Shown here piece after piece: positions 1 to 47,052 of a stretch of 47,052 nucleotides of DNA; the first letter of the stretch is position 1; every line of letters begins with the position of its first letter. The DNA is taken from NCBI GenBank assembly GCA_015521325.1, contig WAOK01000051.1, positions 1 to 47,052 on the forward strand, in the 5' to 3' direction. The position numbers and the translations under genes are program-made. The notes under the pieces were generated by a model. The model was not told the origin of the DNA and made no database searches. It saw only the letters and a list, made by a program, of their open reading frames with translations. Source of the stretch: Desulfurococcales archaeon. GTDB lineage: Archaea > Thermoproteota > Thermoprotei_A > Sulfolobales > NBVN01.

Positions 1-201
1 CAAAGTATAACCTATCCATCCGATTAGGCCCATGACGACCGCGACCGCCACGACCGCTGTCAATTTAAGAAGGAAGTAATCGACAGACATACCAAAGACC
101 TCGATGTCCGGCGGACAGAACATGAGCCAGATATACAGAATCGTAACAATAATCGCGACGACCAGCATTACGGCACCAATCACTTTGGCCCTAAACACCA
201 C
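1..201 (-). CDS. Partial small membrane protein (C-terminus beyond the window)
   Basis: Reverse complement from GTG at 201 is open to base 1: VVFRAKVIGAVMLVVAIIVTILYIWLMFCPPDIEVFGMSVDYFLLKLTAVVAVAVVMGLIGWIGYTL; two hydrophobic segments. Confidence 0.6.
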   Translation of the reverse strand, partial: MVFRAKVIGAVMLVVAIIVTILYIWLMFCPPDIEVFGMSVDYFLLKLTAVVAVAVVMGLIGWIGYTL

Positions 202-296
202 TGATTCACCTATCCTAAAGGGTCACGCATTGAAATATAAACAACTGTCCCCCTGAGGTTATTTGTGTAGTGCACAGAGGTTAGCGGGACACCTAA

Positions 297-1229
297 ATGG
301 TCAGGGTTGGTGTCGTCGGCGTAGGCAACATGGGGAGGCACCACGCTAGAGTCTACAAAGAACTCGAGAAGGAGATCGAGGGTATTGAGCTAGTGGGTGT
401 CGTCGATAAGAACCTTGAAAGAGCCAGGGCGGTTGGCGGCTCCCTCGGGGTTCGTTACTTCACCGATTACAAAGAGCTATTAAGTATTGGCGTTGACGCT
501 GTAAGCATCGCCGTGCCCACGACCCTGCATAGGGACATAACGATTCCCTTCCTTAAGGCAGGTGTCGATGTCCTCGTAGAGAAACCAATCGCTTCCACGA
601 CCGAAGAAGCGGAGGAGATGGTGAGGACAGCCAAGGAGTACGGTCGGATACTGATGGTCGGCCACATAGAAAGGTTTAACCCTGCTGTTTCGAGACTGAG
701 GCAATTACTCGCTAGAGGCATAATAGGGAAGCCTCTTGTCTTCAGTGCGAAGAGGGTCGGTCCGTACCCACCCCAGATCATGGATACTGACGTAGTAAGG
801 GATCTGGCGATCCACGACATAGACGTAATATACTATCTTCTCGGAGAGCCCGAGATCGGAGACGTTATTGTGCGTGGGGGGTCAATCATTCACCCAAGGG
901 GTTTAATGGACTACGCCGTTGTGCTGATGGAGGCAGGCGGTGCAGTAGGCGTTGTTGAGGCCAATTGGCTCACACCATACAAGGTGAGGAAACTGAGTGT
1001 TGTAGGAGAGAAGGGTATAGCTAACGTGGACTACATAGAACAGAGCCTGAAGATTTACGATAAGGAATTCACCATAGACGTGCGGATAAGAAAAAAGGAG
1101 CCACTAAAGGCGGAGCTTAGGCATTTCATCAACTGCGTCATGGGGAAAGAGGAGCCTTTAGTACCGGGGGAGAAGGCCCTGGCTGTGCTGAGAGCTATTG
1201 AGAAGGCTATAGGAGCTAATCCCCGGTAA
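297..1229 (+). CDS. Gfo/Idh/MocA-family NAD(P)-dependent oxidoreductase
   Basis: N-terminal Rossmann VGVVGVGNMGRHHARVY; EKPIA motif; GHIERFNPA. Confidence 0.9.
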   Translation: MVRVGVVGVGNMGRHHARVYKELEKEIEGIELVGVVDKNLERARAVGGSLGVRYFTDYKELLSIGVDAVSIAVPTTLHRDITIPFLKAGVDVLVEKPIASTTEEAEEMVRTAKEYGRILMVGHIERFNPAVSRLRQLLARGIIGKPLVFSAKRVGPYPPQIMDTDVVRDLAIHDIDVIYYLLGEPEIGDVIVRGGSIIHPRGLMDYAVVLMEAGGAVGVVEANWLTPYKVRKLSVVGEKGIANVDYIEQSLKIYDKEFTIDVRIRKKEPLKAELRHFINCVMGKEEPLVPGEKALAVLRAIEKAIGANPR

Positions 1230-2703
1230 TTATAAGTGACTTAAGAGACTTTGGTAGTAGTTCCTTGATTAAGACAGACACGTCCTCTCTCTTGATATAA
1301 CCAATAACCCACAGGAGGGAGTAGCCAACGGCAACAGATATCGTAATCCATAGCAACCAGAGACCAGGCACCTGCTTCGTTAGTAACCAGCACAGGAAAC
1401 CCGATAGGGAGGACACACCCAGTATCCCGAGAACAGACAACCATGGAATGCTGTAACTCCTCTCATGGGCCAGCAGGGCCGAATGCGCTAAACCAACTGC
1501 CGCCCCCACGAGGTAAGAGAAGGCTGCCCCTGTACTGCCCATAACCGGCGTTAATAGTATGTACAGAACAATCCTCGTTAAGCTTGCGCTGAGACCTATG
1601 CCGAGAACATCAAGAAACCTATTAAAGGAGTAGCTAAGGTTCATCACTGACATCACAAGAACCATGAGCAGATTAGCGATGAGTGCGAGCGTAAGCGCCG
1701 CCCATGCATCACCGTACTCTGGCTTTATGAAAGAGAGAACCTCCCTAGCAGCTCCAGCTATCGTGAGTGCTGTGGGACCCACAAAAGCCATGCCAACACG
1801 GAGAGATTCCCATAGAGCCCTCTCTTTGGTACTGTCTAGACCGCTTAAGTAAGGCAACATTATCGACTGAAGGCTCGTCGAGAAACCCGTGACGAAGTTA
1901 GCGATCGTGAGGGCTATGTAGAGGTTGCCTGTTTCCTCGGGGCTCCAAACGCTGTACACAGCTATGACAGCTAGCTGCCTCCCCAGAACGGTGACCATGT
2001 TCGGGAGCCAAGACGGTATACCAGCTTTGAGGACGTCGGGCAAGAAGCGAATATCCAGTATTCCATGAAGACCTGCCCTTCTCATGACGTAAATCATTCC
2101 GATAACACCGAAGACAGCACTCTGAATTATGAAGGCAGAAACAATTCCTACCCACCCAAACCCCAACATCACTAGAGTCAACCCAATAGCGAGCTTGGCC
2201 GCATTGGACACTGCTACGGCCGCAAAGTAGGGCCGTGTCACCATAATACCTATGAAGTAGTTCATGAAAATGTCGGTAGAAAGTGCTAAGATTAGGTAGG
2301 ATGATATAAGGAGCTGGGAGGGCCCGTAGTTAAGTAAGGGCTTACCTGCAAGGGAGATTAACAAAAGTATGATCGCTGACACAAAATTAGCTAGGAGGAC
2401 ATACGTGAAGGCGCTCCAGAAGTAGGTTGCCTCGCAGAGTTTATCATTCCTAGATACACAGTGTCCCAACCATTTACTCATGCCCACCCCTGCGCCTAGG
2501 CTAACGGCTGATGAGACTAGGTAAGCTAGACTGATAACAGCCGACGCCGTCCCTACGTCCTTAGCCCCGGCGATCGCATAGAGTAGAACCCAGAAAACAA
2601 ACCCGACCAAATTGTTGACCATGCTACCCAAGTATAGCCATAGGCTGCTGCGAATGACCGTGCTGACCCCATCCTTATCCTGGCTTGACTCGATCGCCGA
2701 CAC
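1216..2703 (-). CDS. Polysaccharide flippase-like multi-TM membrane protein (Wzx/MATE-like)
   Basis: 495 aa, many TM segments, MOP-superfamily-like layout; next to glycosyltransferase genes. Confidence 0.75.
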   Translation of the reverse strand: MSAIESSQDKDGVSTVIRSSLWLYLGSMVNNLVGFVFWVLLYAIAGAKDVGTASAVISLAYLVSSAVSLGAGVGMSKWLGHCVSRNDKLCEATYFWSAFTYVLLANFVSAIILLLISLAGKPLLNYGPSQLLISSYLILALSTDIFMNYFIGIMVTRPYFAAVAVSNAAKLAIGLTLVMLGFGWVGIVSAFIIQSAVFGVIGMIYVMRRAGLHGILDIRFLPDVLKAGIPSWLPNMVTVLGRQLAVIAVYSVWSPEETGNLYIALTIANFVTGFSTSLQSIMLPYLSGLDSTKERALWESLRVGMAFVGPTALTIAGAAREVLSFIKPEYGDAWAALTLALIANLLMVLVMSVMNLSYSFNRFLDVLGIGLSASLTRIVLYILLTPVMGSTGAAFSYLVGAAVGLAHSALLAHERSYSIPWLSVLGILGVSSLSGFLCWLLTKQVPGLWLLWITISVAVGYSLLWVIGYIKREDVSVLIKELLPKSLKSLIITGD

Positions 2704-2809
2704 CTCCGAGCCAGGCTGTTCCTCAGTACACCACGCACTATTATTTCCTCCTTATGTAGCAATGCCTCAAGAAATAGGTTCCTGGAACCCTAGGGGTATC
2801 ACACGCAGG

Positions 2810-4429
2810 TCATTCGATGCCACACGCATCAACAGCGATCACAACATTACTGCCGTATGACACTAGCCTTGAGCTCTCCCTCAACTCAGCCTTAGCGATG
2901 TTTACTATACCAACGAACCCTACCTCTTTATTGAACCAACTCACAATTGCCTCCTTTGGCCGCGCTGAACAACCGTTCCCCTGCAATACCTTAAACAACT
3001 CCCGCACCGAGACCGATACATTCTCTAAAGAATCAAGAAAGAAGTACATCAGCCTCTCATCACCTAGGAAATTTCTGCCGGGTGCGATAGAGTTCAGTGA
3101 AGTGTACATGCCAACCTCCGAGGGCCTATAGACCCAGTATGACGTCATCGGGTCATAGCCAGCGATCGTATCAAATAGCGCCACAGAGGAAGAAGCTATC
3201 ACAACTATAACAATAGCCAGAGCAATCCTTTTCCTTCTTTCAGCAATGAGAGCCAAGGGAATAGCGCCTACAAAGAACAGGTAGTTGAGTATTCTGTGAA
3301 CAATCATCAAATACCCTGTCTTCCATAACATCAGGTACAGCGCGCTTGCACCAATGACCAACAACATCGACTTAGCCAGTGACAAGAATTCTCTGTTTCC
3401 TACTGAAAAAAGAATAACTACGCCTATGAGGGCGGGGATAAAGAAGAGCAAAAGAGATGGGCTCTCAGCACCTATCATAATTGGGAATCGAATGAATACA
3501 GCAATGAAGATAAGCGTAGCTGACGCAACAAGAGCGCCAAAGGCGAACTTACTATAGACCTTCGAGGTTCTTGGCACCTTCAAATACAGGAGTAGTACAG
3601 CAAGCACACTAATAGTATAAACAATGATGTCTAGCGGCTTAAACACCATTACTATTTTCCGAAACATCACAAGGTTGTAAATTACGAGAACTGATAATAC
3701 GGTAGAAGAATATGCGATAACCCTCTTTTTAACCACGCCACAACAGCCAGAGCTAGCGATAAAACTTGCCAAAAACACTGACACAAGCATCACTGCTGTT
3801 GGGACTAGATGCGTGAATACCGCGGCCATCAACAGCATCGTCATTAACGGATAGTTCCATCTCCTCGAAGAGCTCATCATATGTAGCGCTCCCATGACAA
3901 GGGTGAGGCCGAGGAACTCCTTTAGGGGAGCAGAGGTCATTAGTAAGAAACTGGGAAAAAAGAGAGCATACACAACAGCATAATAGGCACCAAAAGGATA
4001 TGCGCCCTTAAGCCAGGCGAGCAACATGACAGAAAATGAGGCAGTAATGAGGGCAGTAAAAAGATATACTATCACACGTTCATCGCCAAGGCCGACCAAC
4101 GCATAATACATTGCCATAGTGAGCGGTAAACCCGGCCAAACATACGCCGTATTTGAGTGTGTGGCCTGAGGTAGTGGTGGAGCCGCCCCCATAGATACTC
4201 TCTTAGCTAGATTGATAACGGGCCAAACATCTGTTGAGAAAGGTTCACCAGTAACCAATACCGGTATGAGTCTAACGATAGCGCCAGAGACAATGAGGAG
4301 GAAAAGCAGTAAAGCATGTGGGGCCGTGCCATAGTTGGACGGCTTCACTGTCCCAGCCGTATCCCTACTCCCTTCCATACGGCATAACCCGCTATCTCTG
4401 GCTGATGTGATTTCGGTGAGTGACCCCAA
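2810..4429 (-). CDS. Large multi-TM membrane protein, possible GT-C-like glycosyltransferase
   Basis: 539 aa, about 12 hydrophobic segments; early extracytoplasmic loop (GEPFSTDVWPVINLAKR) resembling GT-C enzymes. Confidence 0.6.
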   Translation of the reverse strand: MGSLTEITSARDSGLCRMEGSRDTAGTVKPSNYGTAPHALLLFLLIVSGAIVRLIPVLVTGEPFSTDVWPVINLAKRVSMGAAPPLPQATHSNTAYVWPGLPLTMAMYYALVGLGDERVIVYLFTALITASFSVMLLAWLKGAYPFGAYYAVVYALFFPSFLLMTSAPLKEFLGLTLVMGALHMMSSSRRWNYPLMTMLLMAAVFTHLVPTAVMLVSVFLASFIASSGCCGVVKKRVIAYSSTVLSVLVIYNLVMFRKIVMVFKPLDIIVYTISVLAVLLLYLKVPRTSKVYSKFAFGALVASATLIFIAVFIRFPIMIGAESPSLLLFFIPALIGVVILFSVGNREFLSLAKSMLLVIGASALYLMLWKTGYLMIVHRILNYLFFVGAIPLALIAERRKRIALAIVIVVIASSSVALFDTIAGYDPMTSYWVYRPSEVGMYTSLNSIAPGRNFLGDERLMYFFLDSLENVSVSVRELFKVLQGNGCSARPKEAIVSWFNKEVGFVGIVNIAKAELRESSRLVSYGSNVVIAVDACGIE

Positions 4430-4553
4430 TCACATGTTTACCTCGCGAACACTTTTGTGATTATCTACGTGAGCATAGTCGGAGATCTTGTGGTCTGCGA
4501 CAACTGAAAGATTATATCTTGTTCACTAGCCAGGAATCATAGATGAAACGCAG

Positions 4554-5522
4554 ATGAGGCCTAGAAGACGATGCGATATAGGGAAGGATGTCTCAGTGCT
4601 GGTACCTGTACTCAACGAGAAAGAGGCGATAGGCGACGTCATCGACGAAATACTCTCTATTGGTGTCCCAAAAGAAAGAATAATAGTTGTTGATGGCGGA
4701 AGCACCGACGGAACGCCCGATATAGCCAAGTCCAAGGGCGTTATTGTTGTTAGACAGTTCGGTAAAGGTAAAGCAGACGCTGTGAGGACAGGTCTCGAGC
4801 TCGTCGATACAGAGTATGTGGTAGTTATTGACGGTGATTACAGCTACCCCGCCAAGTACATAAGGGACATGCTCGATAGGATATGCAGCGACATAAGGTA
4901 TGATGAGGTCATAGGGGCCAGAGTGAGGGGAAGGGAGAACATACCCTTAATAAACAGGTTCGGTAACTGGTTCTTGACGAGGATCTTTAATCTCCTCTTC
5001 AATACAAACCTCAGAGACGTGCTCTCAGGTCTCTATCTAGTGAGGACGAAGACATTATCGTCCGCCCTCTTCGAGACCAGTGGCTTCAGTGTAGAGGTCG
5101 AGATCGCTGCTCACGTAGCATCCGTCGGGGGAGAGATAGGCGAAGTGGAGATAGAGTACAGGAGAAGGAAGGGTAAAAGCAAGCTCAGCCAGTCATTTAC
5201 GAAAAGTCTGTCTACAGGGGTTAGCATATTCGCTGACATTATACGGCTGGCGTGGAGGTATAACCCCGCATCCTTGATATTCTCCTTAGGTGCATTAATG
5301 CTGGTTCCTGGGATAGCTCTGGGCCTCGTTGTCGCGTATCACTACTTCTTCACAGGGATCAAGTACTACGTGAGGGGTTTAATAGCCATCATGCTGACCC
5401 TGGCCGGCTTCCATTCGCTAATAGCGGCTGTACAGATGATATATAGTAAGAGAATGGAGAAACGAATAATAAGAAGAATAGACGCTCTGGAGAGGATTCT
5501 AACGGAGAAGAAAAAAGAATAA
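4554..5522 (+). CDS. GT2 family glycosyltransferase (dolichyl-phosphate sugar synthase-like) with C-terminal TM segments
   Basis: VSVLVPVLNEKEAIGDVIDEI, VVDGGSTDGT, VVIDGDYSYPAKYI; two C-terminal TM helices. Confidence 0.9.
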   Translation: MRPRRRCDIGKDVSVLVPVLNEKEAIGDVIDEILSIGVPKERIIVVDGGSTDGTPDIAKSKGVIVVRQFGKGKADAVRTGLELVDTEYVVVIDGDYSYPAKYIRDMLDRICSDIRYDEVIGARVRGRENIPLINRFGNWFLTRIFNLLFNTNLRDVLSGLYLVRTKTLSSALFETSGFSVEVEIAAHVASVGGEIGEVEIEYRRRKGKSKLSQSFTKSLSTGVSIFADIIRLAWRYNPASLIFSLGALMLVPGIALGLVVAYHYFFTGIKYYVRGLIAIMLTLAGFHSLIAAVQMIYSKRMEKRIIRRIDALERILTEKKKE

Positions 5523-5574
5523 AAAGAGATCATCATAAACCCCTTTACACCACTAAATACCTAGGAGGGGGTCT

Positions 5575-6417
5575 ATGGAGATAATCATTCTGGACGATAA
5601 CTACATATTAGGACACAAAGGGATGCTCGCCGAGCACGGCTTCTCTGCACTAGTTAAGATCCCGGACAAAGAACTCACCCTACTCTTCGATACGGGGACG
5701 ACCGGGTCAGTACTCATGAATAATTTAAGGCTGGCAGGCGTAGAACCTACTAACATAAATGCTGTAATAATAAGCCATAGGCACTACGACCACACCGGTG
5801 GGCTCAAGACATTCCTGGAAGCTAGGAGTGGCAACGAGACATTAGTAATCTCGCATCCCGACCTCTTCGAGCCAGCGTATGCCAAGAACAGGAAAGGCGG
5901 GATCAGGTACATAGGGAATCCCTTCCGGAAGGAGGAGCTTGAATCGTTAGGAGCTAGGTTTGCCTACACAAGGAGGCCCATGAGGATAGCCGACGGCGTC
6001 ATCGTCACAGGGGAGATACCGAGGGAGTGGGGGCCATCACACACGGGACACATGCTAAGACAAGGTGAAGAGGGTCTCGTCGAAGATATTCTACCAGATG
6101 ATTCCGCACTGATCCTAGAGACAGAAAAGGGACTCGTCATAATAACTGGGTGCGGTCATGCAGGCGTTGAAAACATCATCGAGTACGCTACAGAGATCGC
6201 GGGAGAGAAAAGAATTGCTGGCCTGATTGGAGGGTTACACTTGATGGGTGCAGAAGAACGCAGGATTGGGGAGGTTGTGAAGTATCTTACGAGTAGGGAA
6301 CCTGCTACGATCGCCCCAACTCACTGTACAGGGCTGAGGGCTCAGGCGGCTTTGGCGGCGGCATTCGGGAAGAGGTATGCCGTTGCCGGCGTGGGCACAG
6401 TGTTTAGGTTTGAGTGA
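5575..6417 (+). CDS. MBL-fold metallohydrolase
   Basis: ISHRHYDHTGGL motif, GCGHAG, PTHCTG; preceded by GGAGGGGG SD-like sequence. Confidence 0.9.
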   Translation: MEIIILDDNYILGHKGMLAEHGFSALVKIPDKELTLLFDTGTTGSVLMNNLRLAGVEPTNINAVIISHRHYDHTGGLKTFLEARSGNETLVISHPDLFEPAYAKNRKGGIRYIGNPFRKEELESLGARFAYTRRPMRIADGVIVTGEIPREWGPSHTGHMLRQGEEGLVEDILPDDSALILETEKGLVIITGCGHAGVENIIEYATEIAGEKRIAGLIGGLHLMGAEERRIGEVVKYLTSREPATIAPTHCTGLRAQAALAAAFGKRYAVAGVGTVFRFE

Positions 6418-6424
6418 GTCCGCC

Positions 6425-7411
6425 ATGAGTGCTAGGGCGCCGGAGACGGTTATTTGGATAGTGACCCATAGGTGCAACCTAAGGTGTAGGCACTGCTACG
6501 CTACAAAATATGCTGGCGAACGCGAGCTGGGCGAGGAGAGCTCCCTTAAGGCTGTGAAGATGTTCGCTGATGCAGGCGTGGAACACCTCCACATCACGGG
6601 TGGGGAACCGCTCCTATGGCAACCTTTATGGAGTGTCCTCGAGGCCGCTAATGCTAGCGGATTGGAGACGTCCCTATTCACTAACGGAACCCTCTTGCCA
6701 CTGAAGCCCGGGCTCGCTGGTAGAATCGCTGATAATGTAATCAAGGTGTACACATCCCTCGACGGGCCCTCACCAGCTATTCACGACGCTATTAGGGGGG
6801 CCGGGAGCTTCAGTAGAACGGTGGAGGGCGTCCGCCTCCTCATTAAGGAGGGTGTGAGAGTACACATCAACATGTCCGTCACCGAACTCAATTGGGCCTA
6901 CGTGAAGGACACGCTGAAGAAGGCTCTGGAGCTGGGGGCCTCTAGTGTCTCAATAATACCGGCTATGCCGGCGGGCAGGGCGGCCGAGACCGGTGTCTGG
7001 GTTAGGCCCCGGAACTTCATGAGAGCAGTGATGCAGGCAGCCGAGTTTAGTGAGGAGGAGGGTGTAGAGGTAGGTGTCTGGTGCGCTCCCTTCCTAGCTG
7101 CGATAAAGCTCCCGGGCAGGCTGAGGTACGGTAACTGCAGGGACTGGAGCGTGATGGACGTAACCCCATCAGGTAATGTCGTTACGTGTGATGTGCTAGG
7201 CGAGGTCGTTGCGAATATCTTCGAAGACGGTGTCGAGGGGGCGTGGAAAAAGCTCCTTACCTCGAGCATCCTGCGCAGCGTGTCTAGGCCCCCTCCCGAG
7301 TGCTCTGGCTGCCCCGCCGCGAGCGTGTGCAGAGGAGGCTGCTATGCTAGGGCAAAACTGCTTAAGGGTGTACATAACGCCAAGGACCCGCTCTGCCCGC
7401 TCAGTTTTTAG
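6425..7411 (+). CDS. Radical SAM / SPASM-domain protein
   Basis: CNLRCRHC cluster motif, ITGGEPLL; C-terminal CSGCPAASVCRGGC...DPLCPL SPASM cysteines. ATG at 6425 preferred over the ORF-track start 6377, which overlaps the MBL gene. Confidence 0.9.
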   Translation: MSARAPETVIWIVTHRCNLRCRHCYATKYAGERELGEESSLKAVKMFADAGVEHLHITGGEPLLWQPLWSVLEAANASGLETSLFTNGTLLPLKPGLAGRIADNVIKVYTSLDGPSPAIHDAIRGAGSFSRTVEGVRLLIKEGVRVHINMSVTELNWAYVKDTLKKALELGASSVSIIPAMPAGRAAETGVWVRPRNFMRAVMQAAEFSEEEGVEVGVWCAPFLAAIKLPGRLRYGNCRDWSVMDVTPSGNVVTCDVLGEVVANIFEDGVEGAWKKLLTSSILRSVSRPPPECSGCPAASVCRGGCYARAKLLKGVHNAKDPLCPLSF

Positions 7412-7417
7412 GGTAGC

Positions 7418-8170
7418 TCAAGGTCTCCGAAAGAGCTTGGGCCATATACCGGCTTTCCTAAGGCGCTTTTCCACATGGGGGTAGAGCGTCACCACCTCAG
7501 GCTCCAAGGACGGTGGGAGTGACGGGTCAATTGAGGCGAGCCTCTTCACAAGCCCTCTCAGCTCCTCTTCAGTGCAGAAGGACACCATTACCGAGGGATG
7601 CACTGAGACACCGCTGTCTATTAGGTTCTTAAGTGCCGCCAGCTGATACCTAAACGCTTCGGGCACGGCACCTGTTAGCCTGTGGAAGCCTTCCTCATTG
7701 CACGCCTTTATCGATACCCTAACATGGAGCTTTCGGTAACGTGACAGTTCTTCAGCGTATGAAGGGTCATACCCGATGAGGATTCCGTTGGTCTCAAGGA
7801 CGAAGATCACGTCCTCACTTGAGCGCTCCACTAAATCCAGCAGCCTCAGTAGATGCTCCCTACCTATGGTCGGCTCATTACCGGATACCCTGATCACCCT
7901 GTAACCCCCGGACCTGGAGCACCTGATGAGGGAGTTAAACACCTCCTCGGGCGAGTAGAACCTGCCTACAAGGTCAGGCCTTATTCTAGGCATGTTAGAC
8001 CAGCAGAACACGCAGCTCAGGTTGCAACCAACGCAGTCAGCGGCGCATGAGCCGCCGTAAAACCTGCCGGGCCTGCCTAGCCTATAATACTTCCTCCTAT
8101 CACCACGTACCACAACCTCCTCTATTCTTCTGCTCAGCTCTATCGGGTCGTATCCCTTGCTCCTCAACAC
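7418..8170 (-). CDS. Radical SAM protein (activating-enzyme-like)
   Basis: GGSCAADCVGCNLSCVFCWSN cysteine cluster; RVSGNEPTIG; ETNGILIG. Confidence 0.85.
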   Translation of the reverse strand: MLRSKGYDPIELSRRIEEVVVRGDRRKYYRLGRPGRFYGGSCAADCVGCNLSCVFCWSNMPRIRPDLVGRFYSPEEVFNSLIRCSRSGGYRVIRVSGNEPTIGREHLLRLLDLVERSSEDVIFVLETNGILIGYDPSYAEELSRYRKLHVRVSIKACNEEGFHRLTGAVPEAFRYQLAALKNLIDSGVSVHPSVMVSFCTEEELRGLVKRLASIDPSLPPSLEPEVVTLYPHVEKRLRKAGIWPKLFRRP

Positions 8171-8189
8171 CTATCAGGGAAAAGATTGC

Positions 8190-8591
8190 TTGGTAGAACA
8201 TATTTACTGGTGTCCCTACGTGAGGAGAACCAGCTTTGGGAGGGTTGTCTTTAAAGGTGCCGAGTACGGTCACGATATAGTCGTCTGTAACGGCCTTGTG
8301 AGACGCAGGAGAAAGGAGTTATCAGCCCATATGAGGTCAAGGTACGGGCACACACCCCTCACCGGCGACGAACTCAGGACATATATCGAGGAGTGCGGCA
8401 AACCCGAGGTCATATACATAGGGAGAGGGGTGTATGGAGCCCTCCCCCTCACCAAGGATGCTGAAGAACTTCTAAAAGAACTGTCTAAGGCCGGTGTAGA
8501 GATAGTTATGTCCGTAACTGATGACGGGCTCCTGGCGAGGGTGGAGGGAGAGCGGAGAAAGTACTTGGCTATAATTCACGTCACGTGCTGA
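8190..8591 (+). CDS. Mth938-like domain protein
   Basis: FGRVVFKGAEYGHDIVV ... PEVIYIGRGVYGALPLTKDAEELLKE resembles the Mth938/DUF498 fold; TTG at 8190 avoids overlap with the divergent gene. Confidence 0.75.
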   Translation: MVEHIYWCPYVRRTSFGRVVFKGAEYGHDIVVCNGLVRRRRKELSAHMRSRYGHTPLTGDELRTYIEECGKPEVIYIGRGVYGALPLTKDAEELLKELSKAGVEIVMSVTDDGLLARVEGERRKYLAIIHVTC

Positions 8592-8593
8592 GG

Positions 8594-9436
8594 TCACATC
8601 TTTCCAGCACCATACCGCATCGCTTCGCCGATGTACCTCTGGGCGAAGACGTACACGATTGCGACGGGTAGGGCGAAGAGCAGTGTCCTCGCTGCGAAGT
8701 CGCTCCAGTAGATCGTCTGCCCTGTGGCTGTCTGGTAGATGTAGGCGGCCAGGGTCTTTACCCCTAGGAAGCTGGCGAGTATGAACTCGCCCCATGCGCC
8801 CATGAAGGCGAAGAGCGCTATGATTATCATTGCTGGCTTTGATGCAGGGAGGATAATGTTGAACACTATCCTGGCCCAGCCAGCGCCGTCTATGAAGGCT
8901 GCCTCATCGAGGCTTTTGGGAAGGGAGTCGAAGTAGTTCTTAATGAGCCATGTCTGGAACGGGACTGCTGATGCCGTATATATCACCGCTAGGACGAACG
9001 GGTTCCCTACGACGGGCACGCCCATGGCGTTCAGCCTTAGGAGGAAGACGTAGAGGGCTATGACGGCCGCTATCCCGAAGCCTCCCCCTACCTGGCTGAG
9101 GACTAGGTAGAGCATGAGGAGAGAGGACTTCCCCTTGAAGCCGAACCTCGAGAATGCGTAGGCGGCTGGCGTGATCACGAGGACAGCCAACAATATGTTG
9201 GCGACCGCTACCGTGACGCTGGTGAGTGTCGAGCTGAAGAATTCTGGGTCACTCACGGCGTTTACGTAGTGCTCTAGGGACATGCCGAAGGACCACACGT
9301 CCTCAATGCTCGTTATCAGTACCTGCCCCCTAACCAGCGATGAGAGCACTATGTAGAAAACCGGGTACAGGAGAATGAACACAATTAAGGCGCCGAGAAC
9401 CGTCAACACTATCCTACCCAAGTACCTCCCTATCAT
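8594..9436 (-). CDS. Carbohydrate ABC transporter permease (MalG-like)
   Basis: EAAFIDGAGWARIVFNIILPASKPA EAA loop; 6 TM. Confidence 0.92.
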   Translation of the reverse strand: MIGRYLGRIVLTVLGALIVFILLYPVFYIVLSSLVRGQVLITSIEDVWSFGMSLEHYVNAVSDPEFFSSTLTSVTVAVANILLAVLVITPAAYAFSRFGFKGKSSLLMLYLVLSQVGGGFGIAAVIALYVFLLRLNAMGVPVVGNPFVLAVIYTASAVPFQTWLIKNYFDSLPKSLDEAAFIDGAGWARIVFNIILPASKPAMIIIALFAFMGAWGEFILASFLGVKTLAAYIYQTATGQTIYWSDFAARTLLFALPVAIVYVFAQRYIGEAMRYGAGKM

Positions 9437-10893
9437 CGCCCACCCCTCCTGTAGACTAACCTATACCACACGAAAGCGTACAGCAGGAAGATCAGCGTTA
9501 TCACTAGGTACGAGGCGGCAGAGAGCCCGAACTCCTGATCGATCCATGCCCTCTTATAGCCGTAGAGCACCATCATCTCGTTCGTATAGCCCGAGACTGG
9601 CTTGAAGCCCGGCACCCAGAGGAAGCCCTGGGGCCCACCGTTGTTAATAAGTAGCGGAACCATGAACGCCTGCAGCGACGCGCCCGTCGTGAGGATCGCC
9701 GCAAACAGTATCGGTCTCAGTGCAAGGGGAAGCGTCACGTGCCTGAACCTCTGGAAGACTCCTGCTCCGTCAATGTACGCTGCCTCTATGAGTTCCTTAG
9801 GTATGCCAGCTATGGCGCCCATGGTCACGGTCATGACGAATGGGTAGCCGAGCCACATCTCCACGATGTTGTACACAGCGAAGGCGTCCCACTCATGGTA
9901 GTATATGTTGAATTCGTAGCCGAGCACCCCCGAGAGGGCTGAGGAGAAGACACCTGTGTCTGGAATGAAGAGCATTCTCCAAGTCGTTACGGTGAGGAGC
10001 ACGGGGAGGGCCCAGGGGATTAGGAGGAGTGCTCTCATGACTTTCCTACCACTCATTAGGTTACTGGAGAAGAGGAACGCTAGGGCAACGCCGAGAGCTA
10101 GCTTCATGGGTACGCTCGTGACCACGAAGAGGAGCGTCTTCAGTATTGAGTAAGGGAAGCGGGAGTCGGAGAACAGCTTCTGGAAGTTACCTAACCCGAT
10201 GAAGTGCAGGCTTAGGCGATCGATCTGCTTGTCTATGTCGCTCACCGCTGACTTAACGAACGAGTCGTAGTTCTCCTCAATAGCTGTTAGTTCCCCGTAT
10301 GCCAGGCTTAGGTTACCGATTATGGCGGGCGAACTCTTGACTATCGTATCCCTTATCTGCTGGGCCTTGTCGGGAGGTATTATTATCGAGAAACCGATTA
10401 TCCTCTCGACATCGCTCCACATAGAGTACATGAGGTTCTGGGCGGTGTTTAATGCGTCTCTTAGGCCCGGGTAATAATAGAGCATCGTTTCGTTACTCAC
10501 TACTATTGACACTGCCCGAGTTAAAGAGGCTGTTATGTTTGTCTTGAGGGCGTCTATGCCATCATATGTTATTGTGGTAGAAGAGTTGACGTAGGTCAGT
10601 AGATCTTCCATATTCTTTATGGTTTGGTTTATGTATTCCTTGGCTCTGCTGACCTCAGCGAGTATGCTGTCTTTGTTGCTGTATAGATAGTTCGTTATGT
10701 TAGCCCTCACTCTCTCTAGTTCCGCTATCATGGGCTGGGACGCTATGTTAGTTGCGTTTGCGTCCGTGAATGCTATGTATACCGAGAATATCAGGGGCCA
10801 GATATTGAAGAAGAGGTACAGGATGAGGCTCGGCAGAATAAGGGCGAGGGCCACCTTAGCCGGGAAAAGAATTAGCTTCCTCACCTTCCCCAA
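9433..10893 (-). CDS. Carbohydrate ABC transporter permease (MalF-like) with large extracytoplasmic insertion
   Basis: EAAYIDGAGVFQRFRHVTLPLALRPI EAA loop; about 190-aa hydrophilic helical insert after TM1; overlaps malG-like gene by 4 bp. Confidence 0.92.
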   Translation of the reverse strand: MGKVRKLILFPAKVALALILPSLILYLFFNIWPLIFSVYIAFTDANATNIASQPMIAELERVRANITNYLYSNKDSILAEVSRAKEYINQTIKNMEDLLTYVNSSTTITYDGIDALKTNITASLTRAVSIVVSNETMLYYYPGLRDALNTAQNLMYSMWSDVERIIGFSIIIPPDKAQQIRDTIVKSSPAIIGNLSLAYGELTAIEENYDSFVKSAVSDIDKQIDRLSLHFIGLGNFQKLFSDSRFPYSILKTLLFVVTSVPMKLALGVALAFLFSSNLMSGRKVMRALLLIPWALPVLLTVTTWRMLFIPDTGVFSSALSGVLGYEFNIYYHEWDAFAVYNIVEMWLGYPFVMTVTMGAIAGIPKELIEAAYIDGAGVFQRFRHVTLPLALRPILFAAILTTGASLQAFMVPLLINNGGPQGFLWVPGFKPVSGYTNEMMVLYGYKRAWIDQEFGLSAASYLVITLIFLLYAFVWYRLVYRRGGR

Positions 10894-10958
10894 GCGGGAT
10901 CCCCCAGAGCCAAGTTAATTGTATTGGTGAAGGTAAAAACGAGTTGTGATAATCGTGC

Positions 10959-12491
10959 CTAGCCAGATAGGCTCTGAAGTATCGACTCCTGCGCGTTGTC
11001 AAGCGCCTGGTCAACCGCCTCTAGCGCAGCGTCCGGCCCGTTCTCGCTGTATGTCGCCAGTATAGCACTTAGGGCCTCGGAAACAGGTCCCCAAACCTTG
11101 GCCATCTGCGGAGATTTAGGCATTGGTATGCTGTTAGATATCGACTCTATGAATCCCGCAACTATTGGGTACTGGTCTATGTGCTCTGAGATGTAGGTCA
11201 CGACCGACTTCTTCACTGGTATGAAGCCCGCGTTGTCGACGAGGAACTTGAGGGTGTCGTCGTTCAGGCTGAACCACATCACGAACAGTATAGATGCATA
11301 TAGCTTGTTCTGGTCCTGCTCAGTAACTTTGCTTATCCAGAGGAGCTTTATACCCGAGAACGGCCTCGGCACCTTATCATCTATCGGCGGAATCGCTGAC
11401 ACGGTTATGTTAGGTATGTTCTCCTTTATAGCTGGTATATCCCATGGACCAGTGATCATGCAAGGCGCCTTACCCTGCTGGAATATGCTGAGCTGCGTCT
11501 CGTGACCAAGGTCGCCAGTGAACTCGTAAGCGAGGACGTGCTGTATGAGGAACTTTATGCCCTCTTTAGTCCCCGTGGAGTTCACTCCCACAGACCCTGT
11601 CTCGTCGTCGTAGTAGTAGCCGCCGAACGCCGTCACGAATGGGTACACGAAGTATGGGTCGATCTGGTAGGCTAGGCCGTAGGTATCGTTGTCGGGGTTG
11701 TAGTACTGCTGCATTATCTGTTCGAGCTCAGCGAAGGTCTTAGGCGGAGTCGGAACCATCTCGGCGTTGCAGACTAGGGCTATTGCCTCGGCTGCCCACG
11801 GCAGGCCGTAGAGGTGTAGGTTGTAGACGCCGGCCGAGTACGCGTTGGTCAGGTACTGCGCTTGAAGGTCTTCTATGGTCTCGGGCGGCAGGTACTTGTC
11901 GAGCGGGACTATGAAGCCTCCCTCAGCGAGCTCGCCTGTCCAGTCGTGGGCCCATGTGAAGACGTTGGCGGTGTTCTCCAGGTCGTTGGCCAGCACGCCC
12001 GCCTTCACCGCCTCCTTCATGTTCTGCTGGGTCCCTGTGTAGGAGACCTTGATACCAGGGTACTCCGACTCGAACTCGTTCACCACCTGGGTTATCGCGT
12101 CTACCTCGAACGGGAGCATAGAGGTCCAGAAGTTTATTGTGACGCTGATCTCTCCATTCTTAGCTTTCTGTACGAACTCGTAGAAGTCATCCGGCACGCG
12201 TATGGTCGACGAACCGATCGTTATTGTTTTGAGCTGGGGTTGCTGGGTCGTTGTCGTAGTGGTTGTCGTTGTCGTGGTCGTCGTTGGCAAGGTAGTTGTG
12301 GTGGTTGTACCTATAGACGTGGTAGTGGTTGTGGTGGTGGTCGTTGTGGGCGCTGTAGTCGTTGGGGTCGGAGTCGGCTGCCCACCTCCCTGCATGATGA
12401 GAACTGCTGCCGCCGCAATGACTACGATAACTATGATTATCCCGGCGATTGCTTGCTTTGTTAATCCTGCTCTCCTGCGCAATAAGGTCAC
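10959..12491 (-). CDS. Maltose/maltodextrin-type ABC transporter substrate-binding protein with Thr-rich stalk
   Basis: N-terminal TM AGIIIVIVVIAAAAVLI, poly-Thr/Pro linker, then an SBP domain (VTINFWTSMLPFEVDAITQVVNEFESEYPGIKVSYT). Confidence 0.92.
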   Translation of the reverse strand: MTLLRRRAGLTKQAIAGIIIVIVVIAAAAVLIMQGGGQPTPTPTTTAPTTTTTTTTTTSIGTTTTTTLPTTTTTTTTTTTTTQQPQLKTITIGSSTIRVPDDFYEFVQKAKNGEISVTINFWTSMLPFEVDAITQVVNEFESEYPGIKVSYTGTQQNMKEAVKAGVLANDLENTANVFTWAHDWTGELAEGGFIVPLDKYLPPETIEDLQAQYLTNAYSAGVYNLHLYGLPWAAEAIALVCNAEMVPTPPKTFAELEQIMQQYYNPDNDTYGLAYQIDPYFVYPFVTAFGGYYYDDETGSVGVNSTGTKEGIKFLIQHVLAYEFTGDLGHETQLSIFQQGKAPCMITGPWDIPAIKENIPNITVSAIPPIDDKVPRPFSGIKLLWISKVTEQDQNKLYASILFVMWFSLNDDTLKFLVDNAGFIPVKKSVVTYISEHIDQYPIVAGFIESISNSIPMPKSPQMAKVWGPVSEALSAILATYSENGPDAALEAVDQALDNAQESILQSLSG

Positions 12492-12539
12492 CGAATATGA
12501 TTAATTTAAGTGGATAAAAGCCTACGAGATGGTGCACCG

Positions 12540-14576
12540 ATGTACGAGGTCGTCGGCGCTGAGCACTACCACGGATCCCGCCTCGGAGTTTACAAGGTGC
12601 TGTTCAAGACGAGAGCCCCAAAAGATTCTAAGCACGTCTACCTTGTGTCCGAGCTTTCCTCATACTACATAGGGCGCCATGAGCTCAGAGTCAGTGATGG
12701 AGTTGGGGAGATTGTCCTCGATCTCCTTCCAGGCACTTACCCCTATTTCTTCGGCGACGAGAGGATGAGGTACTGGCCTGATGAGGATGTAGTGATAAGG
12801 ACTAGGGTCAGGCACTGGGGGACAACATACGACGCCTCTGTGGCGAGAGTTCCTCCAGATAAATTCCTTGCCGGGAACCCCCTCGATTACTTCCTCCACA
12901 ACGAGAGAGACTCTAGGTTCTTCTCGCGCTTTTCGGGATACACCGCAGTTAGGGCTATCGCCCCGAGATCTGTTGCCGAAGCCCGCCTCGAGGTACTGGG
13001 CTGTAAGGAAGGAACCTACCCAATGAGGAAGTATCTGCTGGACTCGAGATTCGCTGTATTCGAGGGTATTGTGCCCTGCGATTCGGTAAGAGGTTACGTA
13101 TTCTGGGTAAGGAGCGCTGACGGGGATGAGGTGTTCTTTGGCGAGGAGGGGAAAGGTGACGAGGCACCGATAAGGCCTGAACACAGTTCTTCGAGGGTGA
13201 GGTGGTTCCACGGTGCTATCTATTATCAGATATTTGTCGATAGTTTTTCTTCGAGCACACAGGAGTTGCCTCCGAGGCAGGGTAGGGAGGTGAGGTTGGG
13301 AGGTGATTTACTCGGCATTGTCGAGAGGCTCGGGCACATTGAGTCAGTAGGTGCTGAGGTACTCTATCTCACCCCGATATATGTGGCCCCGTCATACCAC
13401 CGATACGACGTCATTGACCACAAGAGGGTCGACCCGTACCTCGGCGGGGACGAAGCGTTTAGGACTCTCATTACCAGAGCCCATGAACGTGGGATAAAGA
13501 TCGTCATCGACCTTGTGGCGCACCACGTGTCCCCATGCTCCTCATTCTTCGTCAATGCTTTGAGGAAGTGGCGGAAGTCCGAGTACTGGGGCTGGTTCCG
13601 TTTCCTAGTAGATGACTTGAGTGAGGCCGACCCAAAGGATCTGAGTGCTCTATGGAACTTCATAAGCGGTGGATGCAGGGAACTTCCTCACGAGATTCGG
13701 GACAGGGACCCATTCTATGAAGGTTTCTTTAACCTGTGGACTATGCCCAAGCTCGACTACGGGAATGAGGGCGTGAGGAAGTATGTCTGCGATGTGGTGA
13801 GGCACTGGCTAGGCCTCGGCGTTGATGGCGTGCGTGTTGATGTCGCTCTGGGGATACCTGAAGAGGGGCTGGAGGGGATCCGGGAGTGTGTGAAGGAGGC
13901 TAGAGAGGATGCCGTCGTCATTATTGAGGTATCGAGGGGCGTGCCCCACCATCGCTACGAGTACACAGCAGATAGTGCCATGAATTACGACCTAATGTTC
14001 GCCGTGAGGGAATTCATAGGCGGGTCCATCACGGCGAGGGAGTTCGTTGATACGGTCGGTTCCCTAAACGCTAGGATCCCACTACCATCTGTCCACGCCA
14101 TGTACAACCTCCTAGACAGCCACGACACGGACAGGGCGATCACCGCCTTAGGCGGTGTTGAGGAATACATGAGGGCGTTGACAATACTGTTTGCCTTACC
14201 CGGGTCCCCGGCCCTGTACTATGGCGATGAGGTCGGCATGGGTGGCGGTGGCATACCGTACTGCAGGGAAACGATGATGTGGGATGAGGGAAGCTGGAAT
14301 AAAGAGATCCTTAGACATGTTAAGTACTTGACGTACCTCCGCAGAAGGTTCAGATCCCTCAGGCTAGGCTATGCCGTCCTAGAACCCGTCAATGAGGGCA
14401 CTGTCGCCATCCATCGTTACCTACCGGAGCAGGAGTTCCTGGTTATCGTTCCGAGGCCGGGGTGGGAGTTCAGCTATGAACTCGAGGATAGGTACAGCAG
14501 GGTAGCGGGTGGTGAGGTGAGCGGTACGGTCTATGGGTCTGAGCCACTACTGCTTTTCAGGAGGCTCAGCTCTTAG
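12540..14576 (+). CDS. GH13 alpha-amylase family enzyme (cyclomaltodextrinase/neopullulanase-like)
   Basis: DLVAHH, GVRVDVA, VIIEVS, NLLDSHDTDRA motifs; N-terminal beta-domain. ATG 12540 preferred over GTG 12510. Confidence 0.9.
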   Translation: MYEVVGAEHYHGSRLGVYKVLFKTRAPKDSKHVYLVSELSSYYIGRHELRVSDGVGEIVLDLLPGTYPYFFGDERMRYWPDEDVVIRTRVRHWGTTYDASVARVPPDKFLAGNPLDYFLHNERDSRFFSRFSGYTAVRAIAPRSVAEARLEVLGCKEGTYPMRKYLLDSRFAVFEGIVPCDSVRGYVFWVRSADGDEVFFGEEGKGDEAPIRPEHSSSRVRWFHGAIYYQIFVDSFSSSTQELPPRQGREVRLGGDLLGIVERLGHIESVGAEVLYLTPIYVAPSYHRYDVIDHKRVDPYLGGDEAFRTLITRAHERGIKIVIDLVAHHVSPCSSFFVNALRKWRKSEYWGWFRFLVDDLSEADPKDLSALWNFISGGCRELPHEIRDRDPFYEGFFNLWTMPKLDYGNEGVRKYVCDVVRHWLGLGVDGVRVDVALGIPEEGLEGIRECVKEAREDAVVIIEVSRGVPHHRYEYTADSAMNYDLMFAVREFIGGSITAREFVDTVGSLNARIPLPSVHAMYNLLDSHDTDRAITALGGVEEYMRALTILFALPGSPALYYGDEVGMGGGGIPYCRETMMWDEGSWNKEILRHVKYLTYLRRRFRSLRLGYAVLEPVNEGTVAIHRYLPEQEFLVIVPRPGWEFSYELEDRYSRVAGGEVSGTVYGSEPLLLFRRLSS

Positions 14577-14578
14577 GG

Positions 14579-15688
14579 CTATATGAGCGCCTCACCAGTT
14601 TTTCCGTCAAAGAACAGTACCTTGCCCCAGTCCCACCCCAAGAACACCTCCTGACCCGGCTCTAGCCTCGCCTCCTCCCTCACCTTCGCCTTAATGGCCT
14701 GCCCTCCGAGGTCAGCGGTCACGATCTGCTCCGAGCCCATGAACTCGGAAATCAGTACGCGTGCTTTGTAGGGCGTTGACTGACTGACCTCCCTAGACAC
14801 CCTAATGTGCTCCGGCCTTATAGCGAGCGTTAGGGCGTCCCCTTTAAGGGCCTTAATCAAGTGATCCGCTACCTCCCCCCCAAGCTCGTGGGTGAATCCC
14901 GGGCAACCTATCCTGACCCTTCCCTCAGCGGATCTCTCAACATGGCACTCGATGACGTTGGCGGGGGGCGACCCTATGAAGGTGGCTACGAAGATATTCC
15001 TCGGCTTGAGGTAGAGTTCCTCAGGCCTCCCTATCTGAAGAACCCTGCCCTCGTTCATCACCGCTATCCTGTCGGCCATGCTCGTCGCTTCTGCCTGGTC
15101 GTGGGTCACGTAGATGGTAGTGATCCCTAGCTCCCTCTGGAGCCTCTTTAGCTCAGCCCTCATCATGAGCCTGAGCTTAGCGTCGAGGTTGCTGAGGGGC
15201 TCGTCAAGCAACCAGACCTTCGGCTTTCTCACGAGGGCCCTTGCTAGGGCGACCCTCTGCTGCTGCCCACCGCTAAGCTGCGACGGGTACCTATCGAGTA
15301 GTTCCTCTATCTTCAGCATCTTAGCCACGCGTAGAACCGCCTGCCTTATGTCCTCGTTGGTGAGGCCTAGCTCCTTTTTCCTCACCCTCAGCGGGAACGC
15401 TATGTTGTCGAAGACCTTCATGTGCGGGTAAAGAGCGTAGTTCTGGAAGACCATCGCGACGTCCCTGTCCTTTGGGTGGAGGTTGTTGACGACTCTCCCA
15501 TCGATGTATATCTCGCCCTCATCCGGCTCCTCGAGGCCAGCGATCAGCCTCAGGGTCGTCGTCTTGCCGCACCCGGAAGGGCCTAGGAGGGCAAAGAACT
15601 CGCCGTGCCTTACCTCGAAGCTCACCTTGTTGACGGCGATGACGTCCCCGAACCTCTTGACTACGTTGACGAGTTTCACGGTTGCCAA
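14579..15688 (-). CDS. ABC transporter ATP-binding protein (MalK/MsmK/UgpC-like)
   Basis: Walker A GPSGCGKTT, LSGGQQQRVALARAL signature, Walker B VWLLDEPLSNLD; C-terminal regulatory domain. Confidence 0.95.
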   Translation of the reverse strand: MATVKLVNVVKRFGDVIAVNKVSFEVRHGEFFALLGPSGCGKTTTLRLIAGLEEPDEGEIYIDGRVVNNLHPKDRDVAMVFQNYALYPHMKVFDNIAFPLRVRKKELGLTNEDIRQAVLRVAKMLKIEELLDRYPSQLSGGQQQRVALARALVRKPKVWLLDEPLSNLDAKLRLMMRAELKRLQRELGITTIYVTHDQAEATSMADRIAVMNEGRVLQIGRPEELYLKPRNIFVATFIGSPPANVIECHVERSAEGRVRIGCPGFTHELGGEVADHLIKALKGDALTLAIRPEHIRVSREVSQSTPYKARVLISEFMGSEQIVTADLGGQAIKAKVREEARLEPGQEVFLGWDWGKVLFFDGKTGEALI

Positions 15689-15743
15689 ACCATGGTCCCA
15701 TGAAACCTGTGGCTATAGGGAAAAAGATATTTCCTTGCGGGTA

Positions 15744-18700
15744 TCACGATCTCTTTCTCCTGTACCCAGCTATGAGGGAGCCAGCGACTAGGCCCGCTAT
15801 CAGGCCAAGGATCACGCCGACCCCGACGAGCCTGTTATCGGTCACTGGCCGCGTAACTGTCTCAGTCGCTGTAGTCGTCGATATTTCGGTCGTAGTTAGC
15901 GTTGCTGTCTCGGTTAAGCGCTCAGTAACACTCGTTGTGTAAGTTAATGTCTCAGTCACCGTTGTAGTGGTTACTACCGAGGCCTGAGCCTCCTGGGGGC
16001 TAACGCCCTTAATCACTGCGAGCTTCACCTCACCACTTGTCCTGTTAATTTCGAAGCTCCTCAGCATCTGGTACTGTTCCTCGGGCGTTGGGGCGAGGAG
16101 GTCCATTACGCGTGGGACGGCGTTGAAGAGTATGGCTGTGGCCATGTCCTCGCCAGCTCCCACGACCCACTCGTCAGGACTGACACCGAAGGGCCTTATG
16201 CGGTCGGGGCCGTAGCCATCGTAGCTTGTTAAGACGACGACGTAGCTCCAGTTACCAGCGTTATCAACGTCGGGCAGCAGCGACTTCCTGACCTCAGCTT
16301 TTATCGCGTTCGCGGCCGGGTCCGCCGAGACGCTGAAGGCGCCGTCCTGCACGACGACGGTCCCGTTAGCGAAGTATATCGCCGCTCTCTGGCCCGCAGG
16401 TACTGGGTCGCTTCCCCATCCTGGCGCTATGAGTAGGGCGAAGCTCCAAGCATATTCGGGGTCTATCTGAACGTTGAGGCCGAACGTCGTGGTGTTCTCT
16501 GGGCCGCCTGCTGTGGTGTGCACGTATATCTGCACATACTGCAGGCAGAACCCGTTCGGGCCTCCCCACGGGTTCCCTCCCAGATCCCTAACGGTTACCT
16601 CGAAGACCAGCTTGTCACCAGCATCGATCACGCGGAACCCTGTCATGTCGAACACGCCGGGCTTGAACACGCTGTTCGTCGGGTACTGGTACCCGCCAGC
16701 GCCGTCGTCGTCGCCTATCGGGTCCTTCATCTCAAAGATCACGTTGCCGCTAACAGCAGCTGCTGCCGGGACCTGGAGTACGTAGGCGTTACCTAGTCTC
16801 GTGGCGTACTCAACAATCGAGCCGTTGACGTAGGTGGCCGCGGTCAGGTATATCCTGTCACCCGCCGCCGCGCTCACCACGTTCCACGGAATGAAGAACT
16901 CGTAGGCCTCTGCTTCATAGGCCTCACCATAGTATATGGGTACCCAACCGCCGTGGCCGTCCGCCGCGCTGACGACTACGGTGTTTGTTGCGGGGTTTAG
17001 GAGGACCTCGTAGGCCAGGCCGATGCCGAGGTCCGTAACACCATCCCTCGCCAGCGGGTTGTAGCCTAGGTGGTATGGGCTTACGCTCCTCCACATGCAT
17101 GTGAGGTACACGGCGACCTCGGCATCGCTTAGGTCACTGGCGGGAACTACCGCGACGTACATGCCCGATGGGGTGACAGCTACGGACACGTTGGCAACGT
17201 ATTCTGTGCCGACCGGCATCACTAACGCATCACTCCACGCCTCATCGGCTAAGCTACCGTCGAGGGTTGGCGGCGTGGTGACGGGCTTAGGCACTTCACT
17301 GTTTATCACACCAATCGGGGTAGCGTCAGGGTTGTACTGCGTCTTAAGGTACTCCGGCACGGGGAGCCCTAGCGAGATGTAGACCCTCCGCAGGTATGCC
17401 TTGAATAGCGGGTTGGAGGGGAACGTGCCCCCGCCGTCTCCGCCGTACCACCAGAACCAGTCGCTTGCCTCAGCCCTGAGGAGGTTCTCGACGGCGTCTG
17501 GGTTTAGGAGGTAGGCCTGCTCTATGCTGTCTGTGTTGAGGGCGTTCATCAAGTCCTCCCTCGCCTTCGCTAGGTACATCCATGCGGCGTTCTCCTGCCT
17601 CTGCCCTATCCATATAGCGAGCTCCCCACCTGCCCAGGAGCCCTCGGCTATCACGGCCTCTACGTCCTTCCTCGGGAGCTCTGAGTAGGCGTCCTTGGTG
17701 TAGCTGAGGGGTAGGTCTGAGATGTCCCTGCCCTCGAGGTCCAGGTATTCGTAGGTCTTCAGCGGCAGCTCTTGGGCGTCCGGGTGGGTCTCTAGGTACT
17801 CCCTAACTGTCGTCGTTCTGAGTACACCCTGTTCCTGGTACTGCTCTAGGGCAGAGTAGAGGGCGTTAAGGAACTCGTCGCCGAATTCTGGGTAGTGCTC
17901 CCACGGATTCTCTCCGTCGAGAGCGATGACGACTAAGTGCCCGCCCCCAACGGAGTCTCTTATGCTGATGAGCCTGTTGATGAGGTCATTAACCGCCTGC
18001 TGGGTATCCCATTTTGAGTAGTCGAAGCTTATCAGGTTGCTGAGGTCCGTGTCCCTAAATACTACATAGATACTCTCGTCACCTATCCTCGCTACCCATG
18101 GTGAGTAGATCCCGGTCGATGGAGCGCCCGACTTAAGGAGTATATCCCTGTCAGTTACCGTCCACGTGAAGCCTTCCTCAGCGAACACCCTCAGCACTTC
18201 CTGGTTAACTGCCTCCTCAGCAGGCCACACACCGGCTGGTGTGTAGTTGAAGACTCCGCGGAACAGCCATATGCTTCTCTTCACGTGCATCCTCAGGTCA
18301 TCGGACCAGCCGAAGTCCGTGATTATCGGCGCTAGTGGGTGACTGTAGGGCACGGGTATAAGCTCAGCCTGCCCCTTGGACGCTAGTTCTGAGTATATAC
18401 CGAATATCTTCCCCATGATGTCCAGCTGGGTGTTCAGCACAGCCGCGAGGTCGTCCCGCGTGAAGTGTATGTTCGGGTTGGTCAAGGCTTCCTGCCTTAA
18501 CTGGTAGATGCTTGGGTACTCTTCCCTAAGGATCTCGGGGTCTATCCAGAATAGGTTGAAGAGCGTCGCCAGGTCTAGGAAGTCCTGGTCGCTGAACTCC
18601 GCCACGACAGCCTGCTTGTACTCCTCCTCGGGTAATGAGACATACTTGTTGAGGGCTGTCCTCGCCTTATCTCTTAGTTCCTTAAACCTCGGTACAACCT

Positions 18701-19133
18701 CCACGATCCTCGCCCAGTTAATGTCGAAGAACCCTCCGGGTATCTGGAGCATCGAGAACTTCTCGTCGACGCTGAGTTCCTCGCCGTTCGCCAGCTTCAT
18801 GGAGATCTCCTGCCTCACGTCCTTCATGCCGTTGAGGTAGTCTCCTATCTGGACGATTAGGGATCCTGAGAACGTGAAGGTGACCTTGATGTCGGGGTAC
18901 TTGGAGAGTATGTACGCCATCTTGTAGTAGTTGCCGACGCTGTGCATCCTTACCCATGGGAGCACGAAGTACGTGCCGTCGGCGCTGTAGTACCAGGGCT
19001 GGTGGTAGTGCCATATGAAGGCCACATAGAGGGGCTCGCTGGGTTGCTGAGCCATACCGGTAATCGGCGGCGCGATTGAGGCGAGAACCAGGGTGACCAG
19101 TGTGGCTATTAGTGCTTTCTTAAGTGCGCCCAA
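15744..19133 (-). CDS. Surface-anchored GH57 amylopullulanase-like enzyme with C-terminal DOMON/glucodextranase-C-like modules
   Basis: Signal peptide; WHYHQPWYY, PAGVWPAEEAV, ALDGENPWEHY; C-terminal beta modules; Thr-rich stalk; C-terminal TM LVGVGVILGLIAGLVAGSLIAGYRRKRS. Confidence 0.92.
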   Translation of the reverse strand: MGALKKALIATLVTLVLASIAPPITGMAQQPSEPLYVAFIWHYHQPWYYSADGTYFVLPWVRMHSVGNYYKMAYILSKYPDIKVTFTFSGSLIVQIGDYLNGMKDVRQEISMKLANGEELSVDEKFSMLQIPGGFFDINWARIVEVVPRFKELRDKARTALNKYVSLPEEEYKQAVVAEFSDQDFLDLATLFNLFWIDPEILREEYPSIYQLRQEALTNPNIHFTRDDLAAVLNTQLDIMGKIFGIYSELASKGQAELIPVPYSHPLAPIITDFGWSDDLRMHVKRSIWLFRGVFNYTPAGVWPAEEAVNQEVLRVFAEEGFTWTVTDRDILLKSGAPSTGIYSPWVARIGDESIYVVFRDTDLSNLISFDYSKWDTQQAVNDLINRLISIRDSVGGGHLVVIALDGENPWEHYPEFGDEFLNALYSALEQYQEQGVLRTTTVREYLETHPDAQELPLKTYEYLDLEGRDISDLPLSYTKDAYSELPRKDVEAVIAEGSWAGGELAIWIGQRQENAAWMYLAKAREDLMNALNTDSIEQAYLLNPDAVENLLRAEASDWFWWYGGDGGGTFPSNPLFKAYLRRVYISLGLPVPEYLKTQYNPDATPIGVINSEVPKPVTTPPTLDGSLADEAWSDALVMPVGTEYVANVSVAVTPSGMYVAVVPASDLSDAEVAVYLTCMWRSVSPYHLGYNPLARDGVTDLGIGLAYEVLLNPATNTVVVSAADGHGGWVPIYYGEAYEAEAYEFFIPWNVVSAAAGDRIYLTAATYVNGSIVEYATRLGNAYVLQVPAAAAVSGNVIFEMKDPIGDDDGAGGYQYPTNSVFKPGVFDMTGFRVIDAGDKLVFEVTVRDLGGNPWGGPNGFCLQYVQIYVHTTAGGPENTTTFGLNVQIDPEYAWSFALLIAPGWGSDPVPAGQRAAIYFANGTVVVQDGAFSVSADPAANAIKAEVRKSLLPDVDNAGNWSYVVVLTSYDGYGPDRIRPFGVSPDEWVVGAGEDMATAILFNAVPRVMDLLAPTPEEQYQMLRSFEINRTSGEVKLAVIKGVSPQEAQASVVTTTTVTETLTYTTSVTERLTETATLTTTEISTTTATETVTRPVTDNRLVGVGVILGLIAGLVAGSLIAGYRRKRS
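16505..16574. repeat. 70-bp block nearly identical to 19970-20039
   Basis: cgcctgctgtggtgtgcacgtatatctgcacRtactgcaggcagaacccgttcgggcctccccacgggtt in both; I count one mismatch. Confidence 0.85.
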
Positions 19134-19139
19134 TTATTC

Positions 19140-19155
19140 GCACCATTAAAGGTGC
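19140..19155. promoter_or_regulatory. Inverted repeat GCACC-attaaa-GGTGC upstream of the GH57 gene
   Basis: Direct reading; 5-bp perfect arms around an AT-rich core just upstream of the start at 19133. Confidence 0.35.
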
Positions 19156-19193
19156 TTATTTGAGGGAAAAAGACCTATCTGATCACGCCGTGG

Positions 19194-20294
19194 TCACTTC
19201 TTGAACACTGCGTAGCCGATGCCCAGACCTATCAAGAGGAGGACTAAGCCCACAACGCCGGTCATGGTCCAGTCGGTCTGAGTTACTGTAGTCGTGGCGG
19301 TGCTAACCGAGACAGACGTCGAGGTCGTAGTCACTGTCGTTGTTGCGGTGGTAGTCTGGTATACAGTCGTGGTGGCCGTGGCTGTGGTAGTGACTGTCTC
19401 TGTCTCGGTCACTGTCTCCGTCACGCGCTCGATACCCGGCACTATCGGTAGGGCCCCGGTCTCCGGGTCGAAGTTCCATAGCCACTCGTACTGCTGGTCA
19501 GCGGTGATGCCGTTGTAGTCGCTTGAGTACACGAGGAGGTCGAGAACCCTGGGCTCCATGCCCTTAGCTATTGCCTGCGCTAGCTTAGTTACCTGGTCCT
19601 GGGATGTCGCGTACGCGGTGGCGTTTATGGCCCACTCACCACCGGTGACGCCAGCCGCCCTGACCCTCATTGGCCCGAAGCCGTCGTAGCTCGCCACGGC
19701 CACGACGTACTTCCAGTTCACGAAGTTGTCGGTGTCGGGCAAGATCGACTTAGCCACCGTCGCCACTATCTCGTTATTGGTCTCGTCAACGCTAACATTG
19801 AAGGCACTGTCCTGCACGACGACCGTGCCATTAGCGAAGTAGATCGCGGCCCTCTGACCCGTCGGCACAGGGCTCTCCTCCCAGCCAGGGGCTAGCAGGA
19901 TCGCGAAGTTCCAGGCGTAGTCAGGCCTCAGGAGGAAGTTGAGGCCAAAGGTGTCCACGCGTGCTGGCCCGCCTGCTGTGGTGTGCACGTATATCTGCAC
20001 GTACTGCAGGCAGAACCCGTTCGGGCCTCCCCACGGGTTGTCGCCGAGGTTCTTCAGCTTAACCCGGAACTCGAGGGCGTTGCCGGTATCCGTGACCGTG
20101 AATCCTAGTAGGTCGAAGACCCCTGGTTGGAAGACCTCGTTGGTTGGGTACCCGTAAGTGCCGGGGCCCCTGTCGTCTCCCTCCGGGTCACTGACGCTAA
20201 TGCTGGTCTGTGCATGTGTCGGCGTTATCGCGAGGGCTGATAGTATCACAGTGGTGAGTATTAATCCGGCGATTAATGCCTTCTTCATTACCAT
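19194..20294 (-). CDS. Membrane-anchored glucodextranase-C/DOMON-like protein without a catalytic domain
   Basis: Signal peptide, single beta module paralogous to the C-terminus of the upstream GH57 (NPWGGPNGFCLQYVQIYVHTTAGGP shared), Thr-rich stalk, C-terminal TM. Confidence 0.88.
   Translation of the reverse strand: MVMKKALIAGLILTTVILSALAITPTHAQTSISVSDPEGDDRGPGTYGYPTNEVFQPGVFDLLGFTVTDTGNALEFRVKLKNLGDNPWGGPNGFCLQYVQIYVHTTAGGPARVDTFGLNFLLRPDYAWNFAILLAPGWEESPVPTGQRAAIYFANGTVVVQDSAFNVSVDETNNEIVATVAKSILPDTDNFVNWKYVVAVASYDGFGPMRVRAAGVTGGEWAINATAYATSQDQVTKLAQAIAKGMEPRVLDLLVYSSDYNGITADQQYEWLWNFDPETGALPIVPGIERVTETVTETETVTTTATATTTVYQTTTATTTVTTTSTSVSVSTATTTVTQTDWTMTGVVGLVLLLIGLGIGYAVFKK
19970..20039. 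repeat. 70-bp block nearly identical to 16505-16574
   Basis: See partner feature; direct orientation, within two paralogous DOMON-like coding regions. Confidence 0.85.
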
Positions 20295-20352
20295 TCACCT
20301 CCATAACATTATCTTCATAAATAGATCTAAGGCAGGGTTAAAAACTAGTGAA

Positions 20353-21873
20353 TTAGATTAGCCCGTACTCGCCGTAATATTTCTTGAGTACGAGGTCTAT
20401 GCCAGCCCTTTCTAGCGCCGTTCTGGAGGCATTCATGGATATTCTTACGTACTCCTCTGAACCGTGCAGTCTTATTGCCGCCTCGAGCTTCCTGCTGAAT
20501 TCCTCGTAGTCCCTTTCATTGATCTCGGCTGCCTCGACACTGTCATAGGGTATTAGGTACCTGAGGTCTTGGCCGAAGAGCCATCCGTTTACACCGTCCT
20601 TTATCAGCTCTGGCACGCCGCCGTCTCTAGAGGCGAGGACCGGTACCCCGGCAGCCATCGATTTCATGTAGCTCGTCCCGCAGGCCTCCCAACCAGAGAA
20701 CGGTGTGAAGAGAAGAATATCAGCCCCCGTGAGCAGTACCTTAGCTGTCTCCAGGTCGTACCTGTGGACGTATGCCACATTCCCGTACTCGTTAGCGAGC
20801 CTGATGAACTCCCTCATAAACTCTATCCCCCTCCTATCGTGTGGGTGGGGCTTCCCAGCAAGAACGTATATGGCGTCATCGGGGTGATCCCTAATAAAAC
20901 GTGCTGGGAAGTCCGGCCTCTTGTACGGGGCCAGTCTCCGCGCCCACACAACCACGGGCCTCTCATCACTCTCTATATCGATCTTTAGCTGATCCCGAAC
21001 CTCTGCAAGTAGCTTATTCCTAAGAATCTCCCGAATCTCCCGAAACGCTGCGAGATCCCCTCTTTTGACAGCATCCGGTAACTCGTATGGGACATAGCGC
21101 TCGATAAAGACGCCATTAGTCACGTACGTGAGGTTTCCGGAGATCTGAGGAAAAAGCTTCATTGTTATCTCGTAATGCTTCCTCGAAACAGTGAACACCT
21201 TCCTTGAATGTCTGGCAGCGAGGATCGTCAGGTTAACGGGGTCCTCACCCGGCTCGTACCCGAACTCCTCACGGAGAAGAGACGCGGGCACTGTCGGGTG
21301 GCCCCAAGGCCCTGGTGTGTGGGTTATAAATCGAAATTCCTTGAACTCACTAAGTGCAAGGGGAACCATGGCTGTGTACGCTTCCTGCAGGTCTACGACC
21401 TTAACGTTCTCTAGGCCCACTACCTCACGAAGATAATGCGCTGCCGCCTTCGCTAGGAAGACATACTTGAGGTTCCTCTCATCAACGCTATCCTCTATAT
21501 ACAGCCTCTCACTGAACTTAGTTGCCCACTCCGGTGACACGGCCTCGAAAAACACTGCCTTAGCGCTCCCCTTGGTGAGTGACCAGGCCTTTACCTTAAT
21601 CTCCTCACCCTTAACAACTACAGAGAACTCGTCCTCACTGTTAAGGACACTATCATATTTCCACTCCTGCGGCCTTGGCTCGGGCCCCCACCCCCGAATG
21701 ACATAATCTACGTAGCCTCCCCTGTACAGGAGAGTTAAAACAAGGTATTCCATGCCATTCTCACTCGCGCCGAGGAATTTGTCGCCCTCGAGAACACCCA
21801 AACCGCCAGAGTAAGTCCTCACACCTTCTAGAGCTATCTCTGGCGTCACGGATACTGCGTACACGAAAACCAT
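20353..21873 (-). CDS. GT-B glucosyltransferase related to alpha-glucan phosphorylase / glycogen synthase
   Basis: YSGGLGVLEGDKFLGAS (GT35-like N-terminus); RRLAPYKRPDF; FSGWEACGTSYMKSMAAGVPVLASRDGGVPELIKDGVNGWLF. Confidence 0.8.
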   Translation of the reverse strand: MVFVYAVSVTPEIALEGVRTYSGGLGVLEGDKFLGASENGMEYLVLTLLYRGGYVDYVIRGWGPEPRPQEWKYDSVLNSEDEFSVVVKGEEIKVKAWSLTKGSAKAVFFEAVSPEWATKFSERLYIEDSVDERNLKYVFLAKAAAHYLREVVGLENVKVVDLQEAYTAMVPLALSEFKEFRFITHTPGPWGHPTVPASLLREEFGYEPGEDPVNLTILAARHSRKVFTVSRKHYEITMKLFPQISGNLTYVTNGVFIERYVPYELPDAVKRGDLAAFREIREILRNKLLAEVRDQLKIDIESDERPVVVWARRLAPYKRPDFPARFIRDHPDDAIYVLAGKPHPHDRRGIEFMREFIRLANEYGNVAYVHRYDLETAKVLLTGADILLFTPFSGWEACGTSYMKSMAAGVPVLASRDGGVPELIKDGVNGWLFGQDLRYLIPYDSVEAAEINERDYEEFSRKLEAAIRLHGSEEYVRISMNASRTALERAGIDLVLKKYYGEYGLI

Positions 21874-21962
21874 CCCAGATAATGCGGGGACACCGAACTA
21901 AATATGATGCCCAGGTAGGAGGAACACACAGCTTACGGTGTATGTTACGCTTCGAGGGTCTT

Positions 21963-22550
21963 TCAGAGATCTTTGGGCTCTGCATGGGCCTCTGCTCCTG
22001 TGGCGGGGCTGGAAGGCAGTTCACGAACGGTTTCCTCTCTCACTAGGGCTATATTGTTCTGGAGACCCGCCCCTGCTATAACGTCTCTGGCCAGGAGTAT
22101 CTTCTGGGAACACTCGCTGATCACTTTCTTTATGTAGATAAGTTTTACCTCGTCGTCGATGTCGACGACAGCTTCCGCCAGCTCCTTCAAGGCGTCCTTG
22201 AGCTCTTCGAGGCCGAGCTCACGAAGGATACTGAATCCCTTAAACCTCCTCATTACCTTTATCGCTAGTTCTTTGTTCTCCTCTAAATACCTCATCCCTG
22301 CTTCGGTGATAAAATACGTCTTCTGTACCCTCGCCCCGACTCTGCTCACGCTTGCTTCCACGTAACCCTTTCTAAGGAGCTCGTTGAGCACTGGATAGAC
22401 ACTACCGGGACTGGGAGGCTTCCCAGTGAGCTTCTCGATCTCCTTCATTATTAGGTAGCCGTGCTTGGGGCTATCACTGAGTATGAGAAGGATAAGGAGC
22501 CTCAGCTTCCCTCGCAGGTCTAGATCGTCCTTACTCAATAACCTACCCAA
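21963..22550 (-). CDS. PadR-family transcriptional regulator
   Basis: LSDSPKHGYLIMKEIEKLTGKPPSPGSVYPVLNELLRKGYVEAS is a PadR wHTH signature. Confidence 0.88.
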   Translation of the reverse strand: MGRLLSKDDLDLRGKLRLLILLILSDSPKHGYLIMKEIEKLTGKPPSPGSVYPVLNELLRKGYVEASVSRVGARVQKTYFITEAGMRYLEENKELAIKVMRRFKGFSILRELGLEELKDALKELAEAVVDIDDEVKLIYIKKVISECSQKILLARDVIAGAGLQNNIALVREETVRELPSSPATGAEAHAEPKDL

Positions 22551-22562
22551 GATCTCGAGATC
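22551..22562. promoter_or_regulatory. Perfect 12-bp palindrome GATCTCGAGATC abutting the padR-like start
   Basis: Direct reading: gatctcgagatc is its own reverse complement, immediately 5' of the TTG start at 22550. Confidence 0.35.
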
Positions 22563-22623
22563 ACACCAAACTTTATTAATTCATTAATTGTTAGATGCAG
22601 TATAAACAAATGCTTAGGATCAG

Positions 22624-24123
22624 TCACTTGCTGATCTTACGGAACAGTATAGGCGCTGACACAACGTCATAGCTCTCCCACTCTCCATAACCCCTCTCTA
22701 AAGGATTAACTATCTCAAAGCCGAGGGCCCTAGCGACCTCTTCAGCCTTACCGGGTATTACTGGATAAAGCATTGTCGTCGCTAACCGTACGGCCTCGAG
22801 CACACTATATAGCTCGTTATTCGGGTCACTTCTCTCCCAAGGCCTTGTGGCGTTCATGTATGCATTAGCTTCCCTGAGTAAGTCCATGGATGCTGTCACG
22901 GCTGAGGACACATCGAATGAGTCCATAGCCTTCAAGTAATTCTTTAAGGCTTCCTCAGCAGCTTTACCCAAGGTTTCGTCTGCCTTGCCTTCCACCCTGC
23001 CGCCAAGTTTTTTCTTTGCTAGAACCCCTACGCGCCTGACTAGGTTCCCGTATGTATCTGCTAACTCGCTGTTGTAGGCTGAATCAAGGGTCTCGACACT
23101 TACGTCTATATCTTTTAGGTGACTAAAGTATCTCATCAGAATATATCTGGCTCCGTCAGCACCGCCATACCTCTCTATGAGGTCCTCTATCCTCACAACG
23201 TTTCCGGCCGACTTCCCCATCTTGAGACCTCTGCTTGTGATGAATGCGTGGACGATCAGCCTCTTTGGGAGGGGAATGTCGAGGGCCTTGAGCATAGAGA
23301 ACCATATGACGGTGTGGAACCAGAGGATGTCCTTGCCTATGACGTGATGCACTGAAGGCCAGTACCGCCTGAACTTCTCCTCGTCATGTAAGTACCCGGC
23401 CCCGGTCACATAGTTGAGGAGGGCATCAAACCATACGTAGACAGTGAAGTTGGGGTCAAATGGTAGCTGTATACCCCAAGACACCCTGTCCTTAGGCCTA
23501 GCCATAGATATATCGACAAGGCCCTCAGCCCTTATCCTGCCGAGAACCTCGCGGGCGTAGTCCCTCGGATACACTACCTCTTTATTCTCGAGAACATCGA
23601 GTATGAAGTCCTTGAACTCTGAGAGCTTGAAATAATATGTTTCCTCCTCAACCCATTCCAGCGGCTTCTTATGGATCGGGCAATGTGGTTCGCCGTTAAT
23701 GACTTCGTACTCGCTCGCCCTGTAGAACCTCTCACAGCTTACGCAGTACCACCCAGCATAGACGTCCTTGTAAACGAGCCCCTTCTTATACAGCGTATTC
23801 AGTGCGTACTTCACTACCTCCTCGTGGTCGGGATCGGTTGTGCGTATGAACCTGTCATACGATATGTTAAGTATCTTCCAGTATTCCTTATAGATCTTGG
23901 CCATCCGGTCCACGAACTCCTTAGGCGAAATTCCTTCTTTCTCCGCTGCTCTCTGGAGCTTTAGTCCGTGCTCGTCCGTACCCGTGAGAAAGAAGGTGTC
24001 ATCGCCTATGAGCCTGTGATACCTTGCCAGAACGTCGGCATATACTGTTGTGTAGGCGTGACCCATGTGGGGTCTATCGTTCGGGTAGTATATTGGCGTC
24101 GTTACGTAGAACCTCCCCGGCAT
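22624..24123 (-). CDS. metG: Methionyl-tRNA synthetase, bacterial-like subgroup
   Basis: FYVTTPIYYPNDRPHMGHAYTTVYADVLARYHR, FFLTGTDEHG, GWYCVSCERFY, KMGKSAGNVV. Confidence 0.93.
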   Translation of the reverse strand: MPGRFYVTTPIYYPNDRPHMGHAYTTVYADVLARYHRLIGDDTFFLTGTDEHGLKLQRAAEKEGISPKEFVDRMAKIYKEYWKILNISYDRFIRTTDPDHEEVVKYALNTLYKKGLVYKDVYAGWYCVSCERFYRASEYEVINGEPHCPIHKKPLEWVEEETYYFKLSEFKDFILDVLENKEVVYPRDYAREVLGRIRAEGLVDISMARPKDRVSWGIQLPFDPNFTVYVWFDALLNYVTGAGYLHDEEKFRRYWPSVHHVIGKDILWFHTVIWFSMLKALDIPLPKRLIVHAFITSRGLKMGKSAGNVVRIEDLIERYGGADGARYILMRYFSHLKDIDVSVETLDSAYNSELADTYGNLVRRVGVLAKKKLGGRVEGKADETLGKAAEEALKNYLKAMDSFDVSSAVTASMDLLREANAYMNATRPWERSDPNNELYSVLEAVRLATTMLYPVIPGKAEEVARALGFEIVNPLERGYGEWESYDVVSAPILFRKISK

Positions 24124-24184
24124 GTCTCCGCACCCCCTCTACCTCTTTGGTTATAGTTACTTTGGTAGGGTAAGTAAAAATCAT

Positions 24185-24646
24185 TCACTCAGAACATCTG
24201 CTCAAACACGTGCATACCTCCTCAGCAAGCACCCCCTCACCTACGTAGAAGAGGTGCGTGCTTGAGAGAGGATCATCGGATGCACCGAACCTAGGTATTG
24301 GGGAAAACCCTGCTCTCTCCATGCAAGCAGAGACGCGTGCCTCTATCAATGGACCGTAGGGACCGACCACGTAGCACACCTCCTCAACGACTACACCCTC
24401 AGCTGTGGTGAGCCTGTCTATGTGCCAGTGTATCCTCTTATACCTCTTGAAATGCCTCGCCACCCTTGCCCTAAGGCCCCCGGGGCCGCCGGCAGAGCCC
24501 ACGTAAACGTACACGCCTGGGGACAGGAACATTCTCAGCCCGCCAATCTCGACAGTGATTGGGTCAACAACACGGACGAATAGAGCGTAGGTTCCCTGCT
24601 TCTTCGGTAACGCCTCGGGAGAGGTCGAGCACGTGCATTCAGACAC
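24185..24646 (-). CDS. DUF123 / GIY-YIG-like nuclease-domain protein
   Basis: GTYALFVRV...VYVYVGSAGGPGGLRARVARHFKRYKRIHWHIDRLT. Confidence 0.88.
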   Translation of the reverse strand: MSECTCSTSPEALPKKQGTYALFVRVVDPITVEIGGLRMFLSPGVYVYVGSAGGPGGLRARVARHFKRYKRIHWHIDRLTTAEGVVVEEVCYVVGPYGPLIEARVSACMERAGFSPIPRFGASDDPLSSTHLFYVGEGVLAEEVCTCLSRCSE

Positions 24647-25319
24647 GGGTTATCCTCACCCTCTCCTTCCTCCCACCCTCCCTTATCTCTCGGAGAGAGC
24701 GAGCAGCTGCCTCAAACGCCTTGCGGGGCGAAGTCGATATTCCAACACCTACTTTTACGCCCTCAAACGACAGTATCACGTCGAGCACCTTACCGAGCTT
24801 GTGAGTCGAGGTTATCGCCGCTAGGTTATCGCCTCCGAGGTACTGCACTATCGCGTCACTCACGAGCATGGACGCCGTGTTAGCGACGAGCTTGAGGGCA
24901 GTCACGTAAGCACCGTAGAAGCCCTTGTACGTCGTCATCTCCGTGAAGAAGTTTATGTCGGCATGCGCCACAGCAACCTCGTCAGCGCCGCACCCGCCGG
25001 GCATACCTTCAGCACAGCTATCAAGGGAGTCCGGTATGGGACCGCAGCAGTACTTAAGCCTCACGGGGGTAGGCACAACACCCTCTAGCTCGCTAAGTAA
25101 TTCTTTACCGAACTTCCTCAGATCCGTCCAGTAGGGCAGTATCACGATCTCGTAGTCATACCTTAAGGGTAGAGCAGCCCCTTCCCAGTCCTTGACTATG
25201 CTGTGTAGCGCCTTCGAGATCTGTGACTGGGTTGACTGGATCACCCACTCCCTATCGTCGCCTATAGACTCAGTCCATTCCCTGTACCCCACTAGCTCAA
25301 TTACCACCGTCGCCGGCAC
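24639..25319 (-). CDS. gch3: GTP cyclohydrolase III (archaeal, FAPy-forming type)
   Basis: VVIELVGYREWTESIGDDREWVIQSTQSQI; YLGGDNLAAI; GVGISTSPRKAFEAA. Confidence 0.88.
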   Translation of the reverse strand: MPATVVIELVGYREWTESIGDDREWVIQSTQSQISKALHSIVKDWEGAALPLRYDYEIVILPYWTDLRKFGKELLSELEGVVPTPVRLKYCCGPIPDSLDSCAEGMPGGCGADEVAVAHADINFFTEMTTYKGFYGAYVTALKLVANTASMLVSDAIVQYLGGDNLAAITSTHKLGKVLDVILSFEGVKVGVGISTSPRKAFEAAARSLREIREGGRKERVRITRV

Positions 25320-25325
25320 AGCGCT

Positions 25326-25784
25326 TCACTCCAGAGTCACTGTGATGCCTTCGTACTTAACCTCCTTGAGCTTACCTAGCCTCTCAACCATCTTAACCGC
25401 TGCCTCAACGGCCCTCCTAGCGTAATCCTCGACCCTCTCGAGTGCTTGGGAACGGCTCGCCCCAGGACCTATTATGCCGAGCGTCACTGGCTTTCCGTAC
25501 TCAAGCCCCAGATCAAGGAGCTTCCTCGCAGCCTGGTTAGCCACGAGTTCATCATGCTTGGTCGCGCCCTGTATAACGGCTCCAAGAGCCACCACGGCGT
25601 CGACGTCGTCCCTCTTCAGGAGGGCGAGGGCCCCCATAGGGGTCTCGAATACTCCGGGGACTTTAAGCACATACGCGACCTCGGCGCCGAGGAACTTAGC
25701 GTGGGAGAGGGCCTTCTGAAGCATGAGGTAGGTCACGTCGTAGTTGAATTCAGAGACCACTATCCCCAGCCTTGCCCTACCCAA
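25326..25784 (-). CDS. ribH: 6,7-dimethyl-8-ribityllumazine synthase
   Basis: [58 protein letters not shown]; archaeal-size 152 aa. Confidence 0.93.
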
Positions 25785-25832
25785 CTATGCACACCTGCCA
25801 AGAATAGGTAGGTCGATGAAAAAGAGTTTACC

Positions 25833-27554
25833 TTACATCAGCTCCACGAGCCCAGCCACCTCCAAGAACTTCAGGAGTGTCGTCACCTCCTTCGCACTGA
25901 TGCTGCGTTTCATCTCACCCATTAGCTCATGCCTGAGCGACTCCACGCTCGCCGTCTTCCTGCCATACACGAGTATTAGTGACGCAGCTGTCCCTACCCA
26001 CTCCCTGCCCTTCACCCACCTCAGATACCTCAACCTCTCCGCCTTCGAGAGGTGGTACGAGAGGCTCACCGGTGGGTAACTTCCTCTCACCCTAACGAAC
26101 TTGCCCCCGGCCGGGTACCTGCAGTAGTTCCTCGCTATGCTGAGCTGGAATATGTCGGGAACCTTCGGAATAACGTACCTGCAGTACATACTAAGAACCG
26201 CCTGAAACACGTCCTGTCCCTTCTCAGCAGCCTCGGCTATGTCATGGGAGAGTATCCTTAGGTAGTAAGCCAGCTGTTCCTCCGGAGTCAGGGATGAGGA
26301 CGATGCCCTCTCGATTGCCGAGAAGGCCGCTAGCGCTATGGCCCGGGAGATTCTTGGGTCAAACGCGTCCGCCCAGTCCGCACTACTATGGTATCGGATG
26401 TCAGGCCATTCGTTGATCATTATGGCGGGGACACCGTTGATCACGTAGACGTCGTGGTCGCTCCCCATGGAGTAGCTCCTAGGCTCCACACGGAGCAGGG
26501 AAATGTTCCCCAGTGCCCTAGAGACTTCTATGAACCCCGCAACTTCTATGGGGGAAGTCAGGAGCATGGGAGGCCTGATAACGTTTAGTATAGACTCCGT
26601 CCTCCTCGGGTCCCCTCCAACCATGTCAAGATTAATCGCTGCCTTAATTGATGCGCCCTCATTAGCTCTCTCTCTGAGATACGGTGTTGTCCCGAAGTAC
26701 TCAGGGACAAGAACTATTCTTAAAGCATGGTCTCTCAACACTAATGAGCCTGATCTGATCGCCCTGTTGATTGCCAGGGCGAGCTCCATTAAGGCACCGG
26801 CACCTGAAGCATTATCGTTAATAGTGCCTCCAGGGTGACAGTAATGAGCTATCAGATGGTACTCAACCGGTTCATCACCTATAATTACCTCGACCACTGG
26901 GGCGTAGGACCTTCCTCGCCATTTAGAACGTACTTCTCCTCTGACGATGACCTCCTTACCGGAGGCTAGCCAGAGCCCTATTCTCTCGGCCCAGAGACGT
27001 GGGATGGAGAGGGCGGGGGTTTTATAGGTAGACGCCTCCTCCGGAGAGAGGAAAAGGCCAACATACGGAACCGCTGTTGGGGGGAGGTCGTCACGGTAGA
27101 AGAGAACCGCCTCAGCACCACGCTCACTCATGATGGGGTAAAGAACCTTCAGCTTCGCACTGGCGACAACGACTTTACCCTCCAGGTCAAGAACTTCCCA
27201 CACCGTGTCCTCATCAAGCATAATCGCCCTGCCCTCGAAGTCCCCTGAGGGTGAGTGAGCCGCCACCGCTGTCCAAGCCCATGATAGGTCAGTGATCCTT
27301 TCCTTCACAGGTGAAATTAGCTCGGCGAAGCCGGAGACAGGATCCCAGCCAGCCACAGGTTTAGGGTACTTCATCTCCTCGTAACGATACCTCCTCACCC
27401 TAACCTCTAGGCCAGAATCTATGAGGATATCGCTTATCCAAGACGCCGCCGACTCTAGTCCGGAAGAGCCCTGTATTCTGTGAAACATGCTGAGCTTTAG
27501 GGTGAGTTCACCGAGTTCTTTAAGAGAGAAGTAGTTAGCCAGCGAAGCGCTCAA
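25833..27554 (-). CDS. DUF4910-type zinc aminopeptidase (M28-like) with C-terminal winged-helix-like region
   Basis: HYCHPGGTINDNASGAGALMELA; INLDMVGGD; YSMGSDHDVYVINGVPAIMINEWPDIRYHSSAD. Confidence 0.85.
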   Translation of the reverse strand: MSASLANYFSLKELGELTLKLSMFHRIQGSSGLESAASWISDILIDSGLEVRVRRYRYEEMKYPKPVAGWDPVSGFAELISPVKERITDLSWAWTAVAAHSPSGDFEGRAIMLDEDTVWEVLDLEGKVVVASAKLKVLYPIMSERGAEAVLFYRDDLPPTAVPYVGLFLSPEEASTYKTPALSIPRLWAERIGLWLASGKEVIVRGEVRSKWRGRSYAPVVEVIIGDEPVEYHLIAHYCHPGGTINDNASGAGALMELALAINRAIRSGSLVLRDHALRIVLVPEYFGTTPYLRERANEGASIKAAINLDMVGGDPRRTESILNVIRPPMLLTSPIEVAGFIEVSRALGNISLLRVEPRSYSMGSDHDVYVINGVPAIMINEWPDIRYHSSADWADAFDPRISRAIALAAFSAIERASSSSLTPEEQLAYYLRILSHDIAEAAEKGQDVFQAVLSMYCRYVIPKVPDIFQLSIARNYCRYPAGGKFVRVRGSYPPVSLSYHLSKAERLRYLRWVKGREWVGTAASLILVYGRKTASVESLRHELMGEMKRSISAKEVTTLLKFLEVAGLVELM

Positions 27555-27673
27555 GCTACTCTACCCATAGATAGTGGGTGAGACCATAAATTATGCAGAG
27601 GCCCTGTGTAAGGGACCCGATCCTTTTAACCTTAGGTGATCTGATCCTTACGTGAGACACGAGAAAGTCTCAG

Positions 27674-30007
27674 GTGAATGGCATGCCTGAGGATCCGTAT
27701 TCGTTAATTGAGAGGTGGATGAAGGCAAGGTCCTTCCTTGTCATCGGCAAGAGCGTCACCAGGGCTGACGCTATCGAGAAGATACTTGGGAGAGCTAAGT
27801 ACGTCGAGGACTTCCTCGACGGGGCCCTGTTCGCCAAGATGGTGCTGAGCACTGAACCCCACGCCAGGATCCTGGGGATCGATGACTCGGCGGCTCTAAG
27901 AATCAAGGGTGTGCGGAGGGTGATCACTGCGAGGGACGTCCCCGGAATCAATGAGGTAGGCTACGCGCTTCCGGATCAACCCCTACTCGCGGACAAGAAG
28001 GTCAGGTACATCGGTGACACGGTAGCGCTCGTCGTTGCCGACGACTTCGAGGCCGCGCTGAGGGGGGCTGAGGAGGTCGACGTCAAGTACGAGCCCTTAC
28101 CGCACATACTCGATCCCCTGGAAGCGATGGAGAGGACTGACGTGCTGATACATGAGGAGAACGGGTCGAACATAGCGTTCCGCACTAAGGTTAGGAAGGG
28201 CGACGTCGAGGAGGGGTTCTCCAAGGCTGATGTCGTGGTGGAGAACGAGTACAGGACGCATAGGCAGGACCACATCTATTTAGAGACTGAGGCTGCTTTA
28301 GCCGTACCCGGGCTAGACGGTAGGCTGACCGTAATAACCGCCGCTCAGCATCCGCACCTAGCGCAGAAGATCGTCGCTAAGGTACTGGGTGTGAATTGGT
28401 CGGACATCAAGATAATAGTGCCGTACCTCGGCGGCGGGTTCGGCGGTAAGGATGACGAGGGTCCGCTTGTCGCTGCTAAGGCGGCTCTGGCGGCGTACCT
28501 GACAGGGAAGCCCGTATTCCTTGAGTACACCAGGGAGGAGTCGATCTTAGTTCACCCCAAGAGGGAGTCAACAATAATCAAGTACAAGAGCGGTGCCACC
28601 AATGACGGGAAGCTGGTCGCTGCCGAGATAACCATAATACATGACACGGGAGCCTACGCCAACAGAGGCCCATTCATCCTGTGGAGAGCGACAGTCCACG
28701 CTACTGGGCCCTATAAAGTACCTAACGTCAAGGTGGACGGCTATGCAGTATACACTAACAAGGTGCCGCAGGGCTCCTACAGGGGCTTCGGCAATCCATC
28801 AGCCCAGTTCGCGGCTGAGTCGCAGATGGATCTCCTAGCCGAGAAGCTCGGCATGGATCCGGTCGAGTTCAGGCTAAAGAACCTCCTGAGGCCCGGCGAT
28901 GACACCGCCACCGGGCAGGTGCTTGAGGACTCGGTCGGCATAGCTGAGGCGCTCGAGAAGCTCGCTAAGGTGGCGGACTGGAAGAGGAAGAGGGAGACCT
29001 ACGGCAAGGACACCGGGAGGTTCAGGCGCGGGATCGGTGTCGCTGTTGCGTGGCACGGCATAAGCACATCGAGAGGTGTGCCGGACTGGAGCAACGCCTA
29101 CCTGAAGGTCGAGAGGGATGGCTCGGTAACGGTTCACACAGGCATTGTGGAGATAGGGCAGGGCTCGCCGAACTCTTCACACAGGCAGATCGTTGCTGAA
29201 GTACTTGGTATACCGCCAGAGAAAGTAAAAGTCGTGTACGGTACCACAGACGCGCCTGATACCGGGGCAACACATGCCTCGAGAGGCACCACCGTCGGCG
29301 CTATAGGCCCGTTCATAGCTGCTGCGAAGGTTAGGGAGAGGCTCGAGCGCCTAGCGTCGGAGCTCCTCCACGCCCCGGTTGAGCAGATAGAGTTCGTGAA
29401 CGGAATAATCAAAGTGAGGGGCACTGACAAGCAGATAACTTGGGAGAAACTTATCGACGAGGCATACAAGCGCGGCGTAGAGGTCAGCGCAACCGGCTAC
29501 TTCTTCCTGCCGAAGGGCAAGTTCGACGACGAGAAGGGCAGGGGCTTCGCTTACCCAGCCTACAGCTTCATAGCCATGATCGCCGAGGTCGAGGTAGATA
29601 CTTGGACCGGCGTAACCAGGGTTACTAGGGTGTGGCCAGCGCTTGCCGCAGGGAAGATAATCAACCCGCAGCAGGTCGAGGGACAGATCGAGGGCGCTGT
29701 GGCACAGGGAATGGGCTACGTGCTGATGGAGCAGTTCGTGTTCGATGAGAGAGGCAGGATACTGAACCCGAACCTCACCGACTACGTCATACCGACGGCG
29801 CTGGACATGCCGCAGGTAATGAAGCCGGTCTACGTCGAGGACCTCTTCAAGTACAGCCCCTTCGGTGCTAAGGGCGTGGGCGAGATGGCCCTGATCCCCG
29901 CGCCAGCGGCGATAGCTAACGCCGTTGCCCACGCCCTGGGCATAAGGTTCACTCAGCTACCACTGACACCTGAGAGGATCCTCCTCACTCTAAGGGGTGA
30001 GAAGTGA
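27674..30007 (+). CDS. Molybdenum hydroxylase (xanthine dehydrogenase/aldehyde oxidase family) large subunit
   Basis: ARYVEDF-type start, GGGFGGKDDEGPLVA, QGSYRGFGNPSAQFAAE, GVGEMALIPAPAAIANA. Confidence 0.93.
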   Translation: MNGMPEDPYSLIERWMKARSFLVIGKSVTRADAIEKILGRAKYVEDFLDGALFAKMVLSTEPHARILGIDDSAALRIKGVRRVITARDVPGINEVGYALPDQPLLADKKVRYIGDTVALVVADDFEAALRGAEEVDVKYEPLPHILDPLEAMERTDVLIHEENGSNIAFRTKVRKGDVEEGFSKADVVVENEYRTHRQDHIYLETEAALAVPGLDGRLTVITAAQHPHLAQKIVAKVLGVNWSDIKIIVPYLGGGFGGKDDEGPLVAAKAALAAYLTGKPVFLEYTREESILVHPKRESTIIKYKSGATNDGKLVAAEITIIHDTGAYANRGPFILWRATVHATGPYKVPNVKVDGYAVYTNKVPQGSYRGFGNPSAQFAAESQMDLLAEKLGMDPVEFRLKNLLRPGDDTATGQVLEDSVGIAEALEKLAKVADWKRKRETYGKDTGRFRRGIGVAVAWHGISTSRGVPDWSNAYLKVERDGSVTVHTGIVEIGQGSPNSSHRQIVAEVLGIPPEKVKVVYGTTDAPDTGATHASRGTTVGAIGPFIAAAKVRERLERLASELLHAPVEQIEFVNGIIKVRGTDKQITWEKLIDEAYKRGVEVSATGYFFLPKGKFDDEKGRGFAYPAYSFIAMIAEVEVDTWTGVTRVTRVWPALAAGKIINPQQVEGQIEGAVAQGMGYVLMEQFVFDERGRILNPNLTDYVIPTALDMPQVMKPVYVEDLFKYSPFGAKGVGEMALIPAPAAIANAVAHALGIRFTQLPLTPERILLTLRGEK

Positions 30008-30891
30008 TGTACTACCTGCTCCCAGACTTCCGGTTCGTCAAGCCCGAAACCTTGAGGGAGGCGTTCAGGGAGCTGGAGACTGAGGGCGCTGCCCCGATAG
30101 CGGGGGGTACCGACCTGGTAATAGATATGAAGGTGGGTAGGAGGAAGCCTGATAAGCTGGTGTACATAGCGCACCTGCCGGAACTCAACGGGATAAGGGA
30201 CGCCGGGGACTCGATAGTGATAGGGGCCGTGACCAAGCTCCAGAGCATCGTCGACAGCGAGCTCCTTAGGAAGCACGCACCTGTCCTGCCCGAGGCAGTC
30301 AACGAGATGGCCTCTTGGCAGATAAGGAATATAGCAACGATCGGAGGCAACCTAGGTAATGCCTCACCAGCCGCCGACACAGCACCGCCGCTCTACGTGC
30401 TCAACGCCAAGGTCGTGATCAAGGGCCTTGGCACGGAGAGGGTGATGCCTGTGAGGGAGTTCTTCGTCGGGCCGAAGAAGAACGCTCTGAGGAAGGGCGA
30501 GCTCATCCAGGCGATAATAGTGCCTAAGGTTGCTGGGGAGGGTGTCGGGATGTCGTACGTCAAGATAGGGAGGAGGCAGGCTTTCACGCTGTCCATAGTG
30601 TCGGTGGCGACCCTCGTGAAGGTCGAGGGTAACGAGATAGTCGACGCCAGGGTAGCACTGAACGCCGTCGCGCCGACACCTGTTAGGGCGCCGCATGTTG
30701 AGGAGGCACTGAAGGGTTCGAAAGCAACCGCCGAGGTCGTCATGAAGGCTGCTGAGGAGGTACTGAAGGACATTTCGCCAATTAGCGACGTAAGGGCGTC
30801 GAAGGAATACAGGAGGCTTCTCTCCGTGGCCTTAACCCGTGAGTCATTACTGACCTCACTACGCAGGGCAGGTGTTAAGGTGGAGGTGTGA
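30007..30891 (+). CDS. Molybdenum hydroxylase FAD-binding medium subunit
   Basis: APIAGGTDLVIDMK; ATIGGNLGNASPAADTAPPL. Confidence 0.93.
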   Translation: MYYLLPDFRFVKPETLREAFRELETEGAAPIAGGTDLVIDMKVGRRKPDKLVYIAHLPELNGIRDAGDSIVIGAVTKLQSIVDSELLRKHAPVLPEAVNEMASWQIRNIATIGGNLGNASPAADTAPPLYVLNAKVVIKGLGTERVMPVREFFVGPKKNALRKGELIQAIIVPKVAGEGVGMSYVKIGRRQAFTLSIVSVATLVKVEGNEIVDARVALNAVAPTPVRAPHVEEALKGSKATAEVVMKAAEEVLKDISPISDVRASKEYRRLLSVALTRESLLTSLRRAGVKVEV

Positions 30892-30895
30892 TGGG

Positions 30896-31375
30896 ATGAA
30901 GGTCAGGTTCAAGCTAAACGGGAAGTGGGTTGAGGTAGACGCCAAGCCCAACGAGATATTGCTCGATACCTTGAGGCTGAAGCTCGGCGCGAGGTCCGTT
31001 AAGAGGGGCTGTGAGACTGCTGAGTGCGGTGCCTGCACGGTCCTCCTCGACGGGAAGCCGGTGTACTCATGCACCATACTGACGCCTATGGTTGAGGGTA
31101 GGGAGGTCATCACCGTCGACTACCTGGCGGAGACCGGGGAGATCCAGCCGCTGATGGAGGCGTTCGCAGAACATGGCGCCGTGCAGTGCGGGTTCTGTAC
31201 GCCGGGCTTCATACTAACTGCCTACGCATTCCTGAAGCAGAACCCGAGGCCGAGTGAGTGGGAGGTAAGGAAGGCGGTCGAGGGCAACCTCTGCCGCTGC
31301 ACTGGGTACCAGAAGATAATTGAGGCTATCCTTGACGCGGCTGAGAGAATGAGAAAGAGTAACGGAAATAAGTGA
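30896..31375 (+). CDS. Molybdenum hydroxylase [2Fe-2S] small subunit
   Basis: GCETAECGACTVLLDGKPVYSC; QCGFCTPGFI; GNLCRCTGYQKI. ATG 30896 preferred over 30872. Confidence 0.94.
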   Translation: MKVRFKLNGKWVEVDAKPNEILLDTLRLKLGARSVKRGCETAECGACTVLLDGKPVYSCTILTPMVEGREVITVDYLAETGEIQPLMEAFAEHGAVQCGFCTPGFILTAYAFLKQNPRPSEWEVRKAVEGNLCRCTGYQKIIEAILDAAERMRKSNGNK

Positions 31376-31376
31376 T

Positions 31377-31425
31377 TTTTCTTTTCCTTATTAATAACCT
31401 CTTTATTATTCCCTTATCATTCCTT
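31377..31425 (+). terminator. T-rich tract downstream of the Mo-hydroxylase operon
   Basis: gatttttcttttccttattaataacctctttattattccc right after the TGA; archaeal oligo-T terminator-like. Confidence 0.45.
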
Positions 31426-31434
31426 ATGAAAACA

Positions 31435-31791
31435 TTATTCGCCGCCACTTCGATCCTGCCGACGGGCTATGAGTTTCCTTTCGATGAAAGGCAGTATATT
31501 CATGAACTCCTCAACCACCCTCTCTATGAGATGATCATTAACGTCCCCACCTTCTCCGAGCTCGTCACCGACCCGTATTAGGGCATCAATTACACCGTAA
31601 ATGTCTGGGCCGAGGGATCCGCAATTAACAACTCTGCACAATCTCTTGACGTGACCTGATAGCATCATGGCGACGTATCTCCTGGCCATCGAGCCGCACA
31701 CACCCTCACAGGTTCTCGCAATGAACCAGTGGCTCCCTAGCTCCGATATCACTCCCAGCTCTTCTCTTACCTCGTTCCTCACCCCCAGCAC
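31435..31791 (-). CDS. Hypothetical protein
   Basis: 118-aa ORF with no competing ORF of similar plausibility; no recognised domain. Confidence 0.5.
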   Translation of the reverse strand: MLGVRNEVREELGVISELGSHWFIARTCEGVCGSMARRYVAMMLSGHVKRLCRVVNCGSLGPDIYGVIDALIRVGDELGEGGDVNDHLIERVVEEFMNILPFIERKLIARRQDRSGGE

Positions 31792-31867
31792 CTTATTCTG
31801 ATCATAGCATAGGGACTATAGAGGTTGCGAGAACAATGAAGTTCATCACCCCTCACGTCAGAATAGA

Positions 31868-32203
31868 TTGGTGGTGAGTAATTTGGGAGTGGACGATACT
31901 GTAGAGCTGATTAAGTCCGTTGCCGCTGAGGTTTTTCCTAGAGCTAAGGTGGCGGCAGCCCTGGATGAGGGGTGTGGTAAGGTAGCGATCGATGCAGGCG
32001 ATGATCAAGTGTTCGTATCCGTTATCCCGGGCTCGGTACGTGGTGTCTCCGTGGCTAAGTTCGTGAGAACACCGTTTCTGGGGTGTAGCGAGGCTTTTAT
32101 GATGCCCGAGGGGTTAATTGCCATTGTGTCAGGGCCGCAGGATAAGGAGAAGATCGCTAGAAAACTTAGGGCTATTACAAAGATGCCCCGGGCTAGAGCT
32201 TGA
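31868..32203 (+). CDS. Hypothetical protein
   Basis: 111-aa ORF with plausible composition, ends overlapping the aspS 3' end by 11 bp. Confidence 0.55.
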   Translation: MVVSNLGVDDTVELIKSVAAEVFPRAKVAAALDEGCGKVAIDAGDDQVFVSVIPGSVRGVSVAKFVRTPFLGCSEAFMMPEGLIAIVSGPQDKEKIARKLRAITKMPRARA

Positions 32204-33854
32204 TCTGTAACCAATAAAGGTCTCTCAGATATTCCTCTGGTGCCTCAGCGGGTGCACCTGTCAGCGGGTCGGCCATGTCCTTGTTCTTCGGGAACGCTAT
32301 TACCTCCCTTATCGTGGGCTCCCCTAGCAGCACCGCCACGAGCCTGTCTAGGCCAAAGGCTATGCCTCCGTGTGGCGGTGGCCCGTAGTCAAGGGCCTCT
32401 AATAGGAAACCGTAGCGGTTCATCGCCTCTTCCTCGCTCAGGCCCAGCATTCTCAGTATCTTCATCTGGAGCTCCTTGTCATGGATCCTTATGCTACCCC
32501 CAGCGACCTCTTCACCGTTAAGCACGAGGTCGTAAGCGAGTGACCTCACCTTCAGCGGCTCTTTATCGAGTAGGTGAATGTCTTCTGGATTCGGTGAGGT
32601 GAACGGGTGGTGCCTCGCCGCTAGCTTGCCTGTCTCCTTGTCTATTTCGAATAGCGGGAAGTCTATTATCCAGATGAAGGATCTTCTTGTCTTGTCTATG
32701 AGCCCCAGCTTTGATGCGGCGGAGAGCCTCAGTCTCCCGAGAGCCTCAGACACACTCAGGTAGTCGCCCTCAGCAACTATGACGGCGTCACCTGACTCGG
32801 CTCCGTAGGTGCTGAGGTCGCCCTCGGTTATGACGTCAACGCGGACGCCGTGCTCCCCTGATACCTTCACCGCCTCAGCGGCGAGATATTCCGTTATGCC
32901 CTTGCCGCCCTCCACTACCAGGTACCTCTTAGCGGTTCCCTCGCTGATCTCCAGGTCTCTTAGCTCGAGACCGAACCTCGTGTCCGGCTTGTCGCTCCCG
33001 TACCTCCTTATTGCTTCCCAGTATGTTAAGCGGGGGAACGGCGTCTCTATGTCTTCTCCGAAGACCTTCTTCAGCACATGCTTCATCGCTCCCTCCACGA
33101 CCTCCATCACGTCCTCCCTGGTCACGAACGACATCTCAACGTCGAACTGCGTGAACTCTGGTTGCCTATCCGCCCTCGGGTCCTCGTCCCTGAAGCACCT
33201 CGCAACCTGGTAATACCTCTCGAACCCCGCTATCATGAGGAGCTGCTTGAACAGTTGCGGGGACTGCGTTAGGGCGTAGAACTTCCCGGGATGGAGTCTT
33301 GACGGAACGAGGAAGTCCCTCGCACCCTCGGGTGTGGAGCGGGCTAGGTACGGGGTCTCTACTTCTATGAAGCCCAATGAGTCAAAGTACTCCCTCATAG
33401 CGGCGACGATCTTCGCCCTCATGAGTATGTTCCTGAACATCTTCGGGCGCCTTAGGTCGAGGTACCTGTACCTGAGCCTCACCGCCTCAGAGGTGGTGCT
33501 CATGAGTGACTCGTCATGGATCGGGATCGGTACGGGCTTGGATGTGCTTAAGATCTGGAGCTCCTCGGCAATAACCTCTATCTCGCCTGTAGGCATCTCA
33601 GGGTTCACTTCCTTGGGCGGGCGCTCCCTCACAGTGCCCTTCACGGCGACAACGTACTCCGGCTGGAGCTTCTTGGCGGCATCGAAGGCTGGCGACCCCT
33701 TCCTCACCACTACCTGAACTAAGCCGGTTCTATCCCTTAGTAATATGAATACTAGCCTTCCGAAACGTCTGACCCTATGAACCCAACCGTTTAAGATGAC
33801 TGTCTTCCCTGCGTCGTCCTTCCTCAGTTCGCCGCACCATCTCGTTCTCTTCAT
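32193..33854 (-). CDS. aspS: Aspartyl-tRNA synthetase, bacterial-type with shortened GAD-like insertion
   Basis: OB-fold GWVHRVRRFGRLVFILLRDRTG; FRDEDPRADRQPEFTQFDVEMSF; ALGRLRL; YGPPPHGGIAFGLDRLVAVLLGEPTIREVIAFPKN. ATG 33854 preferred over TTG 33872. Confidence 0.93.
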   Translation of the reverse strand: MKRTRWCGELRKDDAGKTVILNGWVHRVRRFGRLVFILLRDRTGLVQVVVRKGSPAFDAAKKLQPEYVVAVKGTVRERPPKEVNPEMPTGEIEVIAEELQILSTSKPVPIPIHDESLMSTTSEAVRLRYRYLDLRRPKMFRNILMRAKIVAAMREYFDSLGFIEVETPYLARSTPEGARDFLVPSRLHPGKFYALTQSPQLFKQLLMIAGFERYYQVARCFRDEDPRADRQPEFTQFDVEMSFVTREDVMEVVEGAMKHVLKKVFGEDIETPFPRLTYWEAIRRYGSDKPDTRFGLELRDLEISEGTAKRYLVVEGGKGITEYLAAEAVKVSGEHGVRVDVITEGDLSTYGAESGDAVIVAEGDYLSVSEALGRLRLSAASKLGLIDKTRRSFIWIIDFPLFEIDKETGKLAARHHPFTSPNPEDIHLLDKEPLKVRSLAYDLVLNGEEVAGGSIRIHDKELQMKILRMLGLSEEEAMNRYGFLLEALDYGPPPHGGIAFGLDRLVAVLLGEPTIREVIAFPKNKDMADPLTGAPAEAPEEYLRDLYWLQIKL

Positions 33855-33964
33855 GAAGCCTTGAATAGACAATGACCCACCCAGTACAGCGTTGAGGGAC
33901 AGTTAATAAAACGGGTCGGTACAACCTCATTACCCCTCACACAGGAGTTATTTTAGGTATAACC

Positions 33965-34495
33965 ATGGGGCTCTTTCCCGAGATACCTGAGTGGGTTGGG
34001 TGGGTGCTATTCATCGTCAGTACTCTCCTAGCGATCAACGCTGGGAAGAGCTTGGCTGCCAAAAAGCACGACGCAGATCTCGCTAGAAGGTACGGGAAAC
34101 AGTTGAGCATGTTCGGACTGACACTTTACATTTACACGATCTTCTCAATAGTTTTCTCACTTTTCTCAACACTAGTGACGAAGACACTCAGCGCGTCGCT
34201 CAAGGTCATTGCCGGTGGATCAGTCCTATCAACTATATTAACTGGTATTGTCTACCCCCTCCTCGTAATTGGTGTATCATATGCTGTCTTCCGCGCGAGG
34301 TACAGCAATGTGAATGAGCCCCTTACTAGGGAGGGAAAGCTGGCTGTGAAGATTGCAGAAAAGGAGGTCGGGCTTCGCAGAGGGGTTGAAAAGATCGTAA
34401 GACCCCCCTCGCCCCTTCAGGTAGCTGATAAGGCCGCGAGGGGCGTCAAAGAGGTAACGAAGCTGTTTATTGAGGAAGAGAAAGAGAAGAGATAA
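33965..34495 (+). CDS. Hypothetical membrane protein
   Basis: 176 aa; three hydrophobic segments plus charged C-terminal tail. Confidence 0.65.
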   Translation: MGLFPEIPEWVGWVLFIVSTLLAINAGKSLAAKKHDADLARRYGKQLSMFGLTLYIYTIFSIVFSLFSTLVTKTLSASLKVIAGGSVLSTILTGIVYPLLVIGVSYAVFRARYSNVNEPLTREGKLAVKIAEKEVGLRRGVEKIVRPPSPLQVADKAARGVKEVTKLFIEEEKEKR

Positions 34496-34505
34496 TAGTG
34501 TGTGC

Positions 34506-35492
34506 CTATATCCCAATTATCCTCAGCATAAGTTTCTGGATCACACATGGTATGTTCCTCCCAAGCGGTGAAAAACCGCCGTAAGTCCCCAAGTACTTCG
34601 CCGATGCATCATCAAGCCTCTTGATCTCGTCATCACTTAGTGCTACATCTGCTGCTTTGGCATTACTTATCACGTGGGAGATCTTTCTGGCGCCTGGTAT
34701 TGGGATCACTCCCTTAGCGATTATCCATGCAAGCGCTATCTGGGCTGGAGTCGAGTTATGATTGCTTGCGATCTCCTTCAGTGTCTTTAAGAGTTCGGTG
34801 TCACGTGATGCCCTCTTATAAACTGGGTCAGTTAGTCTGGCGAAGTTTCTTCCCTTGGACTCACCCGTTAAGGCACCTTTTGCGAGCGGCGACCATGCGA
34901 GGGCACCTATTCCTTCTCTCTTAAGATACGGTACCAGTCCCTTCTCTGGAGCGCGGTACGCTAGGCTGTACTGGAACTGAACAGAGACAATGTCGTATTT
35001 CCTTAAGCATGTCCTGACCTCCTCAACTTCCCTAACGGAGAAATTGCTGAGTCCGATATACCTGATGAGTCCCTTCTCAATGGCTTCCTCAAGGCTACGG
35101 AGGACATCACATAGTTTACACCACCTGGGTGGGGGCCAGTGGATCTGGTATAGATCTATGTAATTCGTCCCTAGCCTCCTCAAAGAAGCTCTTAATGACC
35201 TAAGCGCCCTTTCTCCGCTGGAGGCGTTAAAACCCGCAAGCTTAGTGGCGACGATTATTTCCTCTCTAGGAACTCCCTCGGCGTTTAGGGCCTCACCTAA
35301 TAGTTTCTCAGATAATCCGTTACCGTATATTTCAGCTGTGTCGTATAAGGTGATCCCGTGCCGAATGGCGGCATGGAATATTTCTTTCGGTGTGTTACCT
35401 AGTTTTCCCCACGCTTTTTGGCCGAATTGCCAGAGGCCCAGACCTATGACTGATATCTTTGGTCCATGCTTTCCTAAACGGGTATATTTCAT
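34506..35492 (-). CDS. Aldo/keto reductase
   Basis: MKYTRLGKHGPKISVIGLGLWQFG; YDTAEIYGNGLSEKLLGEAL; IDLYQIHWP; IPIPGARKISHVISN. Confidence 0.93.
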   Translation of the reverse strand: MKYTRLGKHGPKISVIGLGLWQFGQKAWGKLGNTPKEIFHAAIRHGITLYDTAEIYGNGLSEKLLGEALNAEGVPREEIIVATKLAGFNASSGERALRSLRASLRRLGTNYIDLYQIHWPPPRWCKLCDVLRSLEEAIEKGLIRYIGLSNFSVREVEEVRTCLRKYDIVSVQFQYSLAYRAPEKGLVPYLKREGIGALAWSPLAKGALTGESKGRNFARLTDPVYKRASRDTELLKTLKEIASNHNSTPAQIALAWIIAKGVIPIPGARKISHVISNAKAADVALSDDEIKRLDDASAKYLGTYGGFSPLGRNIPCVIQKLMLRIIGI

Positions 35493-35530
35493 TAATTACA
35501 CCCTAGGCAGTAATATCGAGTGATTAAGAC

Positions 35531-35586
35531 TAAAGTGATGAAGGCAGGCGTCACTGAGTGCTGATGACATACCCCGGACTGATTTC
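35531..35586 (+). ncRNA. C/D box guide sRNA
   Basis: C box GTGATGA 35535-35541; 12-nt guide AGGCAGGCGTCA; D' CTGA 35554-35557; 3-nt spacer; C' CTGATGA 35561-35567; 11-nt guide CATACCCCGGA; D CTGA 35579-35582; flanking AAA/TTT can pair. Lies in the gap between two minus-strand genes. Confidence 0.88.
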
Positions 35587-35593
35587 CTCTGGC

Positions 35594-36445
35594 TCACTCT
35601 CCTTTCTTTAGGTGATTCAGTAACAGTCTGTTACAGCCGGAGCTTGTGACGCGTAGTTTTATAGTTGTAGCAGCTCCCTTCCTCAGAGAAGGTTCTATGC
35701 AATAGAGCGTCCTCATTAGCCTCGCTATGGCTTCACTGGCGACTAAGTCAGACTTTGTGTGCACTCCTGCTGCTTCAGCTACATGAACAATGAGTTTTTC
35801 TATCTCCCGCATAGCGACAAAGAGGTACGCTAACCCGGCGGGTGACGGTGTAACTACTACGAGCGGGGGTCTCCCCCTTCTCCTCAGCGGCTGTGCCCTA
35901 CCTCTGATCTCTCCCTTTATCATGAGCCTATATCCCGGCCTGCTAAGATCGTTGATCAGTCGCATCACCGCCTGTCTCTTGAGGTTCCTATACCTGCCGA
36001 ACTCGTCCGCTGTCTTTATCCACTCAACTATGTCGTCAATTTTCGCCGGGGACGCGAGCGGAAGAACTGAGATGTTGGGCTCGCCACACCTGATGATCTT
36101 GCATAGCCCAAGCATTGACGCCGTCAACACCATGATGACGCCGCCTCTTACCGGATCCCTGGTCTCTTTCGTGTCAACTAGTATCGATGTGAGCCTATTC
36201 ATTAGTACCTTTAGATGTTCGTTAACATTATTGCTCACTAGACCCTGCTTCGCTACCTCACCAGCGCTTACGAAGAACGCTATAGCCTCATCAAGTTTAT
36301 CCCCTAACCGGAACTCGAATCTGAACCTCTCCGGTCCCTTTACGGAGCCGGACTCGATGATAATTGAGTTCCCAAGTGTTGAAACCCATATTGCGTTTTC
36401 TCCCACGACGGTTTCAGTTTGACTAGGTTCCATATCCGTCACCAT
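35594..36445 (-). CDS. Hypothetical protein
   Basis: 283-aa ORF, no recognised domain. Confidence 0.6.
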   Translation of the reverse strand: MVTDMEPSQTETVVGENAIWVSTLGNSIIIESGSVKGPERFRFEFRLGDKLDEAIAFFVSAGEVAKQGLVSNNVNEHLKVLMNRLTSILVDTKETRDPVRGGVIMVLTASMLGLCKIIRCGEPNISVLPLASPAKIDDIVEWIKTADEFGRYRNLKRQAVMRLINDLSRPGYRLMIKGEIRGRAQPLRRRGRPPLVVVTPSPAGLAYLFVAMREIEKLIVHVAEAAGVHTKSDLVASEAIARLMRTLYCIEPSLRKGAATTIKLRVTSSGCNRLLLNHLKKGE

Positions 36446-36613
36446 ATACTAATCCTCTATTTAGTTAAATAATATTGCTAAGCTATCAGCTTAATATAAA
36501 AAACTAAATATTCATTGACAAAAATCTGTCGATACGGCATCATAAGTCAATGCAGCATAATGTCTATAATACTTATACGCCACAGCGATAATCCTCTAAT
36601 GCAGAATATATGC

Positions 36614-36676
36614 AAATAATGATGAAAGCGCTCTTCGCTGAATAGTGATGAGCAACGCCTCCTGAGCAATCATCTT
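36614..36676 (+). ncRNA. C/D box guide sRNA
   Basis: C box ATGATGA 36619-36625; 12-nt guide AAGCGCTCTTCG; D' CTGA 36638-36641; 3-nt spacer ATA; C' GTGATGA 36645-36651; 10-nt guide GCAACGCCTC; D CTGA 36662-36665; followed by CTTTT. Confidence 0.9.
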
Positions 36677-36710
36677 TTAAGCAAAGAGATCAGATCAGCG
36701 GTGCAAACAA

Positions 36711-37910
36711 ATGGTGCTGTCTAACCGCCTAATGAGCCTCGGTGTCTCACCCCACAGGAAACTGGCTGACTTTGTGTACCAACTTAAACTGATGGGTGTC
36801 AAGGTCATTAGCTTCGCAGCCGGTCAACCTGGCGTCCCACCCTACGAGGGCGCGATTAAAGCGTTAGGCGAAGCATTAAGGAAGGATCCTTACAGGGTGA
36901 GCAGTTACGGCCCCAGCGCCGGTCTACCTGAGCTACGTGAAGCCATTGCAGAGGATGTAAAAAGGGCTGGAGGCCCCGACCTCACGCCCGAGGACGTCGC
37001 GATAGTCTCTGGGGGGCTTGACGGCCTACAGCTTACTCTCTCGGTGTTGACGGATCCTGGCGACAGAGTTGTTGTCCCAGAGCCATCCTATGGTATGTAC
37101 GAATATGTCTCAAAGTTCCTAGGCCTTAGGGTAGAGGTATGCCCACAGCCCTCTGAGAACGGCTTCCAGCCCGATGTTGAGTGCATCGCCAAGCACCTGA
37201 GGAAAGGAGCGAAGGCTGTCATAATTGCATCTCCCGACAACCCTACTGGTAGGGTGGCTGATAGGGGCGTGCTTAAGGCGATTGCTGAGACTGCCCAGGA
37301 GAGCGGTGCGTACGTGATCTACGATGAAGCGTATCGGTACATCTACTACGAAGGAAGTCATTACTATCTGGCCAGGGACTATCCTGATGTCGTTATTGGT
37401 GTTGGCTCGTTCTCGAAAGACCTGGCCATACCCGGGTTCAGGCTCGGGTTCGTCTACGGGCCTAAGGAAGTAATCGCCGGGGTCAAGAGGCTCAAGGGTA
37501 TACTCGGCATCTGTGCCTCTATACCCGCCCAGTACGCGGCTGCTGCTGGACTGAGAGATCCGGGTTTCAGGGAATACCTAAAGAAGGTACTCGGCATATA
37601 CCGTTCGAGGAGGGACGTCGCCTATGACGCATTAAGGAGGTACCTACCGGAAGCCGGGGCGTACCTACCGAAGGCGGCCATGTACATATTCGCCGACTTC
37701 CGCCCGTACCTCGAGAAGCTGGGCGTGGACGACGTCAAGTTCGCGTTCGACCTAGCCGAGAAGAAACACGTAGTAATGGTGCCGGGCCAGGCCTTCGGCG
37801 CCCTAGGCAAGGGCTTCATGAGGGTCACGTTCGTAACCCAGGACGAGGCAACGATAGAGGAAGGAATCAAGCAGGTAGCCGAATATCTAAGGGAGGCAGG
37901 GGCACTCTAG
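36711..37910 (+). CDS. Class I/II pyridoxal-phosphate aminotransferase
   Basis: SYGPSAGLPELREAIA; SPDNPTGRV; YDEAYRYIYYEG; GSFSKDLAIPGFRLGFVYG (PLP Lys). TTTTAAG about 32 bp upstream fits a leaderless start. Confidence 0.92.
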   Translation: MVLSNRLMSLGVSPHRKLADFVYQLKLMGVKVISFAAGQPGVPPYEGAIKALGEALRKDPYRVSSYGPSAGLPELREAIAEDVKRAGGPDLTPEDVAIVSGGLDGLQLTLSVLTDPGDRVVVPEPSYGMYEYVSKFLGLRVEVCPQPSENGFQPDVECIAKHLRKGAKAVIIASPDNPTGRVADRGVLKAIAETAQESGAYVIYDEAYRYIYYEGSHYYLARDYPDVVIGVGSFSKDLAIPGFRLGFVYGPKEVIAGVKRLKGILGICASIPAQYAAAAGLRDPGFREYLKKVLGIYRSRRDVAYDALRRYLPEAGAYLPKAAMYIFADFRPYLEKLGVDDVKFAFDLAEKKHVVMVPGQAFGALGKGFMRVTFVTQDEATIEEGIKQVAEYLREAGAL

Positions 37911-38647
37911 CGGAGGCACCGCCAGGGGCCATCATAACGTCTAAGGGCCCGCCTCCTCTTTTTCACTGGCTCACCAGTCACAGGGTTGATCCGGGCTTCT
38001 TCCGCAATCTCATAGGATAGGCAGGAGCCGAGCACCTCCCATACCTCGACACCAAAGAGTTTCTCCTTAACGTGTTCCAGCATAACCGAGAATGAGGGAG
38101 TCATCGCCCTCCCTCTCGAACCGTGGTAGAGCTTGGACAAGAAATTATTTGCAGCCACCCTCGAGCGCCAGAGTACATAAGCGCCCCACACACCCACTGA
38201 CGGGAGGAGAACAGGTCTACAATCCATCAGGAGCTCTCGGCCCAGCTTCTCCGTGATTACGGCAGACGCTAGTGAGGCAGCGACCGACACAACCTTGAAG
38301 AGTCTCCCTCCGTAAGGCACGCCTGAATCTAGCAGAATGCTTACCTCATCACTCACTACGTACGCTGAGGCACTTGAAAACCTCCTCATAAGTGCCTCAG
38401 CCGCAGCAACTAAGGCGTTATGGACCCGCTTATCCCTCGGCTGAGAGAAACCGGCCTCAGAGAGGGCTCTCCCAAATCCTACACCATCCAGCCTCAGAAC
38501 CAAGGGAGGAAAAAGCCTCGGCCCCGGAACCTCCATCTGCTTAAATACTCTGGAAAGGGCTACCGGACTGACCCTCGCCAGCCTCATGAGATCCTCAATG
38601 GGCCCAGCGCTCAGCAACCCCCACCAAGAACTAAGTAACGTGTCCAA
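37907..38647 (-). CDS. Divergent Thg1-like protein (tRNAHis guanylyltransferase family, 3'-5' polymerase)
   Basis: LVLRLDGVGFGRALSEAGFSQPRDKR (cf. Thg1 VRxDGRxFxxF...F..P.D); AYVVSDEVSILL (cf. QSDEFSF); DCRPVLLP...YVLWRSRVAANNFLSKLY (cf. YLSWRQADCHINNLYN). Confidence 0.82.
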   Translation of the reverse strand: MDTLLSSWWGLLSAGPIEDLMRLARVSPVALSRVFKQMEVPGPRLFPPLVLRLDGVGFGRALSEAGFSQPRDKRVHNALVAAAEALMRRFSSASAYVVSDEVSILLDSGVPYGGRLFKVVSVAASLASAVITEKLGRELLMDCRPVLLPSVGVWGAYVLWRSRVAANNFLSKLYHGSRGRAMTPSFSVMLEHVKEKLFGVEVWEVLGSCLSYEIAEEARINPVTGEPVKKRRRALRRYDGPWRCLR

Positions 38648-38712
38648 ACCCTATTAGCGTGCCCGTCATCAACGAATAATTTCCTGGGTGCTTCACACAT
38701 TCTTGGTGCATC

Positions 38713-39429
38713 ATGAGGAAGGAGGAGATAAGGAAACTTGTCTGGGACAGGATGCTGAGGGAAAATATAGCCAGGTTTCCGTTACCCCCGCATGGAAGGA
38801 TACCCAACTTCGTAGGTGCTGAGAAGGCTGCTAAACTCCTGGCGGAGCTGGAGCCGTTCGCTAGGGCCGAGGTACTTAAGATTAACCCGGACTCACCTCA
38901 GCGCCCTGTGAGGTACTGGGCACTGACTAACGGGAAGAAGGTAGTGATGCCGACCCCGAGGATCCGTAAGGGATTCCTCTTACTCGATCCCGAAAGGATA
39001 CCGAGGAGCGCTCTAGGATACGCATCAACAATCAAGGGTGCGTTCAGGTACGGAACCCCGGTGAAGCCCTGGAACCTGCCGAGGATAGACGCCGCCGTCG
39101 TCGGGTCAGTAGCTGTTGACACAGAGGGGAGGAGGATCGGTAAGGGCGAGGGTTACTCGGAGATCGAGTTCGGCGTGTTGGTTGAGGTCGGCGTTCTCGA
39201 CAGGGAAGCACCGATAGCGACCACAGTGCATGATGTTCAGGTGCTGCCGCCGCCTCTACCGACCGATCCCTGGGATGTGAGCGTCGATTACATCATCACG
39301 CCGACTAAGGTGATTAGGGCCGTGAAAAGGCCCCCGAGACCTGAGGGAATCCTTTGGGAGCTCATGCCCGAAAAGAAGGTGGAGGAAATACCTATACTTA
39401 AGGAACTCCGTGAGAGATTTAGGCGCTAA
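38713..39429 (+). CDS. 5-formyltetrahydrofolate cyclo-ligase (MTHFS)-family protein
   Basis: KKVVMPTPRIRKGFLLL; DAAVVGSVAVDTEGRRIGKGEGYSEIEFGVL; TVHDVQVL. Confidence 0.85.
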   Translation: MRKEEIRKLVWDRMLRENIARFPLPPHGRIPNFVGAEKAAKLLAELEPFARAEVLKINPDSPQRPVRYWALTNGKKVVMPTPRIRKGFLLLDPERIPRSALGYASTIKGAFRYGTPVKPWNLPRIDAAVVGSVAVDTEGRRIGKGEGYSEIEFGVLVEVGVLDREAPIATTVHDVQVLPPPLPTDPWDVSVDYIITPTKVIRAVKRPPRPEGILWELMPEKKVEEIPILKELRERFRR

Positions 39430-41869
39430 GGAGCCTTAAGTAGACCCCGTCACCTATCTCCTCAGCACCCTCCGGCGGCGAGTCGGTAGCTGTGACCATG
39501 GCGACGTTATGAAGTTTCTTCAGATCCTCTGCTATTGCCTCAGCCTCCTTTGGTATAACGAGCTCTGCAGTGAGTTCCTGTGAAAGCCTCATACCCCTCT
39601 GCTTCTTGTATCTCCAGACGGCCTCGTTGATCTTCATCAGGTACTCGATCAGTGCGGGGTCGCCCTCAGCCTCTAGGTCCTCCTTACCCACCTTCTGCTT
39701 GTGCACGCTCTCGCCGTAGAGGGCTCTCCACACGTAGTCCGTGACGAACGGCATTATCGGTGAGAGGAGTTTCGTGAGTGTGCGGAAGGCTCTGTGGAGG
39801 ACGTAGTGGGCGCCAGCCACCTCCTCCTCGTCGAAGCCCGGCTGTGCGTACGCCCTCTTCTTGACTGCCTCGAGGTAGTTGCTGGCGTAGACGTTCCATA
39901 TGGCGTCGAAGAGCTTCGTTATCGGGTCGAACACGTCGAGTTCCTCGTAGGCCTTAACAACCTCCTTGGCGACGTTGGCGACGTAGGCGAGCATTGCCTT
40001 GTCGATAGGCCTGAGCCTGTACCCGCTGCTCGGGAACGGGAATCTGCTGATGAACCTCGCTATGTTCACTATCTTTGTGGCGAAGTTCCTACCCGTCTTG
40101 ACCATTGGCTCAGACCACCTGTAGTCCTCGCCCAGCCTGCCTGAGGCGGCTGCCCAGTACCTGAACGCGTCTGCTCCGTACTTCTCTATGTACGGAACTG
40201 GATATATTATGTTGCCCAAGGACTTGTGCATCGCCTGGCCCTTGGGATCGAGGCCCATGCCGGTTATCCTCACCCACCTAAACGGTGGTTTTCCTGTGAG
40301 TAGCCAGACCCTCAGGGTTGTGTAGTATAGCCACGTCCTTATGATGTCATATCCTTGAGGCCTTAGGGCGTGCTCGAGGGCCTTCTCAGCCGCCTTCGGG
40401 TTGTCAATCCATCTCGTGACGTAGAGCACCGATATTGATGAGTCGAACCAGGTGTCGAACACTCTCTTCTCACCTACAATTTCCTCTCTCGGGGCCCCGC
40501 ACTTGGGGCACTTATCGACTGGTGGTGGGTCTATCCACGGACGTACGTACTTCCCGGGTGTCCCGAGTATTATGTTGCCGCAGCGCCTGCACTTCCAGAT
40601 CGGTATCTCGGTACCGTAGTACCTTGTCCTTGAGATAGGCCAGTCCATGTTGAGCGACTTAACCCATTCCTCAAACCTGACCCTGTGCTTAAGTGGAACG
40701 AACTTCATCTTCTTCGCTATCTTAAGGAGCTCGTCTTTGAACTCCAGTTGCTTCATGAAGTACTCCTTCACGTGTATGTACTCGATCGGGGTCTTGCACC
40801 TCCAGCAGACCGGTACCTCGTGCTCAAGCTCCTCGACCTTAACGAGGTAGCCGCCCCTCCGAAGGAGTTCCTCAATTTTGTCTCTTGCATCAGCGATCTT
40901 GAGGCCTGCGAGCGGGCCGGCCTTCTCGTTCATTGTGCCGTCCGGGTTGATTATTATGGTCGGTTCCAGGCCCTGCTCCCTGAAGAACCATATGTCCCTC
41001 GTGTCGCCGTAGGAGCACATCATGACTAGGCCGGTGCCGAACTCTGGGTTGGCGTAGCTGTGCTCCATTATCGGTATCTCCCTCTCGTAGATCGGGACTA
41101 TGGCGTGCTTGCCCTTCAGGTGCTTGTACCTCTTGTCCTCCGGGTTATAGATTACGGCCGCGCACGCCCTCAGGAGTTCAGGCCTGGTCGTCGCTATGAC
41201 TATGTCCTCCCCAGTCTCCTTGACCTTGAACTTGATGTAGTAGAGCTTGCCCTTCGCTTTCTTGAACTCTATCTCTGCCTCCGCCAGTGTTGTCCTGCAT
41301 CTGGGGCACCACGTGACCGGCTTCTCGGACTCGTATATGAGGCCCCTCTTCCACATCTCGTAGAACGTTGCCTGAGTGACTCTCCTGTACGCTGGAGAGT
41401 CGGTGCCGTTTCTCCAGTACTCGAATGAGCACCCTAGCCTCTTCCATATCTTAACTAGGTCTGCCTCAACCTCGTCGAGCACCTCCTTGACCATTTTGAG
41501 GAACTTCTCCCTGCCCTCAGGGGTCTTCGCTATGTCGTGGGCGCTTATCCCGTACCGCTTCTCTACCGTGACCTCGGCCGGGAGTCCATTCCTGTCAGCG
41601 TAGAACGGTAGGAGCACCTTGTAACCCATTAACCTGAAAGCCCTCCCCACCATGTCTATCTGGGCGTAGTGGCCTGCCTGAGCGACGCCCCACATCCCCG
41701 AGGGGTATGGCGGGGGTGTGTCGATCACGACGTACTTATCGTCCTTCTCGAAGTCTATCTCTTCGTGTATTGGACCTTCTCCTTCCCATATTTTGAGTAG
41801 TCTCTCCTCTAGATCCGGGCCCCAGCGCTTGACGTCTAGGCTGACGTTGTAGCCGGCCACGTAACGCAC
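39419..41869 (-). CDS. valS: Valyl-tRNA synthetase, archaeal type
   Basis: PVTWCPRCRTTLAEAEIEFKK; TTRPELLRAC; MHKSLGNIIYPVPYIEKYGADAFRYWAA. Confidence 0.93.
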   Translation of the reverse strand: MRYVAGYNVSLDVKRWGPDLEERLLKIWEGEGPIHEEIDFEKDDKYVVIDTPPPYPSGMWGVAQAGHYAQIDMVGRAFRLMGYKVLLPFYADRNGLPAEVTVEKRYGISAHDIAKTPEGREKFLKMVKEVLDEVEADLVKIWKRLGCSFEYWRNGTDSPAYRRVTQATFYEMWKRGLIYESEKPVTWCPRCRTTLAEAEIEFKKAKGKLYYIKFKVKETGEDIVIATTRPELLRACAAVIYNPEDKRYKHLKGKHAIVPIYEREIPIMEHSYANPEFGTGLVMMCSYGDTRDIWFFREQGLEPTIIINPDGTMNEKAGPLAGLKIADARDKIEELLRRGGYLVKVEELEHEVPVCWRCKTPIEYIHVKEYFMKQLEFKDELLKIAKKMKFVPLKHRVRFEEWVKSLNMDWPISRTRYYGTEIPIWKCRRCGNIILGTPGKYVRPWIDPPPVDKCPKCGAPREEIVGEKRVFDTWFDSSISVLYVTRWIDNPKAAEKALEHALRPQGYDIIRTWLYYTTLRVWLLTGKPPFRWVRITGMGLDPKGQAMHKSLGNIIYPVPYIEKYGADAFRYWAAASGRLGEDYRWSEPMVKTGRNFATKIVNIARFISRFPFPSSGYRLRPIDKAMLAYVANVAKEVVKAYEELDVFDPITKLFDAIWNVYASNYLEAVKKRAYAQPGFDEEEVAGAHYVLHRAFRTLTKLLSPIMPFVTDYVWRALYGESVHKQKVGKEDLEAEGDPALIEYLMKINEAVWRYKKQRGMRLSQELTAELVIPKEAEAIAEDLKKLHNVAMVTATDSPPEGAEEIGDGVYLRLLSA

Positions 41870-41957
41870 CTAGCTTTATTGCGGCGCCTACTTAATGAGC
41901 TTTAAATTTTGGGTGTCTTCTTAAGTTCCCCAGCGATGCTTTCTTGGGTGCCCGGGG

Positions 41958-43475
41958 CTGGACGTTGTTCTGTTGTTCGAGGTTCATCAACCGAGGCGGC
42001 TGAGGAAAGGTCTTGGTAGATTTATCCCGGTCGATCCGTGGACCGTTAAGAGCCCTGCCCGCGTGGAGGAGGCGATCTTTGATGATGGTCTTAACAAGCT
42101 CGTGATCGAGAGGGTTGCTAGGAAGTGTTACGTCCCTGCAACAAAGATACTGATTGAGGTCGCTAGGGAGCTCGGCACTGACTTCTTCAAAATCTCCTTC
42201 TCGGTCTCGGGTACTGTCCTCGAGCAACTCGGAGCTTGGGCTGGTGATGCCCTGGCCCTTTTCCAGGAACTCGCTTCATTAGGTGCTGCTGAGTTCCTGG
42301 CTCAGACGTACTACCACTCGCTCGCTTGGTTCGTTGATTGGGAGGAGTTCAGGGAGCAGGTGCTTACGCACGCTAAGGTGGTTGAGGAGGTCTTCGGGCA
42401 GAGACCCAGTGCGGCTGAGAATACTGAGATGATGTATAACAATGATATCGGGTGCGGGCTCTACTCCCTAGGATTCCGAACCATAGTTACTGAGGGCGTT
42501 GACTGGGTTCTTAGAGGGAGGCCCCCGACCCTCGTGTACAGGGCTTGGGGCTGCGATGCGAGGATACTTACGAGGCATTATAGGCTAAGCGACGACGTCG
42601 GGTACAGGTTCAGCGATAGGTCATGGGATCAGTGGCCCCTAACAGCCGATAAGTACGCTGACTGGCTCTCGATGCTTCAAGGGGATTACGTACTGATAGC
42701 GGTTGATTACGAGACCTTCGGTGAGCACCACTGGCCCGAATCAGGCATCCACGAGTTCCTCAGGTGGCTCCCAAGAGAGGTAATGAAGAGAGGGCTGAGG
42801 TTCGCCACGGTCTCTGAGTCTGCTGAGCACGACCCGGTAGGGGTCTTTGACGTCCCGCCTTGGGCCACTATTAGCTGGGCTGAGGGGAGGGACACTAGCT
42901 CCTGGCTAGGCAACGACCTCCAGAAAACCTCCTTCGCCCTCTACAAGGAGCTTGCTCCCTACGTGAGGGCCCTAGGGGGTAACGTACTTAGGCTCTGGAG
43001 AGAGCTGGGCACGAGCGACCACTTATACTACCAGGCGACGAAAGAGGGGCTTACATGGGCTGTGCATCAGTACTTCAGCCCGTTCAAGGACCCGGTGGAG
43101 TCGTTCGCTACGTATCTCGGTGCGCTACAGGTTCTTGCTAGGGCTGTTGAGCACGAGATCGAGGAGAGACTGGGGAACTACCTGGCTTCCTTTAAGGCTC
43201 CACCAGGTAAGGAATTCGTTTTCCGTAGACCGGACGGGGGCTTCTTGGGGGCGGCATCGTCCATGAAGGGGTTCATAAAGCTTTTGAAGGAGGTTCCGGA
43301 GGAGTCGGTGATCTACCACCTCGGGAGAGGTGATTTTCAGGCATGGTTCAGGATTGTTCTAAAAGCCGGCGTGATCGCGGATGAACTCGACGCCGTGCGG
43401 GCGGAGTTCGTCTCTGGGGGTATCGAGGATATTAAGGGAAGGGTTCTGAAGATCCTCAGCAGGTACGCGCGGTGA
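41958..43475 (+). CDS. GH57 family glycoside hydrolase (alpha-amylase-like); 5' end uncertain
   Basis: FEVHQPRRL; TEMMYNNDIGCGLYSLGFRTIVTEG; VDYETFGEHHWPESGI. The conserved strand DVVLLFEVHQP begins before the first canonical in-frame start (TTG 41973). Confidence 0.88.
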   Translation: MDVVLLFEVHQPRRLRKGLGRFIPVDPWTVKSPARVEEAIFDDGLNKLVIERVARKCYVPATKILIEVARELGTDFFKISFSVSGTVLEQLGAWAGDALALFQELASLGAAEFLAQTYYHSLAWFVDWEEFREQVLTHAKVVEEVFGQRPSAAENTEMMYNNDIGCGLYSLGFRTIVTEGVDWVLRGRPPTLVYRAWGCDARILTRHYRLSDDVGYRFSDRSWDQWPLTADKYADWLSMLQGDYVLIAVDYETFGEHHWPESGIHEFLRWLPREVMKRGLRFATVSESAEHDPVGVFDVPPWATISWAEGRDTSSWLGNDLQKTSFALYKELAPYVRALGGNVLRLWRELGTSDHLYYQATKEGLTWAVHQYFSPFKDPVESFATYLGALQVLARAVEHEIEERLGNYLASFKAPPGKEFVFRRPDGGFLGAASSMKGFIKLLKEVPEESVIYHLGRGDFQAWFRIVLKAGVIADELDAVRAEFVSGGIEDIKGRVLKILSRYAR

Positions 43476-43482
43476 TGATCTC

Positions 43483-44970
43483 GTGTGCTTGATTGTGCCG
43501 GGTAGACCCGCGTATAAGCGGGGAGAGGTCATCGATGCGGTCCTGACCTGTGACAGGGGTGACCTACGGGTCAAGGTATGCTCAGATGACGGGTGTACAG
43601 AGTATGGCTTGGGGGCGGCGGGCGGCATCACGCCGTCTGTGCTCGTATATGCCAGAAGGCCGGGACGCTATAGGATCGCTCTACTCTCGGGTCCGTCGGT
43701 TCTGGACTCCGCTGACGTGCTCGTCCTCGATGATGGTGATGACTCCGTAGGTTTCGTGACTGTGTTCCATAACCACCAGCCGGTAGGGGGACTGCCTTCA
43801 GGTCTCTACAGGAGGTACTGGCATATTCTCCATGTTGTGAGGGATGAGGTAGGTATTGCGGGCGCTGCGGGTGTGTACAGGCTTCATCTGCTGGAGCACG
43901 TAAGACATCCTAGGGTTCGGGTTGGTGAGCACCTGAGTCCCTCACTCCTTGCTGGGTGGGCTAAGCTTGTTGAGGATGGGTACGTGTTTACGGAGGATGG
44001 CGGTTTACTGAATGCTGATGCCGTTGGAGCCGTGGAGGAGGTGCTGAGGGGTTTCTCGTCCCTGGCTGTTAAGGGCGTGATAGAGGTCCTGACCTCTCCG
44101 TGGGCGCACCCTATACAGGGCTTCATAATACGCAGGTTCGGTATGGTGGACGTGGTTGAGGAGGAGCTAGTTATGGGGTTGAGGATCACGCGTGAGGTGA
44201 TGCGTGTCAACCCTTCCGGTGTTTGGACGCCTGAGATGTCGTTCGTCAATGAGCTGGCGGATATCTACTCCTCGCTGGGCCTCAGGTACACGGTTCTGGA
44301 CGCCCGCCACCACATGCCATCCGACGCCTTCATGCATAAGGCTTATGTCTTGAGGAGGAGGGGCGAGATCTCTCTGCTGTTCCGTGATCCGGACCTAAGC
44401 AATTCACTATCCTTTAATAACAACCACGAAACCGCGGAGGGTGCTGTGAGGGCTGTGTACGACATGCTGCTAAGGGCCCTTGACGCTGCGATATCTTCGG
44501 GTGTAGAGAGACCCATCATAACTGCGGCGCTCGACGGAGAGAACTGGATCCTGTTCAGTAGGTACCCGAGGAACGCGGCCGCGATGCTCGACGCCTACTA
44601 CGCGTACCTTGAGAGGATGCAGGATGCCGGGATAGTTGAGACGATGTTCCCGAGGGACGCTGCCGCCACGGCTGAGGAGGTGATCAGGTCTGTGAAGGAG
44701 ACGTCTTGGTTGGGTGGTTACAGGAAGTGGTGTGGTGAGGTGGAGGGGCAGTGCGAGCTATGGTCGAGGGTTGGAGACGTTTATAGGGTATTAAGGGAGG
44801 TGGAGGCTTCAGGCAGGGTCGGTTGGAGGCGTTTGAGGGCGGCTAGGGTCGGGCTTCACCACGCGCTCGACAGCGATTATTGGTGGGCGGAGTTCTGGAA
44901 CCCCGACTACGTGGGGAAGTGGCTGGACTTTGTGCTGAATGTTTTAGGGCTTGGGGAGGACCTTTTCTAG
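43483..44970 (+). CDS. GH57 family glycoside hydrolase with N-terminal beta-domain
   Basis: FHNHQPVGGLP; NPSGVWTPEMSFVNEL; ALDGENWILF. Confidence 0.9.
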   Translation: MCLIVPGRPAYKRGEVIDAVLTCDRGDLRVKVCSDDGCTEYGLGAAGGITPSVLVYARRPGRYRIALLSGPSVLDSADVLVLDDGDDSVGFVTVFHNHQPVGGLPSGLYRRYWHILHVVRDEVGIAGAAGVYRLHLLEHVRHPRVRVGEHLSPSLLAGWAKLVEDGYVFTEDGGLLNADAVGAVEEVLRGFSSLAVKGVIEVLTSPWAHPIQGFIIRRFGMVDVVEEELVMGLRITREVMRVNPSGVWTPEMSFVNELADIYSSLGLRYTVLDARHHMPSDAFMHKAYVLRRRGEISLLFRDPDLSNSLSFNNNHETAEGAVRAVYDMLLRALDAAISSGVERPIITAALDGENWILFSRYPRNAAAMLDAYYAYLERMQDAGIVETMFPRDAAATAEEVIRSVKETSWLGGYRKWCGEVEGQCELWSRVGDVYRVLREVEASGRVGWRRLRAARVGLHHALDSDYWWAEFWNPDYVGKWLDFVLNVLGLGEDLF

Positions 44971-45198
44971 CTCTCTGTAGAGCCCAATCCACACATACGC
45001 CCGCTCGGTCGCTCTGCACACATATTTCCTCCCCTCACTCCAGCAGTACACAAGCCCGCCTCTCTCGAGGTGCTTAAGGAGCTTTGAGCACCTATCAAGG
45101 GGCATGTTGGCCCTCATACACACTGCCCTCATGGAATCAGCTCCTTTCATGATCGCCTTCAAGACGTCCGCAACTTCCTGGTGCCAGCACCTCTTCAT
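44944..45198 (-). CDS. Small winged-helix DNA-binding protein
   Basis: 84 aa; NMPLDRCSKLLKHLERGGLVYCWSEGRKYVCRATERA is wHTH-like. Confidence 0.7.
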   Translation of the reverse strand: MKRCWHQEVADVLKAIMKGADSMRAVCMRANMPLDRCSKLLKHLERGGLVYCWSEGRKYVCRATERAYVWIGLYRELEKVLPKP

Positions 45199-45200
45199 CG

Positions 45201-45215
45201 ATCACAATTTGTGGT
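45201..45215. promoter_or_regulatory. 15-bp inverted repeat ATCACAA-t-TTGTGGT, candidate operator
   Basis: Half-sites ATCACAA / rc ACCACAA (one mismatch), 3 bp upstream of the wHTH start and between divergent genes. Confidence 0.4.
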
Positions 45216-45259
45216 CATTCGTTATAACCTTTCACAGCAGACTCTGACGGCGAGAACAC

Positions 45260-45916
45260 ATGCAGGAGATAGAGGAGCTGGATGTTGGGGGATCCGCTGT
45301 AATAAGGGGGCCCATAAAGTTCGGGAGGATAAAGGTCGGTGGCTCAATACGCATCGAGGGAGGTGGGGAGGGCACAGAGCTCGAGATCAGTGGGTCAGGG
45401 AGGGTGAGCGGCCCGATTAAGGTGAAGCACTTGGGCGTCAGCGGCTCCTTGAAAGTTGATGGAGACCTAGAAGCGGAGACCTTTGAGGTGAGTGGGTCGG
45501 CTAAGGTGGCTGGCGAGGTGAAGGCTGAGAGGGTCGAGATCAGTGGGTCGCTCCGGGCTGAGAGAGTAGTCGCTGACGTCGTTGACGTCGCCGGGGCGCT
45601 GAAGGCTAGGGAGGTCATTGCAGAGAGGGTCTATGTCAGGAAGAAGAGCGAGGTCCATGCCAAGGTAGTGGCGAGGGGTACTGTGGAGGTCGGTAAGGGA
45701 GCTTATGTCGAGGAGGTTGTTGCTAAGGAACTCGTCGTGAAGAAGGGGGGTGAGGTCGAGGAGGCCTGGGTCGAGAACGCCTTCATTGAGAGCGGTGCTG
45801 AGGTAGGGCATCTCAGGTACTCGGGCGATGCTGCAATAGAACCCGGGGCTGATGTCGATAGGGTCGAGAAGTCTTCGCCGCCTCCTGTCGGGGAGAGTAA
45901 GAAAGGGTCCGAGTAG
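45260..45916 (+). CDS. Bactofilin-like / polymer-forming beta-helix protein
   Basis: Repeats of GSxxxxGxxxxxxxxxSGSLKxDGDLEAETFEVSGSAKVAGEVKAERVEISGS; V/G periodicity typical of a beta-helix. Confidence 0.75.
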   Translation: MQEIEELDVGGSAVIRGPIKFGRIKVGGSIRIEGGGEGTELEISGSGRVSGPIKVKHLGVSGSLKVDGDLEAETFEVSGSAKVAGEVKAERVEISGSLRAERVVADVVDVAGALKAREVIAERVYVRKKSEVHAKVVARGTVEVGKGAYVEEVVAKELVVKKGGEVEEAWVENAFIESGAEVGHLRYSGDAAIEPGADVDRVEKSSPPPVGESKKGSE

Positions 45917-45972
45917 TGGGTACGTGATGTTTTTAGAATTCATTCGGCTATACTGTTTTCGGGTGGTGGCTC

Positions 45973-46425
45973 GTGTCGGCGATGGGCTACATAGCACTCC
46001 TCAGGCGTATCAGGGAGCTGCAGGAGGATATAGTCATGGACCTCACCTCCCTAGCGAGAAAGTCGAGGTCCCCCACAATCAAGGCCCTGGCAACATCACT
46101 ACTGGCTGATGAGCTGGTTGTGATGGAGGTGCTGAGGGCCCTGCTGAGGGCTTCGTCGAGGCTGGACGACATCAGGTACATGACGCAACTAGAAAAGGCA
46201 GCGGAGATGGATCTGGAGCAGGAGCTCGAGAGGGCTTTAGTCAGGCTCGACATGATCTTCGTTAAGCATAAGGAGAAGCTACGGCTCGTTGAGGAGCTAC
46301 ACGGACAGCTCGACAATAGGGCCATGATAGACGTAGTCGAGACCATCATGAGGATAGACGAAAGATTAATGCGGGACTATGAGGACACCACCCAGGGGCT
46401 GAGGGAGAAGATTAAGAAGAGCTGA
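45973..46425 (+). CDS. Hypothetical alpha-helical protein
   Basis: 150 aa, highly charged heptad-like helices, no recognised domain. Confidence 0.6.
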   Translation: MSAMGYIALLRRIRELQEDIVMDLTSLARKSRSPTIKALATSLLADELVVMEVLRALLRASSRLDDIRYMTQLEKAAEMDLEQELERALVRLDMIFVKHKEKLRLVEELHGQLDNRAMIDVVETIMRIDERLMRDYEDTTQGLREKIKKS

Positions 46426-46439
46426 AGAAGCTGGGGCGC

Positions 46440-47052
46440 ATGAAGTACTTCGCCACTACCCCCAAGGGGTTAGAGGGCATCCTCGCCAAAGAAGGCAGGA
46501 AACTAGGGGCTACCCCGATAAGGAAGGCCCCTGGAAGAGTTCATTTTGACGCCGACAGAAGGTTCCTCTACCTATCCAATTCCTTCTTAAGAACAGCTAA
46601 CAGAGTGTTCATCGAGCTCATCAGCGGGTATCACAAGGGCCTAGACGATATCGGCAGGGCAGCGGTATCAGTAGACTACACACCCTACATAGGGCCCGGC
46701 ATGAGTTTCGCTGTTAGGGCTGAGAGGGTAGGAAGCCATGACTTTACCTCGATCGATGTTGGCAGGGTGGTTGGCGCTGCAGTAATTGAGTCCATAGTAA
46801 AGAGCAGGGGCTTTAGGCCTAGGGTAGACCTGAGGTCACCTGATGTAGAGATATATGTCTACGTCATAGGGGACGAGTTCGTCATAGGTGTGAACACCTC
46901 GGGCGAGTCACTGCATAAGAGGAGGTACAGGGTGGTCTCGCACCCAGCAGCATTGAAGACAACGCTCGCAGCAGCGATGTACTACTTGGCAAGGGAGCCC
47001 GAGAGACTAATAGACCCTATGTGCGGTGGGGGCACAATACCCGCTGAGGCAG
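46440..47052 (+). CDS. THUMP-domain class I SAM methyltransferase (Trm14/TrmN-like), truncated by window end
   Basis: MKYFATTPKGLEGILAKEGRKLGA...; LHKRRYRVVSHPAALKTTLAAAMYYLA...LIDPMCGGGTIPAEA, open to base 47052. Confidence 0.88.
   Translation, partial: MKYFATTPKGLEGILAKEGRKLGATPIRKAPGRVHFDADRRFLYLSNSFLRTANRVFIELISGYHKGLDDIGRAAVSVDYTPYIGPGMSFAVRAERVGSHDFTSIDVGRVVGAAVIESIVKSRGFRPRVDLRSPDVEIYVYVIGDEFVIGVNTSGESLHKRRYRVVSHPAALKTTLAAAMYYLAREPERLIDPMCGGGTIPAEA

Follow-up and report, generated by a model that had tools for sequence, protein, structure and literature searches.

Does the short gap between two minus-strand genes on this archaeal contig house a C/D box sRNA and, if so, which nucleotides would its guides select for methylation? 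The window (the whole stretch of DNA analyzed, 47 052 nt) contains, within a gap of 101 bp, a 48-nt plus-strand element that we call sRNA A: GTGATGA-AGGCAGGCGTCA-CTGA-GTG-CTGATGA-CATACCCCGGA-CTGA. It had been described from the letters alone (below, the sequence-only reading) with this box order, guide lengths, spacer and 48-nt span, all of which are exact at 35535-35582 (plus strand). The features of the locus are given below, where 'sister' denotes a Desulfurococcales MAG (JALSOP010000128.1), the genus's single further genome.

34506..35492, minus strand: neighbouring aldo/keto reductase gene (Pfam PF00248)
35532..35585, plus strand: possible short terminal stem AAA/TTT outside boxes C and D; 3 bp here, 2 bp in the sister; weak
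35535..35582, plus strand: sRNA A, putative C/D box sRNA, box C to box D; C-D'-C'-D order exact; 47/48 in the sister
35535..35541, plus strand: box C, GTGATGA; identical in the sister
35542..35553, plus strand: D' guide AGGCAGGCGTCA, 12 nt; identical in the sister; no above-chance target
35554..35557, plus strand: box D', CTGA; exact
35558..35560, plus strand: D'-C' spacer, GTG; 3 nt
35561..35567, plus strand: box C', CTGATGA; exact
35568..35578, plus strand: D guide CATACCCCGGA, 11 nt; identical in the sister; candidate target, tRNA T-arm
35579..35582, plus strand: box D, CTGA; exact
35594..36445, minus strand: neighbouring gene for a 283-aa protein; no Pfam family; sister homologue 88% identical in amino acids

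The anatomy of sRNA A is that of an archaeal C/D box sRNA. Both box C (RUGAUGA) and box D (CUGA) are present and exact, and they are accompanied by internal C' and D' boxes, guides within the range of about 10-13 nt and a short D'-C' spacer. With known members of the class (PMC4644070, PMC7994747) it shares the boxes, the 12- and 11-nt guides, the 3-nt spacer, a length of about 50 nt, a short intergenic site, the N+5 geometry and a fibrillarin gene in the genome (E=3e-102). It differs from them in that its guide pair is limited to two species of one genus and in that it has no Rfam match: the scan of the window at the gathering threshold matched no family, and sRNA A fits no specific one. Known archaeal C/D box sRNAs are dual k-turn guides that work with L7Ae, Nop5 and fibrillarin (PMC4644070, PMC7994747). 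If sRNA A behaves like its class, its C/D and C'/D' motifs would form kink-turns binding these three proteins, and each guide would direct 2'-O-methylation to whichever target nucleotide pairs with it five positions upstream of box D or D' (N+5). Since sRNA A is antisense to both neighbours, it would need its own promoter. An AT-rich stretch lies about 40 bp upstream in both species (CATTAATTAC and CATTATATAAC), a weak signal; no clear promoter was found by a scan that models bacterial-type promoters only, the host being archaeal.

That the boxes came to be so arranged by chance, without any gene, we consider very improbable. The single-strand fold of sRNA A is no better than that of shuffled sequences, which might be taken to favour chance; C/D sRNAs, being defined by their boxes, ordinarily show no remarkable fold in isolation. 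What argues against chance is the rarity of the pattern relative to shuffled and reversed controls, together with conservation of boxes and guides in the sister. The half-pattern RTGATGA-12-CTGA has two matches in the window versus 0.07 expected from shuffling the window, the second match being another C/D sRNA. The full box pattern occurs once in the organism's own genome, once in the sole same-genus relative, and neither in 39 other relatives nor when read backwards. The looser C-D'-C' pattern is found six times in the own genome (five besides sRNA A) and not at all in the reversed control.

Conservation of the boxes in relatives, on which the sequence-only reading had made its proposal depend, holds in the one sister species. 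There the copy sits between the same two genes and is identical at 47 of 48 nucleotides, with all boxes and both guides unchanged and the sole difference in the D'-C' spacer. The flanks are only 50-73% identical (30/41 upstream, 4/8 downstream) and the neighbouring coding sequence 78%. In each species the bases abutting boxes C and D can pair, as A-T in this genome or the sister and as T-A in its counterpart, which amounts to one compensatory change in a terminal stem of only 2-3 bp. No homologous D' guide was found in 212 other genomes of the order. Because boxes and guides remained identical while the flanks and the adjacent gene diverged, sRNA A is, as judged from sequence comparison, almost certainly a true crenarchaeal C/D box sRNA. 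Its anatomy, the fibrillarin gene and further C/D sRNA loci in the genome, several of which carry guides with clear matches to rRNA or tRNA, likewise bear out the designation 'unannotated C/D box sRNA'. As a hitherto unannotated addition to a known class, it represents ordinary biology.

As for targets, the organism's own 16S and most of its 23S rRNA are absent from the assembly, and the sister likewise lacks nearly all rRNA; Rfam models found no 23S or 16S in either. Using blastn with the 23S of a relative, we recovered only about 420 nt from the 3' end of the own 23S. This 3' part (L145, G000:C3:1-1125) is split by an intron of ~650 bp with an open reading frame that by eye appears to encode a homing endonuclease; the intron is probably why the Rfam-based genome search missed the own 23S. 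As identity between the recovered part and other family members is 89-96%, the 23S sequences of the family are a fair stand-in. To each guide we added the first nucleotide of its box D or D' (as in PMC4644070), and the N+5 position had to be Watson-Crick (WC); the published rule for C/D guide targets is at least nine consecutive WC pairs, N+5 among them (PMC4644070). As a check of the scan, other C/D sRNAs of the genome gave 10 WC pairs in the own 23S and 11 in the family 16S. The 16S match belongs to the D' guide of L143 (G000:C63:15917-15951, minus strand), which lies downstream of a tRNA gene (C63:15983-16092, minus strand), some 30 nt away, an arrangement that suggests a tRNA-sRNA dicistron. 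Another locus, L142 (G000:C51:149500, plus strand), has a D guide that pairs over about 12 bp with tRNA-Gln(TTG) around its anticodon; its N+5 nucleotide is U34, predicted to become Um34, and tRNA-Gln U34 is a known C/D-guided site in S. acidocaldarius (PMC7668247). Within the own 23S fragment (last ~420 nt) neither guide of sRNA A has a target.

The sequence-only reading had the D' guide methylating the G in UGACGCCUGCC of 23S rRNA, around E. coli position 1830, through pairing with GUGACGCCUGCCC. This is the bacterial form; likewise, GACGCCTGCCC is the bacterial form of the 23S segment at that position. All 11 family 23S sequences covering the region carry GAATCCTGGCCACTGGC at the equivalent site, and the segment reads GAAUCCUGGCCA in all readable sequences; these sequences match the own 23S 3' part at 89-96% identity. 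The only match to the proposed target, an 11-nt complementarity in the 23S L057, is all that speaks for the proposal, and we dropped it as bacterial-type contamination. The rRNA of L057 aligns with family 23S in pieces at about 74-83% identity (one short piece at 95%); L057 and L083 (G044:C28) form a bacterial-like rRNA operon on what appears to be a contaminant contig in the MAG G044. The proposed D' target is thus contradicted by the family's 23S sequences, the genus's own site not being among those read, and we regard it as extremely improbable.

No other target emerged for the D' guide: against rRNA and tRNAs nothing exceeded shuffled guides (P-values of 0.2-0.4 for rRNA and 0.6 for tRNAs). 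A near-match, UGACCYCCGYCU, recurs in family 23S and was dropped for a mismatch at N+5; a nine-nucleotide match at the 3' end of the L055 23S was dropped as absent from the own 23S. On present data the D' guide is an orphan, though fully conserved in the sister. For tRNA-targeting C/D sRNAs it is reported that one guide has a target and the other does not (PMC7994747), and an orphan D' guide would fit this one-guide pattern.

For the D guide, to which the sequence-only reading could assign no target, a leading though unproven candidate is now the tRNA T-arm. Together with the first C of box D, the guide forms nine consecutive WC pairs, N+5 included, with GUCCGGGGU (positions 46-54) in six tRNAs: tRNA-Ile, -Phe, -Val(tac), -Val(cac), -Met and an intron-containing tRNA called Ser by ARAGORN. 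The same site is present in the sister tRNA-Ile. Counted back from U54, N+5 is G51, so that pairing of the D guide with these T-arms would lead to Gm51. The match lies exactly at the published minimum of nine WC pairs (PMC4644070), and it is weaker than the matches of the companion C/D sRNAs of the same genome. Shuffled guides equal it in 7.5% (tRNAs only) to 18% (all targets) of trials; the complementarity alone is therefore indecisive. The 5' part of the D guide does not match the T-loop. Against 23S and 16S the D guide gave 8-WC matches, at chance level, and a match in the intron of tRNA-Pro(GGG) was set aside, as the intron is removed from the tRNA. Aiming one guide at a tRNA has precedents: tRNA-Gln U34 and G18 and tRNA-Gly C50 in S. 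acidocaldarius, as well as a Cm56 guide in Pyrobaculum (PMC7668247, PMC7912444). The C50 site is a predicted C/D target (PMC7668247); we did not find position 51 named as a C/D target in the literature on tRNA-targeting sRNAs (PMC7668247, PMC7912444). The T-arm thus leads among the candidates as a prediction, and the whole statement, a C/D sRNA whose D guide methylates G51 of several tRNAs, we consider evenly balanced between true and false. Position 50 belongs to the T-stem, even though the wording used for C50 in PMC7668247 is D-arm.

Two other accounts of the guides compete with the T-arm. In one, sRNA A would be a dual guide on domain IV of 23S rRNA, with D' on GGGUGCCUGCGG and D on AGCCGGGGUACA (in L046 at about 1878-1890 and about 2022, respectively, 144 nt apart). 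Both sites are present in the closest 23S relatives (L046, L040 and L060), a joint score within 150 nt is reached by 7% of shuffled guide pairs, and methylation hotspots have been published nearby, in helices 61 and 68-71 (PMC4644070), the helix assignment of the sites being inferred. Yet the D' pairing (7 WC plus 2 G-U) and the D pairing (8 WC) both fall below the nine-WC rule, the single-site matches are at chance (P-values of 0.37-0.38 on L046), the joint score within 100 nt is unremarkable (P-value of 0.62), and several family members have not kept the D site (AGCCCGGG). We therefore hold a dual guide on 23S to be unlikely.

The true targets might instead lie elsewhere (genus-specific rRNA, another ncRNA or mRNA), or sRNA A might be an orphan or RNA-chaperone sRNA. 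An rRNA site confined to this genus could belong here, since the own 16S and most of the 23S are outside the assembly. The D' guide, identical in both species and yet without a target, would be accounted for, and one-third of 489 archaeal C/D sRNAs have no significant rRNA complementarity (PMC4644070). The nine WC pairs of the D guide with tRNAs, sufficient by the published rule, count against this account, which we rate as rather unlikely, if a little less so than the dual guide.

A second C/D sRNA lies 1.1 kb from sRNA A, upstream of the same 283-aa gene:

36619..36665, plus strand: sRNA B, ATGATGA AAGCGCTCTTCG CTGA ATA GTGATGA GCAACGCCTC CTGA; conserved in the sister

Its D' guide forms 10 WC pairs with the D-arm of tRNA-Ala(TGC/GGC), placing N+5 at G22 (shuffle P-values of 0.005 for tRNAs and 0.05 for all targets), and the sister version of the guide adds an eleventh. 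Whereas both guides of sRNA A are unchanged, the D guide of sRNA B has diverged in the sister (7/10). G22 of tRNA-Ala is thus the predicted target of sRNA B; methylation of this nucleotide in tRNA-Ala is reported for M. maripaludis (PMC7668247). Between sRNA B and the plus-strand gene at 36711, a stretch of about 45 nt (36665-36730, plus strand) that contains CTTTTAAGC is nearly unchanged in the sister and much better conserved than other intergenic sequence; it may be a promoter, a leader or more.

The guide core of sRNA A recurs outside the genus, which supports the T-arm candidate independently. Within the class, 229 genomes were searched with the pattern TGATGA-N1-8-CCCCGGACTGA, which matched four sites beyond the genus (L150-L153), one per genome and all in family f11, taken here to be Sulfolobaceae. 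These are C/D sRNA-like, and their guides (GTGAACCCCGGA or GAGAACCCCGGA) share the register of sRNA A. The f11 guides, of the form G(T/A)GAACCCCGGA directly before CTGA, have at least 11 bp to the T-arm and are complementary through C56 of the T-loop; tRNAs sampled from two of these genomes contain GTCCGGGGT. As in sRNA A, the core CCCCGGA directly precedes CTGA, which predicts the same nucleotide, G51 of tRNA. However, the core is the D' guide in the f11 sRNAs and the D guide in sRNA A, and the f11 sRNAs have a longer T-loop match, another second guide and another genome position. It is conceivable, although we lean slightly against it, that one C/D sRNA guides Gm51 in the T-stems of the tRNA set sharing GUCCGGGGU and that independently arisen sRNAs serve the site in two families.

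With these results a little-studied crenarchaeal genus gains a pair of unannotated C/D sRNAs, and a target borrowed from bacterial 23S rRNA is corrected. Should G51 be confirmed, two families would share a T-stem methylation site set by guide RNAs of unrelated origin, a small and testable example of convergence among guides.
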